Shown here: one piece after another, positions 1 to 64,000 of the stretch
Layout: every line of letters starts with the position of its first letter
Numbering within the stretch: the stretch's first letter is position 1
Assembly (NCBI GenBank): GCA_947503105.1
Contig: CANNCM010000001.1
Coordinates: 248,001 to 312,000 of the forward strand
Origin: an uncultured Flavobacteriaceae bacterium
GTDB lineage: Bacteria; Bacteroidota; Bacteroidia; Flavobacteriales; Flavobacteriaceae
Length of the DNA: 64,000 nucleotides
Direction of reading: 5' to 3'
Made by a program: the position numbers and the translations under genes
Notes under the pieces: generated by a model
The model's database searches: none
The model's input: only the letters and a program-made list of their open reading frames with translations
Told to the model about the DNA's origin: nothing

Positions 1-314
1 GAGCAAAGCGAATTTTGAATCATTTTGATATGTTGAGAACAAAATTTAAAGCGTCCACTCCAAAAAAAGAAATTATTTTTATTGAAGAAAGCAAATGGAT
101 TAGAGCCAAGTCTTCTGGTATGTTTCGTGCAACAATAAAACTTAATTCTAAAGTTGAAAAACACACTATTTTAGGCTATATCACAGATGCTTATGGAAAA
201 TTTAATCAATCTGTCAAAGCAGAAAATGATGGCTATATTTTAAATATTAATGAAGACCCAATTGTTTATAAAGGAGATGCTCTATTTCGATGCTCCACAA
301 CTATTAATTTATGA
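1..314 (+). CDS. C-terminal end of a succinylglutamate desuccinylase/aspartoacylase-family protein (cut by window edge)
   Basis: The frame is open to the left edge (first full codon at position 3), so only about the last 104 residues are visible and the zinc-binding catalytic part lies outside the window. The visible part matches the C-terminal beta domain of the aspartoacylase/AstE-like family: a 'WIRA..SGMF' start, then 'LGYITDAYGKF', 'NDGYIL', and the end pattern 'PIVYKGDALF'. An internal TTG at 15 could be read as a start, but the in-frame sequence before it is coding-like, so I treat the gene as truncated by the window. Its TGA overlaps the ATG of the next gene by four bases (ATGA), which suggests translational coupling. 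Family members are Zn-dependent amidohydrolases or deacylases; the substrate here cannot be told. Confidence 0.72.
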   Translation, partial: AKRILNHFDMLRTKFKASTPKKEIIFIEESKWIRAKSSGMFRATIKLNSKVEKHTILGYITDAYGKFNQSVKAENDGYILNINEDPIVYKGDALFRCSTTINL

Positions 315-874
315 ATAAAAAAGACCTTAGAACAACCTACAAACAAAAGCGCAAATCCTTAGATCAATCGACCATAGATGCGTTGAGCTTAAAAATTGCA
401 AACCAAGCGTTGAAACTTCCTATTTGGAATGCTCGTTTTTTTCATATATTCTTGACTATCAAGCACTTGAAAGAAATAGAAACAGAACCTCTTATGAGTA
501 TTTTGTTTGGAAAGGATAAAAATATAGTCCTTCCAAAAAGCAATATTTCTACTGGTGAAATGACGCATTATTTGCTTACAGATGATACTGTAATCAAGCC
601 AAATATTTGGAACATTCCAGAGCCCGAAAACGGCCTGCAAATTGAAAACGAAAACATTGAAATTGTATTTGTCCCTTTATTGGCTTTTGACGAGAAAGGA
701 CATCGTGTTGGCTATGGCAAAGGGTTCTATGACACCTTTTTAAAACATTGTCCAAATGCTATTAAAATAGGGCTTTCTTTTTTTGAAGCTGAAGCTCAAA
801 TCGAAGACAGCAAGGCATACGATATCCCACTGGATTATTGCATTACTCCAAATCGAATTTATCATTTTGAGTAA
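311..874 (+). CDS. 5-formyltetrahydrofolate cyclo-ligase (MTHFS family)
   Basis: 187 aa, the normal length for this enzyme, which converts 5-formyl-THF to 5,10-methenyl-THF with ATP in the cytoplasmic folate pool. The family signature is near the C-terminus: 'VPLLAFDEKGHRVGYGKGFYD', with the glycine/tyrosine-rich loop that binds the nucleotide. The N-terminus 'KKDLRTTYKQKRKSL' is also typical. The start ATG overlaps the upstream stop as ATGA, so the two genes are probably one operon. The last 32 bases overlap the 3' end of lspA, which is read from the opposite strand. The family call is firm; symbol usage varies between genomes, so none is given. Confidence 0.9.
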   Translation: MNKKDLRTTYKQKRKSLDQSTIDALSLKIANQALKLPIWNARFFHIFLTIKHLKEIETEPLMSILFGKDKNIVLPKSNISTGEMTHYLLTDDTVIKPNIWNIPEPENGLQIENENIEIVFVPLLAFDEKGHRVGYGKGFYDTFLKHCPNAIKIGLSFFEAEAQIEDSKAYDIPLDYCITPNRIYHFE

Positions 875-1496
875 AGCTTTGATTGAGTCTAGAACTCTTG
901 CTGTTGTATAACAAAAGAAGCCCAACACCTGTACTTATAGCGACATCGGCAATATTGAAAACGGGATTGAAAAATGTAAAATAGTCACCACCAAAAAAAG
1001 GCATCCAGTTAGGGAAATATCCAGAGAACAAAGGAAAATGTAGCATGTCTACAACTTTTCCATAAAATAATCCGCTATAATTATTTTCAGCAAAAATTGT
1101 GGCTTTTTGTCCATAACTGTGATCAAAAATAAAACCATAAAAAACAGAATCAATAATATTGCCAAGTGCTCCAGAAAAAATGAGAGCAATAGCAAAACTT
1201 AATAGTTTGGAGGTTTGTTTTTTTATGGAGTCTAAAAGCCAATAACCAATGCCTACAACAGCAGCTAATCTGAAAAGAGTAAGAAATAATTTTGCTGATT
1301 TATCTGATATAAAAGAAAATACATCACTGAGTTTTGCTCCCCAAGCCATGCCGTCATTCTCTACAAACAGAATTTTGAACCAATTGAAAACAACCCATTG
1401 CTGCCCCAGTTCAAAATGCGTTTTTACATAAATCTTAGAGAGTTGATCAAAAATTAAAACGGACAAAACAAGATAGAAGACATGCTTTTTGGACAT
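843..1496 (-). CDS. lspA: Lipoprotein signal peptidase (signal peptidase II)
   Basis: 217 aa from the ATG at 1494-1496. A longer frame starts at 1523 but overlaps the upstream gene, while 1496 follows directly on that gene's stop, so I choose 1496. LspA cleaves prolipoprotein signal peptides after lipidation of the +1 cysteine, in the inner membrane. The two catalytic aspartates are visible in conserved settings: GNIID (Asp116) and FNIAD (Asp184). Four hydrophobic segments fit the family (about residues 7-22, 70-88, 98-113 and 180-197). Compared with proteobacterial LspA (about 165 aa) it has an extra loop around residues 117-175 and a polar tail, as I expect for Bacteroidota members. It is the last gene of the run ileS - DksA-like - lspA. 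Confidence 0.93.
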   Translation of the reverse strand: MSKKHVFYLVLSVLIFDQLSKIYVKTHFELGQQWVVFNWFKILFVENDGMAWGAKLSDVFSFISDKSAKLFLTLFRLAAVVGIGYWLLDSIKKQTSKLLSFAIALIFSGALGNIIDSVFYGFIFDHSYGQKATIFAENNYSGLFYGKVVDMLHFPLFSGYFPNWMPFFGGDYFTFFNPVFNIADVAISTGVGLLLLYNSKSSRLNQSFTQNDKFDLE

Positions 1497-1497
1497 C

Positions 1498-1881
1498 CTA
1501 TCGTTGCATGTTTTTGGCCTCAATACTCAACGTAGCATGTGGCACAAGCTCCAATCGCTTTTTATTGATTAATTTGCCTGTAACTCTACACACACCATAG
1601 GTTTTGTTTTGAATTCTTATAAGTGCATTTTTAAGATCTCTAATAAACTTCTCTTGACGTATTGCAAGCTGGGCGTTAGACTCTTTGCTCATAACTTGAC
1701 TGCCCTCATCAAAAGCTTTAAACGTTGGAGAAGTGTCTTCGGTACCATTATTCAAATCGTTCATGTAGGCACTTTTTATAAGTTCCAAATCATGTTGTGC
1801 CTTTTCAATCTTTTGTTGAATCAATGTTTTGAATTCTTCTAAATCCTTGTCGGAATATCGATTGGTTGTTTCCATAGACAT
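1498..1881 (-). CDS. DksA/TraR-family zinc-finger-like protein with degenerate finger
   Basis: 127 aa, start ATG at 1879-1881 (a second Met is two codons later). The N-terminal half is a charged helical hairpin (about residues 8-90), as in the coiled coil of DksA/TraR proteins, which insert into the RNA polymerase secondary channel. The C-terminal part 'TYGVCRVTGKLINKKRLELVP' aligns with the family's zinc-finger region. Of the usual four zinc cysteines only the first is obviously kept; its partner is Val/Thr and the distal pair is replaced ('PHATLSIEA'). Metal binding is therefore doubtful. The gene sits 5 bp after ileS and immediately before lspA, in one apparent transcription unit. The family is recognisable; the actual role in transcription is inferred. 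Confidence 0.78.
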   Translation of the reverse strand: MSMETTNRYSDKDLEEFKTLIQQKIEKAQHDLELIKSAYMNDLNNGTEDTSPTFKAFDEGSQVMSKESNAQLAIRQEKFIRDLKNALIRIQNKTYGVCRVTGKLINKKRLELVPHATLSIEAKNMQR

Positions 1882-1886
1882 CGTTT

Positions 1887-4800
1887 TTATGTGTGTTTCT
1901 GAATGAATAACTTGGTCGAAATATCATCAAAATCTATTGCTATTCCCTTATCAAGTTGATTCACTTCATGTAATGTTTTTGTTAAAGTTTCTAATTTAAT
2001 ATATTCTAAATTATTTTGAATGGCTTTGTGCATATTTTCGTGATGAAGAAGAACAACTTCAATAGTGTCTGTCACTTCAAAACCAGAGTCTTTTCTTAAA
2101 TTTTGAATACGATTTACAAGTTCGCGAGCAATCCCTTCTTCTTTCAACGCCGCTGTGATGGTGACATCCAATGCTACAGTCATCGCTCCTTGATTGGCTA
2201 CAAGCCATCCTTCAATATCTTGCGATGTGATTTCAACATCATCAAGGGTCAATGTACTAATTTTTCCATTAATTTCAATCTCCAAACTTCCTTGTTTTTC
2301 AATTTCTTTTATGGCATTAGCATCTAGCTTTTGAATGGCCGCAGCTACAAACCGCATATCCTTTCCAAATCTTGGCCCCAAAACCTTAAAATTTGGTTTA
2401 ATTTGTTTCACCAAAATATCCGAAGCATCCTCCAAAAGTTCAATTTCTTTCACATTAACCTCGTGTTTTACAAGATCTGAAATGGCCAAAATTTCTTCTT
2501 TTTGTTTGGATGATGCTACAGGGATCATGATTTTTTGAAGGGGTTGGCGAACTTTAATTTTTTCTTTTGCTCTAAGCGATAATACTAAAGAAGAAATCAA
2601 TTGAGCTTGTGCCATTTTGTGTTCCAATGCTTTATCAATCAGCTCTGGATTCGCCTTAGGAAATTCTGCCAAATGAACACTTTTGAACGTTTCTTTTTGG
2701 GTATTTTTTATAAGATCTAAGTAAAGGCGGTCCATAAAAAATGGAGCTATAGGTGCACCAAGTTTTGCAATTGTCAACATACATGTATATAAGGTTTGGT
2801 AGGCAGAAATTTTATCGGCCTGATAATCTCCTTTCCAAAATCGTCTTCTACTCAATCGTACATACCAATTGCTTAACAACTCTTGTGTAAACTCTGAAAT
2901 GACTCTTGCAGCTTTGGTGGGTTCATAATTTGCATAATACTCATCTACTTTTGTGATGAGGGTATTCAATTCAGATAAAATCCAGCGGTCAATTTCGGGG
3001 CGTTCTCCTAAAGGAATTTCGGGCTCAGAATAATTAAATTTATCAATATTAGCATAAAGGGTAAAGAAAGAATAGGTATTGTATAACGTCCCAAAAAACT
3101 TTCGCCGTACTTCTTCTATGCCTTCAATATCAAATTTTAAATTATCCCACGGATTGGCATTGCTAATCATATACCACCGTGTTGCATCTGGGCCATAGGT
3201 CGCTAATGTTTCAAAAGGATCGGTTGCATTGCCTAAACGTTTGGACATTTTTTGTCCATTTTTATCTAAAACTAATCCATTGGATACTACATTTTTGTAG
3301 GCCACAGAATCAAAAACCATTGTTCCAATGGCATGCAGCGTATAAAACCATCCTCGTGTTTGATCTACACCCTCTGCAATAAAATCTGCTGGAAATGCTT
3401 TGTTTTGGTCTATTAATTCTTTGTTTTCAAAAGGATAATGCCATTGAGCATAAGGCATACTTCCAGAGTCAAACCACACATCGATAAGATCACTTTCGCG
3501 ACGCATCGGTTGCCCTGTTGCTGAAACAAATATGATGGTATCAACAATATTTTTATGTAAATCTATTTTTGAGTAATTTTCGTCTGAGAAATCACCAACT
3601 ACGAAATCTTCAAAAAGGTCTTTTGGCATAAATCCAGCAGCAATAGATTTTTGAATTTCACTTTTCAATTCTTCAACTGAACCAATACAAATTTCTTCTT
3701 TTCCGTCTTCTGTACGCCATATTGGTAATGGAATCCCCCAGTAGCGCGATCGCGATAAGTTCCAATCATTGGCATTTGCGAGCCAATTTCCAAAACGCCC
3801 ATCTCCTGTGCTTTTTGGTTTCCAATTGATGGTTTGATTAAGCTCAAACATGCGTTCTTTAACATCGCTAATTTTGATAAACCACGAGTCTAACGGATAG
3901 TACAAAATAGGCTTGTCCGTACGCCAGCAGTTGGGATAGCTGTGTTTATATTTTTCAACCTTAAAAGCTTTATTTTCAATTTTAAGCTTAATAGCAAGTT
4001 CTACATCTACAGATTTCTCTGGTGCTTCTCCCTCGAGATAATATTCGTTTTTCACATAACGCCCTGCAAAGTCAGAGACTTCTTTTCGAAAACGCCCCTG
4101 AAAATCAACCAATGGCACTAAATTGCCGTCCTCATCTTTCACTAATAGCGGTGGGATTTCTGGGCTTGCTTGCTTGGCGGCAATGGCATCATCGGCACCA
4201 AATGTTGGTGCAGTATGTACAATTCCTGTTCCGTCTTCTGTGGTTACAAAATCTCCTGCAATTACACGAAATGCATGTTCTGGATGATCGTGCGGTAGAG
4301 CATATTCCAACAATTGCTTGTATTTGGTTCCAACTAAATCGGATCCAACAAATGTTTTTAAAATTAAAAAAGGAATTTTCTGCTCTCCTTTCTTGTACTC
4401 CTCTAACTCCTGGGTGGTTTCAACTTGTGCAAATTTTCCAGAAAATTGCTTGTCAATTAATGCTTTTGCCAACACAACATTTATAGGTTCAAAAGTATAT
4501 TGGTTGAATGTTTTTACAAGTACATATTCAATTTTTGCTCCAACGGTTAGTGCAGTATTACTTGGCAATGTCCAAGGGGTTGTTGTCCAAGCCAAAAAGT
4601 GAATAGCGCCTTCATTTTGTAAACACTTTGGTAAAGATTCTGGAAGTGCTTTGAATTGCGCTACAACGGTGGTGTCAGTTACATCTTGGTAGGTCCCTGG
4701 TTGATTGAGCTCATGTGAACTCAGTCCTGTTCCTGCCTTTGGCGAATAGGGTTGGATTGTGTACCCTTTGTATAATAAATTTTTGTTATATATCTGCTTG

Positions 4801-5297
4801 AGTAACCACCATACACTTTCCATGTATTTTGAATCGTAGGTGACGTAAGGGTCGTTCATATTGACCCAGTACCCCATTTTTTCGGTGAGGTCGTTCCAAA
4901 CATCTGTGTAGCGCATGACTGCCTTTCTGCACGCTGCGTTATAATCTTCTACAGAAATGGTGTTTCCAATATCTTCTTTAGTAATTCCTAGTTCTTTTTC
5001 TACACCGAGTTCTATTGGGAGTCCGTGTGTATCCCAACCCGCTTTTCGTTTGACTTGAAAACCTTTCATGGTTTTGTATCTTGGAAAAATATCTTTTATG
5101 GCACGCGCCAAGACATGATGTACTCCAGGTAACCCGTTTGCAGAAGGTGGCCCTTCAAAAAAAACATAAGGTGTTTGCCCTTCTCTAGAAGTGATACTTT
5201 CCTCAAAAATTTGGTGTTCTTTCCAATAATCTAACAGTTCCTCTGCGATCTTTGGCAAGTGTAATCCTTTATACTCTGGAAAGTTTCCGCTCATCAT
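1887..5297 (-). CDS. ileS: Isoleucyl-tRNA synthetase (long, type-2-like)
   Basis: 1136 aa cytoplasmic class I synthetase charging tRNA-Ile. The HIGH signature is present as GVHH (residues 58-61, within PPSANGLPGVHH) and the KMSKR loop is at 683-687. Between them is the long CP1 editing domain, with 'WTTTPWTLPSNTAL' characteristic of Ile/Val/Leu enzymes. The C-terminus has no cysteine pair, so the C-terminal zinc module of the common bacterial (type 1) enzyme is missing. Together with the length this points to the eukaryote-like IleRS2 type, which is known for low sensitivity to mupirocin; that phenotype is inferred only. Two adjacent ATGs (5297 and 5294) can both start it. It heads a unit with the DksA-like gene and lspA. 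The 147-bp region upstream shows no T-box-like leader. Confidence 0.97.
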   Translation of the reverse strand: MMSGNFPEYKGLHLPKIAEELLDYWKEHQIFEESITSREGQTPYVFFEGPPSANGLPGVHHVLARAIKDIFPRYKTMKGFQVKRKAGWDTHGLPIELGVEKELGITKEDIGNTISVEDYNAACRKAVMRYTDVWNDLTEKMGYWVNMNDPYVTYDSKYMESVWWLLKQIYNKNLLYKGYTIQPYSPKAGTGLSSHELNQPGTYQDVTDTTVVAQFKALPESLPKCLQNEGAIHFLAWTTTPWTLPSNTALTVGAKIEYVLVKTFNQYTFEPINVVLAKALIDKQFSGKFAQVETTQELEEYKKGEQKIPFLILKTFVGSDLVGTKYKQLLEYALPHDHPEHAFRVIAGDFVTTEDGTGIVHTAPTFGADDAIAAKQASPEIPPLLVKDEDGNLVPLVDFQGRFRKEVSDFAGRYVKNEYYLEGEAPEKSVDVELAIKLKIENKAFKVEKYKHSYPNCWRTDKPILYYPLDSWFIKISDVKERMFELNQTINWKPKSTGDGRFGNWLANANDWNLSRSRYWGIPLPIWRTEDGKEEICIGSVEELKSEIQKSIAAGFMPKDLFEDFVVGDFSDENYSKIDLHKNIVDTIIFVSATGQPMRRESDLIDVWFDSGSMPYAQWHYPFENKELIDQNKAFPADFIAEGVDQTRGWFYTLHAIGTMVFDSVAYKNVVSNGLVLDKNGQKMSKRLGNATDPFETLATYGPDATRWYMISNANPWDNLKFDIEGIEEVRRKFFGTLYNTYSFFTLYANIDKFNYSEPEIPLGERPEIDRWILSELNTLITKVDEYYANYEPTKAARVISEFTQELLSNWYVRLSRRRFWKGDYQADKISAYQTLYTCMLTIAKLGAPIAPFFMDRLYLDLIKNTQKETFKSVHLAEFPKANPELIDKALEHKMAQAQLISSLVLSLRAKEKIKVRQPLQKIMIPVASSKQKEEILAISDLVKHEVNVKEIELLEDASDILVKQIKPNFKVLGPRFGKDMRFVAAAIQKLDANAIKEIEKQGSLEIEINGKISTLTLDDVEITSQDIEGWLVANQGAMTVALDVTITAALKEEGIARELVNRIQNLRKDSGFEVTDTIEVVLLHHENMHKAIQNNLEYIKLETLTKTLHEVNQLDKGIAIDFDDISTKLFIQKHT

Positions 5298-5444
5298 TAC
5301 TCAATTAGTCCGCAAAATTACTAAATTTTAAGATAATAGCGATACGGAAAAATGTGTAATTTATAACTGAATTGATTCAACAATATATCAAATTGAAATC
5401 AATAAATTTACACTTGAACTTTTATTCAAAATTTGCGCTTGTTT

Positions 5445-6125
5445 TTATAAAAAATAAAACATCAATCCAATTTTAAAACTCCTTGCATCAAAAGCGTTTT
5501 GGTTGATCTTAGCATTGTCAAAAATAGGGTTTAGCCCATAGTAAAGAAATCCGTTCCAATTATTATAGCCCAAACTTAACGTCAGTCCAAACTGCCAATC
5601 ATTAAGATCAATATTTTTTAATCTTGTTGATAATTCCTGAGTTTGATAAATATATGAAGATGCAAAAATATAACTGGCTTTAAATCCTGCATAAACTCTC
5701 CAAAATTTATAGGATTCTGCAGTAGAAGTTCGCCAACGAAATTCTATTGGAATTTCGATGGATTGATGAGAAAATCTATTTTTTTTGAAAGCGGTACTAG
5801 ATGCGATTTCATACACATATGCTTCCGATGATGTCGGCGAAATTTTTAGGTTTCCAGAATAGGTATTAAAAGCATAGCCGAGTCCGACACCTATTGCAAT
5901 ATTGCGTTGAATATTGATGGGAAAATCTCGAATAAAACCTACTTTCAGACCGGGTGAAAATCCGGTTTGATTAAAATCTTCTGGAGCGTCTGTAAAACTG
6001 TTGTATGTGAGGCCAAAATAAAATTGATCTTCTCTGTAAAGTGCATCAAAATTATTCGTAGAATCTTGTGCCCAAACTCCTGCGAAGTGCATCAAAAAAA
6101 TGGTCATCATTGTTATGTTTTTCAT
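5445..6125 (-). CDS. PorT-like outer membrane beta-barrel protein
   Basis: 226 aa from the ATG at 6123-6125; a longer frame begins at 6170 but would place 15 polar/aromatic residues before the signal peptide and would begin inside the terminator hairpin. The N-terminus 'MKNITMMTIFLMHFAGVWAQ' is a signal peptide. The mature part has alternating hydrophobic/polar strands with many Tyr, Phe and Gly, e.g. 'FYFGLTYNSF', 'GLKVGF', 'IAIGVGLGYAF', 'FGLTLSLGYN', and ends in 'FKIGLMFYFL', a typical barrel C-terminal strand with terminal hydrophobic residue. This fits the small 8-10-stranded PorT/OmpX-like barrels that are common in Bacteroidota. A terminator separates it from the ExbD genes upstream. 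Its function is not known; a direct link to the ExbB/ExbD system is only a possibility. Confidence 0.72.
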   Translation of the reverse strand: MKNITMMTIFLMHFAGVWAQDSTNNFDALYREDQFYFGLTYNSFTDAPEDFNQTGFSPGLKVGFIRDFPINIQRNIAIGVGLGYAFNTYSGNLKISPTSSEAYVYEIASSTAFKKNRFSHQSIEIPIEFRWRTSTAESYKFWRVYAGFKASYIFASSYIYQTQELSTRLKNIDLNDWQFGLTLSLGYNNWNGFLYYGLNPIFDNAKINQNAFDARSFKIGLMFYFL

Positions 6126-6154
6126 AAGGAAAAAATTAGAGCAAATAAATGTAC

Positions 6155-6182
6155 AAAAAAAGGCATTCAAATTTGAATGCCT
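6155..6182 (-). terminator. Intrinsic terminator after the ExbB/ExbD operon
   Basis: Positions 6161-6182 are a perfect 11+11 palindrome (AGGCATTCAAA and its complement), able to form a hairpin of about 9 bp with a tetraloop. On the minus strand it is followed directly by six T residues (complement of A at 6155-6160). It lies 29 bp beyond the stop of the second ExbD gene and before the PorT-like gene, so it should end the ExbB operon transcript, fully or in part. Confidence 0.7.
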
Positions 6183-6210
6183 TTGTATTTGAATAGAACT
6201 TTAAATAGAA

Positions 6211-6690
6211 TCAATTCATATTTGTTGTTACATCGCCAATCCCTGTTGTATAGTTGATTTTCAATGCGTTTACTTTTCTAAGCTCTTGTTTAACATCGCC
6301 AACGATACCCATATTTGCTTCTCTATCTACCTTTAGGGCGACGGTCAAAAAGGGTATTAATTCTTCGCGCAACGCAGCTCTTTCGGAACTGATAAAAGCG
6401 CTAACTTCAGAAAGTGATGCAAATTGATCATTTAACTGAATTCTTGCTTCGGTTCCAAACTTTTCATAACCTGAACTTGGCTTGCCCATGTAGATATAAC
6501 TTACAGGGTTTTTCTTGTCTAGTTTTTCAACTTGATTGGCCACAGGCAATGAATTTTGTATTTTTAATGAATTTTCTCGCATAACGGTAGCAACCATAAA
6601 AAAGAATAATAACATAAATACAATATCTGGTAAAGAGGCTGTGGAAATTGCAGGGAGCCCTCCGTCTTTTTTCTTTTTAAATTTTGACAT
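6211..6690 (-). CDS. ExbD/TolR-family protein (second of pair)
   Basis: 159 aa. A short basic cytoplasmic N-terminus (KFKKKKDGG) precedes one membrane helix, about residues 19-40, that contains the family's conserved aspartate (LPDIVFMLLFFFMV, Asp22), the proton-carrying residue of ExbD/TolR. The rest is periplasmic. ExbD works with an ExbB/TolQ ring to turn proton motive force into work on TonB- or Tol-type partners. It is the last gene of the four-gene operon, 27 bp after the first ExbD. Two different ExbD copies in one operon suggests a heterodimeric stator or rotor stalk, as I recall for other Bacteroidota loci. The exact energised partner is not shown by the sequence. Confidence 0.88.
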   Translation of the reverse strand: MSKFKKKKDGGLPAISTASLPDIVFMLLFFFMVATVMRENSLKIQNSLPVANQVEKLDKKNPVSYIYMGKPSSGYEKFGTEARIQLNDQFASLSEVSAFISSERAALREELIPFLTVALKVDREANMGIVGDVKQELRKVNALKINYTTGIGDVTTNMN

Positions 6691-6717
6691 TTTTGTGTGT
6701 TCTTTTAAATAATGATA

Positions 6718-7320
6718 CTACTGAACCTCCGAGAGTTTTTGTGGAAACTCTAGTTTGATTTGATCAATGACTGCTTTGAGTTTGTCTTTATTTCCAATAA
6801 ATCGTGCGTCTTTGTAGTTTTTTTGCATTTCTACAAAATTCATGTCTCTAAATCCTTTACCAGGACCTATCTCTAGAGCACGTCTATTTCTGAGAACATT
6901 ATATGCAGCTACCAATTCATTTTGCACTGAAATGTATGCCGCATATGATGTTTCGCGTTCGTTTTTCAAAGATATAATTGCTTTGTCTGGATTATCGGAC
7001 GATGATGGATCCTTTTTGCCTTGGCAATAACTACAAGTTTTATCACCATTATTGTCCAAAAACTCGACGGCTGCGGAACGCAAGTCGGCGATATCCATAA
7101 GTTCATCCTCTACAAGCAATTGATCTTTTCCATTGAGGAGTACTGTAAAAATATTTTTCTGCTTGATGATTGGCGGGTCAACTTCTTCCATAGGTGGAAG
7201 CTTTCGGTTGATTCCAGAATCTTTTTCAATGGTAGTTGTTACCAGGAAAAATATTAACAGTAGGAAAGCAATGTCGGCCATAGAGCCTGCATTAACTTCT
7301 GGTGCAGATCGTTTAGCCAT
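6718..7320 (-). CDS. ExbD/TolR-family protein (first of pair)
   Basis: 200 aa, longer than standard ExbD (about 140 aa). One N-terminal membrane helix carries the essential Asp (SMADIAFLLLIFFLV, Asp16). After it comes a proline-rich periplasmic linker 'LPPMEEVDPP'. An insertion around residues 96-115 contains a CSYC pair next to 'QGKKDPSSSDNPDK', not part of classical ExbD; in the periplasm it could form a disulfide. It starts one base before the stop-adjacent region of the upstream 146-aa membrane protein, so the two are tightly coupled. The following ExbD differs in sequence, so they are paralogues rather than a recent duplication. Confidence 0.88.
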   Translation of the reverse strand: MAKRSAPEVNAGSMADIAFLLLIFFLVTTTIEKDSGINRKLPPMEEVDPPIIKQKNIFTVLLNGKDQLLVEDELMDIADLRSAAVEFLDNNGDKTCSYCQGKKDPSSSDNPDKAIISLKNERETSYAAYISVQNELVAAYNVLRNRRALEIGPGKGFRDMNFVEMQKNYKDARFIGNKDKLKAVIDQIKLEFPQKLSEVQ

Positions 7321-7321
7321 A

Positions 7322-7762
7322 TTATTTCAACATTTTTTTGATTCCAAACCCTAACATCGTTCCTCCTGCTACAATACCAAGAGCATAAAACAAGTACAAT
7401 CCAGTACCAACAAGTTTTGATTCTCCTTCGGTAAGAATTGAACCATCTTTTAAAACGGTTTCTGTTCCTGTAGCAAAAACGAAGTAGCATATCAGAGCAA
7501 GCAGCAAGAAAGCACCTACTGAAATAAGCGTGTTTTTCAGGCCTGCTGCGTTAGATATCAAGTTAACGACTGTAAAAAGAACTACTGCCAAAACGGCAAT
7601 AGCAAGAATAAAGTAAGCAACATACATAAATGTATTGACACTTGATGCGCCTTCTCCAGCTTTAATGGCATCGTCTCCAGTAGAGATGATACTAACAAGA
7701 AAAACAATAGAAAGGACTCCTACAACTGCAGCTACAATCTTTAATAATTTTTGTAAATCCAT
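7322..7762 (-). CDS. Conserved small membrane protein inside the ExbB/ExbD operon
   Basis: 146 aa, with four predicted membrane helices at about residues 8-27, 45-68, 78-96 and 120-140, and short polar loops. No enzymatic motif is visible. It starts 31 bp after the ExbB gene and ends 1 bp before the first ExbD gene, so it is co-transcribed and probably co-translated with them. Its position between the proton channel and the ExbD pair suggests an accessory membrane subunit or assembly factor. I do not recognise a named family. Similar small membrane proteins at this position are, to my recollection, common in flavobacteria; this should be treated as context, not proof of function. Confidence 0.7.
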   Translation of the reverse strand: MDLQKLLKIVAAVVGVLSIVFLVSIISTGDDAIKAGEGASSVNTFMYVAYFILAIAVLAVVLFTVVNLISNAAGLKNTLISVGAFLLLALICYFVFATGTETVLKDGSILTEGESKLVGTGLYLFYALGIVAGGTMLGFGIKKMLK

Positions 7763-7793
7763 AATTATTTGATTTAGTTTGAGTTAAGAAGTA

Positions 7794-8570
7794 TTATTTT
7801 TTATTCTTTACAAGAATGTCCATCAATGAGATAGAAGCATCTTCCATGTTGTTGACGATACTGTCAATTTTTGCAATAATATAATTGTAAAATATTTGTA
7901 AGATAATCGCAACAATCAAACCAAATACTGTTGTTAGAAGTGCGACTTTAATACCTCCTGCAACAAGAGATGGTTGCATATCTCCAGCAGCTTCAATTTT
8001 ATCGAAGGCTTGAATCATTCCAATTACAGTTCCCATGAAACCAAGCATTGGTGCCAAAGCAATAAATAAAGAGATCCAAGATACATTCTTTTCTAATTGT
8101 CCCATTTGTACACCTCCATATGCTACAACAGCTTTTTCAGCGGCATCTAAATCTTCATCTGCACGGTCTAAACCTTGATAGAAAATAGATGCAATAGGAC
8201 CTTTTGTGTTTCTACACACTTCTTTTGCAGCTTCTACACCACCAGAAGAAAGAGCTTCCTCTACATCTTCAGTTAATTTTTTTGAGTTTGTTGTTGAAAG
8301 ATTTAAGAAAATAATTCTTTCAATAGCAATTGCTAATCCTAAAATTAGACATAACAAAACGATACCCATGAACCCTGGTCCACCTTCGATAAATCGCTTT
8401 TTTAGTTCTTGATGAAATCCTAATGATTCCACTTCTTCACCAGCTGCATCGTCCTGTACTGGGCTTACAATTGTGGTTACTGTGGTGTTCATGTTCGTGT
8501 GTGTACTTGCATTTACAGACCCGAATGCCATCGTTAGTGCGATCGCTAGAATTGGAAATAATTTTTTCAT
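7794..8570 (-). CDS. MotA/TolQ/ExbB-family proton channel protein
   Basis: 258 aa. The first 20-25 residues look like an extra hydrophobic N-terminal segment or signal (MKKLFPILAIALTMAFGSVN) followed by a short periplasmic stretch. Then come three helices: about residues 64-88 (FMGIVLLCLILGLAIAIERI), 155-180, and 205-230. The conserved MotA/TolQ/ExbB part 'LAPMLGFMGTVIGMIQAF' is plain, and the third helix holds the usual Thr/Gly positions. It forms the pentameric proton channel that surrounds the ExbD dimer. First gene of the operon; a promoter-like sequence lies 48-75 bp upstream. Confidence 0.92.
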   Translation of the reverse strand: MKKLFPILAIALTMAFGSVNASTHTNMNTTVTTIVSPVQDDAAGEEVESLGFHQELKKRFIEGGPGFMGIVLLCLILGLAIAIERIIFLNLSTTNSKKLTEDVEEALSSGGVEAAKEVCRNTKGPIASIFYQGLDRADEDLDAAEKAVVAYGGVQMGQLEKNVSWISLFIALAPMLGFMGTVIGMIQAFDKIEAAGDMQPSLVAGGIKVALLTTVFGLIVAIILQIFYNYIIAKIDSIVNNMEDASISLMDILVKNKK

Positions 8571-8617
8571 TGTTCTATTCTTAAAATTTATTAATGTTTG
8601 AATTGTTTATAGGTTGC

Positions 8618-8645
8618 TAAAGATATAAAAAAAATCAGACTACAA
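8618..8645 (-). promoter_or_regulatory. Candidate Bacteroidota promoter of the ExbB operon
   Basis: On the minus strand a TTG (8643-8645) is followed after 17 nt by TATCTTTA (8618-8625), one mismatch from the Bacteroidota -7 consensus TAnnTTTG. It is placed 48 bp before the ExbB start codon. Pattern match only. Confidence 0.45.
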
Positions 8646-8798
8646 AAATAAAAATTAAGGCATCCAAAAAATTCATTTTAAAGAGAGGATTATAGCACCT
8701 TGAAAAACAGCTCTTTAGGTCTAAATTTAATGGAAATTAAAAATTTATAATCGATTCGTTATTAATACAGATCTCCTACAATTTGAAAAAAAATTGAT

Positions 8799-8945
8799 TC
8801 ACTTAAAAATTTTTATCAAATAATAAATTCCTAAAGTGCTTAAACCCACAACGAGAAGAATTCCTGCAAACTGCCAAGACATGAGTTTGAATAAAAGAGC
8901 AAATATGCTAACAGAAAGTCCAAAATATTTGAGTTTTTCTAACAA
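8799..8945 (-). CDS. Possible 48-aa two-helix membrane protein
   Basis: A short open frame downstream of tRNA-Ser, from a TTG at 8943-8945 to a TGA at 8799-8801. The reading is strongly membrane-like: 'LEKLKYFGLSVSIFALLFKL', then 'MSWQFAGILLVVGL' and 'LGIYYLIKIFK'. That gives two helices with a positively charged start and end, similar in style to the helical hairpin of small GldL-like or DUF membrane proteins of flavobacteria. In-frame stop TAA lies two codons before the TTG. There is no ATG except in the second half. It may be a true small protein with a TTG start, or the remnant of a larger gene. Confidence 0.42.
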   Translation of the reverse strand: MLEKLKYFGLSVSIFALLFKLMSWQFAGILLVVGLSTLGIYYLIKIFK

Positions 8946-8981
8946 AAATTATAGGGGTATGATAGTTTACAATAAAATAAG

Positions 8982-9069
8982 CAGAGAGGAAGGGATTCGA
9001 ACCCTCGATACGCTTTTGGCGTATACACACTTTCCAGGCGTGCGCCTTCGACCACTCGGCCACCTCTCT
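8982..9069 (-). tRNA. tRNA-Ser (anticodon GGA)
   Basis: On the minus strand a class II tRNA of 88 nt folds: acceptor stem AGAGAGG (9063-9069) pairs with CCTCTCT (8983-8989), discriminator G at 8982. The D arm has GTGGCCGAGTGG, the anticodon loop CTGGAAA gives GGA, a long variable arm (GTATACGCC / GCGTA) follows, and the T arm has GGTTCGAATCCC. CCA is not encoded. It reads the UCC/UCU serine codons. Confidence 0.97.
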
Positions 9070-9132
9070 AGTTTCTTTTTTAAAAGAGATCAAATAAATA
9101 AAAAATTGTTTAGTTGTGAAAGAAAATTCCTC

Positions 9133-10161
9133 TTAATTTTCAGTTAATTCTCCACGAATTGAAGTTTCAAAAACAACTTGAAAAGTGCTTTTGGGCGTGC
9201 CTTTTCCTAGCAAATACATCAATTTTGTGATCGCAGCTTCTGTGGTCATGTCTTTTGCAGAAATTACCCCAAATTCTCTCATTTTTTTACTGGTTTCATA
9301 ATGCCCCATATGCACCATCCCACCAGAGCATTGGGTCACATTAACAATATAAATGCCTTTTGAAATAGCCGTTTTTAATACCTCTAAAAACCAATCTTCT
9401 GTGGTGGCGTTTCCAGAACCATATGTTTCCAAAACAACGCCTTTGAGGTTTGTAGTCTCCAAAATTGATGTCAAAACTGAAGGTTGTAATCCTGGAAAAA
9501 GCTTGACAATTACAACATTGGTATCAAATGATTTATGCACTTTTAAGTGGTCTTGAGTAAAGTTTTTCTGTAATAAATCATGCTGTACTTGTAGTTGAAC
9601 CCCAGATGTTACTAGCGGTGGAAAGTTGTTTGAAGCAAAGGCCTCAAAATGATCGGCATTGATTTTTGTTGTTCTATTGCCGCGGTATAATTTGTACTCA
9701 AAATAAAGCCCAACTTCTTTAATCACTGCTGCATTATTCTGACGCAAACTTGCCAATTGTATGGATGTAATAAGATTTTCTTTGGCATCTGTTCGCAAAT
9801 CGCCAATTGGAAGTTGCGAGCCCGTAAAAATCACTGGTTTATTCAAATGTTCAAGCATAAAACTCAATGCAGATGCAGAATAACTCATGGTGTCGCTGCC
9901 ATGAAGCACCACAAAACCGTGATGTGTGTCGTAGTGTTGCTCAATAATTTCTGCAATGCTAATCCAATGCCTAGGAGTGATATTTGAAGAATCGAGTGGA
10001 GTTTCAAAAGAAATGGTATCAATATCACAATTCAATAGTTGGAGTTCAGGAATACTATTGAGTAAGTTTTGAAAATCGAATGCTTGAAGCGATTCCGAAT
10101 TGGCATCCTTCACCATTCCTATAGTTCCTCCTGTATAAATCAGTGCTATTTTTGTACTCAT
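9133..10161 (-). CDS. ansA: Type I (cytoplasmic) L-asparaginase
   Basis: 342 aa, without a signal peptide, so cytoplasmic, hydrolysing asparagine to aspartate and ammonia. The first catalytic motif is TGGTIGM (nucleophile Thr13 by analogy with the second Thr of TGGT in known asparaginases) and the second is 'VVLHGSDTMSYSASAL', carrying the catalytic Thr/Asp. The region 'GGMVHMGHYETS' near residue 280 fits the type I family. It follows tatD by 5 bp on the same strand and is likely co-transcribed with it. The start was chosen at the only Met in front of the beta strand leading into TGGTI. Confidence 0.93.
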   Translation of the reverse strand: MSTKIALIYTGGTIGMVKDANSESLQAFDFQNLLNSIPELQLLNCDIDTISFETPLDSSNITPRHWISIAEIIEQHYDTHHGFVVLHGSDTMSYSASALSFMLEHLNKPVIFTGSQLPIGDLRTDAKENLITSIQLASLRQNNAAVIKEVGLYFEYKLYRGNRTTKINADHFEAFASNNFPPLVTSGVQLQVQHDLLQKNFTQDHLKVHKSFDTNVVIVKLFPGLQPSVLTSILETTNLKGVVLETYGSGNATTEDWFLEVLKTAISKGIYIVNVTQCSGGMVHMGHYETSKKMREFGVISAKDMTTEAAITKLMYLLGKGTPKSTFQVVFETSIRGELTEN

Positions 10162-10166
10162 TTCTA

Positions 10167-10934
10167 TTATATATTAAAAATATCTTTTGAGTTTTTGGTT
10201 GTAATTTCGGCAATATGTTTTACGCTTTGACCATAAATAGTGGAGAGTTTATTCAAAACCTCAAGGATGTAAACACTCTCATTTCGTTTTCCTCTATAGG
10301 GCACTGGAGCCAAATATGGGGCATCTGTTTCCAAAACTATATGCTTTAAATCGATTTCTAATAAAAACTGATCGATTTTCCCATTTTTGAAAGTTACAAC
10401 CCCACCAATACCAAGTTTCATATTGTAAGATATAGCTTTATGCGCTTGTTCGAGAGTTCCTGTAAAACAATGAAAAATCCCAAATAAATCCTCCGATTGT
10501 TCTTCTTCTAAGATCTCAAAAACTTCGTCAAAAGCATCTCTACAATGAATGACAATGGGGAGTTTATAGCGTTTGGCCCATTGAATTTGAATTCTGAAAG
10601 CCTCTTGCTGTTGTTGTAATGTACTTTTATCCCAATACAAATCGATGCCAATTTCGCCAATGGCCACAAATTTTCGAGATTCTAGGGCCTGTTGTACATG
10701 CTCTAATTCCTCTTTATAGTCGTCTTTGATATGTGTTGGATGAACCCCCATCATCAAAAAAACATGTTCTGGATAGTTTTGCTCCAAAGCATACATGCTT
10801 TCGGTATATGTTGAATCTATTGCGGGTACGAAAAAACGCGTTACACCAGATTGAAGTGCTCTCGAAATCATTTCATCTCGATCCTTGTCAAATGCTTCGC
10901 TATATAAATGTGTATGTGTATCGGTTATAATCAT
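10167..10934 (-). CDS. TatD-family metal-dependent hydrolase/DNase
   Basis: 255 aa TIM-barrel amidohydrolase. Metal ligands are visible in order: 'TDTHTHLY' (two His, strand 1), 'IGEIGIDLYWD' (Glu), 'PIVIHCRDAF' (His), 'GIFHCFTG' (His) and 'LETDAPYLAP' (Asp). These are the standard TatD signatures. Characterised members are Mg-dependent 3'-5' exonucleases involved in DNA repair and possibly in D-Tyr-tRNA or RNA processing; which applies here is unknown. The gene is first in a tatD-ansA pair. Its start lies about 26 bp from the promoter of the divergent retropepsin-like gene. Confidence 0.92.
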   Translation of the reverse strand: MIITDTHTHLYSEAFDKDRDEMISRALQSGVTRFFVPAIDSTYTESMYALEQNYPEHVFLMMGVHPTHIKDDYKEELEHVQQALESRKFVAIGEIGIDLYWDKSTLQQQQEAFRIQIQWAKRYKLPIVIHCRDAFDEVFEILEEEQSEDLFGIFHCFTGTLEQAHKAISYNMKLGIGGVVTFKNGKIDQFLLEIDLKHIVLETDAPYLAPVPYRGKRNESVYILEVLNKLSTIYGQSVKHIAEITTKNSKDIFNI

Positions 10935-10959
10935 GATACAAAAATACTGTTTTGTGTAG

Positions 10960-10967
10960 TATCTTTG
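10960..10967 (+). promoter_or_regulatory. Candidate -7 element for the retropepsin-like gene
   Basis: TATCTTTG fits the Bacteroidota -7 consensus TAnnTTTG exactly. No clear TTG occurs at the right distance upstream, so the match is partial. It would place the transcript start near 10973, which rules out any translation start before that position. Confidence 0.45.
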
Positions 10968-11006
10968 TTTAAAAAAATTATCCGCTTGAAAAATAAGATT
11001 CCTTTA

Positions 11007-11432
11007 ATGCAGTTTTTAATTGAAAATGATTTTCATAAAATAAAATTACATTTTATGAAAAGCAACCATTACAAAGTGATTGCAAAAATAAATGGCATAA
11101 AGGGACATTTTGTTCTGGATACTGGCGCTTCTACCACTTTTGTTGACATAAATTTAAAAGAAAAATTCAAGTTGTTTTCGGAGGAATCGCAAATAAAAGC
11201 GAGTGGTGCTGGTCCTGATAAAATAGATGCTTTTGTTTCTCACAACAATCAACTGAAATTTGGACAGTGGTCCTTGAAAAAATGTACGATTGCTTTGATC
11301 GATTTAGACCCAATAAATACTGCTTTTGCTAATGCCAATTTGTTGGCGGTTGATGGTATTATTGGTGCAGATATTCTAAAAAAAGGCAAAGCTATTATCG
11401 ATTACGACAAGAATTATCTGTATTTAAAATAA
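11007..11432 (+). CDS. Retropepsin-like aspartic protease domain protein
   Basis: 141 aa from the ATG at 11007; a TTG at 10986 is the other possible start. An open frame extends back to 10908 but overlaps tatD and lies upstream of the -7 element, so I reject that start. The active-site motif is 'GHFVLDTGASTTFVD' (DTGAS, Asp about residue 34), followed later by 'AVDGIIGADILKKGKAIIDY', the hydrophobic-hydrophobic-Gly pattern that closes the retropepsin fold. A single pepsin-like half would work as a dimer. No signal peptide or membrane helix is seen, so it is probably cytoplasmic. Bacterial members are mostly uncharacterised; the substrate is unknown. Confidence 0.8.
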   Translation: MQFLIENDFHKIKLHFMKSNHYKVIAKINGIKGHFVLDTGASTTFVDINLKEKFKLFSEESQIKASGAGPDKIDAFVSHNNQLKFGQWSLKKCTIALIDLDPINTAFANANLLAVDGIIGADILKKGKAIIDYDKNYLYLK

Positions 11433-11453
11433 AAATCCCCGCAAAAGCGGGGA
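11431..11453 (-). terminator. Terminator shared by tonB (-) and the retropepsin-like gene (+)
   Basis: Stem ATCCCCGC (11436-11443), loop AAAA, stem GCGGGGAT (11446-11453, with the loop 11442-11447 region), a GC-rich 7-8 bp hairpin. On the minus strand it is followed by TTTTT (complement of 11431-11435), 26 bp past the tonB stop. On the plus strand the tail is ATCTATTATATATT, so termination in that direction is weaker. Confidence 0.75.
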
Positions 11454-11478
11454 TCTATTATATATTGTGAAAAAAAAT

Positions 11479-12198
11479 TTAATCTTGTACTTGGAATGTA
11501 ATTGGCAGAGAATACGGCACAATGACTGGCTTACCTCTTTGGCGACCAGGTTTCATTTTTGGCAGCATATTAATGACTCTTGCCGCTTCTTTTTCTAGCC
11601 TTGGGTGTGGCGCTCTAGAACGAACTCCTGTTACATTTCCATTTTTGTCGATTTTAAAAATCACACTAATACGTTGTCTTCCAGAAAGCCCTAAGTCTCC
11701 AGCCAAATCTGTATTGAATTTACGCTGAACGAATTTAGCGATTTTATCTGACATACACTTACGCTTCTCTGCATTGGATCCGCGCTCACAACCAGGATAT
11801 TCTGGTACGTTTTCAATAACTGCAAATGGAACCTCAACGTCTTCTACGACTTCTTCAACTTCTATTTCCTCAACTTCTACAATTTCTTCTTCTTGGTCTG
11901 TTTCTGTCGATTCTATTACCGTTTCTTCAATTTCTTCTTCATCCTCCACAACCTCTATAACTTCTGGAGCTGCTGGTGGCGGTGGTGGCGGTGGTGGTGG
12001 AATGACTTGTTCTATGATTGGAATTTCTTCATCTAATTCATCGTCTAGATTTAGTTTTCCTATATCAATATCGGACTTGTCATAAGTTTTGTAATTCAGC
12101 GTAGAATATGTTAAAAATAACATCAATGCTAATCCGACAGCAAAATAGATAGATCCATTTCTGCTGACGTCTGCTTTTGGGTTTTTCTTTGATTCCAT
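11479..12198 (-). CDS. TonB-family energy transducer
   Basis: 239 aa. One membrane anchor near the N-terminus (about residues 16-34, SIYFAVGLALMLFLTYSTL), then an acidic and proline-rich periplasmic spacer with a run of eight prolines and a Glu/Val/Ile-rich section. The C-terminal TonB domain (about 150-239) includes 'LAGDLGLSGRQRISVIFKID' and ends 'KPVIVPYSLPITFQV', the usual flavobacterial form. Two Cys (PGCERG and KRKC) precede it and could form a periplasmic disulfide. TonB connects ExbB/ExbD to outer-membrane receptors. It lies 45 bp after the VanZ-like gene at the end of the ruvA-sprA-gcvH run; a stop hairpin follows it. Confidence 0.9.
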   Translation of the reverse strand: MESKKNPKADVSRNGSIYFAVGLALMLFLTYSTLNYKTYDKSDIDIGKLNLDDELDEEIPIIEQVIPPPPPPPPPAAPEVIEVVEDEEEIEETVIESTETDQEEEIVEVEEIEVEEVVEDVEVPFAVIENVPEYPGCERGSNAEKRKCMSDKIAKFVQRKFNTDLAGDLGLSGRQRISVIFKIDKNGNVTGVRSRAPHPRLEKEAARVINMLPKMKPGRQRGKPVIVPYSLPITFQVQD

Positions 12199-12243
12199 TG
12201 TGTGTTTTTTTATGGGGTGTTAAATTAATTAAAAAAAATAAAA

Positions 12244-12630
12244 CTACACAAACGTTTGAAGTTTTTTAATGAGTGTTTGTTTTTTCCAGCGTAAAATAGC
12301 TGTCATCACCAGTATTCCCAGCGTATTTGCAACAACATCAAGCAACTCCGAAACTCTTGCATGTGGCATAACACCTTGAATAAACTCAAGAATTATGCCA
12401 AAAACAAAAGCAAAAAGAGCCGCATAGATCAGACTTTTATTAATTTTTTGAAGTGAAAAAGACAAAAAAACTAAAAAGCAAAGCATAGCATAGGCCAAAA
12501 AATGAACAATTTTGTCCTCAAACTCAATATGAAACGTCGATTGATGATTGATTTTTGCCAAACTCGCAAAAGCCAAAAGAACAGTATAGCCAAGCGTTGT
12601 TGCGTAAATCAGCTGTTTTTTATGCACCAA
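12244..12630 (-). CDS. VanZ-like family membrane protein
   Basis: 128 aa with four helices (about residues 8-24, 38-55, 64-82, 97-113). Motifs are of the VanZ type: '[21 protein letters not shown]' with the conserved Lys/His pair, and '[28 protein letters not shown]', which is the most conserved section of the family. The start is a TTG at 12628-12630 (or GTG three bases later), overlapping the end of gcvH by 11 bp, so translation is likely coupled. VanZ itself gives teicoplanin tolerance by an unknown route; there are no other van genes here, so resistance should not be assumed. Confidence 0.85.
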
Positions 12631-13000
12631 TTAATGTTTTATAGTCTTCAGCAGATAGTAATTTATCAATATCAGATGTGTTTGTGCACTTAAGTTTAAT
12701 CATCCAACCAGCACCATAAGGATCCTCGTTGACTTTTTCTGGCTCATCTTCCAAAGCTTCGTTAAATTCTATGATTTCTCCTGCTAAAGGAAGAAACAAA
12801 TCCGATACTGTTTTTACAGCTTCTACAGTACCAAAAACCTCCTCTGCTTCAAGAGTTTCGTCCAAGGTATCAACTTCTACATAAACGATATCACCTAGTT
12901 CTCCTTGGGCAAAATCTGTAATTCCGATGGTGAGTGTATCACCTTCTGCACGAACCCACTCGTGGTCTTTTGTGTATTTTAATTCTTCAGGTACATTCAT
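12620..13000 (-). CDS. gcvH: Glycine cleavage system H protein
   Basis: 126 aa, full length. It is the lipoyl-carrying shuttle protein that moves the aminomethyl group between the P, T and L proteins of the glycine cleavage complex. The lipoylation site is in '[13 protein letters not shown]' (Lys63). Conserved blocks '[20 protein letters not shown]' and the C-terminal '[12 protein letters not shown]' are present. The gene is 23 bp downstream of sprA. Genes for the P, T and L proteins are not in the window; in flavobacteria the H gene is commonly found near sprA. No glycine-riboswitch-like leader can be seen, which is as expected for a gene inside an operon. Confidence 0.96.
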
Positions 13001-13023
13001 TATATTGGTTTTATGTTATTGTT

Positions 13024-16000
13024 TTAATTTCCAAAGTTATAGCGCAGTGTAAATCCAGACCTTATAGTGGTTTGTGGAAATGCTGTAGAAATGGCATATT
13101 CTGAGAAGGCATAATCAAAATAAAATATAGCAGTCAAATTATTGCTAAAAGCATAATCTGCTGCATACTTTAAACTCCAAATGGTTTGACCTGCACTCAC
13201 TTGATTATTATCTAAATCCAAATATCTTATGATCGTTTTATTGTTTCTCACAGATAAATCGGCTTTCATATTCAAATCACTTTTGATGACTTTTTTGGGC
13301 CCTGCCAGTTTGGAACGAATTCTCAAATCTTTGATGCGATAACCCAATCCAAAAATATATTCGTTGCCTTGAATCTCCGTCAATAAATTGTTGTCAAAAC
13401 TAATAGAAAGACTTCGATCTCTTTTGATTTCTGTTGTAACTTTAATTGAATTTTTCATTTCAAAATCAACTTTAATCAATGGACTAAATTGCTCTACCAA
13501 ATTTACATTACTAAAAAGAGTTTGAGCCTTAAAATTACCAGACTGATCCAAAACATCTGGATTTTGACTGGCATAATCCAAATTAGGATCGGCTGCTTTA
13601 TAATCGAGGTTAGTACGAAATTGATTTATGGTATAGGATGATCGATATCCATGTGTTATAGAGAATCGTTTAAAACGTTTTTTAAACCATTTGTTTCTCA
13701 TAAACCCTGTATATTTTAGAGTCCAGTTTGGAATAGGAATATCGCGAAATGCATCTAAACTTATGTTGCTGGCCTTTTTGCCAGAATACGCCGATAGGAA
13801 CGCTGGCAACAAAACAGACTGGCTGTTTTTGCCAAATCCAAGCGGATACCCTTCGGCGTCTATTGCAAAGTTGCCATTCCCATAAAAATCTTGTGCCAAA
13901 CGATTGGCTATTTCTAGGCGATTGTTTTTAAAATCTTCAAAAGGTGCAGAGCTGCGCTCATCACTTTGACTAAAAGCTGTTCGAATTAATGAGGTTGAAA
14001 TATTGAAATTTCCAAACGTATTCTGTATTAGAGAATTGTAGGTATTACTCAAACCATCGCCACTTGTATCTGTTGTATTAAAGTTTTCTGTAAAGTTTGT
14101 CGCATAGGTTTTTCCGCCTGTAAAGTCAATTTTTAAATCTGAAATTGGCTCTGTGTTGATGGCATAGTCTAAATTTTCGTTATGCGTTTCAGAATACTGC
14201 TGGTTAAATTGATCGAAGGTCGTTAGCCATCCATTTTGTGCCGCAATATGACGTACATCGCGTTGACTTCCAAGTGTATATCCCAAAGTGGGTTTTAGTG
14301 TGCCTATAAATCCTGGCGTTGGCAAATATCCAGGCAAGAACGAACTGTTATTTTCCGAATAATTTATTTGCATTCTATTAATGCTTGTGAGCAATCCAAT
14401 TCCAAAATCCTTCAAATTAAATTTCTTTTTGGAACTTTGTCTTTGGGTTCTAGTGTTTGTATTGTTTTGAACACGAGATGGTCTTTTTGATCTCGATTTT
14501 TTTATACCAACATAACGATAAAATTTACGCATATCAAAAGAGGTGTTCAGGTTGTGCTGATTGGCATTAGAAATAGAATTTCCTAAATCGTAAGTTTGTC
14601 CATTGATATTGAGCTGACCAAAAAGATCTGACCCTTTGGTCCAGAGAAAATCTCCTGTATAACTATAATTAGCTGTCAAGAAACTTAGAGTTGGTATTTT
14701 ATTGAGTGGCAATTCATAATTTATCCCCATCTGCTGCGAGTGTCTATTGGGGTCGCCAAAATCGAAAAACCGATCCCAAACGTCCAAAGTCGGGTCTTGG
14801 TCTCCGTTCAAATCATCATCTATAAAATAATTTCTAACAATATGATTATTGGATGATGTGAAGTTCAAACTTAACGCATTTGTCAACTGATAATTCAATG
14901 TATATTGTAAGTCAAACGTATAATTTCTTCGAATCAATTCGTCAACTGTAATGTTGCTGGCACCCAAATCGGCATCTCTAAATTTTTGACTTTGATATTG
15001 ACGAATGATATCAGAATTAATTGTTAGACTCGATGGCAATAGGTTCAGGTTGAAATCCTTTATGATTTTCCAATATTTACCTGTAAACAACGAGTCATTT
15101 TTCTTGAAAGGTTCGAAATTTAAAGGTTGAAAACTATAACTATAATTGGCTCCTACACGAACATTTTGATCCAAAGAATTTTCAATTTCAAAATCTCTAT
15201 GGGCCATTTCGTTGTAAGAATAATTAAGGGTTAAATTTTCAACATCATAAACCTTTGGTTTAGCATCACCAGTACGTTGCTTTTTGACCCCAATAAAGTT
15301 GATGCTTTTTCGTTTTGTATAATCCTCCGATTGCATTCGTATGCGGTCGCGTTCTTCATTTGTTTGTGCGGCATCTAAACGATTTTCAAGTTTCAAATCT
15401 TTGTATTGTTGGTCGTATTCTGGAGTGATTAATGTTTCACTTTGTCCATAATTAAATGGAATTTGAAGCCCCCATTTTTTTGGTAATAGCTGTCCAATAT
15501 TCATATTGGCTACAAAGTCATATTGTTTCAAATCTTCTCGGCTACGCTCGTTTGGCCCTTGATCTATATTTCCAAAACCTGTAGTGCTTCGCTTTGCAGT
15601 TGCATTAATGTTCATGAAATCTGCAATATTGGTATCCATACTCATAATGGCAGCCCAACCGCCTTCATTATCCATGTCGGCCAAACGAAGTTCGTTGAAC
15701 CAAACTTCTGCACATTGAGCTGAAGATCCTATATTTTTGACCCCTATCATAAGAGAACGAATGTCACCAAAATTTGGATTTCCTTTTATCGCAATACGTT
15801 GCTCAAAGGGCGCTTCTGTTTGTGATGAATTGAGGTCTAATGTGAAAGGTGAAAACTCTCCTACTGGAGTTTCTTGAAGTACACCATCGATAACATTATA
15901 AAAAGTAGGGTCTTCATTGGTTAGTGTTCCCTGGCTGATGCCAAGTGCTTTTATTTTTTCTAAGAGTTCTAAAGAAAGATTGAGTTCGTTATACTCTGGC

Positions 16001-19000
16001 CATACCTCAGCATCAGATGCTCCTGTCGCTCCAGATGATTTTCTGAGCGGCAGTTCTAATTGATAGTAGTTCTGTGTGAAATCATTCCCCATACGAACAA
16101 AAGCCACTAAATTTCCTTGTTCAAAACTATCCGCTTCTCCATCCTCGGCATGGATAAACATTTTTAGTTTTTTATATTGACGCATGTCCACATTAATGTT
16201 TTTGAACACTGCTCTTGAGTCTGACTGCTCCAAATCACAAACATCAACAACAAGGGATTGCTCGTTCTGACGCACAATAGTATTGTTGTTGTTCAATTGT
16301 TCGCGCTGAACGTTTGGCGGAGAAACATAGCTGCCATCATTTTCTTGAACGCCAACAATTCCAACGCTAAAATCCGTTGGTTCTAGCAAAGTAGCAGCAT
16401 CAGAATCATCATCCAAAGATTGTAAAAAGCGTCTCCAATCGCTTCGAACCAAATCAAAAGTACCAAATCTTAGCACTGTAGTTTGAGTGAAATCTTTTAA
16501 ATACAATCTTGTAAAACGAATTGATCTAAAATCTGAAATACCTCCTATTGCATCAGTAAATTCTGTAAGTGGAATTCTAAATTGATACCAGTTTATATTG
16601 CCTGACTGCGATCCATTTGGAAGGGTAATGCCAGAAACTGTTTTGCGATCCACAATATAGGGGCTGTTTGGATTGTTTAGTGCTGCTGAGTTGATATCAA
16701 TTTCATATTCATAATAACTATCAATGGTATTCATTGTGTTATCTCTGTTGATGTCTTCAACATCGGGCTGTGTTGTAGACCCTCTATTGGTTTCACTAAA
16801 AACATCTGGGGAGTTGCCTTCAAGACCATTGTATTGCTTATATCTTTCAAAGATATTTCCAGTAGTATTTAAGTAGTAGGTATAGTTGTCATTGGCCGGA
16901 TCTGTCAAATTTGAAAACGCTGAAAATCTTGGATCATTGGTATTAACTTCTTCAGAATCATCATAGCCATCAAGACCAACATCTTGATTGGTGCGTTCTT
17001 GACCTTGAGAAGAAAATGCATAAATTAAGGATTGGTTTTGGGGCGTTACTGTTCCCCAAACAGATTGAGGTAACAGGCCAATATTCCCATCGGCGGGAAG
17101 TCCATTTTCGTATTGTTTTTTTCCGTCTTTTATGACATCTTCAGAAATGTTTCCTAAGTTTAGAACAAGTTTACCGCCTGGATTTGTTGGATTATTTAAA
17201 AAAGGATCCATCAACCAAAATTCCACATATTCCACATTGGCTTGTTCAAAATCTGTAGAGGTGAGTTGCCTAGAAATTCCAGCCCAACTGTTTTGTGGAT
17301 TATCTAAGATTCCATCTTCTGCGCCTTCCTGATAATTATAGGGTCCTCGCTCTGTAGGCCTATACACCAAATCTAAAGAATTAATAACTGTGTATTGGCC
17401 TGTTACCAAATCTATTTCTGGAAAGAGTTCATCAATAAAAATACGTCTTGTGTAAAGATCCGAAATATCGTTGTCTGTAATTTCTCCCGGCCTTTGTGAA
17501 CTGTAAAAAATAGGATCAACTGTGTACCAGTTCAATAGCGCTCTATCAAAACCATTTTGGTAGCCATTATCATCTTCATTTCCTTGAGCATAAACACGCC
17601 CAAGGCCTTTGGGTCTACTCGACAAAAACCACGATTGTGGGGTGAGTAAACTTATGCCATTTTGGGTGCCTTCAAAATCGTCCACATAAGAAGTGACTTC
17701 TCCGTTAAAGTCGGTGCCTTTTGGTGCCCCTGGTTTCAAATATGCAAACTCTCCACGAACGGATAAATTTGATATCGCATCGGTATCAATATTCGGTAGC
17801 TTGTTGGCCATTCGTGTCAGAAAAGGAACTTCTGTAGAGTAATTTCCATTGACTCCAAAAATAGTATTGTTGATGGGCTCTGTGCCATAATTGGCCTTTT
17901 GAGTTATTGGGCGTTCATTCAAATTTAATAGTGTTGCCCCTAAAACAAAATTTTCATCAAATTGATGCTCAACATTTATACCTGTAAAACGTTTTGTTTG
18001 TTGTCCAAAAACTGCATTATTTTCTACAGAAACTTGAATTGGAGTATTTGATGATTGTAAAGAGGGATCTAAAATTTGAACCGTTCCAATTTGATAATTA
18101 ACGGTATAATCGATGCCTTCTACCAATACGCGGCCTCCGGCCGTAACTTTTACAGAACCTCTTGGCACATTGAATGCCCCTATTGGAATTCCAGAGCCTC
18201 CTGTGGATTTGTAACGTCCTCGTATTTGGAATTTATTTTTTTCACTATCCTGAAGTGCTGCGGTTTTTGTGCTCGAATACAAAGATGTATACACATACTT
18301 CTGCTGATTGGCATTATAGGCTCCTGGTGATGTTTCATCAGATTGATAATCTTCTGTAGGATTCAAACGTAGCGTTTCAAATAAATAACTTCCAAAGGGC
18401 TCAACTTTTGTAAAAACAATCTTACCATTTTGAGGAATAACCGTTAATCCAGGCACAAAATCAAAAAATCCATCCCCTTTATTTTGAGGATCATTATTAT
18501 AATTTAATCGATCAAAATTAAATAGGCGAATAAGTGGAATCTCATTGATAGGGTCTTGATTTCCTGATGGTGCTGGAAATGGTGTTCCAGGCACAGGAGT
18601 AATAAAATTTAAAGAAGACGTTTCATTATAAAAAATATTTAATTTAAAATCTTCTTGAGACAATTGATATGCACCAGTATTATAAACGTTTTTCATCATC
18701 AAATCCCAAATGGGGAGATTCACGTTTGTAACCGCACTTTTCAGCATTTTCAACACAAGACTTTGATTGTTTACTACCTGATTTCCAGTATTTACATCTG
18801 TGGTTACGTCTGTTGCGTTCAAGCCATCGTTAGCAAATTCTCCAACTTGATATACTTGACCACCAACTGTAAATTGGTAAGCGACAGCCAAAACCTCGTC
18901 ATTTTGTAAGCGTTGATTCAATGAAATATAGCCCAGCTGCGTATTGACTGTATATTCGTTGCCTTTATTTAGTTTTCTTGCGTTTTCTAACTTTCCGTAA

Positions 19001-20247
19001 TCAAAACCTTCATTAACTCCTGTGGTTAAAAACCCCGATTGGGCGGTAGCAATATCGCGAATGGCATCCGTTAGCTGAGAGCCAGCTCCACCTATGTTGG
19101 TGGGATCAAAATCGTTATTGGTATTGTCTGGATAGGCATTTGGACCAACATTCACAAATCCTGCTGGAGGAGTTGTCAATCCTATTCTTGAAGATTCTCC
19201 CAAATCTTGTAATGCCAAAATATTTCTTACATTTTGCGTTTGATTTGTTCTGTTTGTGATCCAAACTTCTATCCTTGTAATCTGAACTTGAGAGTTAATA
19301 AAAGGATAATTTTCTAAAGCTTCATCATAATGATCTCTAAAATAGTGCCCGAGAAAGAAATGCCTGTTTTCATCATAATCCAATCCAAAAAAATCAAAAT
19401 CTTGTAATGTGCCTCCACCTTGTGCAACAATGCTGCGGGTTTCAGATTGTTGCTCAGAAAATACTCCTGTAACACGAGTTTTTCCAAATTGCAGTTCTGT
19501 CTTTACCCCAAATAAGCTTTGTGCACCTGAAATTAAAGAACTATTTAATGGCATACTCACATTTCCTATTTCTAGTTTTTGAAGAATATTATCTTCGCCA
19601 CCATCAATGGTTGGGTCAAATTCTAGTTTTATTAAATTTTGAAAATCAAAGGTGGATTGTGTGTCATAGTTTGCATTGACTTGTAGACGTGTTCCTACTT
19701 TTCCCATCAAACTTAAGCTAATTCTTTGATCAAAATCAAAGGTAAAATTACTTTGATTTCTTGGCGAGAAAGACGGGTTTTCTTGTTTGGTGTACATCAC
19801 GCCTAGATCCATTTCTACAGATCCTTGCGGCACAACTGATATGACATTGCCACCAAAAAGGGTTTCGAAAAATTTTGAATTTACATACAAGTCAGGTATC
19901 AAATTCTTTTTAGAATCCTCTGACCCTTCTTTTTTGCCATCAAATGCATCTAGTTTTTCTTTATAATACTGTTTCAAATTCTCCTTTTGAATTAGCGCTT
20001 GAAATTCTCTTGGCGTTAAAATTATAGGATATTTGATGTCATAATCACCTACTTTTGAAGTGTAATAATAGCGGTCTGTTATGGGATCGTACGTATATTT
20101 ATTTACAACACTGCTTGGATCTGGCGGATTTAAATCTCTAAAGGAAAAGGTTGTCGAAGTAGAATCACGAACCGTAGGCGTTTGTTGTGACCACAGCAAA
20201 CAACTGATGCTGAAGAATAGGACAACAGCATAGTGTTTAAACATCAT
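13024..20247 (-). CDS. sprA: Type IX secretion system outer membrane translocon SprA/Sov
   Basis: About 2407 aa from the ATG at 20245-20247; a frame from a TTG at 20268 adds seven residues and is less likely. The N-terminus (MFKHYAVVLFFSISCLLWSQ) is a signal peptide. The rest is a very large outer membrane beta-barrel protein with periplasmic and surface inserts; strand-like Tyr/Asn-rich segments run to the C-terminus, which ends 'IRSGFTLRYNFGN'. Size, composition and position after ruvA match SprA of Flavobacterium johnsoniae, the 36-strand T9SS pore that exports adhesins and gliding proteins. Only 5-26 bp separate it from ruvA. Its presence means T9SS and perhaps gliding motility in this organism, but no other T9SS genes occur here, except the possibly related PorT-like barrel. 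Confidence 0.96.
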   Translation of the reverse strand: MMFKHYAVVLFFSISCLLWSQQTPTVRDSTSTTFSFRDLNPPDPSSVVNKYTYDPITDRYYYTSKVGDYDIKYPIILTPREFQALIQKENLKQYYKEKLDAFDGKKEGSEDSKKNLIPDLYVNSKFFETLFGGNVISVVPQGSVEMDLGVMYTKQENPSFSPRNQSNFTFDFDQRISLSLMGKVGTRLQVNANYDTQSTFDFQNLIKLEFDPTIDGGEDNILQKLEIGNVSMPLNSSLISGAQSLFGVKTELQFGKTRVTGVFSEQQSETRSIVAQGGGTLQDFDFFGLDYDENRHFFLGHYFRDHYDEALENYPFINSQVQITRIEVWITNRTNQTQNVRNILALQDLGESSRIGLTTPPAGFVNVGPNAYPDNTNNDFDPTNIGGAGSQLTDAIRDIATAQSGFLTTGVNEGFDYGKLENARKLNKGNEYTVNTQLGYISLNQRLQNDEVLAVAYQFTVGGQVYQVGEFANDGLNATDVTTDVNTGNQVVNNQSLVLKMLKSAVTNVNLPIWDLMMKNVYNTGAYQLSQEDFKLNIFYNETSSLNFITPVPGTPFPAPSGNQDPINEIPLIRLFNFDRLNYNNDPQNKGDGFFDFVPGLTVIPQNGKIVFTKVEPFGSYLFETLRLNPTEDYQSDETSPGAYNANQQKYVYTSLYSSTKTAALQDSEKNKFQIRGRYKSTGGSGIPIGAFNVPRGSVKVTAGGRVLVEGIDYTVNYQIGTVQILDPSLQSSNTPIQVSVENNAVFGQQTKRFTGINVEHQFDENFVLGATLLNLNERPITQKANYGTEPINNTIFGVNGNYSTEVPFLTRMANKLPNIDTDAISNLSVRGEFAYLKPGAPKGTDFNGEVTSYVDDFEGTQNGISLLTPQSWFLSSRPKGLGRVYAQGNEDDNGYQNGFDRALLNWYTVDPIFYSSQRPGEITDNDISDLYTRRIFIDELFPEIDLVTGQYTVINSLDLVYRPTERGPYNYQEGAEDGILDNPQNSWAGISRQLTSTDFEQANVEYVEFWLMDPFLNNPTNPGGKLVLNLGNISEDVIKDGKKQYENGLPADGNIGLLPQSVWGTVTPQNQSLIYAFSSQGQERTNQDVGLDGYDDSEEVNTNDPRFSAFSNLTDPANDNYTYYLNTTGNIFERYKQYNGLEGNSPDVFSETNRGSTTQPDVEDINRDNTMNTIDSYYEYEIDINSAALNNPNSPYIVDRKTVSGITLPNGSQSGNINWYQFRIPLTEFTDAIGGISDFRSIRFTRLYLKDFTQTTVLRFGTFDLVRSDWRRFLQSLDDDSDAATLLEPTDFSVGIVGVQENDGSYVSPPNVQREQLNNNNTIVRQNEQSLVVDVCDLEQSDSRAVFKNINVDMRQYKKLKMFIHAEDGEADSFEQGNLVAFVRMGNDFTQNYYQLELPLRKSSGATGASDAEVWPEYNELNLSLELLEKIKALGISQGTLTNEDPTFYNVIDGVLQETPVGEFSPFTLDLNSSQTEAPFEQRIAIKGNPNFGDIRSLMIGVKNIGSSAQCAEVWFNELRLADMDNEGGWAAIMSMDTNIADFMNINATAKRSTTGFGNIDQGPNERSREDLKQYDFVANMNIGQLLPKKWGLQIPFNYGQSETLITPEYDQQYKDLKLENRLDAAQTNEERDRIRMQSEDYTKRKSINFIGVKKQRTGDAKPKVYDVENLTLNYSYNEMAHRDFEIENSLDQNVRVGANYSYSFQPLNFEPFKKNDSLFTGKYWKIIKDFNLNLLPSSLTINSDIIRQYQSQKFRDADLGASNITVDELIRRNYTFDLQYTLNYQLTNALSLNFTSSNNHIVRNYFIDDDLNGDQDPTLDVWDRFFDFGDPNRHSQQMGINYELPLNKIPTLSFLTANYSYTGDFLWTKGSDLFGQLNINGQTYDLGNSISNANQHNLNTSFDMRKFYRYVGIKKSRSKRPSRVQNNTNTRTQRQSSKKKFNLKDFGIGLLTSINRMQINYSENNSSFLPGYLPTPGFIGTLKPTLGYTLGSQRDVRHIAAQNGWLTTFDQFNQQYSETHNENLDYAINTEPISDLKIDFTGGKTYATNFTENFNTTDTSGDGLSNTYNSLIQNTFGNFNISTSLIRTAFSQSDERSSAPFEDFKNNRLEIANRLAQDFYGNGNFAIDAEGYPLGFGKNSQSVLLPAFLSAYSGKKASNISLDAFRDIPIPNWTLKYTGFMRNKWFKKRFKRFSITHGYRSSYTINQFRTNLDYKAADPNLDYASQNPDVLDQSGNFKAQTLFSNVNLVEQFSPLIKVDFEMKNSIKVTTEIKRDRSLSISFDNNLLTEIQGNEYIFGLGYRIKDLRIRSKLAGPKKVIKSDLNMKADLSVRNNKTIIRYLDLDNNQVSAGQTIWSLKYAADYAFSNNLTAIFYFDYAFSEYAISTAFPQTTIRSGFTLRYNFGN

Positions 20248-20273
20248 TTTTAGGTTGAAAATTTTCAATAGTT

Positions 20274-20855
20274 TTATAAATTTTTTAGGGCTTCTTTGAT
20301 GATCAATTCCGCAGATGCATCTGGATTTTGAGACAAAATTTTAACAACCACTCTTTCAGACTGTTTTTTGGCAAAACCTAATACTTCTAATGCAGATAAC
20401 GCTTCATCTTTGTTTGTATTGTTTGAGGGGTTGATGCCGTCATCAATATCGTAAATTTTTAAGACTTTATCTTTTAGATCAATGATGACACGCTGCGCTG
20501 TTTTCAATCCAATTCCTTTTACAGATTGAATCAATGCCACATCTTCTGAAGCAATCCCTTCACGTACTTGTTTGGGGGTTAGCGAAGACAACATGGTTCG
20601 TGCAGTATTGGTGCCAATACCACTAACGGAAATAAGGAGTCTAAAAATTTCTCGTTCGGAGGCTGTTGCAAAACCGTAGAGCTGTTGTGCATCTTCTTTC
20701 ACTTGAAAGTGAGTTAGTAATTTAATATGCTCACTGTCCGTTAATTGTGAAAAAGTATGTAAAGAAATATGAATAAAATATCCTATCCCATTACAATCTA
20801 CAACAACATTTGTAGGAGATTTTTCGACTAATTTTCCACTTATATGTGTAATCAT
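20274..20855 (-). CDS. ruvA: Holliday junction branch migration protein RuvA
   Basis: 193 aa, normal size. The N-terminal OB fold begins 'MITHISGKLVEKSPTNVVVDCNGIGY'. Two helix-hairpin-helix motifs follow: 'LISVSGIGTNTARTMLS' and 'IQSVKGIGLKTAQRVIIDLKDK'. A flexible linker (DDGINPSNNTNKDE) leads to the small C-terminal domain that contacts RuvB ('ALSALEVLGFAKKQSERVV'). RuvA tetramers bind four-way junctions and recruit RuvB, whose gene lies about 5 kb away rather than next to it. The gene is 5-26 bp upstream of sprA, an arrangement seen in other flavobacteria. Confidence 0.96.
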   Translation of the reverse strand: MITHISGKLVEKSPTNVVVDCNGIGYFIHISLHTFSQLTDSEHIKLLTHFQVKEDAQQLYGFATASEREIFRLLISVSGIGTNTARTMLSSLTPKQVREGIASEDVALIQSVKGIGLKTAQRVIIDLKDKVLKIYDIDDGINPSNNTNKDEALSALEVLGFAKKQSERVVVKILSQNPDASAELIIKEALKNL

Positions 20856-20927
20856 ACCCTAAAACTTAGAATATCAAATGTACTAAAATTATAGTATTTT
20901 ATTTGAAGAAAAAAAGAGGAGTTCAAA

Positions 20928-23204
20928 TCAAGCCTTTTCTTTTTGCTGCGCATCAATAACAGCAACCGCCGTCATGTTTACAATTTCATCGACGCTGGCA
21001 CCAAATTGTATGATATGAACGGGCTTTCGAAGTCCCATCATAATAGGCCCAATAGACTCTGCTTTATTGAGTTCTTTTAACAACTTATAGGTGATATTTG
21101 CCGATTCTAAATTTGGAAAAATAAGCCCATTTACTTTTTTATTGGCCAATTTAGAAAACGGAAAGTTTGCTTTTAACATTTCACTGTTGAGTGCAAAATC
21201 TGTTTGCAGTTCTCCATCAACGGACAAATCTGGATGCCTGCGATGTAAATAAGAAACAGCTTCACGAACTTTTGTTGCTGTTTGGTCTTTTGAAGAACCA
21301 AAATTGGAGTAAGACAACATCGCCATTACTGGAGTTATTCCAAACATTTTCATGACTCCAGAAGTCATTTGTGTGATTTTTATCAAGTCATGAGCTGAGG
21401 GATTGATATTTATAGCCGTATCACTCAAAAACAGAGGGCCTCTTTGTGTAATCATTACGTTGGTTGTGGCAATTCTTGTCGATCCTGGAGCAAGACCTAT
21501 CAAATCGAGCATAGGTTTGACCACCGATGGATAATTTCTTGAATATCCAGTAATTAAAGCATCGGCATCCCCTTCATTGACCATCATTGCAGCATAATAA
21601 TTACGCTCACGCATGAGCTTTTGTGCCGAAAGAAGTGTTTGTCCACGGCGTTCTTGTTGTTTCCAAAACACTTCGCCATACTTGTTTTTTTGTTCTATAT
21701 GGTCCTCGTCTTTTGGATCGATAATCGTTACATCTGCATCAAATTCAAGTTCTTCTTTCAGACGTTCTATTTGTTTTTTATTCCCTAATAAAATAGGATG
21801 TGCAATCCCTTCTTCATATACAATTTGGGCGGCTTTTAAAACATCCAATTGATCGGCTTCGGCAAAAACAACGCGCTTTGGATTTAGTTTTGCTCTATCA
21901 AATAACAAGCGAACAATCTTGTTGTCTGCTCCCATACGATCCAATAAGGTTTCTTCATATTTTTCCCAATCCAAAATAGGCGCTTGTGCAACACCGCTTT
22001 CCATTGCTGCTTTGGCTACAGCCGGCGGTATTTTTGCAATTAAGCGAGGATCAAAAGGTTTGGGAATGATATAATCGTTACCAAAAGTTAAACGCATTTC
22101 TCCGTAGGCGATGTTTACTTGTTCTGGAACTGGTTCTTTGGCTAGCTCTGCTAGGGCAATAACAGCCGCCTTTTTCATGGCCTCATTGATGGTGGTTGCT
22201 CTTACATCTAGGGCCCCTCTAAAGATAAAAGGAAATCCTAATACATTATTAACTTGATTTGGATTATCACTCCTACCGGTAGCCATAATAATATCATCTC
22301 TTGTCTTTATGGCCAAATTATAGGTGATTTCTGGATCTGGATTGGCCATTGCAAATACAATAGGATTTTTGGCCATAGACTTTAGCATTTCTGGTGAAAC
22401 TATATTGGAAGTAGAAAGACCAATAAATACGTCTGCGTTTTTCATGGCTTCTTCCAAAGTATTCAATTTTTTTGTCGTCGCAAATTCAGCTTTTTGTGAG
22501 CTAAGGTTGTCACGCTCTTGACGAATCACCCCTTTGCTATCAAGCATGACAATATTTTCGCGTTTTGCCCCAAAAGACATGTATAATCTTGTGCAAGATA
22601 TCGCAGCGGCTCCAGCACCACTGACTACAATGTGTACTTCATCAATGTTTTTCTCGGCAAGTTCTAAAGCATTCAAAAGCGCAGCAGCAGAAATAATGGC
22701 AGTACCGTGTTGGTCGTCATGCATTACAGGAATATTCAACTCTTCTTTTAGACGTTTTTCAATTTCAAAAGCTTCAGGTGCTTTGATATCCTCTAGATTA
22801 ATTCCTCCAAAAGTTGGTGCGATATTTTTGACTGTATTTATAAATTCATCAATATTTTCAGTATCGACTTCAATATCAAATACATCGATATCTGCAAAAA
22901 TTTTGAATAAAAGACCTTTGCCTTCCATGACTGGTTTTGAAGCCTCTGGACCTATATTTCCAAGCCCCAAAACTGCTGTACCATTGGAAATAACTGCTAC
23001 TAAATTTCCTTTTGAAGTGTATTTGTAAGCTTCAGAAGGGTTCTTTTCGATTTCTAAGCATGGCGCTGCTACACCTGGAGAATATGCCAACGCCAAGTCC
23101 CGTTGAGTGGCATATTTTTTTGTAGGAACTACTTGAATTTTACCTGGATTTGGCTTTGCGTGATATGCAAGAGCCTCTAAATCGTGTCTGGTTAGTTTTG
23201 CCAT
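20928..23204 (-). CDS. maeB: NADP-dependent malic enzyme with C-terminal phosphotransacetylase-like domain (MaeB type)
   Basis: 758 aa, the size of the two-domain MaeB enzymes. The malic enzyme part (about residues 1-430) has 'YSPGVAAPCLEI', 'SNGTAVLGLGNIGPEASKPVMEGK', 'MHDDQHGTAIISAAALLNAL' (metal and substrate contacts) and a nucleotide fold 'VVSGAGAAAISCTRLYMSFG'. The remaining third resembles phosphate acetyltransferase and in known MaeB proteins acts as a regulatory, acetyl-CoA-responsive module. The reaction is malate + NADP to pyruvate + CO2 + NADPH in the cytoplasm. It is 72 bp upstream of ruvA; whether they share a transcript is open. There is a 126-bp gap to the preceding gene. Confidence 0.94.
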   Translation of the reverse strand: MAKLTRHDLEALAYHAKPNPGKIQVVPTKKYATQRDLALAYSPGVAAPCLEIEKNPSEAYKYTSKGNLVAVISNGTAVLGLGNIGPEASKPVMEGKGLLFKIFADIDVFDIEVDTENIDEFINTVKNIAPTFGGINLEDIKAPEAFEIEKRLKEELNIPVMHDDQHGTAIISAAALLNALELAEKNIDEVHIVVSGAGAAAISCTRLYMSFGAKRENIVMLDSKGVIRQERDNLSSQKAEFATTKKLNTLEEAMKNADVFIGLSTSNIVSPEMLKSMAKNPIVFAMANPDPEITYNLAIKTRDDIIMATGRSDNPNQVNNVLGFPFIFRGALDVRATTINEAMKKAAVIALAELAKEPVPEQVNIAYGEMRLTFGNDYIIPKPFDPRLIAKIPPAVAKAAMESGVAQAPILDWEKYEETLLDRMGADNKIVRLLFDRAKLNPKRVVFAEADQLDVLKAAQIVYEEGIAHPILLGNKKQIERLKEELEFDADVTIIDPKDEDHIEQKNKYGEVFWKQQERRGQTLLSAQKLMRERNYYAAMMVNEGDADALITGYSRNYPSVVKPMLDLIGLAPGSTRIATTNVMITQRGPLFLSDTAININPSAHDLIKITQMTSGVMKMFGITPVMAMLSYSNFGSSKDQTATKVREAVSYLHRRHPDLSVDGELQTDFALNSEMLKANFPFSKLANKKVNGLIFPNLESANITYKLLKELNKAESIGPIMMGLRKPVHIIQFGASVDEIVNMTAVAVIDAQQKEKA

Positions 23205-23330
23205 AAAGCTTGGTTGTTTTAAGACTACAAAGTTAGTCGTATACTTTTAATGAGAAAACTTTTAATTAATCTTTTAAAAAACTTAAAACCAGTGATCCAA
23301 GAATAAATAGGGCTTGCAGCAAAATTTAAA

Positions 23331-25028
23331 TCAAAATCCAACCGCTGTATCATCTCCTCTAGGATCTGCACCACCTTCAAGTTCGCCCTCAGGTGTAACC
23401 AAAATTGCATCTACTTTTCCAATGATTGGTGAGTCGGTATGATCTATAGAATAGCCTAATTTCCTGAGTGAATCAAAAACAATTGTATCAAATAAGGTTT
23501 CAAATTTGATATTGTCTGGCAACCATTGATGGTGAAACCGTGTTTTGGTAACAGATTCTTGCATGCTCATATCATACTCCAAGACATTTAAAATAGTTTG
23601 AGCTACAGATGTAATAATGGTTGATCCTCCTGGAGATCCTAAGACCATTTTAAGCTTACCGTTCTCTTCAATGATGGTTGGCGACATAGAGCTTAGCATT
23701 CGTTTTTGAGAGGCAATTGCATTGGCTTTAGAACCCACTAGGCCATACATGTTTGGTTCTCCAGGTTTTGAGCTAAAGTCATCCATCTCGTTATTTAAAA
23801 AAAATCCGCCCTCTTCAACATAGACCTTAGAACCATAGGCCGCATTTAAGGTTGTGGTTACGGCTATGCTATTTCCAAAGGGATCTACTATGGAATAGTG
23901 AGTCGTTTCTTCGGATTCGTGTCCTGGTATTGCGCCATGAGATAGTGCGTTAGAATTTGTTGCTTTTTCCCAACTAAAATCTGACATTCGATTTTTTATA
24001 TAGTCATCTGATATTAGGTGATTTACAGGGATATGAACAAAATCTGGATCCCCTAAAAAATAGGAGCGGTCTGCATAAGCTCTGCGTTCTGCCTCTACAA
24101 GCAGTTGAATATATTTTGTTGAATTGTGTGTATACTGTTTAATGTTAAAATCTTCTATGGCTTTTAAAATTTGTGCAATACAAATACCCCCACTTGAGGG
24201 TGGAGACATAGAAATAATTTTATGATTTTTATAGGTAAATGTAATAGGGTCTCTCCATTTGACTTCATAATTAGCTAGGTCTTCTTTGGTCATAATTCCT
24301 CCTAATTTATGGATTTTATCAATTAAATGACCTGCTGTTTTGCCTTTGTAAAACTCATCTCTACCATTGGCTTTTATTCGTTCTAATGTTTTAGCTAGCT
24401 TGGGGTATTTAATTGTATCTCCTGCTTTCCAGTTTTTATCCAATGCTATCGTTCCTTTGTTGGCTTGCCTAAAGTAATTTTTGTTTTGATTTAAGCGCTT
24501 GGCTTGCTTTTTAGTCACAACGACTCCATTAGTCGCTAACTTAATTGCAGGGTCTATCAATTTTTCAAAAGGTAGAGAACCAAATTTTTTATGGACTTCA
24601 AATAACCCTGCAATTGTACCAGGAACTCCGACCGCTAGTGCCCCTAATTTACTTGCCGCTTTATTGACATTTTGATTTTCATCAAGATACATGTCTTTTG
24701 AGGCTGCAATGGGTGCTTTCTCTCTAAAGTCTAAACTGCCAATTGTGCCGTCCTTTTTTCTGAAAACCATAAATCCACCACCTCCAATATTGCCTGCAAC
24801 AGGGTATGAAACGGATAGTGCCAAGTCCGTAGCAATCATAGCGTCAAATGCGTTTCCGCCTTGTTTCATGATTTCGACTCCAATTCTAGAGGCTTCTTCT
24901 CTGGCAGAAACAACCATAGCTTTTTTTGCTAATACCCCATAGGTGTTTTTAGTTGGAGGTGTTTTAGTGCGTGTATTACATTGAGTGAATGTAATTAAAA
25001 TGGTGTAGGCAATGATGATCTTTTTCAT
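23331..25028 (-). CDS. ggt: Gamma-glutamyltransferase
   Basis: 565 aa, an Ntn-hydrolase precursor that cleaves itself into two chains. The nucleophile is the first Thr of 'EETTHYSIVD' (Thr375). Further family motifs: 'GGNAFDAMIAT' near the start, 'GNIGGGGFMVFR', 'MSPPSSGGICIAQIL', 'GGFFLNNEMDDFSSKPG' and 'LGSPGGSTIITSVAQTILNV'. The N-terminus MKKIIIAYTILITFTQCN is a signal peptide, perhaps a lipoprotein one, though the residues before Cys (FTQ) are not canonical. The enzyme acts in the periplasm or on the outer membrane, degrading glutathione and gamma-glutamyl peptides. Monocistronic by spacing (116 and 126 bp to the neighbours). Confidence 0.94.
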   Translation of the reverse strand: MKKIIIAYTILITFTQCNTRTKTPPTKNTYGVLAKKAMVVSAREEASRIGVEIMKQGGNAFDAMIATDLALSVSYPVAGNIGGGGFMVFRKKDGTIGSLDFREKAPIAASKDMYLDENQNVNKAASKLGALAVGVPGTIAGLFEVHKKFGSLPFEKLIDPAIKLATNGVVVTKKQAKRLNQNKNYFRQANKGTIALDKNWKAGDTIKYPKLAKTLERIKANGRDEFYKGKTAGHLIDKIHKLGGIMTKEDLANYEVKWRDPITFTYKNHKIISMSPPSSGGICIAQILKAIEDFNIKQYTHNSTKYIQLLVEAERRAYADRSYFLGDPDFVHIPVNHLISDDYIKNRMSDFSWEKATNSNALSHGAIPGHESEETTHYSIVDPFGNSIAVTTTLNAAYGSKVYVEEGGFFLNNEMDDFSSKPGEPNMYGLVGSKANAIASQKRMLSSMSPTIIEENGKLKMVLGSPGGSTIITSVAQTILNVLEYDMSMQESVTKTRFHHQWLPDNIKFETLFDTIVFDSLRKLGYSIDHTDSPIIGKVDAILVTPEGELEGGADPRGDDTAVGF

Positions 25029-25144
25029 GGTAGTAATTATTAATTAGATAAGGGGTTTGTTAGTGTCTATATTTCAAACTCTTATACTAATTTCAGGGCA
25101 AGTCGTAGTTTTGATATAGCAATTAAAAATAATAAAAAAATTGA

Positions 25145-26071
25145 TTAATCGTTTAAAAACTTAATATTTCTAACCAAGCCCGTATATTTTGTGCGTTTGA
25201 CTGCAGATTTTTTAAACACTTTGTTGAATGTTTCTAGTGTTATGTCTTCCCAGTCTTTCTTAGTCATAGAGAGCAGTTCTGGTTTTGGATTAAAAAGCGG
25301 CTCGTTGTGGGCTTTGGAAAACCGGTTCCAAGGACATACGTCTTGGCAGATATCACACCCAAACATCCAATCCTCAAATTTGCCTTTCATATCCGTTGGA
25401 ATATGGTCTTTAAGTTCTATTGTAAAATAGGAAATGCATTTACTACCATCAACACTGTAGGGTTCTGTAATGGCCTCTGTTGGACAAGCATCAATACATG
25501 CTGTGCAAGTCCCACAATGATCTGTAACGGCATGATCTGGTTCTAAATCTAAATCAATAATCAGCTCTGCAATAAAATAAAAAGAACCTACTTTTTGTGA
25601 AAGTAAATTGCTGTGTTTACCTATCCAACCTAGTCCAGATTTTTTTGCCCAAGCTTTTTCTAAAATTGGGGCAGAATCCACAAAAGCACGACCATGGACA
25701 TCGCCAATTTCATCTCTAATATGTTCTAAAAGTTCTTTTAATTTGTCTTTAATTACAAAATGATAATCTATACCATAGGCATATTTACTAATTTTTGGGG
25801 CTTCAGGGTCTAGTGGTGTTTGTGCTGGAAAATAATTATAAATCAAGGAAATTACACTTTTTGAACCTTCAACAAGCAAAGTAGGATCCAAACGTTTATC
25901 AAAATGATTTTCCATGTATTGCATTTTACCATGCTTATTCTGATTAAGCCAGGCCTCGAGTCGCGGCGCTTCTTCTTCTAAAAATTCGGCCTTACTTATC
26001 CCACAAGATAAAAAACCGAGGCGTTTGGCTTCGGTTTTAATAAGTTGAGAATAATACTCTTTTTTTGACAT
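25145..26071 (-). CDS. queG: Epoxyqueuosine reductase
   Basis: 308 aa from the ATG at 26069-26071, one base beyond the ruvB stop; an in-frame upstream start at 26113 would overlap ruvB by 41 bp and adds an atypical N-terminus. QueG performs the last step of queuosine synthesis in tRNA, a cobalamin-dependent reduction of epoxyqueuosine. Two ferredoxin-like [4Fe-4S] motifs are visible: '[15 protein letters not shown]' and '[11 protein letters not shown]'. The N-terminal half carries 'KYAYGIDYH' and '[20 protein letters not shown]', as in other QueG proteins. It is translationally next to ruvB. Confidence 0.95.
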
Positions 26072-26072
26072 A

Positions 26073-27095
26073 CTAAAACAATCCTGTTTGGTAATCTCCT
26101 TTTTGACGACCAAGGTGTTTGTAGGCTAGTTCTGTAACTTCTCTTCCTCTGGGTGTGCGCATTATAAATCCTTGTTGAATTAAAAATGGTTCGTAAACTT
26201 CTTCTATCGTTTCTGGACTTTCGCTTACGGCAGTGGCAATCGTTGTAATTCCGACTGGCCCTCCTTTAAATTTATCAATGATTGTTGTGAGAATTTTATT
26301 GTCCATTTCATCCAGTCCATGAGCATCTACATTGAGTGCTTTTAGTCCAAATCTGGCAATTTCTATATCTATTTTTCCATTGCCTTTTATTTGAGCAAAA
26401 TCTCTAACACGTCTCAATAAAGCATTTGCAATTCTTGGTGTGCCACGACTTCGACCAGCAATTTCTATAGCAGCTTCAAAACTAATTGGAACATTTAATA
26501 TTTGGGCGCTTCGCTGAAGAATAGTGGACAACAGCTCTGTGGAATAATATTGTAATCGACTACTAATGCCAAAGCGTGCGCGCATAGGTGCCGTAAGCAA
26601 GCCCGAACGCGTAGTAGCCCCAACCAAAGTAAAAGGGTTCAAATTGATTTGAACAGTACGTGCATTTGGCCCAGATTCAATCATAATATCGATCTTATAA
26701 TCTTCCATTGCAGAATATAAATATTCTTCTACAATAGGACTCAACCGATGGATTTCGTCAATAAAAAGGACATCACGATCCTCCAAATTGGTTAGCAATC
26801 CTGCTAAGTCTCCAGGTTTATCCAAAACAGGGCCTGAAGTGACTTTTATTCCTACATTTAATTCATTGGCTAAAATGTGTGCTAAGGTCGTTTTTCCTAG
26901 GCCTGGTGGGCCATGAAAAAGAGTGTGATCTAGTGCCTCGTCGCGCTCAACAGCGGCTTTTACAAAAACTTGTAAGTTTTCTAAAACTTGATCCTGACCA
27001 GAAAAATCATCAAAAGTGAGCGGTCTTAACGCTTTTTCAATGTCGTGTTCTTCAGGAGATAAATTTTCGTCTGTTGGATCAAGGTGTTGATTCAT
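26073..27095 (-). CDS. ruvB: Holliday junction branch migration ATPase RuvB
   Basis: 340 aa. It is the AAA+ motor that, with RuvA, drives branch migration. Walker A is GPPGLGKTT (62-70), Walker B '[10 protein letters not shown]' (Asp113, Glu114), sensor 1 'LVGATTRSG', arginine finger region 'APMRARFG', and the C-terminal winged helix '[20 protein letters not shown]'. Only 5 nt separate the start codon from a TATATTTG element (27101-27108), so the mRNA may have almost no leader. The terminator of the cox operon lies just upstream. Confidence 0.97.
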
Positions 27096-27106
27096 AGTAA
27101 CAAATA

Positions 27107-27143
27107 TAAAGAAAAAGCCTTTCTCGTTTGAAAAAGGCTTTCT
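27107..27143 (-). terminator. Intrinsic terminator of the act-cox operon
   Basis: AAAGCCTTT (27114-27122) pairs with AAAGGCTTT (27133-27141) around a 10-nt loop. On the minus strand the second arm continues into TTTTTCTTTATA. It lies 28 bp past the coxA stop and just before ruvB, so it should end the long respiratory transcript. Confidence 0.72.
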
Positions 27144-27170
27144 AATATATTTAAGAAGTAACTAACAATT

Positions 27171-28964
27171 TTAGTGTTGCAATTCTTCTTCTCCGTCTTT
27201 TAGAGGAATATGTTGTGGTACAAAATCTTCGTCATGACCTGGTTTGCTGTAATCGTATGCCCAACGGTGTACATGCGGAATGTCTCCAGGCCAATTGCCG
27301 TGCATATGCTCTACAGGTGTTGTCCACTCCAGAGTGTTTGAACGCCATGGGTTTTGTTCTGCTTTCTTGCCATAGAACATACTGTGTATAAAATTGTATA
27401 AGAACACCAATTGTACAAGACCTGCTACAAGTGCAAAAATTGTAATTAATACCTGTACATTTTGAGTATCATCAAAGAGTGGAAAATTACTGTTGGTATA
27501 ATAGCGCCTTGGCAATCCTGCCATTCCTATAAAATGCATTGGGAAAAATACACCATAGGCACATACTGCTGTGACCCAAAAGTGAATGTATCCTAAGTTT
27601 TTGTTGAGCATTCGGCCGAACATTTTTGGGAACCAATGATATACCCCTGCAAACAATCCATAAAGTGCAGAAATCCCCATTACTAAGTGAAAATGTGCCA
27701 CTACAAAATAGGTGTCATGGACATTGATATCAAGAGCACTATCACCCAAAATAATACCTGTCAGACCTCCTGTGATAAATGTTGAAACTAAACCAATTGA
27801 AAATAGCATGGCTGGATTCAATTGTAGATTTCCTTTCCACAATGTGGTTATATAATTGAATGCTTTTACTGCCGATGGAATAGCAATAAGTAATGTTGTA
27901 AAGGTAAAAACTGAGCCTAAAAATGGGTTCATTCCTGAGATGAACATATGGTGCCCCCAAACAATTGTTGACAAAAAGGCAATCGCGATTATAGAGGCTA
28001 CCATTGCTCTATATCCAAAGATTGGTTTTCTAGCATTTGTTGCAATCACTTCGGAGGTAATCCCTAAAGCTGGAAGGAGTACAATATATACTTCTGGATG
28101 CCCTAGAAACCAAAAAAGATGTTCATACAAAACAGGTGAACCCCCTTGATAATGAAGCACTTCGCCTTGAATAAAAATATCTGAAAGGAAAAAAGATGTT
28201 CCAAAACTTCTATCCATAATGAGCAACAATGCAGCGGATAAAAGTACTGGGAATGAGACCACACCAATTACAGCGGTAATAAAGAACGCCCAAATAGTTA
28301 ATGGTAATCTAGTCATGGACATTCCTTTGGTTCTTAGGTTTAGTACCGTTACGATATAATTTAATGACCCTAGAAGAGATGAAGCAATAAAAATTGCCAT
28401 CGAAACGAGCCATAGCGTCATTCCTGCTCCAGATCCTCCTTGAGCTAATGGAAGTGCACTAAGGGGTGGATAGATTGTCCATCCTGCTGCGGCTGGTCCA
28501 GCTTCTACAAACAATGAAATAACCATGATAACACTCGACAAGAAGAAAAGCCAGTACGATATCATGTTCAGAAATCCTGAAGCCATATCTCGTGCTCCAA
28601 TTTGTAATGGAATCAATAGGTTACTAAATGTTCCACTAAGACCTGCGGTAAGTACAAAAAATACCATAATTGTACCATGAATAGTGACTAATGCCAAATA
28701 AATATCTGCATCCATTACACCACCTGGAGCCCACTTTCCTAGGAGGGCTTCAAAAATAACGTTTGGTTTTTCTGGCCATGCTATTTGCATACGCATTAGC
28801 AGTGACATTAAAATTCCAATAATCCCCATGATTAACCCTGTAATCAAATACTGCTTGGCAATCATTTTATGATCTTGACTAAAAATGTATTTTGTTACAA
28901 AGGTTTCTTTGTGATGATGTCCGTGGTCGTCATCGTGTGTATGGGTGTCTACGTGTGCTGACAT
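27171..28964 (-). CDS. coxA: Cytochrome c oxidase subunit I (aa3 type)
   Basis: 597 aa inner-membrane heme-copper oxidase subunit with 12 or more helices. The A-type signature 'WFLGHPEVYIVLLPALG' holds the CuB His, the cross-linked Tyr and the Glu of the D-channel, which marks it as subfamily A1. The CuB His-His pair is in 'WGHHMFISGMN' and heme ligands in 'HDTYFVVAHFHLVMG'. The N-terminus is unusual, with a His/Asp-rich stretch 'HVDTHTHDDDHGHHHK' (residues 4-19). Subunit II is 26 bp upstream and the alternative complex III genes precede that, so electrons would pass from menaquinol via complex III to this oxidase. Subunits III and IV are not in the window. A terminator follows. Confidence 0.97.
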   Translation of the reverse strand: MSAHVDTHTHDDDHGHHHKETFVTKYIFSQDHKMIAKQYLITGLIMGIIGILMSLLMRMQIAWPEKPNVIFEALLGKWAPGGVMDADIYLALVTIHGTIMVFFVLTAGLSGTFSNLLIPLQIGARDMASGFLNMISYWLFFLSSVIMVISLFVEAGPAAAGWTIYPPLSALPLAQGGSGAGMTLWLVSMAIFIASSLLGSLNYIVTVLNLRTKGMSMTRLPLTIWAFFITAVIGVVSFPVLLSAALLLIMDRSFGTSFFLSDIFIQGEVLHYQGGSPVLYEHLFWFLGHPEVYIVLLPALGITSEVIATNARKPIFGYRAMVASIIAIAFLSTIVWGHHMFISGMNPFLGSVFTFTTLLIAIPSAVKAFNYITTLWKGNLQLNPAMLFSIGLVSTFITGGLTGIILGDSALDINVHDTYFVVAHFHLVMGISALYGLFAGVYHWFPKMFGRMLNKNLGYIHFWVTAVCAYGVFFPMHFIGMAGLPRRYYTNSNFPLFDDTQNVQVLITIFALVAGLVQLVFLYNFIHSMFYGKKAEQNPWRSNTLEWTTPVEHMHGNWPGDIPHVHRWAYDYSKPGHDEDFVPQHIPLKDGEEELQH

Positions 28965-28990
28965 AATCTTTTGGTGTTACTTCTTAGGAT

Positions 28991-30061
28991 TTAGTTTTGA
29001 ACTAATGAGTTTTTAAATAGTTTTTGTTCTTGCAACCATGCATTGTATTCTTCTTCTGTTTCCACAATAATTTTCATTTGCATGTTGTAATGTGATTTTC
29101 CACATATTTTATTGCATAATAATAGGTAATCAAATTCATATCGGTCCAGTGGCTCTTCGCCTTTGGCTTGAAGCTTTTTACTGTTTTCGTTTCGAATTTT
29201 ATTGATATTTCTTACTTTTTCATAAATCTCTGGATTCAATCGCATTTCTTCTGTAGTGACTGTTGGTGTAAAGGCAAATTGAGTGATCATACCAGGAACA
29301 CAATTCATTTGTGCCCTAAAGTGTGGCATATATGCCGAATGTAGCACATCTTGAGAACGCATTTTAAATAGTACTGGCTTTCCAACTGGTAAATGAAGTT
29401 CTGTCGTGATGATATCGTCTTGAGCATTAGGGTCAGATTCGTCTAGTCCTAAAATGTTGGCATTATCTAAGTTGATTAATCTCACATTTGCTTTTCCAAG
29501 TACATTGTCTTGTCCAGCATAGCGCGCTTTCCAGTTGAATTGTTGTGCATACAATTCGATAACAATGGGGTCTTCCTCTTCATCAATATTCATGATATCG
29601 TTCCAAGTGAATAGACCATACATGATAAGTCCTGCAAGAGTGATTACTGGAATGATAGTCCAGATAAATTCTAACTTGTCATTATCGGCATAAAAAAGGG
29701 CTTTTCGGCCTTTCTCTCCTTTGTATTTGAATGCAAAATAATGCAACAAAAACTGTGTAATGGTTTGTACAATAAAGATGACAACCATGGAAATAATCAT
29801 CAAACGGTCTATTTCTGGGCCATGCTCAGAGGCAGAATTTGAAACTAGTGGTAAATCGCCCCAAAGTGCAAAAGAGATGATGGTAATCAAATAAATAAAT
29901 CCTAAAAATGCCAACATCAAATAGCCATGAACAGAATTGTCTTTATCATTTGCGATTTGGGAAGTATCTTTATTTGCTTGTGCTAAATCAAATATTTTGA
30001 CCATTTGCCAAATTGCGATGGTGATTCCTAATAATATTAATATTGTTAATAAGCCAGTCAT
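28991..30061 (-). CDS. coxB: Cytochrome c oxidase subunit II
   Basis: 356 aa. The CuA motif is clear near the C-terminus: 'CNKICGKSHYNM' (Cys-x3-Cys-x3-His-x2-Met), with the earlier His in 'QDVLHSAYMPHFRAQ'. N-terminal helices lie at about residues 3-20, 46-66, 88-112 and 130-150; the first two are an addition to the standard two-helix subunit, as I expect in Bacteroidota. There is no CxxCH motif, so this is an aa3 rather than a caa3 subunit, and a separate cytochrome c domain must deliver electrons, most plausibly ActE or the N-terminal domain of ActA. It lies 26 bp after actF and 26 bp before coxA. Confidence 0.95.
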   Translation of the reverse strand: MTGLLTILILLGITIAIWQMVKIFDLAQANKDTSQIANDKDNSVHGYLMLAFLGFIYLITIISFALWGDLPLVSNSASEHGPEIDRLMIISMVVIFIVQTITQFLLHYFAFKYKGEKGRKALFYADNDKLEFIWTIIPVITLAGLIMYGLFTWNDIMNIDEEEDPIVIELYAQQFNWKARYAGQDNVLGKANVRLINLDNANILGLDESDPNAQDDIITTELHLPVGKPVLFKMRSQDVLHSAYMPHFRAQMNCVPGMITQFAFTPTVTTEEMRLNPEIYEKVRNINKIRNENSKKLQAKGEEPLDRYEFDYLLLCNKICGKSHYNMQMKIIVETEEEYNAWLQEQKLFKNSLVQN

Positions 30062-30087
30062 TGTACTATACTATCTTTAAAATTTAA

Positions 30088-31440
30088 TTAATAATGAAAC
30101 TGTTCGCTTTCCTTTATAAATGGATTGCCTTTTGGCAATAATGGTGCTTTTGATAGGGCATAGAATACAACCCAAAGAAACAAGCCCAAAAACAGTAATA
30201 CTGCACTAATTTCTGGAACACCAATAAACCAACGATCTCCAACTGTCGCTGGCATAATCATATTGAAAACGTCTATATAATGTCCAAATAATATAACGAT
30301 CCCTGCCATTACAATAAACCACGGTACACGTTTGTAGTCGCTGTTCATTAGTACCAAGAATGGGAAAATAAAATTCAATATCAGCATCCCAAAGAATGGA
30401 AGTTTATAGTCTTCTATTCTTGTGATGAAATAAGTCACTTCTTCTGGAATATTAGCATACCAAATCAACATAAATTGTGAAAACCATAAATAGGTCCAAA
30501 ATACACTAATAGCGAACATAAATTTCGCCAAATCATGCATATGGCTATCATTGACAAACTCCATTAATCCTTTTGATTTTAGGTATATTGTGATTAATGC
30601 TATGACCGTAATTCCACTGACAAACATACTCGCAAAAACATACCAGCCAAAAAGGGTGCTGAACCAGTGCGGATCTACACTCATGATCCAATCCCAAGAC
30701 ATCATGGATTCTGTGTAAATATAAAAGACTAAAAAGGCTGCAGAAATTCTGAAATTTTTCTTGAAATTACTATTGTCATTGACATCAGCTTGGTCTTGTG
30801 CCAATGAAAATTTTCTAGAAAAGTAACGGTACAAACTCCATCCTGCAATAAAAATTAAACCTCTAATGGCAAAGCCAGTTTTGTTAAGCCAACCCGATTT
30901 TCCTTGAATAAGTTCATCATGTGCAACAACTTCTGGATCCATCCATATAAATAGGTGATCTCCAGCCCAAAGGCCTATACCCAAAACAATAAGCGCTCCA
31001 GGTAACAAATAATAAGTAATGGCTTCCATAACTCTAAAAAGAACAGGAGACCAACCTGCTTGTGCTGCATATTGAATACCATAAAAAGCAAGAACTCCCA
31101 AAGAAATCATCATAAAGAAAAACGCTGCCACATATAATGCTGCATAAGGTCTGTTGTGCATTTGATGCAATACATGTTCTGCATGCTCATCGCCATGGTG
31201 TGCTTCTTCTGCATGATGATCATCTTCATTTACAGAATGTGTTGCTGTAGTTGCATGTGCATCTCCAGCCTCATGATGCGCTTCGGATGCGCCATGATGT
31301 GCATTTTCTTCAGCCAATAAAACTTTGACATCTTCTAATGTGAGTTGATGCGATGAATTATAACTGGAAATCCAACCTATTGCTCCAACAATAATCAGAA
31401 CAAGAGATGTAATTTTTAATCTTTTTGAAAACGTGTACAT
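30088..31440 (-). CDS. actF: Alternative complex III subunit ActF (quinol:cytochrome c oxidoreductase membrane subunit)
   Basis: 450 aa with about ten helices. It is a distant NrfD relative; with ActC it forms the membrane core of alternative complex III, which oxidises menaquinol and reduces cytochrome c. Motifs such as 'WDWIMSVDPHWFSTLFGWYVFASMF' and 'FWTYLWFSQFMLIWYANIPEE' are typical of this subunit. Between the first and second helix is a long His/Glu/Ala-rich loop (about residues 47-92, e.g. 'HHAEEAHHGDEHAEH') that would face the periplasm. Position 24 bp after actE and 26 bp before coxB supports the call. The family was solved structurally in Flavobacterium johnsoniae as a complex with the aa3 oxidase. 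Confidence 0.92.
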   Translation of the reverse strand: MYTFSKRLKITSLVLIIVGAIGWISSYNSSHQLTLEDVKVLLAEENAHHGASEAHHEAGDAHATTATHSVNEDDHHAEEAHHGDEHAEHVLHQMHNRPYAALYVAAFFFMMISLGVLAFYGIQYAAQAGWSPVLFRVMEAITYYLLPGALIVLGIGLWAGDHLFIWMDPEVVAHDELIQGKSGWLNKTGFAIRGLIFIAGWSLYRYFSRKFSLAQDQADVNDNSNFKKNFRISAAFLVFYIYTESMMSWDWIMSVDPHWFSTLFGWYVFASMFVSGITVIALITIYLKSKGLMEFVNDSHMHDLAKFMFAISVFWTYLWFSQFMLIWYANIPEEVTYFITRIEDYKLPFFGMLILNFIFPFLVLMNSDYKRVPWFIVMAGIVILFGHYIDVFNMIMPATVGDRWFIGVPEISAVLLFLGLFLWVVFYALSKAPLLPKGNPFIKESEQFHY

Positions 31441-31464
31441 GTTTTATTTATGTTTTGCTTTTCT

Positions 31465-32016
31465 TTATTTTGTTAATTCTGCTCTTAACGCTTCAACGTA
31501 TGCTGTGACTTGCCAACGCTCTTCTTCATTTATAAGATTGGCGTAAGATCCCATAGAGTTTTTACCATAGTATATGACGTGATAAATACTTCCAGCTGTA
31601 ATTGCTCGATCTGCATAACTTGGAACTCCTAATATTTTTTCTCGCTTGACCAATTTTCCTTGACCAGCACCTTTATTACCATGGCAGATTCCACAATAAA
31701 TATCATAAAGCTCCTTGCCTCTTTTGGCGTCAATCTCGGAGGCCTCTAGAGGGGATTTTAAATTTTTCAATGCAGCGTCGTAACCTGCGTTGGTGTTTTC
31801 AAAATCATATAATGAGTAACCTCTTGCTATCGTTCCTTCGACTGGAAGTAAAGCTTCTTGACTGTTTGGAAAAATCTCGTATTCGCCATAAGCTTCGTAA
31901 CTAACGGGCTCATACATGTTTGGAAAAAATTGGTAGTTTGGTCTGCTGTTATCTTGGCAAGACCAAAGTGTTGAACCAATCAATACTAAAATGAATATTT
32001 TTGATACACTTTTCAT
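31465..32016 (-). CDS. actE: Alternative complex III monoheme cytochrome c subunit ActE
   Basis: 183 aa from the ATG at 32014-32016, 4 bp after actD; an upstream ATG at 32040 would overlap actD by 20 bp. The N-terminus 'MKSVSKIFILVLIGSTLWSC' is a lipoprotein signal with Cys at the end of the hydrophobic stretch. One heme motif, CGICH, is in 'LYDIYCGICHGNKGAGQGKL', and a Met ligand could come from 'YYGKNSMGSYA'. ActE is a periplasmic membrane-anchored cytochrome that accepts electrons in alternative complex III and can pass them to the oxidase. Confidence 0.93.
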   Translation of the reverse strand: MKSVSKIFILVLIGSTLWSCQDNSRPNYQFFPNMYEPVSYEAYGEYEIFPNSQEALLPVEGTIARGYSLYDFENTNAGYDAALKNLKSPLEASEIDAKRGKELYDIYCGICHGNKGAGQGKLVKREKILGVPSYADRAITAGSIYHVIYYGKNSMGSYANLINEEERWQVTAYVEALRAELTK

Positions 32017-32020
32017 AGGT

Positions 32021-32554
32021 CTAATGTGCTTCTTTTTCAATCACATGCACTTCTACTGCACCTGTTTTGGTTAATAGCGTTTTTAATTGTTTTTCATTAT
32101 CGTGAACAGGGATTTCCATCAAAAAGTGGTCATCTGTTGTTCTTGGGTCTGGATTTTCGGCATTTTTAAATGGCCACATTCTACTTCTTAAATAAAATGT
32201 AATTACCATTAAATGCGCGGCAAAAAATACGGTAAGCTCAAACATAATCGGCACAAAGGCAGGCATGTTTTCGATATAGCTAAAACTTGGTTTTCCGCCT
32301 ATGTTTTGCGGCCAGTCTTCAATCATAATGAAATTCATCATTAGAGTAGCCACGGTTAGACCCACACAGCCGTACATAAATGCTGCAATAGCAATACGTG
32401 TTGGGGCAAGCCCCATAGCTTTGTCCAAACCATGCACAGGAAATGGCGTATATATTTCTTCGATGTGGTGCTTTTCTGCCTTTACAGTTTTTACTGCAGA
32501 CATCAAGACATCATCATCTGTATATAAGGCATGTATAACTTTTGATGCTCCCAT
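32021..32554 (-). CDS. actD: Alternative complex III subunit ActD (DUF3341)
   Basis: 177 aa. The N-terminal third is soluble ('VIHALYTDDDVLMSAVKTVK' and 'EIYTPFPVHGLDKAMGLAPTRI'), followed by two helices (about 54-78 and 100-126). The 'PFPVHGLD' segment is diagnostic of the DUF3341 family that forms ActD, a membrane subunit of alternative complex III lacking cofactors. It starts 2 bp after actC and ends 4 bp before the chosen actE start, in the standard act gene order. Confidence 0.93.
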   Translation of the reverse strand: MGASKVIHALYTDDDVLMSAVKTVKAEKHHIEEIYTPFPVHGLDKAMGLAPTRIAIAAFMYGCVGLTVATLMMNFIMIEDWPQNIGGKPSFSYIENMPAFVPIMFELTVFFAAHLMVITFYLRSRMWPFKNAENPDPRTTDDHFLMEIPVHDNEKQLKTLLTKTGAVEVHVIEKEAH

Positions 32555-32556
32555 AT

Positions 32557-34023
32557 TTAGTCTTTTTTCTTTTTAGGTTTTTTTGTTGCTTTTGGTGTTT
32601 TCGAGGTGCGTTCGTCCGAACCTGTACCAACCAAACTGCCTCCAGCTTCTCTAATATTTTTATAGCGTTGACCGGAAGATTTCAAGATCGTTTTCACTTC
32701 TGCTTGTGCAATTACTGGAAATGTTCTCGAATACAGTAAAAACAACACAAAGAAGAATCCAATAGTTCCTATGAAAATCCCAATATCTACAAATGTTGGA
32801 GAGAACATCGTCCATGATGAAGGTAAATAATCTCTGTGCAAGGAGGTCACAATAATCACAAAACGCTCAAACCACATTCCTATGTTTACCACAATTGAAA
32901 TTGCAAATGAGAACATAATACTAGTTCTTAATTTCTTGAACCACATAAATTGTGGTGAGAACACATTACAAGACATCATAGCCCAATATGCCCACCAGTA
33001 AGGTCCTGTAGCTCTATTGAGGAAAGCATATTGCTCATATTCTACTCCAGAGTACCAAGCAATAAATAGCTCTGTGATATAGGCCACACCTACAATTGAT
33101 CCCGTAATCATAATGACTATATTCATGAGCTCGATGTGCTGTACCGTGATATAATCTTCAAGGTTACACACTTTTCTCATGATGATAAGAAGCGTATTTA
33201 CCATTGCAAATCCAGAAAAAATAGCTCCCGCTACAAAATATGGAGGAAATATCGTAGTGTGCCATCCTGGAATTACCGAAGTCGCAAAATCAAAAGATAC
33301 AATAGTGTGTACCGAAAGTACAAGTGGTGTTGCCAATCCTGCAAGCACCAAGGATACTTCTTCAAATCGTTGCCAATCTTTTGCTCTTCCAGACCACCCA
33401 AAACTTAATAAAGAATAGATTTTCTTTTGAAATGGACGTACAGCACGATCGCGAATCATTGCAAAATCTGGCAATAGGCCAGTCCACCAGAATACTAAAG
33501 ACACCGAAAGATAGGTTGAAATTGCAAATACATCCCACAACAGCGGAGAGTTAAAGTTAACCCAAAGAGAACCAAATTGGTTTGGTATAGGCAATACCCA
33601 ATAGGCTAGCCAAGGACGTCCCATGTGAATAATTGGAAATAATCCTGCTTGAACTACTGAAAATATCGTCATGGCCTCTGCAGATCTATTGATCGCCATG
33701 CGCCATTTTTGTCTAAATAAAAGAAGTACGGCAGAAATAAGTGTTCCAGCATGTCCAATACCTACCCACCAAACAAAGTTGGTGATGTCCCACGCCCAAC
33801 CTACGGTTTTATTTAATCCCCAAGTTCCAATTCCTGTAGATACTGTATAAATCATACACCCAAGTCCCCAACCAAAAGCGGCTAGAGCTATAGAGAATAC
33901 AATCCACCACTGCTTATTTGCTTTTCCTTCTACAGGTGCAACAACATCAAGAGTAACATCGTGGTATGATTTTTCACCAGTAACGAGTGGTCTTCTTATC
34001 GGTGCTTCGTAATGAGACGCCAT
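32557..34023 (-). CDS. actC: Alternative complex III NrfD-like quinone-binding subunit ActC
   Basis: 488 aa with about ten helices. Motifs of the NrfD/PsrC family appear, e.g. 'GWAWDITNFVWWVGIGHAGTLISAVLLL' near residue 85 (shown in part) with the conserved Trp/His positions, and 'VIPGWHTTIFPPYFVAGAIFSG'. It receives electrons from menaquinol in the inner membrane and passes them to the ActB iron-sulfur chain. The C-terminus is a lysine-rich cytoplasmic tail ('TSKTPKATKKPKKKKD'). It starts 24 bp after actB. Confidence 0.95.
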   Translation of the reverse strand: MASHYEAPIRRPLVTGEKSYHDVTLDVVAPVEGKANKQWWIVFSIALAAFGWGLGCMIYTVSTGIGTWGLNKTVGWAWDITNFVWWVGIGHAGTLISAVLLLFRQKWRMAINRSAEAMTIFSVVQAGLFPIIHMGRPWLAYWVLPIPNQFGSLWVNFNSPLLWDVFAISTYLSVSLVFWWTGLLPDFAMIRDRAVRPFQKKIYSLLSFGWSGRAKDWQRFEEVSLVLAGLATPLVLSVHTIVSFDFATSVIPGWHTTIFPPYFVAGAIFSGFAMVNTLLIIMRKVCNLEDYITVQHIELMNIVIMITGSIVGVAYITELFIAWYSGVEYEQYAFLNRATGPYWWAYWAMMSCNVFSPQFMWFKKLRTSIMFSFAISIVVNIGMWFERFVIIVTSLHRDYLPSSWTMFSPTFVDIGIFIGTIGFFFVLFLLYSRTFPVIAQAEVKTILKSSGQRYKNIREAGGSLVGTGSDERTSKTPKATKKPKKKKD

Positions 34024-34047
34024 AGTTTAATTTTATTTCTTTGTTAG

Positions 34048-37000
34048 TTATGCTTCTTTTGTGTTTCTTACTTTTACTTGATAGACCACATTCGGTTTTG
34101 TGCCAACATGCTCTAGAAGGTGATAAGCACGCTCATCATCTTTAAGTTTTGTAACATCATCTTTTTTGTTGTTAATGTCTCCAAAAACAATTGCACCACT
34201 ATCACATGCAGAGGAACAAGCGGTTTTAAAACCATTTACATCTACTGGTCTGCCATCGCGTTTGGCATCCAAAATTGTTTTTTGTGTCATTTGAATACAC
34301 ATCGAACATTTCTCCATCACCCCTCTAGAACGAACAGTAACATCTGGATTGATGACCATACGACCCAAATCATTGTTCATGTGGTAATCAAACTCATCAT
34401 TACCATTGTAAAGGAACCAGTTGAAACGACGGACTTTATATGGACAGTTGTTGGCACAATAACGTGTTCCTACACAACGATTGTACGCCATGTGGTTTTG
34501 ACCTTGTCTGCCGTGCGAGCTTGCTGCGACTGGACAAACTGTTTCACATGGTGCGTGATTACAATGCTGACACATAATTGGCTGGAATGCTACCTGTGGG
34601 TTTTCAGATGGCAACTCCATTTCTCCAAAAGTACTCAACGAACTTCCAAGTCCTTTAATATTATCTTTTGTTTGGTTATCTCCCTCAAAAGTTTCATCTG
34701 AAGAATAATAGCGGTCAATTCTCAACCAGTGCATATCTCTACTTCTTCTGATTTCTTCTTTTCCAACAACAGGAACATTATTTTCGGCATGACATGCAAT
34801 CACACATGCTCCACAACCTGTACAAGAATTTAAATCTATTGACAAATTGAAGTGATGACCAATCGAACGGTCAAACTCGTCCCATAAATCAACATCTGGG
34901 GAGCTTACTGGTGTTTCTACATGATTTAAAGAAACAACTGCTGTAGGATTCCAATATTCTGCATCTTTTGTATTGAATATTTCTAAAGTGGTTTCCTTTA
35001 TTATATCTCCTCGACCCATCAACGTATTGTGCAATTGTACACAAGCAAATTCATGTTTGCCACCTGCTGCTTCAATTGAAACGGATGGAGTTGCATCAAA
35101 ATTTTGATAAAGCGGATATGCATTTACCCCTGTTTGCATTTCTTCTTTGAGTCCAGCACTACGGCCATACCCAAAAGATAGACCCACAGTTCCACGCGCT
35201 TGCCCCGGTTGAATAATCACTGGAGCTTTTACGGTGACGCCATTAACAGTAACATTGGCATAAGTTCCATTCAAACCTCCAGTAGCGTCGTTAGTATTTT
35301 CAAAACCTAATGCTTTGGCATCTGCTTCAGAAACAGTAAGGTAATTGTCCCAAGTTGTACGTGTCAAAGGATCTGGAAATTCTTGAAGCCAAGGATTATT
35401 GGCTTGTTGTCCGTCACCCATACCTGTTTTTGGATAAAGTGTCAATTCAAAATCTGAAGATTTCGCTTGCGCTAAAACTTTTGCTGCAGCAGTTGTATTT
35501 ACCGATGAATCAACAACAGTTGTTGTATCTATGGTTACAGATTTTGAAGCAGTATAAACGCCATCATGTAGCGTATCATTAAAAGAGTCTCCGCTTAATA
35601 CTTGAGAGTTCCAAAATGATTTTATATAGTCGTGGTATGTGCTTGTATTTCCATTGAGAGTCAGAAGCACATCTTGAAATTGTTTGGTGTCGAATAATGG
35701 TCGAATGGTTGGTTGCACTAATCCGTAATGTCCAGATTTTGTTTCCAAATCGCCCCAAGATTCTAAGTAATGTGGAGCAGCAGCTACAAATTCAGAAGCA
35801 GAAGCTGTTTCATCATTTTTCATTGAAAATACGACTGAAAGCGATGTCTTTTTCAATCCTTCGACAAAGGTTGTTGCATTTGGTAAAGTGTAAGCAGGAT
35901 TTACTCCAGCCATCATTATTGCACCAACTTTTCCTGCATTCATGTCTGCTACAAGTTTTGAAACTGCAGCAGCATTCCCTTGACGTGTTAAAATTGTTGT
36001 CTCTGGATTAAATGCTTTACTCTTTAAAAATGAATTTATTTCTAAAACTAAACTCTGAGCATTAACATCTTGAATTCCTGTAAGAACAACACCATTTGAT
36101 CCTGCTTTAGACAATTCTCTTGCAGCAGCATCTACAGCAGATTCAATTCCTGCGGGTAGGGTTACATTTACAGAAGTTCCTGTAAGTTTTCCATAAAGTC
36201 GTGCAAGTGCACGCTTTTGTTGAGATGGTTTTAATGAAACACGCTTGTCGGCATTTGCTCCAGAAAGTGTCATGTTGGATTCAAATTGAATATGACGCGA
36301 CATGGTTCCATTTTTTGGAACACGTCCTTTTGCATAGGCAGCATCAAAACCGCCACCTTGCCAATCTCCAAGAAAATCGGCTCCAATTGAAACTATTGTT
36401 TTTGCTTTTGAAAAATCATAATCCGCTAATCCTCTTCGACCATATTTTGCTTGGTAGGCATCTGCTGCGGCAGATTCTGAAATAGCATCATAAACCACAT
36501 GAGATACATTCTCATAGTTGTTTTGAAATTCTGAAATCAATTTTGAGGTACTTGGGCTTGCAAATGTTTGGGTCAACAATACTATTTGTTTTCCTGAACC
36601 TTTTAGGGCTTCAAGTTTCTGTCCTAGTTCTGTATAGAAAGCGTCCCAAGTAATTGCCTGTCCTGCTTTGGTAGGCCCTGCAACACGCTGATTGTCATAT
36701 AAATCAAGAACAGATGCTTGAACTCTTGCATTGATGCTTCCATTAGCTTTTGCTAGTGAATTGGACTCCACTTTGATTGGTCTTCCTTCTCTAGTTTTTA
36801 CCAATAGGCTTGCAAAATCGTATCCGTTTGAGATTGCTGTAGCATAGTAGTTTGCAACGCCTGGAATAATCTGCTCTGGCTGCACAACGTATGGAATGGA
36901 CTTTATTACAGGTCCTTCACAAGCAGCCAAAGAAGCGGCCGCCGTACTGAATCCAACATATTTTAAGAAATCACGACGCGTTGTTTCTGAAGATTCTAAT

Positions 37001-37134
37001 GTGGATTTATCTCCTAAAAATTCATCCACAGGTATTTCTTGAACAAATTCTTTGTGTCTAAGCGTCTCAACAGCAGAGCTTTGGCTCGGGTTTAGCTCCT
37101 CAACACTTTTCCAGTATTTCTTGTTTGATGACAT
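34048..37134 (-). CDS. actB: Alternative complex III iron-sulfur subunit ActB (molybdopterin oxidoreductase-like plus ferredoxin domain)
   Basis: 1028 aa. The N-terminus has a Tat-like motif 'TTRRDFLKYVGFSTAAASLAAC' (RR at 53-54), ending in a lipobox-like Cys72, so export by Tat with lipid anchoring is likely. Residues 80-700 resemble a molybdopterin oxidoreductase but lack clear cofactor-binding motifs, as known for ActB. The last third has ferredoxin clusters: 'CTGCGACVIACHAENN', 'CQHCNHAPCETVCPV', 'CVGTRYCANNCPYK', and 'CSMCIQMT' with 'ACSSACDSGAI', four Fe-S sites as in known alternative complex III. It carries electrons from ActC to the hemes of ActA. Confidence 0.95.
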   Translation of the reverse strand: MSSNKKYWKSVEELNPSQSSAVETLRHKEFVQEIPVDEFLGDKSTLESSETTRRDFLKYVGFSTAAASLAACEGPVIKSIPYVVQPEQIIPGVANYYATAISNGYDFASLLVKTREGRPIKVESNSLAKANGSINARVQASVLDLYDNQRVAGPTKAGQAITWDAFYTELGQKLEALKGSGKQIVLLTQTFASPSTSKLISEFQNNYENVSHVVYDAISESAAADAYQAKYGRRGLADYDFSKAKTIVSIGADFLGDWQGGGFDAAYAKGRVPKNGTMSRHIQFESNMTLSGANADKRVSLKPSQQKRALARLYGKLTGTSVNVTLPAGIESAVDAAARELSKAGSNGVVLTGIQDVNAQSLVLEINSFLKSKAFNPETTILTRQGNAAAVSKLVADMNAGKVGAIMMAGVNPAYTLPNATTFVEGLKKTSLSVVFSMKNDETASASEFVAAAPHYLESWGDLETKSGHYGLVQPTIRPLFDTKQFQDVLLTLNGNTSTYHDYIKSFWNSQVLSGDSFNDTLHDGVYTASKSVTIDTTTVVDSSVNTTAAAKVLAQAKSSDFELTLYPKTGMGDGQQANNPWLQEFPDPLTRTTWDNYLTVSEADAKALGFENTNDATGGLNGTYANVTVNGVTVKAPVIIQPGQARGTVGLSFGYGRSAGLKEEMQTGVNAYPLYQNFDATPSVSIEAAGGKHEFACVQLHNTLMGRGDIIKETTLEIFNTKDAEYWNPTAVVSLNHVETPVSSPDVDLWDEFDRSIGHHFNLSIDLNSCTGCGACVIACHAENNVPVVGKEEIRRSRDMHWLRIDRYYSSDETFEGDNQTKDNIKGLGSSLSTFGEMELPSENPQVAFQPIMCQHCNHAPCETVCPVAASSHGRQGQNHMAYNRCVGTRYCANNCPYKVRRFNWFLYNGNDEFDYHMNNDLGRMVINPDVTVRSRGVMEKCSMCIQMTQKTILDAKRDGRPVDVNGFKTACSSACDSGAIVFGDINNKKDDVTKLKDDERAYHLLEHVGTKPNVVYQVKVRNTKEA

Positions 37135-37169
37135 ATATATAGTGTTACTTAAATCTTTTTAATAATTAA

Positions 37170-38507
37170 TTAATAATGGCATTTTCCACATTCTAAGCCT
37201 CCCATTTGAGCAGCTGTAAGTTGCTCTACTCCGTATTTCTTGGACAGTGCTTCATGAATTTTTTCATAATAGCCATTATCTTTTACTTTCACATTTGTCT
37301 CTCTATGACAATTGATACACCAGCCCATAGTGAGTGGTGAATACTGATACATAATTTCCATTTCCTCTACAGGACCATGACATGTTTGACACTCTAGACC
37401 TGCAACAGAAACGTGCTGCGAGTGATTGAAGTATGCGAAATCCGGGAGATTGTGAATTCTTACCCATTTTACAGGTTTTGTTTTTCCTGTGTATTTTTGC
37501 TCGGCATCATCCCAGCCTACTGCTGCGTAGAGTTTTTGAATTTCTCCGTCATAAAATTCTTTGCTGTATTCTTCAGTTGCAGTTGATGGCGCAACTTCAT
37601 AAATGGACTTATGACAATTCATACAAACGTTTAGCGAAGGAATTCCTGAATGCTTACTTACTCGAGCAGAAGAATGACAATACTTACAATCTATACCATT
37701 ATCTCCAGCATGTATTTTGTGAGAATAATGGATCGGTTGAATTGGCTCGTACCCTTGATCCACTCCAATTTGCATAAAATAGCCATACACAAAATACGCG
37801 CTTGAAAGTAAAAAGAAAACTGCTGTAACCAACAATAAAAATTGATTCTTTAAAAAAGCTTTCCACAGGGATGGACGCTTGACAGCTTCTTGAATTTCTA
37901 CTTCATTTGCAACAGCAAATCTTCTTAGTGTTTTGTTGACTAGGAATAATCCTAAAGCAAGAAGAGCAAAAAGAATGGCCAAAGCGCCAAGAATGATATC
38001 TTTTGAAAAGCCTCCTTCAGCGCTTGACGACGCTTGTACAGCTACGGCTGTAGCAGCTACTGGAGCAGCTTTGTCTTGTGCGGTATATGCTAATATATTT
38101 GAGATGTCCTCATCTGAAAGCTGAGGAAAAGCCGTCATTGCAGCGCCATTATACTCGTTGTAAATCTTGTTGGCGTAGGCATCTCCAGATTTGATTACGG
38201 CAGCACTATTTCGTATCCAAGCATTGAGCCATTCACGATCTAGACCTTCGTCTTCGCTTAATCGTGTCTCGACATAGCGAAGTGCTGGTCCTGTCATTTT
38301 TTTATCCAATTGATGACAGGCCGCACAATTGGCATTAAAAAGCGATTTCCCTTTTGCTGGGTCTGCTTCTTGTGCCTGTAGAGGAGTACATAAAATGGAA
38401 AAAAATAAAAGACTCAAAAAGATGAGTTTTTGGAGGGGCTGAAGGTTGTTTACCTGCTTCATATCAACGTTTGGAGTGGTTTCTAAACTTTGGCGCAATT
38501 TTTTCAT
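37170..38507 (-). CDS. actA: Alternative complex III multiheme cytochrome c subunit ActA
   Basis: 445 aa, six CxxCH motifs: CAACH (61-65) in a class I cytochrome-like N-terminal domain, then CKYCH, CMNCH, CQTCH, CINCH and CGKCH in the C-terminal half. A hydrophobic segment at about 26-44 is the signal peptide, and two helices near 165-185 and 210-235 anchor the middle. The N-terminal start is uncertain: Met1 or Met16 (MKQVNN). The five-heme part is the usual ActA; the extra heme domain at the N-terminus looks like a fused monoheme cytochrome. The gene heads the eight-gene act-cox operon; a TATTTTTG element at 38544-38551 may be its -7 promoter box, without a good -33. Confidence 0.94.
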   Translation of the reverse strand: MKKLRQSLETTPNVDMKQVNNLQPLQKLIFLSLLFFSILCTPLQAQEADPAKGKSLFNANCAACHQLDKKMTGPALRYVETRLSEDEGLDREWLNAWIRNSAAVIKSGDAYANKIYNEYNGAAMTAFPQLSDEDISNILAYTAQDKAAPVAATAVAVQASSSAEGGFSKDIILGALAILFALLALGLFLVNKTLRRFAVANEVEIQEAVKRPSLWKAFLKNQFLLLVTAVFFLLSSAYFVYGYFMQIGVDQGYEPIQPIHYSHKIHAGDNGIDCKYCHSSARVSKHSGIPSLNVCMNCHKSIYEVAPSTATEEYSKEFYDGEIQKLYAAVGWDDAEQKYTGKTKPVKWVRIHNLPDFAYFNHSQHVSVAGLECQTCHGPVEEMEIMYQYSPLTMGWCINCHRETNVKVKDNGYYEKIHEALSKKYGVEQLTAAQMGGLECGKCHY

Positions 38508-38626
38508 GCAATAAGATCAAAAATCTATTAACAAAATTTTAGGCAAAAATAAGACATAAAGACGATTATTAAAATGATAGATTATGCTAAATTTTAATTT
38601 ATATTCATTCTAAATAATATTCAATT

Positions 38627-38656
38627 TTGGTTTTAATTTTAATCATTTACATTTGT
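38627..38656 (+). promoter_or_regulatory. Candidate promoter of the SPOR-domain gene
   Basis: TTG at 38627-38629, a 19-nt spacer, then TACATTTG at 38649-38656, a full match to the Bacteroidota consensus, 17 nt before the ATG at 38674. Confidence 0.6.
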
Positions 38657-38673
38657 AAACTTAACGGCATAAT

Positions 38674-39039
38674 ATGAAACCCTATTTTTTTAAAATATTT
38701 TTGGTAACTGCCTTATTTTCAGGACTTCTTTCTGCTCAAGAGGGCATTGTCAAAGTACAGAAAAGTGAATCAGTTGAACGTTTGTTGAATTTAAAAAAGG
38801 AAGTTAATGCGTCCAAAAAATTTATAAAAATTCAAATTTATAGCGGCCCAAGGCCTGGCGCAGAAGAAACTTTAAGCTCATTTCGATCTACTTTCTCAGA
38901 CTACAAATCGGAAATGAAATATGAAACACCAAACTATAAAATTTGGGTGGGAAATTTTAGAAGTAAGATTGAAGCCGACCGCGCTTTGAAGGTCGTAAAA
39001 AAAGAATATCCCAATGCCTTTCTATTTACACCAAAATAG
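38674..39039 (+). CDS. Exported SPOR-domain protein
   Basis: 121 aa. The N-terminus MKPYFFKIFLVTALFSGLLSAQ is a signal peptide cleaved after about Ala21. The mature part contains a SPOR (Sporulation-related, peptidoglycan-binding) domain at about 45-121, 'KFIKIQIYSGPRPGAEETL', 'YKIWVGNFRSKIEADRALKVVK' and a final hydrophobic 'AFLFTPK'. SPOR domains bind denuded glycan strands, often at the division site. It stands alone on the plus strand between convergent infB and divergent actA. The 32 bp to infB hold only a weak inverted repeat. Confidence 0.82.
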   Translation: MKPYFFKIFLVTALFSGLLSAQEGIVKVQKSESVERLLNLKKEVNASKKFIKIQIYSGPRPGAEETLSSFRSTFSDYKSEMKYETPNYKIWVGNFRSKIEADRALKVVKKEYPNAFLFTPK

Positions 39040-39071
39040 AAATTAACTCACAAATATTTGAGTGGTTTAGT

Positions 39072-41741
39072 TTACAACTTCTTCTTGACAGCAACCTCTT
39101 GGAATGCTTCAAATACATCTCCTAATTGAATGTCGTTGTAGTTTTTAATTTGCATACCACAATCGTAACCTTTTGAAACTTCTTTTGCATCATCTTTAAA
39201 GCGTTTTAATGAGGCTAATTCGCCTGTGTAAATGACTACACCTTCTCTAATAATACGAATTTTGGAGTTTCTAAAGATTTTACCATTGGTGACCATACAG
39301 CCAGCAATAGTTCCAATTTTAGAAATTTTAAAGGTTTCTCTAATTTCGGCCGACCCTGTGATTTCTTCTTTAAACTCTGGAGACAACATGCCTTCCATTG
39401 CATCTTTCAAGTCGTTTATCGCATCGTAGATGATAGAATACATTCGGATATCGATTTCTTCTTTTTCGGCAATTTGACGTGCGTTGCCCATTGGGCGAAC
39501 ATTAAATCCGATAATTATAGCATCGGAGGCAGAGGCCAAAAGTACATCACTTTCGGTGATTGCTCCTACGGCTTTGTGTATAATATTGACTTGTATTTCT
39601 TCTGTAGATAATTTTTGGAAAGAATCTGTTAGTGCTTCTACAGACCCATCTACGTCTCCTTTTAGGATGATGTTCAATTCTTTAAAATCGCCAAGTGCAA
39701 TACGTCTTCCAATTTCGTCTAAGGTAATATGACGTTGTGTACGTACAGATTGCTCACGTTGCAATTGGGTGCGTTTTGCAGCAATTTGTTTTGCTTCTCT
39801 TTCGTCTTTGAAAACATTAAATTTATCGCCTGCTTGTGGTGCGCCATCCAACCCAAGAATAGAGATTGGAGTGGAAGGTCCCGCCTCATTGATCTCTTGC
39901 CCTCGTTCGTCTTGCATGGCTTTAACTTTACCACTATTTTTTCCTGCAAGAACATAATCTCCTACCCGTAGCGTTCCTGCTTGAACTAAAACTGTAGAAA
40001 CATATCCTCTACCTTTGTCCAAAAAGGCTTCAACTATAGTTCCAACCGCTGGCTTGTTGGGGTTTGCTTTCAGTTCTAATAATTCTGCTTCGAGGAGTAC
40101 TTTTTCTAAGAGTTCTGGAACTCCATCTCCATTTTTGGCCGAAATGTCGTGAGACTGAATTTTACCACCCCAATCTTCCACCATAAGGTTCATGTTGGCT
40201 AGCCCTTCTTTTATTTTATCTGGATTTGCTGTTGGTAAATCGACCTTATTGATTGCAAATACGATAGGAACGCCTGCTGCTTGAGCATGAGAAATGGCTT
40301 CTTTTGTTTGTGGTTTGATGTTGTCATCGGCTGCAATTACAATAATGGCAATATCTGTAACTTGAGCTCCTCTTGCCCGCATGGCCGTAAAGGCCTCGTG
40401 ACCAGGGGTGTCTAAAAATGCAATTTTTTGACCCGTGGCTAAGGTTACACCATAAGCACCAATATGCTGTGTGATGCCTCCAGATTCTCCAGCAATTACA
40501 TTTTCTTCTCTAATATAATCTAGTAATGAGGTTTTACCATGATCGACATGCCCCATGACGGTAACAATTGGTGCGCGTTCTAATAAATCTTCCGCTTTAT
40601 CTTCAACTTCTTCAATAATTTCATCAATATCGGCAGTTACAAAATCTACGGTATAACCAAATTCTTCTGCAACAATTGAAAGTGTTTCTGCATCTAGTCG
40701 CTGATTCATAGTAACCATCATCCCCAATGCCATACAAGCCGAAATAATTTCAGTTACTGAAACATTCATCATGGTTGCCACTTCGTTGGCCGTTACAAAC
40801 TCAGTAACTTTCAGCGTTTTGCTTTCTATGGCTTGTTGTTCTAAATCTTTTTCTGTTTGTTGGCGGTGTTGGTCACGCTTATCTCTTCGATATTTGGCGC
40901 CTTTTCCTTTGGAGGATTTCCCTTGAAGTTTTTCGAGGGTTTCTCGCACTTGCTTTTGAACTTCTTCCGCTGTTGGCTCAACTTTTGGAGTGCTCGGTTT
41001 TTGATTTCTTCCTTTGTTGAAACGTGATTTTTGACCTTGATTTCCTCCTCCAACTTTACTTATTCTTTTTCGTTTCTTTCTTGGATCAGAAGATCCAGAC
41101 GTGTCAGAACCCTTGCTAACAACTTTAGCTTTTTTGGGCTTATTAAATTGAGATAAATCAATCGTTTGACCTGTAGATTTTGGCCCTGTTAATTTTGCGT
41201 ATTGTGTTTTTACTTTCTCAGAATCTCCATCTGTGTTTGGCGTTTCTTTTACGGCTTCAACTTTTTTTGGTTTTGGTGTTGGTTCTTCTACGTTTTTGGC
41301 TGCTACTTTCTTTGGTTCTTCCTCAAGTTTTAGTGCTTCAGTTTTGGGTTTGGTGGTGGGTTTGGTGGTGGTCTTGGTGCTGGGCTTGGGTTGTGTTGGG
41401 TTCAAATCAATTTTTCCAACTTTCTTTGGCCCTTCAAAAATAGTTTTTGCTTTAATGATTTTCTTGGCCTCTTCTTCTTTTTTTCGTGCTTCCTCTTTCT
41501 CTCTTTCTAGGCGCAATGCTTCTTTTTCTTTTTGCTTTGCTTGACCAACTTCCTTGGAGGCAACTTTTTTGCTGGCATCAGTTTGAAACTCTCCTGAAAG
41601 TAAATCATATACTTCAGCAGAAATTTTAGTTGTTGGTCGTTTTTCTATCTCAATACTTTTAGACTCCAAAAAGTCAATAGCACGGTCCATCGAAATATTC
41701 AACTCCCTCAATACTTTACTTAATCTAATGTTATCAGCCAT
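39072..41741 (-). CDS. infB: Translation initiation factor IF-2
   Basis: 889 aa. The GTPase core begins around residue 390; the P-loop is 'GHVDHGKTS' (Gly397 onward), with 'DTPGHEAF' and 'NKVD' following. The C-terminal part contains the domains that bind initiator tRNA. The N-terminal 390 residues include an IF2-N fold at the start ('[18 protein letters not shown]') and a long Lys/Glu/Pro/Thr-rich linker, which explains the spurious frames antisense to it. It is the last gene of rimP-nusA-infB, separated from nusA by 81 bp. Confidence 0.97.
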
Positions 41742-41822
41742 AAAATTTGCCTTCGTTATTTTTTGTTTTTTTATATAATTTGGCCTAGATGATATAATCT
41801 GAGTGCCAATATAATTAAAATT

Positions 41823-43055
41823 TTAATCTTCAAATTCTTCTTTCAAAATTCGAATGACATCGTCAATTGTTTCTTCTTCTAAATCTGTACGTTTTACGAG
41901 GTCTTTCACGTCTTGTTCCAAAATACTTTTGGCAGTATCCAAGCCTGCTTTTGCAAACTCTTCAATAATCCATGCTTCAATTTCATCAGAGAATTCTGAA
42001 AGCTCAACGTCTTCTTCTACACCTTCTCTAAAGACATCGATCTCATACCCTGTAAGACGCCCTGCTAGACGGATATTATGCCCACCTCGACCAATTGCTT
42101 TACTAACCTCTTCTGGTTTTAAGATGACTTCTGCGCGTTTGCTTTCTTCATCTAATTTGATAGACGTAACGCGTGCTGGGCTTAATGCTCTTGTTATATA
42201 AAGTTGTAAATTATTAGTATAATTTATCACATCTATGTTCTCATTACCCAGCTCTCGAACAATTCCATGAATTCGCGATCCTTTCATCCCTACACAAGCA
42301 CCAACAGGATCAATTCTATCATCATAAGAATCTACAGCTACTTTTGCTTTTTCTCCAGGAATTCTAACCACATTTTTGACCGAAATAAGTCCATCAAAGA
42401 CCTCTGGAATCTCTTGTTCAAATAGTTTCTCCAAAAATGCAGGTGCTGTTCTAGATAAAATAATATTGGGTTTGTTGCCTTTGAGCTCTACACTTTCAAT
42501 AATGCCGCGAACATTTTCTCCTTTTCTGAAAAAATCTGACGGAATTTGTTTGTCTTTTGGTAAAATCAATTCATTGCCTTCATCATCCAATAAAATGACT
42601 GCGCGGTGGCGAATGTGGTGTACCTCTGCTGTATATATTTCGCCTTCAAGCTCCTTAAACTGCTTGTAAATATTTGTATTGTCGTGTTCTTGGATTTTAG
42701 AAATTAGATTTTGACGCAATGCCAAGATTGATCGTCTTCCCAAATCAAAAAGCTTAACCTCTTCAGAAACATCTTCACCTACTTCAAAATCTGGTTCAAT
42801 TTTCTGTGCTTCGCTAAGTGAAATTTCTTGGTTTTCATTTTCAACCTCGCCATCGGCTACTACAATTCTATTTCGCCATATTTCCAAATCTCCTTTGTCT
42901 GGATTGATAATGATATCGAAATTATCATCGTCTCCAAATTTCTTTTTCAAGGCGTTTCTAAAAACATCCTCCAATATGGCCATAAGGGTCACACGGTCTA
43001 TGAGCTTATCATCTTTAAACTCTGAAAACGAATCAATTAATGCTAAATTTTCCAT
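41823..43055 (-). CDS. nusA: Transcription termination/antitermination factor NusA
   Basis: 410 aa. The N-terminal RNA polymerase-binding domain runs from residue 1 to about 125, followed by S1 (about 133-200, 'YTAEVHHIRHRAVILL'), KH1 and KH2 ('EKAKVAVDSYDDRIDPVGACVGMKGSRI', shown in part; 'EEVSKAIGRGGHNIRLAGRLTGYEID'). It lacks the two acidic C-terminal repeats of the E. coli protein and ends in an acidic tail. NusA controls pausing, termination and antitermination. It is 15 bp after rimP. NusA is a plausible regulator of its own operon through the leader hairpin described upstream; this is inferred. Confidence 0.97.
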   Translation of the reverse strand: MENLALIDSFSEFKDDKLIDRVTLMAILEDVFRNALKKKFGDDDNFDIIINPDKGDLEIWRNRIVVADGEVENENQEISLSEAQKIEPDFEVGEDVSEEVKLFDLGRRSILALRQNLISKIQEHDNTNIYKQFKELEGEIYTAEVHHIRHRAVILLDDEGNELILPKDKQIPSDFFRKGENVRGIIESVELKGNKPNIILSRTAPAFLEKLFEQEIPEVFDGLISVKNVVRIPGEKAKVAVDSYDDRIDPVGACVGMKGSRIHGIVRELGNENIDVINYTNNLQLYITRALSPARVTSIKLDEESKRAEVILKPEEVSKAIGRGGHNIRLAGRLTGYEIDVFREGVEEDVELSEFSDEIEAWIIEEFAKAGLDTAKSILEQDVKDLVKRTDLEEETIDDVIRILKEEFED

Positions 43056-43070
43056 AATGTGGTTCTTATC

Positions 43071-43535
43071 TTAAAATACTAATTTTATTTGCGCTTTTTC
43101 AATATTTTGGTAGGCAATTGTCGCTGTTTTTTTAACAGTAACTTTTCCTTTTCCAATCGGTTTTGGTTCTCTGGATTTCCATTCCAAAACAATTTCTTTT
43201 GTGTCGGCAGCGGTTAATACTGCTTCATAGTTTTCATTTTCAATTGTTTTGAGTTTTAGCGTACGCCCAATATTTTTTTTGTATTGCCGCTGATGCACCA
43301 AAGGCGTTGTTGCTCCTGCAGATGAAACCTCTAAAGAAAAATCCTGCTCTTCTCGATCTAAATTGTGCTCTATGGAACGACTGACATACATGCAATCTTC
43401 TACCAAAACACCATTGTCGCCATCAATGATAATACGGATTTTATTGCCATCCAATATTTCAAAATCGATGAGAAACAAATCGGGTCTTTTTTCTAGACCT
43501 TCCTCCAACAACTCTTTTACGCTATCTCTAAACAT
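43071..43535 (-). CDS. rimP: Ribosome maturation factor RimP
   Basis: 154 aa from the ATG at 43533-43535. A longer frame reaches 43586, but it would read through the leader hairpin and start at about the predicted transcription start, so it is rejected. RimP helps 30S subunit assembly. Family features are 'FLIDFEILDGNKIRIIIDGDNGVLVEDCMYVSRSIEHNLD' (quoted blocks: 'IRIIIDGDNGV' and 'EDCMYVSRSIE'), 'YSLEVSSAG'-like 'DFSLEVSSAGATTPL', and a C-terminal Sm-like beta barrel. First gene of the operon with nusA and infB, in the order conserved across bacteria. Confidence 0.94.
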   Translation of the reverse strand: MFRDSVKELLEEGLEKRPDLFLIDFEILDGNKIRIIIDGDNGVLVEDCMYVSRSIEHNLDREEQDFSLEVSSAGATTPLVHQRQYKKNIGRTLKLKTIENENYEAVLTAADTKEIVLEWKSREPKPIGKGKVTVKKTATIAYQNIEKAQIKLVF

Positions 43536-43541
43536 ATGGTA

Positions 43542-43569
43542 TAAAAAGAGGGGACTTTCCGTCCCCTCT
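43542..43569 (-). promoter_or_regulatory. Leader hairpin with U-tract in front of rimP-nusA-infB (possible attenuator)
   Basis: AGAGGGGAC (43547-43555) pairs perfectly with GTCCCCTCT (43561-43569), 9 bp with a 5-nt loop. On the minus strand it is followed at once by TTTTTA and, after only 11-12 nt, by the rimP ATG. The promoter candidate at 43592-43623 would start transcription near 43586, so the hairpin is at the very 5' end of the operon mRNA. It has the shape of an intrinsic terminator or an mRNA-stabilising 5' stem. Confidence 0.65.
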
Positions 43570-43591
43570 AATCTTTTTCCGTTCAACGCTG

Positions 43592-43623
43592 CAAATATAA
43601 GGGATAAAAGAGGATTTATGCAA
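43592..43623 (-). promoter_or_regulatory. Candidate promoter of rimP-nusA-infB
   Basis: On the minus strand TTG (43621-43623), 21-nt spacer, TATATTTG (43592-43599): full match to the Bacteroidota consensus. It lies between the tRNA-Gln terminator and the leader hairpin. Confidence 0.62.
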
Positions 43624-43650
43624 CTTTTACAGCAGCTTTATTGAATTTTT

Positions 43651-43688
43651 TTTCAAATAAAAAAGCTTTAACCGAAGTTAAAGCTTTT
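43651..43688 (-). terminator. Terminator of tRNA-Gln with cUUCGg tetraloop
   Basis: AAAAGCTTTAAC (43661-43672) and GTTAAAGCTTTT (43677-43688) form a perfect 12-bp stem. On the minus strand the loop is TTCG closed by C-G, the extra-stable UUCG tetraloop, and the stem is followed by TTATTTG with flanking T residues. It starts 4-5 nt downstream of the tRNA-Gln 3' end. Confidence 0.8.
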
Positions 43689-43692
43689 ACTG

Positions 43693-43765
43693 TTGGCCCA
43701 CTAGGGCTCGAACCTAGACTCTTCTGGACCAAAACCAGACGTGTTGCCAGTTACACCATGGGCCA
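43693..43765 (-). tRNA. tRNA-Gln (anticodon TTG)
   Basis: Minus strand, 73 nt. Acceptor stem TGGCCCA (43759-43765) pairs with TGGGCCA (43694-43700), discriminator A at 43693. The D arm is GGTGTAACTGGCAACAC, the anticodon stem CTGGT/CCAG encloses a loop with TTG, and the T arm has TAGGTTCGAGCCCTA. CCA is not encoded. It lies upstream of rimP in the same orientation, with its own promoter and terminator. Confidence 0.97.
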
Positions 43766-43782
43766 TTCTCATAATGAGGATG

Positions 43783-43812
43783 CAAATTTAGAACAAAACT
43801 TTGGTTGCACAA
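43783..43812 (-). promoter_or_regulatory. Candidate promoter of tRNA-Gln
   Basis: On the minus strand TTG (43810-43812), 19-nt spacer, TAAATTTG (43783-43790): full consensus match, 17 nt before the tRNA 5' end. Confidence 0.6.
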
Positions 43813-43844
43813 ATATTTTTTTTAAATAATTATTGAACCTTTAA

Positions 43845-43876
43845 TTTGGTTTATAAAATAAACTAGTTTATATTTG
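43845..43876 (+). promoter_or_regulatory. Candidate promoter of the membrane protein/HTH pair
   Basis: TTTG at 43845-43848, 20-nt spacer, TATATTTG at 43869-43876; the ATG follows 22 nt later at 43899. Full consensus match. Confidence 0.6.
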
Positions 43877-43898
43877 CCTTAATTAAAACCTATTTATT

Positions 43899-44468
43899 AT
43901 GAATCATTCAGAACAATTGAATCTTATTAACGACGCTATTAACAAAACCAAAGAACAACTCAAACCAACCTCTGTTAATTTTATTTTCTGGGGTATTCTC
44001 ATTACACTGATGAGTTTAATTCATTATTTATTTCCAGAATTTATTCAAAAAACAACTTATTCTTCCCTTATATTTTGGACAATAATTCCTGTTATTGGCA
44101 TGGTTTTGACCATTGTGTACAACATAAAAACAGGAATACGCATGGGGTACGAAACACACATCGGACGCGCATTGAAACTTGTTTGGAGCGTATTTAATGT
44201 GGCGTGGATTGTGCTTATAATCATGGCTTTTTTTAAGAAACAAAATCCTGTACAAGACATTTTATTTCTGCTTGGTGTTATTTTACTCATTAGTGCGCTT
44301 CTTATTCGTTTTAAGCCCCTAATTATTGGAGGTATTTGTGTGATCGCTTGTAGTGTTTTGATCACTCTTTCACCTCATATCAATACCCTTTTGATTAATG
44401 CCATCGCTGCTTTTGTTGGGCTTTTTGTTCCTGGACTTTCACTTTATTTAAGCAAAAAACATGTTTGA
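43899..44468 (+). CDS. Six-helix membrane protein of unknown function, paired with an HTH regulator
   Basis: 189 aa. A polar N-terminal part (1-22, 'LNLINDAINKTKEQLKPTS') precedes five or six hydrophobic helices at about 25-42, 55-73, 92-112, 122-139, 142-157 and 166-184. I recognise no catalytic motif. The last eight bases overlap the start of the small HTH gene, so the two are translationally coupled and probably act together, for example as a membrane sensor or target with its repressor. Similar pairs are common in Bacteroidota; no function is established from sequence. Confidence 0.75.
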   Translation: MNHSEQLNLINDAINKTKEQLKPTSVNFIFWGILITLMSLIHYLFPEFIQKTTYSSLIFWTIIPVIGMVLTIVYNIKTGIRMGYETHIGRALKLVWSVFNVAWIVLIIMAFFKKQNPVQDILFLLGVILLISALLIRFKPLIIGGICVIACSVLITLSPHINTLLINAIAAFVGLFVPGLSLYLSKKHV

Positions 44469-44751
44469 GCCACTCGATAAATTATTGACAAATCCTATTC
44501 GTTTGATGGTGATGTCTGTTTTGGTAAAAGTAAGTGGTTGTGATTTCAATTATTTAAAAAAAATCACAAACAGTACGCAAGGCAATTTGAGTATTCAGCT
44601 CAAAAAACTTGCGGAAAACGAATACATTTCGATAACCAAAAGCTTTGAAAATAATTACCCAAAAACAAAATGTAATATCACAAAAAAAGGAATATTAGCC
44701 TTTGAAAATCATTTCAAAAATTTAAAAACATACCAAAACCTTGACCTATGA
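44461..44751 (+). CDS. Small winged-helix transcriptional regulator (ArsR/MarR-like)
   Basis: 96 aa, a single winged HTH domain with nothing attached: 'LDKLLTNPIRLMVMSVLVKV' (helix 1), 'DFNYLKKITNSTQGNLSIQLKKLAENEYISI' (helix-turn-helix with recognition helix around 'TQGNLSIQLKKL'), then a wing 'KTKCNITKKGILAFENH'. There are no metal-binding Cys/His clusters as in ArsR/SmtB. It overlaps the membrane protein gene by 8 bp; autoregulation of the pair is likely but not shown. A 112-bp gap follows before the DUF2723 gene. Confidence 0.83.
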   Translation: MFEPLDKLLTNPIRLMVMSVLVKVSGCDFNYLKKITNSTQGNLSIQLKKLAENEYISITKSFENNYPKTKCNITKKGILAFENHFKNLKTYQNLDL

Positions 44752-44840
44752 CATATTTCATTATTCAATTTGTAAAACATATTGGTCTAATTATTATTAA
44801 TCTATCGCTCAAAATATTTAGCCTTAATTGATTTATTATT

Positions 44841-44880
44841 AAATTCGCCATGTACTACAAACTATGAACATGGCGAATTT
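44841..44880 (+). promoter_or_regulatory. Perfect inverted repeat enclosing the DUF2723 start codon
   Basis: AAATTCGCCATGT (44841-44853) and ACATGGCGAATTT (44868-44880) are exact reverse complements, 13 bp, with a 14-nt loop. The first ATG (44864) is at the 3' end of the loop and the second in-frame ATG (44869) is within the stem. In mRNA this would hide the start region; in DNA it could be a dyad operator. Confidence 0.6.
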
Positions 44881-47800
44881 TAATTTTAAACAATGGACCC
44901 TTATTATTGGTTGGGTTGCATTTGGTATCGCATTTCTGACCTATGCCCTGACTGTAGAACCTACTGTTGGGTTTTGGGACACAGGAGAATATATTTTGAC
45001 TTCCTCAAAACTTGAAGTTGGCCACCCACCAGGGGCGCCATTATTTCAAATGCTAGGTGCGTTTTTCTCCATTTTTGCTTCAGAACCAGCTCAAATTGGT
45101 CTTGTTCTCAATATGATGAGTGCTGCTGCAAGTGCATTTACAATTCTCTTTATGTTTTGGTCCATTGTACTCTTACTACAAAACATTACTCCTGAAAAAT
45201 CTGAACCCAACAATAACAAGCAAAGTGCCATTTTAGGTGCTGCTTTTGTGGGAAGTTTGTCTTTTGCCTTTACAGATTCTTTTTGGTTCAATGCGGTAGA
45301 AACAGAAGTGTATGCCATGGCTACTTTGTTTATGGCTGTCATGTTCTATTTAGGTTTGCGTTGGCAAAATGAAATGCACACCCCAAAAGGAAACCGCTGG
45401 CTGATTTTGATTTCTTTTATTGTGGGGCTTTCGTTTGGTGTACATTTTATGGGCCTTTTGACTATCCCAGCCATAGGTCTTTTGTACTATTTCAAGAATT
45501 ATAAAACCATAACCATTAAAAACTTCATTATTGCCAATGTTGTCGTTGTTGCTATTTTGTTGTTTGTCTTTAAACTTCTAGCTCCAAATATTTTACGCTA
45601 CTTCAGTGCACTAGAAATCTTTTTTATCAATAGTATCGGGTTACCTTTTAATTCGGGGACAATAATTGCCCTTATTCTCTTAGTCCTTTTTATTTATTTT
45701 GGATTAAATTATTCGAAGAAAAAAGGATATGTAATCTTTAACACTGGACTATTGTGTGTCACCTTTATCATCATCGGATTTACAACGTGGTTGATGCTAC
45801 CCATTCGCGCCAACGCCAATGTTCCAGTTAATGAAAATAACCCCTCCAGTGCTCGCGAATTATTGGCCTATTACAATTTGGAGCAATACCCAAAAACACA
45901 TTTATTTTATGGCCCTCAATTCACCGATCAATATGCTGGATTAGATGAAAATCGACCTTATATCGACGATAAACCCAAATATGAAAAAGACGAAAAATCT
46001 GGGCGCTATGTGGTTGTAAATGATTATGAAAATGCCATTCAAAATTACAACAGCAATCATGGTTCATTCTTACCACGGATGTGGAGTGGCGAACACGCCG
46101 AAAATTATATGATATACTCGGGTGCATTAGAATTTTCAATACAGCCGCAGTATAGCATGCAAAATGAACTCCGAAGCCTTGTCAACAACTTCAGAAAATC
46201 AATAGCCGAAGGTGACGTTGATTATGAAGGATATCACGATTTTCTTAAAACTTATGGCCGCTATTTGGATATTGAAAAACCTTCTTTGCTTGACAATATT
46301 TATTACCTTTTTGATTACCAAATTGGATACATGTACTGGCGCTATTTTATGTGGAATTTCGCTGGACGTCAAGACGATATTCAAGGTAAAATGGACTTGC
46401 ATGGCAATTGGATTACTGGAATTGATGTTGTAGATGAATATCTTTTAGGGATTTCTCAAGAAAATCTCCCCAGCGATGTACTGAACAACAAAGCTAGAAA
46501 TACCTATTATTTACTTCCGCTTTTATTAGGATTAATCGGCTTATTTTTTGTGTTCAACAGAGATAAAAAAGTATTTTGGACCATGTTGGTATTTTTCTTA
46601 TTCACAGGAATTGCCATACAAGTCTATACCAATGTTCGGCCTTTCGAACCTCGCGAAAGAGACTATTCTTTGGTGGGATCATTCTATGTCTTCGCACTGT
46701 GGATAGGAATTGGAGTTTATGCCCTTTGGGATAAATTTCAAGCAATGAGTAAATCCAAACTTATGGCCCCTGTAATTAGTATTTTGTGCCTTGTTGCTGT
46801 TCCTGGAATTTTAATAAGTCAGAATTGGGATGATCATGACCGCTCCGAAAGAAGAACTGCTCATGCAATGGCAGTGAATTATTTAGAATCTTGTGCGCCA
46901 AATGCCATCATTTTTACCATTGGAGATAATGACACTTTTCCGCTATGGTATGCCCAAGAAATTGAAGGTATTCGAAGAGATGTCCGTGTGGTCTGTACAA
47001 GTCTTTTTAATGTGGATTGGTATATCGATCAAATGAAACGAAAAGCTTATGAAAGCGACCCTATTCCATCAAAACTCACACATGAGCAATACAAATGGGG
47101 AACACGTGATTATATCATTAAGGAAGTGGTAACTAAAGACACTTTAGATATTAATCAGTTTATAGATTTTATTTCCAGTGACGATGAGCGCACCAAATAT
47201 GGCTATGTTTTAGAACAACAAGGGTATCAAACAAAAGGGCAGCGCAATCAGGATTTGAATGCAAACTATGCCCCTACAGAATTTGTTAGAATTCCTGTCA
47301 ATAAAGAAGCTGTGCTTAAAAACGGGGTCGTTGCTGCCAAAGATGCCGATAAAATTGTAGATTATATAGACATCAAAATTACAGGCCAAGCCATCTATAA
47401 AAACCGAATGATGATGCTCGATATTATTGCACAAAACAACTGGGAACGTCCTATTTACTTTAGCGGTGGCGCCTTTGGTGATGACGATTATATCTGGATG
47501 AAAGACTATCTGCAATTAGATGGTTTTGCTTACAAGCTTGTTCCCATAAAAACGCCTATTCAAAAAGGAAGTCCTTTTATGGGTCGTATAGATACTGAAA
47601 AAATGTACACCCTCATCAAAAACTGGGAATGGGGCAATAGTGGAGATCCAAACATATATCACGATGTCGAAACGCGTAGGAACAGCATTACATACAGAGG
47701 ACACATGGCACGATTGATTGAGGAACTCATCAATGAAAAACAACTTGAAAAAGCAGAAGAAATTGCGGATTTGGCCATGGAAAAAATGCCTGTAGATATT

Positions 47801-48094
47801 TTTGGATACTACACCTTCCTTGAGCCATTTATTGGAGCATATTATGAAGTAGAGGCCAAAGAAAAAGCGCGAGAACTTTATCAGCAAGTTGCGGTGAAGT
47901 ATCAAGAAAATTTGAATTATTTTGGCCAAATTTCTGATGATAATCAATCCAAACACATTCAAAATATCTATTTCGATATTGAGCGTTACAAAGGTTTAGT
48001 GGATACCATTAGTGTGTATGAAGATGAAGATTTCATCAAAACTGAAATGGAAAAATTCAATGGGTACTTACGCCTTTTTACAGGCGAAAATTAA
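44864..48094 (+). CDS. DUF2723 membrane protein, putative GT-C-type O-glycosyltransferase
   Basis: 1076 aa, one of the largest genes here. Helices fill residues 12-30 and 70-320, and a second group 545-660; the remaining 400 residues are soluble. The first outer loop has the DUF2723 signature 'FWDTGEYILTSSKLEVGHPPG' in part, with Asp39/Glu42 in the place of the acidic catalytic pair of GT-C enzymes. The C-terminus contains helical repeats ('LEKAEEIADLAMEKMPVDI') like TPR. Human TMEM260, of the same domain family, is reported to be a protein O-mannosyltransferase, so a role in O-glycosylating exported proteins is plausible; the acceptor is unknown. The start codon sits inside a strong hairpin. 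Confidence 0.83.
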   Translation: MNMANFNFKQWTLIIGWVAFGIAFLTYALTVEPTVGFWDTGEYILTSSKLEVGHPPGAPLFQMLGAFFSIFASEPAQIGLVLNMMSAAASAFTILFMFWSIVLLLQNITPEKSEPNNNKQSAILGAAFVGSLSFAFTDSFWFNAVETEVYAMATLFMAVMFYLGLRWQNEMHTPKGNRWLILISFIVGLSFGVHFMGLLTIPAIGLLYYFKNYKTITIKNFIIANVVVVAILLFVFKLLAPNILRYFSALEIFFINSIGLPFNSGTIIALILLVLFIYFGLNYSKKKGYVIFNTGLLCVTFIIIGFTTWLMLPIRANANVPVNENNPSSARELLAYYNLEQYPKTHLFYGPQFTDQYAGLDENRPYIDDKPKYEKDEKSGRYVVVNDYENAIQNYNSNHGSFLPRMWSGEHAENYMIYSGALEFSIQPQYSMQNELRSLVNNFRKSIAEGDVDYEGYHDFLKTYGRYLDIEKPSLLDNIYYLFDYQIGYMYWRYFMWNFAGRQDDIQGKMDLHGNWITGIDVVDEYLLGISQENLPSDVLNNKARNTYYLLPLLLGLIGLFFVFNRDKKVFWTMLVFFLFTGIAIQVYTNVRPFEPRERDYSLVGSFYVFALWIGIGVYALWDKFQAMSKSKLMAPVISILCLVAVPGILISQNWDDHDRSERRTAHAMAVNYLESCAPNAIIFTIGDNDTFPLWYAQEIEGIRRDVRVVCTSLFNVDWYIDQMKRKAYESDPIPSKLTHEQYKWGTRDYIIKEVVTKDTLDINQFIDFISSDDERTKYGYVLEQQGYQTKGQRNQDLNANYAPTEFVRIPVNKEAVLKNGVVAAKDADKIVDYIDIKITGQAIYKNRMMMLDIIAQNNWERPIYFSGGAFGDDDYIWMKDYLQLDGFAYKLVPIKTPIQKGSPFMGRIDTEKMYTLIKNWEWGNSGDPNIYHDVETRRNSITYRGHMARLIEELINEKQLEKAEEIADLAMEKMPVDIFGYYTFLEPFIGAYYEVEAKEKARELYQQVAVKYQENLNYFGQISDDNQSKHIQNIYFDIERYKGLVDTISVYEDEDFIKTEMEKFNGYLRLFTGEN

Positions 48095-48135
48095 TTGGTT
48101 TACTGCCAAGAATTGAGTGCCGTAGAGTTGTTTGG

Positions 48136-48432
48136 CTACATATGATTTTGCATAAGTCCAATGATAGTGTTGGCATCCAGTTCCCCGCTTTGCCTCCATT
48201 TCATATCACCAGATTTGTAGATGATAAGCGTAGGCAATCCTTTTATTCTTAAGGCTTCGGAAAGGGCTTGATTTTTATCAACGTCTATTTTAATGACTTT
48301 GGCTTTGTCTCCTAGTGCAGCAGCCACGTCTCGAAGCACATCGTGCATGGCATTCGAAGCATCGTCCCATTCTGTGAAAAAATCAAAAAGAACAGGGACT
48401 TCAACATCTATTAATTCTCCAAATTTGGACAT
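48136..48432 (-). CDS. Thioredoxin-fold protein without the CxxC active site
   Basis: 98 aa, the size of a thioredoxin. Beta-alpha pattern and several landmarks are kept: 'VPVLFDFFTEW', 'AKVIKIDVDKNQ', 'LRIKGLPTLIIYKSGDMKWRQSGEL' in blocks, including the cis-proline (GLPT). Where thioredoxins have W-CGPC-K it reads W-DDAS-N (residues 22-27), and there is no Cys in the protein at all. It cannot do disulfide exchange. Its role could be binding or chaperoning. It stands alone between DUF2723 (convergent) and the metallophosphoesterase. Confidence 0.8.
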   Translation of the reverse strand: MSKFGELIDVEVPVLFDFFTEWDDASNAMHDVLRDVAAALGDKAKVIKIDVDKNQALSEALRIKGLPTLIIYKSGDMKWRQSGELDANTIIGLMQNHM

Positions 48433-48547
48433 GATATTGCATTTTAGTTAACGATTTGACGTGTAGTTTGTTAAATCATCTATTACAATATTAAAAAAAG
48501 AAAATTAAATCTGGACTATTTTTGTAAATATTTAAGCAAATAACAGG

Positions 48548-49783
48548 TTATTTAACCTCTTGTTTGCCTTTTTTTAATGTAATAACTGTAATTTCTGGCC
48601 AAATGCCCACTCGTCCTGGAAAGGCCAAAAACCCAAAACCACGGTTGACATTGAGATACTGACCGGCTTGTTTATACACCCCTGCCCAGTATTTGTAGCG
48701 CCATTTTATGGGACTCCATTTTATAAGTCCTGGAATTTCTATACCAAATTGCATTCCATGAGTATGGCCACTTAGTGTAAGATGATAGTGCATTTCATCT
48801 TTTGTAATCTCATATTCCCAATGCGAAGGATCGTGGCTCAATACTATTTTAAAATCATCTTTAGAAATCTGTGAGGTTGCTTGTTTCAAATCTCCTTTCT
48901 GTTTAAAACCTTTTCCCCAGTTTTCTACACCAATAATTGCAATACGCGCCTCTTTTTTCTCTATGAATTTTGATGTATTCAACAGCAATTGAAACCCCAT
49001 TTCTTTTTGAAGCTTCAACATGTCCTGAAAATTTTTCGTTTTGTCTTCTTCTGATGGCCAACGCATATAATCTCCATAATCATGATTACCCAAAACAGAA
49101 AATATGCCGTCTTTGGCTCTTAGTTTTGAAAACAATGCCTTCCACGGCTCCATTTCGGAGGTTTTGCTATTGACCAAATCTCCTGTAAACATGATGACAT
49201 CCGAAGCTTGTTCATTTATTAAATCTATGGCATATTCAATTTTTTCTTTTTTGTCAAAACTACCACTATGAATATCGCTTATTTGTGTGATTTTATAGCC
49301 GTCAAATTCGAGCGGTAAATCCTCAAAAAACAATGTGTATTTGAGGACTTTAAAATTATACTTCCCCTTTGTAATTCCATATAAAATTGACAAAAAAGGG
49401 AGAGCTGCGACTCCCAAAGCCAATTGTCCGATAATTTTTCTACGCCCTTTGAAAAAAGCAGCACTTGAAGGAGGTTCTGCGGTAATTTTATTGAAAATTG
49501 CTTCGAAAAGTCGAAACACATCTTCGCCAAACATGCTTATAATTAAAACTAATTTAGGCACATAAAACAATACAAAAAGTGCAAAGGCGGTATAAAACCC
49601 TTGATTTATTCCAGAATAACGATCGAGATTTATAGACTGATAAATAATATTTCCTAAAATGATAAAAGAACAAACAATATACATTGCTGTTACCCAAGGG
49701 TTTTTTGTAGCACTCCTCAAGCTTTGTAGAGCATAAAAATCAAGGGCCAGGACAATTCCAATAAAAATTATAAGTCTAATCAT
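48548..49783 (-). CDS. Membrane-anchored metallophosphoesterase (calcineurin-like)
   Basis: 411 aa. The N-terminal 140 residues hold about four helices (2-20, 33-51, 66-86, 117-136). The catalytic domain follows with all metal motifs in order: 'ITQISDIHSGSFD', 'IMFTGDLVNSK', 'VLGNHDYGDYMR', 'IVLSHDPSHWEY' and 'LTLSGHTHGMQFG'. It resembles the YkuE/YaeI class of phosphodiesterases, which act on lipid or nucleotide substrates near the membrane. The substrate is not known. Nearest neighbour is 115 bp away, so it is probably transcribed alone. Confidence 0.9.
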   Translation of the reverse strand: MIRLIIFIGIVLALDFYALQSLRSATKNPWVTAMYIVCSFIILGNIIYQSINLDRYSGINQGFYTAFALFVLFYVPKLVLIISMFGEDVFRLFEAIFNKITAEPPSSAAFFKGRRKIIGQLALGVAALPFLSILYGITKGKYNFKVLKYTLFFEDLPLEFDGYKITQISDIHSGSFDKKEKIEYAIDLINEQASDVIMFTGDLVNSKTSEMEPWKALFSKLRAKDGIFSVLGNHDYGDYMRWPSEEDKTKNFQDMLKLQKEMGFQLLLNTSKFIEKKEARIAIIGVENWGKGFKQKGDLKQATSQISKDDFKIVLSHDPSHWEYEITKDEMHYHLTLSGHTHGMQFGIEIPGLIKWSPIKWRYKYWAGVYKQAGQYLNVNRGFGFLAFPGRVGIWPEITVITLKKGKQEVK

Positions 49784-49977
49784 TTTTAAAAACTTGGCGC
49801 AAAAATACTATAAAACTTTAGTTTCTTGGGATGAATAAAATTATTTAACTATTGTTTTAGATTTCTTTAATTGTTAGTATATTTCACAAAACTAACACAA
49901 CACCTTTCGTAAAAGAAAATGCATGCGTTCTTGTTTGAGCCGTTACAATTTTCGTCGAAAAAAATATTACAGAACTT

Positions 49978-51645
49978 ATGAATTCAAAACAAAACCAGTC
50001 TGCACTCACAACTTTAGTTACCGTTTTCTTCTTTTGGGGGTTTATCGCTGCTTCAAATGGGGTCTTTATTCCTTTTTGTAAAACGTATTTTAACATCGAT
50101 CAATTTCAATCTCAATTGGTAGATTTTGCATTTTATGGCGCCTACTATTTAGGCGCATTATTTCTTTTTGTAATATCCAGCGGTATCAAAAAAGATGTTT
50201 TGAATAGTTGGGGCTACAAAAAAGCTATTGTATATGGACTGCTCATTTCTGCTCTTGGCGCTTTGCTTATGTATCCTTTTATTGATGGCGCTCAACAAGG
50301 TGATACTCCTGTTTTTTATCTGGTTCTTGTGGCTCTTTTTATTGTAGGTCTTGGATTCTCTTTACAACAAACAGCAGCGAATCCTTTTGTTTATTCTTTA
50401 GGAGAAGCTGAAAAAGGCTCACAACGTCTAAATTTGGCTGGCGGAGTCAACTCTTTTGGAACAACAATTGGCCCTATTGTTATTGCGCTTATTATTTTTG
50501 GATCTACCCCTTTATCGGGGGATGAACTAAATCAAATGATAAAAAATAATGAGATTACACTAACAACTGTTCAACTTCTGTACATTGGTGTTGGTGTTTT
50601 GTTTTTAGCTGCTGCTGCACTTTTTCACTTTTCAAAAAATTTAAAAAATACAAAATCAGATGATCGCTTTGAGGCTGCAAGCAAAGCTAAAAATACACTT
50701 GTTGGACTTACTGTTATTATTGCAATTTGCTTTGGAGTAATATTCAATACCTATACCAGTGGAGAAGAGGCAACAACTGCCATTGAAAATACAAGATTGA
50801 TTTTACTATTTGTGGCACTATTGGCCGTCATTGGAAGTGTTTTCTTTGCCAACTCTCGGGCGTCCAAAAATCCAAAAGGATGGGGGGCTATGAAGTATCC
50901 TCAACTTGTTTTGGGCATGCTTGCAATATTTACCTATGTAGGCGTCGAAGTTACTATTCAAAGTAACTTAGGAGAGCTGTTAAAATCTGTTGCAGATACA
51001 GTTAATAACTTGAACCCCCTTGGGCTCAAAGTGATGAATGATGCCGAAATTGCACCATTCATTTCGCTGTACTGGGGAGGATTAATGATCGGTCGTTGGG
51101 TTGGTGCCATTACAGTTTTCAACCCTAGTAAAGGCCTAAAAAAATGGCTGCTAATACTCGTTCCATATGTTGCATTTGGGGTGATACTTTTGGTCAACTT
51201 TGGAAAATATTCTTCAAATGAAATTCTTTTGTTCAGTATTTGCATCGCAACTCAAATTGGTGGTTTTTTCTTAGCAAAAGACAATCCAATTGCAACCTTA
51301 AAAATCTTTAGTCTTCTTGGCATTACAGGCATGTTAATCGGAGTTTTTGCATCAGGACAATTGGCGCTATTTGCTCTACTTTCTGGCGGACTATTTTGCT
51401 CTATCATGTGGCCGTGTATTTTTGCACTAAGCATCACAGGACTAGGAAAATATACCGCACAAGGGTCTGCATTTTTAATCATGATGATTTTGGGCGGTGC
51501 TATTATTCCACCACTTCAAGGAAAACTTGCAGACATTTTCAGTATTCAATCCTCATATTGGATAGCTGTTTTATGCTTTGTTTATTTATTGTTCTATACA
51601 TTCAAAACGAAAGCCGCATTACAAAAACAAGGCCTTCAACCCTAA
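49978..51645 (+). CDS. MFS transporter, FucP/GluP-like sugar permease with two extra helices
   Basis: 555 aa, versus about 430 in FucP and GluP. The N-terminus '[24 protein letters not shown]' (in part), '[13 protein letters not shown]' and '[37 protein letters not shown]' (in blocks) are typical of the L-fucose/glucose-galactose proton symporter family. An insert between the sixth and seventh core helices (about residues 238-300) adds two hydrophobic segments, '[18 protein letters not shown]' and '[18 protein letters not shown]'. Sugar uptake is likely, the exact substrate unknown. It ends 13 bp before polA and may be co-transcribed with it. Confidence 0.86.
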
Positions 51646-51658
51646 TATTAAAAAAATT

Positions 51659-54499
51659 ATGGCGCAACAAAAACGCTTATTTCTTCTTGATGCCTATGCT
51701 CTTATTTTTAGGGGCTACTATGCATTTATCAAAAACCCAAGAATCAACTCAAAGGGGCTAGATACTTCTGCAATTCTTGGGTTTACAAACTCTTTGTTGG
51801 ATGTTATAAAACGAGAGCGTCCAGATCATTTGGCCGTTTGTTTTGATAAAGGAGGAAGTGCAGATCGTTTAGAGGTTTTTCCAGAATATAAAGCAAATCG
51901 TGATGAAACCCCCGAAGGGATTAAAGTTGCGGTTCCCTACATCTATAAAATATTGGAAGCCATGCATATCCCAATTATGGTCAAAGAAGGTTATGAAGCC
52001 GACGATATTATTGGTACACTCGCCAAAAAAGCTGAAAAAGAGGGCTATCAGACCTACATGGTAACTCCTGATAAAGATTTTGCTCAACTTGTCAGTGACA
52101 ATATTTTCATGTACCGCCCAATGTTTGGTGGCGGGTATGAAACATGGGGTGTCGAAGAGGTTAAAGAAAAATTTGAGGTTCAAGATCCAAAACAAGTCAT
52201 TGACTTTTTGGGAATGAAAGGCGATGCTGTTGATAATATCCCTGGACTTCCTGGTGTTGGCGACAAAACAGCCAAAAAATTTATCAATCTTTATGGCAGC
52301 ATGGAAGGGCTCATTGAAAACACCCACGAGCTTAAAGGTAAAATGAAAGAAAAAGTTGAAGCCAATGCAGAACTCGGATTGCTTTCAAAAAAACTGGCCA
52401 CAATTTTATTGGATGTCCCTGTTGACTTTGATGCCAAAAATTTTGAACTAGACCAACCAGACCATGACAAAGTAAATGAAATTTTTCAAGAACTGGAATT
52501 CAGACGTTTGATTGAAAATTTCAAAAAAACCTTTGCAATAAACAACACTAGTACTTCTGAAACAGAAACTATATCTTCAGAAAAAACAACTCCAAAAGCC
52601 ACAAAAAACACAACAGCAGGAACAGGTCAGTTTTCGCTTTTTGATGCGCCACAAGAAGACAACAATCCAACGGCCTCGTTTGAAAGATCAACAATTAAGT
52701 CTGTAGCACACTTTTATCAATTTATTGATAGTGATTTCGCTATGGATCTATTTATCAAACAACTTTTGGAGAAAAAATCGGTTTGTTTTGATACTGAAAC
52801 AACCGCCCTCAACGCTCTTGAAGCAACGCTGGTTGGAATTGCTTTTTCGTGGGAGGCACACAAAGGATATTATGTGCCATTTCCAGAAGATCAAGACAAA
52901 GCGCAGCAACGAATTGAACAACTTAGGCCTTTCTTTGAAAATTCAAACATTGAAAAAATAGGTCAAAATTTAAAATATGATATCAAAGTGTTGAATAAAT
53001 ACAACCTTTCTGTAGAAGGCCCTTTATTTGATACTATGATTGCGCATTATCTTATCAATCCAGATCGGCGACATAATATGAATATTTTGGCAGAAACTTA
53101 CCTCAACTACACGCCTATGGCCATTGAGGAGTTGATTGGAAAAAAAGGGAAACATCAAAAATCGATGCGGAGTGTAGGCTTGGAAACAATTACCGAATAT
53201 GCTGTTGAGGATGCCGATATCACATTTCAATTGGCTCAGCATTTCAAGAAAGAAATGTCTGATGCGAATACACTAAATCTTTTTAATTCTATTGAAATTC
53301 CATTAATAAAAGTACTCGCTTCTATGGAATTAGAAGGGATTCGGTTAGATGTTGATTTCCTCAAAAGTTTGTCTTTAGATTTAAATAAAGACATCAAAAC
53401 TCTTGAACAAAAAATATTTGATACCGCAGGAGAGGTTTTTAATATTGCATCACCAAAACAATTGGGTGTGATTTTGTTTGAAAAATTAAACCTCGTTGAT
53501 AAGCCAAAAAAAACAAAAACAGGGCAATACAGCACCGCCGAAGACGTGCTTTCGTATTTGGCTAAAGACCATGAAATTATCAGAAATATTTTGAAATATA
53601 GAGCACTAGCGAAACTAAAAAGCACCTATGTTGATGCATTGCCAGAACAAGTTTTGGAGAGAACTGGACGAATCCATACGGAGTATTTGCAAACTGTTGC
53701 CGCTACAGGGCGTTTAAGCAGCATCAATCCAAATCTTCAAAACATTCCTATACGAACAGAACGTGGGCGTCAAGTTCGAAAAGCATTTGTACCAAGAAAT
53801 GAAAATTATATTTTGCTTGCAGCAGATTATTCTCAAATTGAACTGCGTGTTATTGCCGCTTTAAGTGAAGAGGAAACCATGATTGAAGCCTTTAAAAATG
53901 GGGAAGATATTCATGCCTCTACGGCTTCTAAAGTATTCAATGTGCCAATTTCTGAAGTCAATCGCGAACAGCGAAGCAATGCAAAAACCGTAAATTTTGG
54001 TATTATCTATGGCGTTTCTGCCTTTGGATTGAGCAATCAAACGGATTTAAACAGAACAGAAGCCAAGGCGCTTATTGACACCTACTATGCTACTTATCCA
54101 AAATTACGAGCATATATTGCAGATCAAGTTGATTTTGCAAGAGACAATGGTTATGTCAAAACAATATCTGATCGCCGTAGATATTTAAAAGATATCCATT
54201 CTAGAAATGCCGTTGTTCGAGGCGCTGCTGAGCGTAATGCCGTGAATGCGCCAATTCAGGGAAGTGCAGCGGATATCATCAAAATTGCGATGATTAATAT
54301 TCACAGAAAACTCAACGAAGACGGTTTCAAAAGCAAGATGCTTTTACAAGTGCATGACGAACTCGTTTTTGATGTTTATAAACCTGAGCTCCAAAGTATT
54401 AAAGCAATGATAAAAGCGGAAATGGAAAATGCGTACACCATGGTGGTTCCGCTAGACGTAGAAGTGGACAGCGGTGAAAACTGGTTAGAAGCCCATTAA
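51659..54499 (+). CDS. polA: DNA polymerase I
   Basis: 946 aa from the ATG at 51659-51661; the frame extends 27 codons further back into the MFS gene, which is rejected. Three domains: 5'-3' exonuclease (about 1-290, 'FLLDAYALIFRGYYAF', 'KEGYEADDIIGTLA', 'PGLPGVGDKTAKKF'), 3'-5' exonuclease (about 355-550, intact 'VCFDTETTALNAL'), and polymerase (about 570-946, 'ATGRLSSINPNLQNIPIRT', 'LAADYSQIELRVIAALS', 'LLQVHDELVFDVYK'). The proofreading Asp/Glu are kept. The last 54 bases (54446-54499) are duplicated exactly at 55496-55549. Confidence 0.98.
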   Translation: MAQQKRLFLLDAYALIFRGYYAFIKNPRINSKGLDTSAILGFTNSLLDVIKRERPDHLAVCFDKGGSADRLEVFPEYKANRDETPEGIKVAVPYIYKILEAMHIPIMVKEGYEADDIIGTLAKKAEKEGYQTYMVTPDKDFAQLVSDNIFMYRPMFGGGYETWGVEEVKEKFEVQDPKQVIDFLGMKGDAVDNIPGLPGVGDKTAKKFINLYGSMEGLIENTHELKGKMKEKVEANAELGLLSKKLATILLDVPVDFDAKNFELDQPDHDKVNEIFQELEFRRLIENFKKTFAINNTSTSETETISSEKTTPKATKNTTAGTGQFSLFDAPQEDNNPTASFERSTIKSVAHFYQFIDSDFAMDLFIKQLLEKKSVCFDTETTALNALEATLVGIAFSWEAHKGYYVPFPEDQDKAQQRIEQLRPFFENSNIEKIGQNLKYDIKVLNKYNLSVEGPLFDTMIAHYLINPDRRHNMNILAETYLNYTPMAIEELIGKKGKHQKSMRSVGLETITEYAVEDADITFQLAQHFKKEMSDANTLNLFNSIEIPLIKVLASMELEGIRLDVDFLKSLSLDLNKDIKTLEQKIFDTAGEVFNIASPKQLGVILFEKLNLVDKPKKTKTGQYSTAEDVLSYLAKDHEIIRNILKYRALAKLKSTYVDALPEQVLERTGRIHTEYLQTVAATGRLSSINPNLQNIPIRTERGRQVRKAFVPRNENYILLAADYSQIELRVIAALSEEETMIEAFKNGEDIHASTASKVFNVPISEVNREQRSNAKTVNFGIIYGVSAFGLSNQTDLNRTEAKALIDTYYATYPKLRAYIADQVDFARDNGYVKTISDRRRYLKDIHSRNAVVRGAAERNAVNAPIQGSAADIIKIAMINIHRKLNEDGFKSKMLLQVHDELVFDVYKPELQSIKAMIKAEMENAYTMVVPLDVEVDSGENWLEAH
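54446..54499 (+). repeat. 54-bp direct repeat, copy 1 (polA 3' end)
   Basis: Begins exactly at the codon GTT of 'VVPLDVEV' and runs through the polA stop TAA. Identical in all 54 positions to 55496-55549. Flanks differ on both sides (preceding base G here, T there; following base C here, A there), so this is the full extent. The start is GTTCCGCTAGACGTAGAAGT. Confidence 0.95.
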
Positions 54500-54528
54500 C
54501 TTTAAATGTTAAAGTCTTTATTTTTTTT
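54499..54528 (+). terminator. Probable terminator downstream of polA
   Basis: ACTTTAA (54499-54505), loop ATG, TTAAAGT (54509-54515), followed by CTTTATTTTTTTT. The stem is short and AT-rich but the T-tract is long. It begins at the last base of the polA stop, inside the inserted segment. Confidence 0.5.
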
Positions 54529-54754
54529 GGAACCCTATTCTTTTTTTTACTAAGTTTATACTGATTATGACCCCAAGTCTAAATCTTCAAAAGTAACTTA
54601 ACTGAAGTTTTAGCAATTATTTTATTTGAATTTAAGTGGATCTTGGGAAACTAGAGTGCTGTGGCACTTAAACAAAAAAGACTTTGTAAATGGATATCAA
54701 TGATTTGATGAAAAAGAATTCCAAATAAGCTTAAATTAAATATTTTAAGCAGCG

Positions 54755-55054
54755 CTAATTTAGCTCCCTATTCTTCCAAGTTTTAAGGTCTCTTTTGGTA
54801 TGCAAAACAGTCAGAACTTCTACAATGTTTTCTTTCAAAATATAATGAATTCCAAATGGAAACCCTTTTATATATCTTACTCGGGTATTTTTATACTTTT
54901 TCTGAAACAAGGCAGGATTTTTTGTAATAACATCAAATTCGTTATATAAGCTTTCCAAGAATCTATCTGTAATATGAGGTGCTTCTAAATCGTAATAATC
55001 AACTACTTGCTGAATATCTTCTTTAGCAAGTACACGAATATGAATTTGAAACAT
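54755..55054 (-). CDS. RelE/ParE-family toxin
   Basis: 99 aa with the RelE/ParE layout: 'FQIHIRVLAKEDIQQVVDYYD' (strand 1 and helix 1, first 21 residues, cited in part), 'ITDRFLESLYNEFDVITKNPALFQKKYKNTRVRYIKGFPFGIHYIL' in blocks, with the 'PALF..KY' and 'FPFGIHY' stretches typical of ParE-like members, then 'IVEVLTVLHTKRD'. ParE toxins poison gyrase, RelE toxins cut mRNA at the ribosome; which applies cannot be read from this sequence. It begins 3 bp after the antitoxin stop. A weak AT-rich hairpin at 54729-54750 may end the transcript. Confidence 0.87.
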   Translation of the reverse strand: MFQIHIRVLAKEDIQQVVDYYDLEAPHITDRFLESLYNEFDVITKNPALFQKKYKNTRVRYIKGFPFGIHYILKENIVEVLTVLHTKRDLKTWKNRELN

Positions 55055-55057
55055 GTA

Positions 55058-55273
55058 TTATTTACGCTTTATAGAAGATTTTAATTCATCAAGTGTTATA
55101 AAGTTGCTTGGGTTTTGTTCGGCTTCGGCAAGGCGTTCGTCCAAAACTTTTTTATGGGCAGAACTCAAAGAAGACTGTTGCAGTTTTTCAACTATATACA
55201 ACTGAAAATCTTCCAAAGTTTTAAAATGGTTCTTAGATAAATTAATGTTTTCCTCAAAAGAAATTGTAGTCAT
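55058..55273 (-). CDS. Antitoxin partner of the RelE/ParE toxin
   Basis: 71 aa from the ATG at 55271-55273; a GTG directly before it (55274-55276) is the alternative start. The sequence is short, charged and mostly helical: 'NLSKNHFKTLEDFQLYIVEKLQ', in two parts, then 'SAHKKVLDERLAEAEQNPSNFITLDELKSSIKRK'. The C-terminal block with 'RLAEAEQNP' and 'LDELKSSI' is typical of the small addiction-module proteins that precede ParE toxins. It has no clear DNA-binding fold. Located 3 bp upstream of the toxin on the same strand, which is the standard order. Confidence 0.82.
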   Translation of the reverse strand: MTTISFEENINLSKNHFKTLEDFQLYIVEKLQQSSLSSAHKKVLDERLAEAEQNPSNFITLDELKSSIKRK

Positions 55274-55291
55274 CACTAATTATTTTATAAT

Positions 55292-55325
55292 CAAAGATAG
55301 CAAAAATCAAACCATTTTATTACAA
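55292..55325 (-). promoter_or_regulatory. Candidate promoter of the toxin-antitoxin operon
   Basis: On the minus strand TTG (55323-55325), 23-nt spacer (the upper limit), TATCTTTG (55292-55299), 18 nt before the antitoxin ATG. The -7 match is perfect. Confidence 0.5.
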
Positions 55326-55495
55326 GAGCCAAAAAATTAAAAGAAGATGACTTAAATGATCTTTTCATAAACCCATAAATAAAAATTTCTAAATTTATAT
55401 AAGCAGGAAATATAGTACTGCTCTAAAATATGAACAAAGCATTAGTTTTAATTGTGTACAGGTTCTTCACGGCCCCTCGATTACAGAAAGCTATT

Positions 55496-55549
55496 GTTCC
55501 GCTAGACGTAGAAGTGGACAGCGGTGAAAACTGGTTAGAAGCCCATTAA
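55496..55549 (+). repeat. 54-bp direct repeat, copy 2
   Basis: Exact second copy of the polA end, in the same orientation. It is not preceded by polA coding sequence: codons before GTT read Leu-Gln-Lys-Ala-Ile, not Tyr-Thr-Met-Val. Its last four bases include the stop codon of odhB (55546-55548 on the minus strand). Confidence 0.95.
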
Positions 55550-56757
55550 AGCTCCAAAGCGTTCATCACATCATTGTCCATCAAAAACTCTTGAGGGTTT
55601 TCTAGAGCTTCTTTAACAGCAACAAGAAACCCAACCGATTCTTTTCCATCTATAATACGATGATCGTAAGAAAGTGCAACATACATCATAGGGCGTATTT
55701 CTACCTTACCATCAACAGCCACTGGTCGTTCAATAATGTTATGCATGCCCAAAATTCCACTTTGTGGAGGATTAATAATTGGTGTCGATAGCATACTTCC
55801 AAAGACGCCACCATTAGAAATGGTAAATGTTCCTCCTGTCATTTCATCAACAGTAATTTGCCCATCTCTAGCACGAATAGCCAAACGTTTCACTTCAGAT
55901 TCTACGCCTCTAAATGTTAGATGTTCGGCATTTCTTATGACTGGAACCATAAGTCCTTTTGGTCCAGAAACCGCAATGCTGATATCACAAAAATCGTAGG
56001 AAATCATCTCCTTTCCATCAATCATAGAATTGACAGCAGGAAAGAGTTTAAGAGCACGAACAACGGCTAAAGTAAAGAAACTCATAAAGCCAAGTCCAAC
56101 GCCGTGTTTATCTTTAAACGTCTCTTTGTAGTGGTTTCTAAGTTCGAAAATAGGCGACATATCGACTTCATTGAAAGTCGTTAGCATGGCCGTTTCATTT
56201 TTGGCAGACACTAATCGTTCTGCAACTTTTCTGCGCAACATAGAAAGTTTTGAACGCGTTACGCCTCGTCCCTCAACATCAACTTTTTGCCCCATAGAAG
56301 GCACTGCTTTTACAGCATCATCTTTGGTAATACGTCCGTCTTTTCCTGTCCCAGAAATCGTAGTGGCATCAATGCCTTTTTCTGCTAATATTTTTTTGGC
56401 GGCAGGGCTTGCCGTTCCCGTTGCATACGTATCGTTGGTTGTCGTTGTGACTGGAGTTGCAGCTACTGGTTTTGGGGCATCGGCTGCGACTGGTGTTGAA
56501 GCATCACCTTCTGGTTTTGTAGCACTTGTATCTATAAGACAAACAACTGCTCCAACCTCAACAGCGTCACCTTCTTCTGCTTTGAGGGTGATTGTTCCGC
56601 TAACTTCTGCAGGAAGTTCAAGCGTTGCTTTGTCGCTATCAACTTCGGCAATGGCCTGGTCTTTTTCGACATAATCGCCATCTTGAACTAGCCATTCTGC
56701 TATTTCAACTTCTGTTATAGACTCGCCCGGGGAAGGCACTTTCATTTCTAAAATCAT
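55546..56757 (-). CDS. odhB: 2-oxoglutarate dehydrogenase E2 (dihydrolipoyl succinyltransferase)
   Basis: 403 aa from the ATG at 56755-56757; the frame runs 18 codons further back into odhA, rejected because ATG 56757 directly follows the odhA stop. Domains: one lipoyl domain (about 1-80, lipoyl Lys43 in '[11 protein letters not shown]'), an Ala/Pro/Thr-rich linker, a peripheral subunit-binding domain ('[20 protein letters not shown]') and the catalytic domain (about 180-403) with '[16 protein letters not shown]', where His and Asp are catalytic. It transfers succinyl groups to CoA in the TCA cycle. Its stop TAA lies inside repeat copy 2. Confidence 0.96.
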
Positions 56758-56758
56758 T

Positions 56759-59533
56759 CTATTGTATTTTCGTCTTTTTTCTTTGATTGTCTTTTGTTTT
56801 ATCGAAAACAAAATCTATAATTTCTTGATGTCTTCGCTTGGACCGTGTTGAACTTCCAGCTGCAGGCGCACTGTAGCTTCTTCTTGAAGCTACTCGCCAA
56901 TTCTTTGAAGCTTCAATATGCATCAAAATGTGTGCATATGCGCCCATATTTCTTGGTTCTTCCTGTGCCCAAACAATATCTGTTGCTGTGTTATATTTTT
57001 TTAGAACCGTTTGAATTTCATCTTCTGGTAGAGGAAATAATTGTTCTACTCTAACCAATGCGACGTCTGTTCTTTTGAGTTGTTCTTTCATTTCTAAAAG
57101 ATCATAATAAAATTTTCCTGTGACAAAAACAAGCGTTTTTACCGCCTTTGTCGCTGCGGAATCATCATCAATTAGTGGCTGAAAACTTCCATTGCAAAAG
57201 TCATCTACAGTGGATACTACTTTGGGATGACGTAGCAAACTTTTTGGGGTGAATATTATCAATGGTTTTCTATATGTTGCTTTTAATTGTCGCCTTAAAA
57301 TATGAAACATATTGGCCGGGGTGGTACAGTCGGCAACAAACATATTGTCTTTGGCACAGAGTTGCAAATAACGTTCCATTCGGCCTGATGAATGCTCGGC
57401 CCCTTGACCTTCATAACCGTGCGGCAAAAGCATCACTATTCCGTTGGGTGTTTTCCATTTGTCTTCACCACATGAAATGTACTGATCGATCATGATTTGA
57501 GCGCCGTTACTAAAGTCTCCAAATTGAGCCTCCCAAATTCCTAGTGTGTTTGGACTCGCCATGGCATAACCATAATCAAAACCAAGCACTCCATATTCAG
57601 ATAGTAAAGAATTGTAAATGTAAAATTTGCCCTGATCTGGACTGATGTTATTTAAAAGTACAACCTCTTCTTCGCTATCTTCTACTTTTACAACAGCATG
57701 GCGATGAGAAAATGTTCCTCGTTCTACATCTTGACCAGAAATTCGAACATCAAAACCTTCTTGTAGCAAAGAGCCATAGGCCAAGTGTTCGGCCATAGCC
57801 CAATCGAGTTTATCTTGATCAAACATTATTTGTCGTGATTGAACTAATCGTTCAATCTTACGAATAAATTTTTTGTCTTTTGGTAAACTAGAAACAACCC
57901 CTGCTATGTGTTTTAATTTTTCTTTTGGATAGGTTGTATCGACAACTTCTTTCATGCGATCGGCTCGTGCTCTTGAAAAATCAGTCCACGCTTCTTGCAT
58001 AAACGGTGTGATGACTGTTTTATCTTCTTTCCTAGAATCTTCCAGTTTAGTTTCTAATCTCGCTTTATAGTTTTGCTCCGATTGCTTGATGTAAGCGCGA
58101 TCGATAATCCCTTCTGCAATTAGCTTTTCGGCATAAATATCGCGAGGGTTTTTGTGCTTTGAAATGGCTTTGTACAACTTCGGTTGAGTAAAACGTGGTT
58201 CATCACCTTCGTTATGGCCATATTTTCTATACCCCAACAAATCAATAAAGACATCGCGCTTAAATTCCATTCTGAAGTCTAGCGCAAAACGTACTGCATG
58301 TACTACTGATTCTACATCATCTGCATTGACGTGCAATACAGGAGAGAGTGTCACTTTTCCAACATCAGTACAGTAAGTACTAGATCGAGCATCCAAATAG
58401 TTGGTTGTAAACCCAATTTGATTATTGACAACAATATGTATCGTTCCATTGGTTTTGTAACCATCAAGTTTGGCCATTTGAACCACTTCGTAAATAAGAC
58501 CTTGACCTGCAATAGCGGCATCGCCATGAACGACAATTGGTAGGACCTTACTAAAATCGTCGCCATAATACTGATCTTGTTTTGCACGTGTAATTCCCTC
58601 TACAACAGCGCCTACAGTTTCTAAATGCGAAGGGTTTGGTGCAATACTTAAGTTGATTTTGTTGCCATTATCCGTCAAACGGTTACTGGTCCATCCCAAA
58701 TGATATTTTACATCACCATCAAAGACTTCTTCTTCGTAATCTTTACCATCAAATTCACTGAAAATGTCTTTAGCAGACTTTCCAAAAATATTGGTTAGTG
58801 TATTTAATCGGCCTCTGTGAGCCATGCCCATAACAAACTCTTTTACGCCACATGCTGCAGCTTTTTCTATGAGGGCATCAAGTGCAGGAATTAAAGATTC
58901 ATTCCCTTCCAAAGAAAAGCGTTTTTGCCCCACATATTTGGTGTGCAAAAAGTTTTCAAATGAAACAGCTTCGTTGAGTTTTTTGAGTATATGTTTTTTT
59001 TCATCAGCAGAAAACTGCCCATGATTATCATTATGATTAAGTTTATTTTGTATCCATTGAATCTCTTCGGGTTGGCGAATGTACATATATTCAATACCTA
59101 TAGAATCACAATAAATTGCTTCTAAATGCTTGCGAATTTCTTGAAGTGTTTGTGGTCCAATTCCCAAAATTTCACCAGCATTAAAAACTGTATTCAAGTC
59201 ATTTTGATAAAGCCCAAAATTTTCAATTTCTAAAGTTGGTGCGTATTTTCGACGGTCTCGAACTGGGTTTGTTTTTGTAAAAAGATGCCCTCTAGTGCGG
59301 TAGGCATCAATTAGTTTTAAAACCTGAAATTCTTTTTGAACATGCTCTGGAACTTGAGTGCTTACGCCCTCCATAACTTCGCCATCGAGGCCATAATTGT
59401 CGCTTCCAAAGTCGTAACCCTGAAAAAATGCTTTCCAACTCGGCTCAACACTGTCTGGATCTTGCTGATACTGTTCATACAAATCGGCAAAATATGCGGT
59501 GTGTGCTGCGTTTAAAAAAGAATACTTATCCAT
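56759..59533 (-). CDS. odhA: 2-oxoglutarate dehydrogenase E1 component
   Basis: 924 aa from the ATG at 59531-59533 (preceded by an in-frame TTG). The N-terminus '[21 protein letters not shown]' binds E2. ThDP enzyme motifs follow: '[15 protein letters not shown]', '[10 protein letters not shown]', '[10 protein letters not shown]' and '[13 protein letters not shown]' (Mg and ThDP site), and '[20 protein letters not shown]' later on. It decarboxylates 2-oxoglutarate and passes the succinyl group to OdhB. The pair is read as odhA-odhB without a gap; the E3 gene is elsewhere. Confidence 0.97.
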
Positions 59534-59660
59534 CAATTAATTTGAATCGATTTTTAGAATTTAATCAAAATAAAACTTCATCAAAAATACAACTTTTAGC
59601 AAAACCTATTACTGTTTTTTTAGTTTTATGTTATATAATTTATTGAAGTTATTTTATGTT

Positions 59661-60635
59661 TTATGAGGCTCTATTCATCAGTTGTAACCCAAACGCTTTT
59701 AGGCGCTGCTTTTTAGAAGCTTCAATATGAAGTTGTTCTAAAACATGAAATGCTTGTTTTGTGTAATCTTCAATAGCTGTTTTGGTAGCATGAGCTGCAC
59801 CACTTTCTTCAAAAAGCGTTAAAACTTGTGCTACTTTTTGGTCTGAAGAATTACTTTCTTCACTAAATAAGTGCTTCAAGTTTGTTTTGCAAGTCTCCGT
59901 TCCAAGTTCCATTGCCTTAAGAAATAGATAGGTTTTTTTATTTTCAATAATATCACCTCCGACTTGCTTCCCAAAGAGTTTTGGGTCTCCAAAAGCATCC
60001 AAATAATCATCCTGTAACTGAAATGCTATTCCCAAATTTTTACCAAAATCATATACCTTTTTTTGGTCTTCTATCGAAGCGCCTGCCACAACAGCACCCA
60101 TTTGCATGGCTGCTCCTACCAGTACTGCTGTTTTGTATTCAATCATTTTTATATACTCTGGGATTGTAACATCAAAACGTGTTTCAAAATCCACATCATA
60201 TTGCTGACCTTCACAGACCTCTAGTGCAGTTTTGCTGAACAGTGTTGTAAGTTGTTGAAACTGAATTGCTTCGTACGATTCAAAAAGCTGATAGGCCAAA
60301 ATAAGCATTGCATCTCCTGAAAGTATTCCGGTATTCAAATCCCATTTTTCGTGTACTGTTTGCTGGCCTCTGCGCAGTGGCGCCTTGTCCATAATATCGT
60401 CGTGGATTAATGAAAAATTGTGAAACACTTCAATTGCTAAAGCGGCATTTAAGGCATCGGATATAGTGCCATCAAAACAATCTGTAGTCATCAGTGTAAG
60501 CGTTGGTCGCAAGCGCTTTCCTCCCAATTTTAGGATATACTGAATTGGATCATACAAATTTTTTGGAGTTCTTGTTGTGTTGTAATGCTCCAAATGCGCA
60601 ACAAACTGTTGTTGATAGTGTTCTATAGCTTTCAT
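59661..60635 (-). CDS. Polyprenyl synthetase family protein (trans-isoprenyl diphosphate synthase)
   Basis: 324 aa from the ATG at 60633-60635; the frame extends to 60683, an unlikely start. Both aspartate-rich motifs are present: 'LIHDDIMD' (Asp79, 80, 83) and 'LQDDYLDAFGD' (Asp209, 210, 213). 'LGGKRLRPTLTLMT' is the conserved first region. It condenses IPP units onto an allylic diphosphate to make FPP, GGPP or a longer chain, for quinone, carotenoid or peptidoglycan carrier lipids; product length cannot be read reliably. It lies 124 bp upstream of odhA and is divergent from the TetR operon. Confidence 0.92.
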   Translation of the reverse strand: MKAIEHYQQQFVAHLEHYNTTRTPKNLYDPIQYILKLGGKRLRPTLTLMTTDCFDGTISDALNAALAIEVFHNFSLIHDDIMDKAPLRRGQQTVHEKWDLNTGILSGDAMLILAYQLFESYEAIQFQQLTTLFSKTALEVCEGQQYDVDFETRFDVTIPEYIKMIEYKTAVLVGAAMQMGAVVAGASIEDQKKVYDFGKNLGIAFQLQDDYLDAFGDPKLFGKQVGGDIIENKKTYLFLKAMELGTETCKTNLKHLFSEESNSSDQKVAQVLTLFEESGAAHATKTAIEDYTKQAFHVLEQLHIEASKKQRLKAFGLQLMNRAS

Positions 60636-60719
60636 CTGAACAAAAATAACAGAATTCCAGTTAAAATTAACTCTTGGTCGCACAAATGTTAAAAAATTGT
60701 AAAACTTTGGAAACTTTTA

Positions 60720-60749
60720 TTGTTTTTTAAGTTTCCGTCTGTATCTTTG
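60720..60749 (+). promoter_or_regulatory. Candidate promoter of the efflux operon
   Basis: TTG at 60720-60722, 19-nt spacer, TATCTTTG at 60742-60749, only 12 nt before the tetR ATG, so the expected leader is about 5-7 nt. Full consensus match. Confidence 0.65.
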
Positions 60750-60761
60750 CATTTCTAAATT

Positions 60762-61367
60762 ATGAAAGAAAAAATTATTTATAAATCTGAGGAATTGTTT
60801 TTGACTCTGGGGTTCAAAAACGTGACTATGGACGATATTGCGTCTGCACTTGGTATTTCTAAGAAGACTATTTATACCCATTTTTCAAATAAAACGGAAC
60901 TAGTAAGTGCCGTTACATTCTCAGTTTTAGAGCAAATTTATCTGGGGATAGAACAAATTAATAAAAAAGCAATCAATCCTATAGAAGAGCTGTATGATAT
61001 CAAAATGTTTTTAATTAATTATTTAAAAAATGAACGCGTATCGGCTCAATATCAATTGAAAAAATATTATCCCAAAATTTTCGATCAGTTACAAATCAAA
61101 AAATTTAAAAAAATGCATTCTTCCGTTGAGAATAGCTTAAAAAAAGGTGTAGAATTAAATCTATTTAGATCTGAAATTGATACTGCATTCATCTCTAGAG
61201 TTTATTTTGTTGGAATGACAGGAATTCGAGATACTAGTGTTTTTTCTGAAACTATGTTCGACAAAAACTATCTCATGGAGAGTTATTTGGAATATCACTT
61301 ACGTGCCATTGTAACCGAAAGTGGACTTCAACTACTTGATAATTATATTAAAAAAAATAAAGCCTAA
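60762..61367 (+). CDS. TetR/AcrR-family transcriptional regulator
   Basis: 201 aa. The N-terminal HTH is plain: 'FKNVTMDDIASALGISKKTIYTHFSNKTELVSAV' in blocks, residues about 17-50. The C-terminal ligand domain is helical and not recognisable. It is the first gene of an operon with TolC, MFP and RND genes (1 bp, 0 bp and 5 bp apart), so it most likely controls its own operon in response to a toxic compound or lipid. The inducer is not known. Confidence 0.92.
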   Translation: MKEKIIYKSEELFLTLGFKNVTMDDIASALGISKKTIYTHFSNKTELVSAVTFSVLEQIYLGIEQINKKAINPIEELYDIKMFLINYLKNERVSAQYQLKKYYPKIFDQLQIKKFKKMHSSVENSLKKGVELNLFRSEIDTAFISRVYFVGMTGIRDTSVFSETMFDKNYLMESYLEYHLRAIVTESGLQLLDNYIKKNKA

Positions 61368-61368
61368 T

Positions 61369-62706
61369 ATGTTTAGAATAATCGCCCTCTTTCTGATACC
61401 CCTTTCTGTATGTGCTCAAAACGAGCCACTTCTATTTTCTCTAGAAAGTGCAATTGACTACGCTTTTGAGAATAATATAAATGCCAAAAATAGTGAAAGC
61501 GATGTGCGCTTGGCACAGCTTCAAAAGTGGCAAACCACCTCAACTGGGCTTCCTCAAATTAGTGCCAATGTGGCCTATAATAATTGGATCAAGCAACAAG
61601 TTTCATTGATTCCTGCTGAATTTTTCGGTGGTGCAGCAGGGCAATTCACAGAAGTTGCTTTTGGCACAACGCAAACAATGAATGGCTCTGTGACCCTGAA
61701 TCAAAAAATATTTGACGGCTCATATCTTGTGGGGTTACAAGCTGCCAAAGTGTACCTAGAAATTTCTAAAAACGCCAAAGAAAAAACGTTGTCTGAACTT
61801 CGAAAAGCGGTGGTCAACGCCTATGGAAATGTCTTGATGACAGAAGAAAATTTGAAAATCATTAATTCAAATATTCAAGTGTTAGAGAACAACATTTCTG
61901 AATTGAAAGAAGTTTATAAAAATGGTCTGATTGAAGAGGAAAGTGTAGAGCAACTTCAACTTACGCTTTCTGGACTTGAAAGTAGCAGAAATTATAATCT
62001 TAATCTTAAAAAAATAGCCTATCAAATGTTCAATTTGACTATTGGTTTAGATATTGATAGTGAAGTTCGACTTACAGATCCGCTTGAAACATTAGTTTTA
62101 GCAACCCAACTTAAAAGTTCTGAAAAGACTGATGGAACTGCAGAAAATGTGATCGATTTTAAAATTGCTCAAAACGATTTTCGATCTAAGGAATTATTGC
62201 TGAAACTCGAAAAAAGTAAGGCCTTACCAACGCTTAATGCGTTTATAAATGGGTCTTATGCAGGAAATAGCAACCAATTTGATTTCTTTAAACGTTCACA
62301 AAAATGGTTTGGTGCATCGCAGTTTGGTGTTAATTTGTCAATTCCTTTGTTTAGCTCTTTTGGCAGAACCTCATTAACGCAAAAAGCAAAAATTAATTTA
62401 GAAAAATCTAAACGAAATCTAAATGATGTCAAACAAAAAATAGAATTAGAAATAGAACGCGCAAAAAATGATTTAGACTTTGCTTTGCAAGATTTAAAAA
62501 CAAAAAAACAAGCTCAAGAACTTGCCGAAAGAATTGAACATAAAAATCAAGTAAAATTTTCTGAAGGTATTGCTTCAAGTTTTGAATTGACTCAAGCGCA
62601 AACACAACTCTATTCTGCCCAACAACAATATATTCAAGCAATGTTTACGCTTATAAACAAGTATGTTTTATTAGACACACTTCTAAACCCAATCGAAAAT
62701 CAATAA
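61369..62706 (+). CDS. TolC-family outer membrane efflux protein
   Basis: 445 aa from the ATG at 61369-61371, directly after the tetR stop; a frame open further back into tetR is rejected. N-terminal signal peptide MFRIIALFLIPLSVCAQ. The body contains the two repeated OEP units: long coiled-coil helices around 'LGLKKSKAL'-like 'LLLKLEKSKALPTLNAF' and beta strands such as 'FGVNLSIPLFSSFGRTS', the typical strand-turn of TolC. It should form the trimeric outer membrane exit duct. Confidence 0.93.
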   Translation: MFRIIALFLIPLSVCAQNEPLLFSLESAIDYAFENNINAKNSESDVRLAQLQKWQTTSTGLPQISANVAYNNWIKQQVSLIPAEFFGGAAGQFTEVAFGTTQTMNGSVTLNQKIFDGSYLVGLQAAKVYLEISKNAKEKTLSELRKAVVNAYGNVLMTEENLKIINSNIQVLENNISELKEVYKNGLIEEESVEQLQLTLSGLESSRNYNLNLKKIAYQMFNLTIGLDIDSEVRLTDPLETLVLATQLKSSEKTDGTAENVIDFKIAQNDFRSKELLLKLEKSKALPTLNAFINGSYAGNSNQFDFFKRSQKWFGASQFGVNLSIPLFSSFGRTSLTQKAKINLEKSKRNLNDVKQKIELEIERAKNDLDFALQDLKTKKQAQELAERIEHKNQVKFSEGIASSFELTQAQTQLYSAQQQYIQAMFTLINKYVLLDTLLNPIENQ

Positions 62707-63863
62707 TGATAAAAAGTAACACTCAAATAGTCATGAAAAACACATTATTAATCGCTATGATCGCCGTACTTATTTCTTGTGGAAAAACAAAAAAAGAATC
62801 TGCATCGCTTACGCAGTTGAAATCTCAAAAAGGCGATTTAATCTCTCAAATCGATAGTTTGAGTCAGGTTCTGAAATCTGTAGATTTAGAAATTTCAAAA
62901 CGAGATACTTTAAAACGATTTACTCCGGTCACAGCATTTGAAGCCAAAGAACAGGTTTTTAAGCATTATATTGAGGTTCAGGGCAATGTTGAAGCCGATC
63001 AAAGTGTTGAGCTTTACCCAGAAAGCGGTGGAACTATCACAAAAATACATGTAAAAGAAGGCCAAAAAGTAGCCAAAGGTCATGTTTTGGCACAAATTGA
63101 CAATTCTATTATTGAAAGTTCAATTGTTGAGCTACAAACTCAATTGGATTTGGCAACAACAACTTTTGAGCGTCAACAGCGACTATGGAATCAAAACATT
63201 GGAAGTGAAATGCAATTTCTTCAGGCAAAAGCCAAAAAAGAAGGATTAGAAAATTCCTTAAAAAGCTTAAATACACAAGCAAAAAAACTGAAAATAATTG
63301 CTCCATTTTCTGGAATTGTTGATGAAGTTTTTGCCAAAGTAGGTGGCCTTGCTGTACCTCAAATGCCTGCACTGCGGTTGGTCAATTTGGACAATATACA
63401 TGTTGAAAGTGAAGTGACAGAAACGTATTTGAAGTCCATAAAAAAAGGCGCTGACGTAGAGCTTAGTTTTCCATCTTTGAAGAGAACAATATCGTCTAAA
63501 GTGAGTCAAGTTGGAAATTTTATCAACCCCAACAATCGAAGTTTCAAGGTTCGTGTAAATCTTAATAATACAACAAATGAAATCAAGGCAAATTTACTGG
63601 CAGACGTCAAAATAAAAGATTTTCAAGCCACTGGTGTAGTACTTCCAACAACCATTTTACAAAAAGATCGTTTGGGAAAAACATTTGTGTTTACACTAAA
63701 AAAAGAAGGCGAAGTCTATACCACTCAAAAAACATATATAGATGTAGAGAAGTCATACAACAATCAATCTTACATTTCTAAAGGATTGTCGAAAAACACG
63801 CTTGTTGTCGATAAAGGATCTCGTCTTATTAAAGCGAATGAAATAGTAACTCTTGTTGATTAA
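62706..63863 (+). CDS. RND efflux periplasmic adaptor (MFP)
   Basis: 385 aa. The ATG overlaps the tolC TAA by one base; a second Met (residue 10, MKNTLLIAMIAVLISC) gives a lipoprotein signal with Cys25, which may be the true start. Then a coiled-coil region (about 35-70), the lipoyl domain 'GGTITKIHVKEGQKVAKGHVLAQID' in blocks, a helical hairpin (about 130-195), the second lipoyl half 'IIAPFSGIVDEVFAKVGGLAVPQ' in blocks, and a beta-barrel part. It bridges the RND pump and TolC in the periplasm. Confidence 0.93.
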   Translation: MIKSNTQIVMKNTLLIAMIAVLISCGKTKKESASLTQLKSQKGDLISQIDSLSQVLKSVDLEISKRDTLKRFTPVTAFEAKEQVFKHYIEVQGNVEADQSVELYPESGGTITKIHVKEGQKVAKGHVLAQIDNSIIESSIVELQTQLDLATTTFERQQRLWNQNIGSEMQFLQAKAKKEGLENSLKSLNTQAKKLKIIAPFSGIVDEVFAKVGGLAVPQMPALRLVNLDNIHVESEVTETYLKSIKKGADVELSFPSLKRTISSKVSQVGNFINPNNRSFKVRVNLNNTTNEIKANLLADVKIKDFQATGVVLPTTILQKDRLGKTFVFTLKKEGEVYTTQKTYIDVEKSYNNQSYISKGLSKNTLVVDKGSRLIKANEIVTLVD

Positions 63864-63868
63864 TTGAT

Positions 63869-64000
63869 ATGAGCACAAAAACAAATAAAGAATTTAAACT
63901 CTCATCTTGGGCAATTTCGAATAAATCTACAGTTGCTGTAATTACATTAATTGTGGTTCTTGGTGGTCTTCTGTCATATACAAGCATGCCCCGCGAAAAC
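63869..64000 (+). CDS. N-terminal fragment of an RND efflux permease (cut by window edge)
   Basis: 44 codons visible from the ATG at 63869-63871, 5 bp after the adaptor stop, open to the end of the window. The reading 'FKLSSWAISNKSTVAVITLI' followed by 'GGLLSYTSMPREN' is the typical start of an AcrB/HAE1-type pump: cytoplasmic N-terminus, first membrane helix, and the conserved 'MPRE' that leads into 'FPEI'. The rest (about 1100 residues) lies beyond the window. Confidence 0.9.
   Translation, partial: MSTKTNKEFKLSSWAISNKSTVAVITLIVVLGGLLSYTSMPREN

What the first reader, a model, noticed from the sequence alone, without database searches (positions are those of the whole stretch)
54446..55549. 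Perfect 54-bp duplication of the polA 3' end brackets a 1-kb toxin-antitoxin insert
The last 17 codons plus stop of polA occur twice, identically, 1050 bp apart and in the same orientation. Between the copies are a ParE/RelE-type toxin-antitoxin pair and otherwise empty AT-rich DNA. Islands that integrate by a tyrosine recombinase typically reconstitute the 3' end of their target gene and leave the original end as a second copy. I know of such targets mainly in tRNA and a few protein genes; polA as a target would be noteworthy. Absence of drift in 54 bp, including third codon positions, implies recent insertion, ongoing conversion or an assembly effect.
Basis: partly seen in the sequence, partly recalled or inferred. 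Interest (0 to 1): 0.78.

Follow-up and report, generated by a model that had tools for sequence, protein, structure and literature searches.

The report
Toxin-antitoxin insert behind polA
A one-kilobase piece of foreign DNA with a toxin-antitoxin pair has slipped in behind the DNA polymerase I gene of a flavobacterium-like bacterium, leaving a perfect second copy of the gene's last 54 letters, and a few relatives show other inserts at the same gene end.

Summary
The last 54 bp of polA recur identically 1,050 bp downstream. The 996 bp between them hold a ParE-type toxin, its antitoxin and AT-rich DNA. It is an insertion: in 9 of 10 same-genus genomes (the tenth had no polA match) polA's stop overlaps odhB's, with one copy and no toxin-antitoxin match on the locus. 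Those species differ from this one at 13-18 of 54 positions, so entry was probably recent. polA's 3' end is hit rarely but repeatedly: partial second copies occur in 4 of 397 family genomes (this one included) and two more in a phylum sample. Control gene ends gave 0 of 354 (infB) and 0 of 349 (ruvB). Without the window's own genome the excess is borderline (p 0.047). One phylum case (G716) looks like a transposon with a 54-bp target duplication, so the repeat alone does not prove an integrase. No integrase lies in this insert. Integron-like integrases sit directly behind polA in four other genomes, without a detected distal copy. Best reading: a shrunken, integrase-less element at a gene-end attachment site (about 0.5). 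Recombination-borne addition is the main rival. An integrase acting at polA is not shown.

The parts
51659..54499 (+). polA, DNA polymerase I (946 aa), intact
   Evidence: ORF; end aligned with polA ends of relatives
54446..54499 (+). proximal repeat copy: last 17 codons and stop of polA (attL-like)
54500..55495 (.). 996-bp insert, 28.6% GC; the region has one match in the genome at E <= 0.001
   Evidence: absent from the 9 same-genus loci read
54755..55054 (-). ParE/RelE-type toxin, 99 aa
   Evidence: PF05016 E 3.2e-8; weak match to PDB 8c26 'Toxin ParE2' E 0.019; no NCBIfam match
55058..55276 (-). antitoxin, 72 aa, directly upstream of the toxin gene
   Evidence: PF09720 E 9.2e-7; TIGR02574 below cut-off
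55496..55549 (+). distal repeat copy, identical, in the place the polA end has in relatives (attR-like)
55546..56757 (-). odhB (2-oxoglutarate dehydrogenase E2; name from the finding and recall), convergent; its stop overlaps the distal TAA

Best explanation
A small, integrase-less mobile remnant carrying a type II toxin-antitoxin pair was added at the 3' end of polA. The 54-bp repeat is the att identity block: one copy completes polA, the other lies at the odhB side, so neither gene is damaged. The likeliest agent is a site-specific recombinase of the kind that targets 3' gene ends, now lost from the element or acting in trans. The toxin-antitoxin pair would penalise loss of the element. Shown: insertion, empty site, intact flanking genes, protein families, recurrent use of the site. 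Inferred: recombinase, att role, recent entry, stabilisation by the toxin-antitoxin pair.
For: Perfect repeat that ends at the stop. Empty site in the 9 same-genus genomes with a polA match, of 10 examined. Second polA ends also in G288, G189 (three further copies: about 139, 20-22 and 191 nt), G246 (on another contig) and G470, each ending at or within a base or two of the stop with no clear similarity beyond it, and a degraded one in G029. Partial copies in 4 of 397 family genomes against 0 of 354 and 0 of 349 for two control gene ends (Fisher one-sided p 0.017; 3 of 396, p 0.047, without the window's own genome). Stacking as in G189 is typical of attachment sites (recalled). Published identity blocks at internal gene sites reach about 250 bp, with a replacement gene end in attP (PMC10111431, passages). 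Tyrosine recombinase genes start 46-50 bp behind the polA stop in G125, G327, G232 and G264.
Against: No integrase was found in the G288, G189, G246 or G470 stretches fetched (HMM search), and none is known in this insert. No distal polA copy was detected in the four genomes with an integrase behind polA (one polA-end match each, plus a chance match in G125); in G125 and G327 that integrase scores best with Xer/integron models, and of the 30 best loci of its kin only 3 are behind polA. Left ends of the copies vary from about 20 to 195 bp. In 80 further named polA loci (of 584 found, capped list), none had a copy above background or an integrase in the 0.1-10 kb of downstream DNA held (mean 8.7 kb). 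In G189 the later copies resemble the genome's own polA end more than a congener's, so they need not be imported.
Confidence: 0.5

Rival explanations
1. Recombination-borne addition: incoming DNA with a polA 3' end recombined at polA by homology, while its other end joined inside the native polA end, leaving the old end behind as a second copy. No dedicated enzyme is needed.
For: No integrase found in the G288, G189, G246 and G470 stretches. Variable left ends of the copies. In G470 the distal copy is closer to congener G800 (162/192) than the proximal end is (151/192), while the polA body is closest to G800 (509/600), as if the proximal end came in with the insert. Hotspots without mobile elements that evolve by recombination at flanking core genes are published (PMC5635113, passages).
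Against: In G288, G189, G246 and G470 the copies end at or beside the stop. In this genome the two copies are identical, so the donor would have to be conspecific. The G470 shift is not significant by itself (p 0.06 and 0.19) and also fits an integrase whose attP carries a replacement end.
Confidence: 0.27
2. Transposition with a long target duplication: the 54 bp is a target-site duplication of a transposon whose transposase is gone.
For: In distant G716 an element with 14-bp perfect inverted ends duplicated 54-55 bp of the same polA end; its left end occurs at a second locus. Long duplications for IS1182 elements are recalled from ISfinder; the one member looked up has 4 bp (PMC3281130, passages).
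Against: The insert here has no terminal inverted repeats (best 7 of 14; 1564 of 2000 shuffles do as well), no further copy in the genome, and besides the toxin and antitoxin only one frame of 50 aa or more, a 50-aa one that was not scanned. In G716 itself the right end was found once only and the two junctions lie on separate contigs.
Confidence: 0.13
3. Assembly artefact: a free 1,050-bp circle or another locus sharing the 54 bp was joined into polA-odhB.
For: Identity over all 54 bp; read data could not be seen.
Against: 54 bp is shorter than usual reads; the contig is 604 kb and the region has one match in the genome; similar architecture recurs in unrelated assemblies.
Confidence: 0.05
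4. Stray integron cassette from a polA-linked integron.
For: Integron-like integrases lie directly behind polA in G125, G327, G232 and G264; in G125 a same-strand gene series with repeats follows.
Against: The best match to that integrase in this genome is E 3.4e-25, against E about 3e-128 or lower in the 30 best genomes, so it probably reflects one of the Xer genes. Cassette insertion would not be expected to duplicate 54 bp. No attC-like repeat was recognised by eye in the insert.
Confidence: 0.05

Closest known systems
Integrative elements that use internal sites near the 3' end of a protein gene (icd-type phages and islands)
   Same: Target gene end repeated at both borders, gene left intact, empty site in relatives, repeat longer than a minimal core (PMC10111431 passages).
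   Different: Insert of about 1 kb without integrase; target is polA; left boundary differs between genomes; cognate recombinase unknown.
Recombination hotspots lacking mobile elements (PMC5635113 passages)
   Same: Accessory DNA between two conserved genes, no mobility gene.
   Different: A partial copy of the flanking gene remains, which simple double exchange would not leave (inference).
Insertion sequences with very long target duplications (probable case found here in G716)
   Same: 54-bp identical duplication at the same gene end.
   Different: No inverted ends, recognised transposase or second copy in this genome.
Type II toxin-antitoxin modules of the ParE/RelE group with Unstab_antitox-type antitoxins
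   Same: Both protein families, antitoxin first, 3-nt gap.
   Different: Ordinary pair; only the setting is unusual.

Membership tests
Gene-3'-end-targeting integrative element | Empty site with one copy in relatives | tested here: met
   9 of 10 same-genus genomes examined; the tenth, G005 (73% complete), had no polA match
Gene-3'-end-targeting integrative element | Direct repeat completes the target gene at one border and marks the other | tested here: met
Gene-3'-end-targeting integrative element | Integrase gene in the element | tested here: not met
   the two genes are toxin and antitoxin; the genome's three PF00589 hits are on other contigs
Gene-3'-end-targeting integrative element | Cognate integrase elsewhere in the genome with the same att | tested here: inconclusive
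   two are XerD and XerC-like; the third, on C4, has its own 20- and 27-bp repeats 32.6-32.9 kb away and no convincing match to the 54 bp in 75 kb of C4
Gene-3'-end-targeting integrative element | Site used repeatedly | tested here: met
   G288, G189, G246 (unlinked contig), G470, degraded G029; rare, and only borderline above controls without the window's genome
Gene-3'-end-targeting integrative element | Excision to a circle and restored empty site | not testable with these tools
   no reads or cultures
Insertion sequence with long target duplication | Terminal inverted repeats | tested here: not met
Insertion sequence with long target duplication | Further copies in the genome | tested here: not met
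   one match of the 1,201-bp region at E <= 0.001
Type II toxin-antitoxin module (ParE-like) | Toxin and antitoxin domains in one operon-like pair | tested here: met
   both above Pfam cut-offs, same strand, 3-nt gap
Type II toxin-antitoxin module (ParE-like) | Toxicity neutralised by the partner | not testable with these tools
   needs expression
Integron cassette | Integron integrase in the genome and attC site | tested here: inconclusive
   only a low-level match to the integrase in this genome, E 3.4e-25; attC not searched by model

The most novel reading that the evidence does not exclude
The 3' end of polA is a general docking site in Bacteroidota for very small, integrase-less elements, often with toxin-antitoxin pairs, that move by a recombinase in trans or by host recombination between polA ends and stack behind a core replication gene without harming it.
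Probability: 0.2. Interest if true: 0.65.

Novelty: new member of a known kind. Interest (0 to 1): 0.45.

Why it matters
Protein-coding core genes are less familiar than tRNA genes as landing sites (recalled). If polA is one, its 3' end is a place to look for new small elements and perhaps for their recombinase, and it offers a neutral insertion site in Bacteroidota. The case also warns that a perfect gene-end repeat can come from transposition: G716 shows a 54-55-bp duplication of the same gene end around what looks like a transposon.

Tried and rejected
Toxin relatives by pattern scan: none in genome contigs or viral contigs. Viral polA ends: 155 viral stretches encoded a relative, 80 were kept, and I checked the reading frames of 35 of those 80; none was a short 3' fragment except where the locus edge cuts the frame (L117, L133 and L145 among them). 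A search of the loci then held with this genome's three integrases gave no viral hit. polA ends in 62 phage and 77 plasmid records were all under 60% identical. Literature, listings and abstract beginnings only: searches (25 of 75 papers listed; 7; 5) showed no paper on polA as an attachment site; mostly matched words such as 'polar', so it is weak. The polA passages of PMC10111431 are unrelated, PMC12884075 does not mention polA, searches gave nothing on the point, and one paper I wanted is not held. Terminal inverted repeats in the insert: rejected.

Rows dropped before counting: one search lists second matches in 18 genomes; 14 of these have only matches with E 0.15-0.995, counted as chance, and G186's lies in a separate 438-aa frame. 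In one search, G206, G380, G460, G600 and G632 match inside other long frames (698-970 aa) and G186 again in its separate frame. In one search one weak match (L350, 22 aa, E 0.008) was counted as chance. The 390 polA matches include two weak ones (G323, G418); 388 are at E <= 0.01. The second copy of the window's own genome passes E <= 0.01 with the 199-aa and the profile query; its value with the 44-aa query was not printed. G716 is counted as a probable transposon, not as support for an integrase. The G029 copy was found only by ungapped DNA comparison (20/24, 26/36, 36/58; best on the reverse strand 16, 22, 31). The 80 loci come from the top of the ranked list, not at random; two of them are short (937 and 2,025 bp).
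Full report
What is there. polA (51659-54499) and odhB (55546-56757, opposite strand) are separated by a 996-bp stretch that starts right after polA's stop and ends at a second copy of polA's last 54 bp. The copies are identical, nothing beyond their borders matches, and the distal copy supplies the base overlap with odhB's stop. The stretch is 28.6% GC (window 36.5%). It encodes, on the minus strand, an antitoxin (PF09720) followed after 3 nt by a ParE-type toxin (PF05016). The region has one match in the 2.16-Mb, 31-contig genome.

It is an insertion. I searched 60 relatives with the polA end (56 matched) and read the junctions of the 29 relatives whose loci were fetched. Ten of the 60 share the genus; G005 had no polA match. 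In the other nine, polA's stop overlaps odhB's stop, there is one polA end and no toxin-antitoxin match on the locus (3.3-3.6 kb each). Their 54-bp ends differ from this genome's at 13 to 18 positions, an N counted as a difference in two of them. Two identical copies here therefore mean a recent event, conversion, or an assembly effect. With zero changes in 54 sites a distance above about 0.056 is unlikely at the 5% level, against a Jukes-Cantor distance of 0.38 to G003 over the same 54 bp.

The site recurs, rarely. The last 44 aa of polA matched 390 of 397 family genomes at E <= 1, 388 of them at E <= 0.01. Four of the 397 (this one, G288, G189, G246) have a partial second copy at E <= 0.01 in at least one search. 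A profile over 395 phylum genomes (389 matched; the sample overlaps the first) added G470 and G716. The same test with infB (342 of 354 matched) and ruvB (345 of 349) gave no second match. 4 of 390 against 0 of 687 has p 0.017. The window's genome was chosen for this feature; without it 3 of 396 against 0 of 701 has p 0.047. So the excess is modest, and only two control genes, in overlapping genomes, were used. Of 80 polA loci with up to 9.5 kb downstream, one (G029) has a degraded copy. Of 80 further named loci, some of them probably the same genomes, none has one above background.

Anatomy of the other cases. G288: 131 aligned nt at 80% identity behind a 5.1-kb insert with what looks like a SusC/SusD pair (names recalled); 7 of 14 changed codons are synonymous. 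G189: three further copies of about 139, 20-22 and 191 nt over 12 kb. G246: 119 nt, the last 72 with one change, but on another contig, so linkage is not shown; the next gene pair behind its polA is NTP_transf_2 and HepT-like. G470: 195 nt at 81% behind a 531-bp insert, then a PemK/MazF-type toxin and a neighbour that, by eye, is the one next to polA in its congeners. Of four congeners, one has polA overlapping that neighbour, one a 43-bp gap, and two a further gene between. No third polA end follows the toxin in G470 (best 14 of 23). In G288, G189, G246 and G470 the copies end at or within a base or two of the stop. In G470, 18 of 26 changed codons are synonymous, which suggests the two ends diverged while coding, that is in two lineages. 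There the distal copy looks native and the proximal end imported, as an attP with a replacement end or a recombining donor would leave it, but the statistics are weak (p 0.06 and 0.19). In G189 the later copies are closer to the genome's own polA end (101/120 and 106/120) than to that of congener G369 (81/120 and 88/120), which fits a local origin.

A warning case. In G716 the same polA end is duplicated over 54-55 identical bases around an element with 14-bp perfect inverted ends. Its left end also lies in an unrelated frame on a third contig, so it is probably a multicopy transposon. Against this, its right end was found only once and the two junctions are on separate contigs. The insert of the window has no such ends.

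Who could have moved it. The genome's three PF00589 genes are on other contigs: XerD over its NCBIfam cut-off, a XerC-like protein below it, and a third with no NCBIfam match at E <= 1e-10. The third, on C4, has 20- and 27-bp repeats 32.6-32.9 kb away, and the C4 stretch has no convincing match to the polA end. In G125, G327, G232 and G264 a tyrosine recombinase gene starts 46-50 bp behind the polA stop, G162 has a remnant about 1.5 kb behind it, and in G025 one lies 6.3 kb downstream on the same contig. The G125 and G327 proteins score best with Xer and integron integrase models but below their cut-offs. The G125 gene is followed by same-strand genes with repeats of up to about 100 bp between them. 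Matches to the G125 protein occur in 391 of 397 family genomes at E <= 1e-20, a threshold that Xer proteins probably also pass; among the 30 best loci three are behind polA. No distal polA copy was detected in these four genomes: each has one polA-end match, and G125 a second at E 0.75, counted as chance. So they do not prove an integrase that uses polA as att.

Verdict. The finding is a real insertion, probably recent, at a gene end that is used rarely but repeatedly. Known att blocks inside genes can be this long (PMC10111431, passages). Hotspots without mobility genes are also known (PMC5635113, passages). I saw no paper on polA as a target in the listings and 81 of an open-access library, which is weak evidence of novelty.

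Changes made on re-checking: the control is now also given without the window's own genome, insert lengths of G470 and G288 were corrected, the own integrases were named by a family search, and results against the reading (G189 origin, G288 codons, G716 right end) were added.

Noticed in passing
L194 (G125:C19), L266/L280 (G232), L283 (G264), L195 (G327): Integron-like tyrosine recombinase directly behind polA, in G125 followed by same-strand genes separated by repeats of up to about 100 bp; in four other loci of the 30 best it lies beside what looks like dnaG (recalled from sequence).
   Followed up: partly
L109:3621-3815, L110:1-200, L307: Probable transposon with ends CCTGACTTCATACA and a 54-55-bp target duplication in the polA end of G716; its left end also lies in a DUF1016-like ORF (name recalled), its right end was found once.
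   Followed up: partly
G000:C4 about 14.7-47.5 kb (L086, L111): Probable island with a 429-aa integrase, genes that look metal-related (recalled), and 20- and 27-bp direct repeats 32.6-32.9 kb apart.
   Followed up: partly
L083 (G189): Three further polA ends over 12 kb, two of them with stops in frame and one of only about 20-22 bp, between ordinary-looking genes.
   Followed up: partly
window 55427-55549 (+): The insert's right end reads in frame into the distal polA end, giving a 40-aa open frame; probably chance.
   Followed up: no
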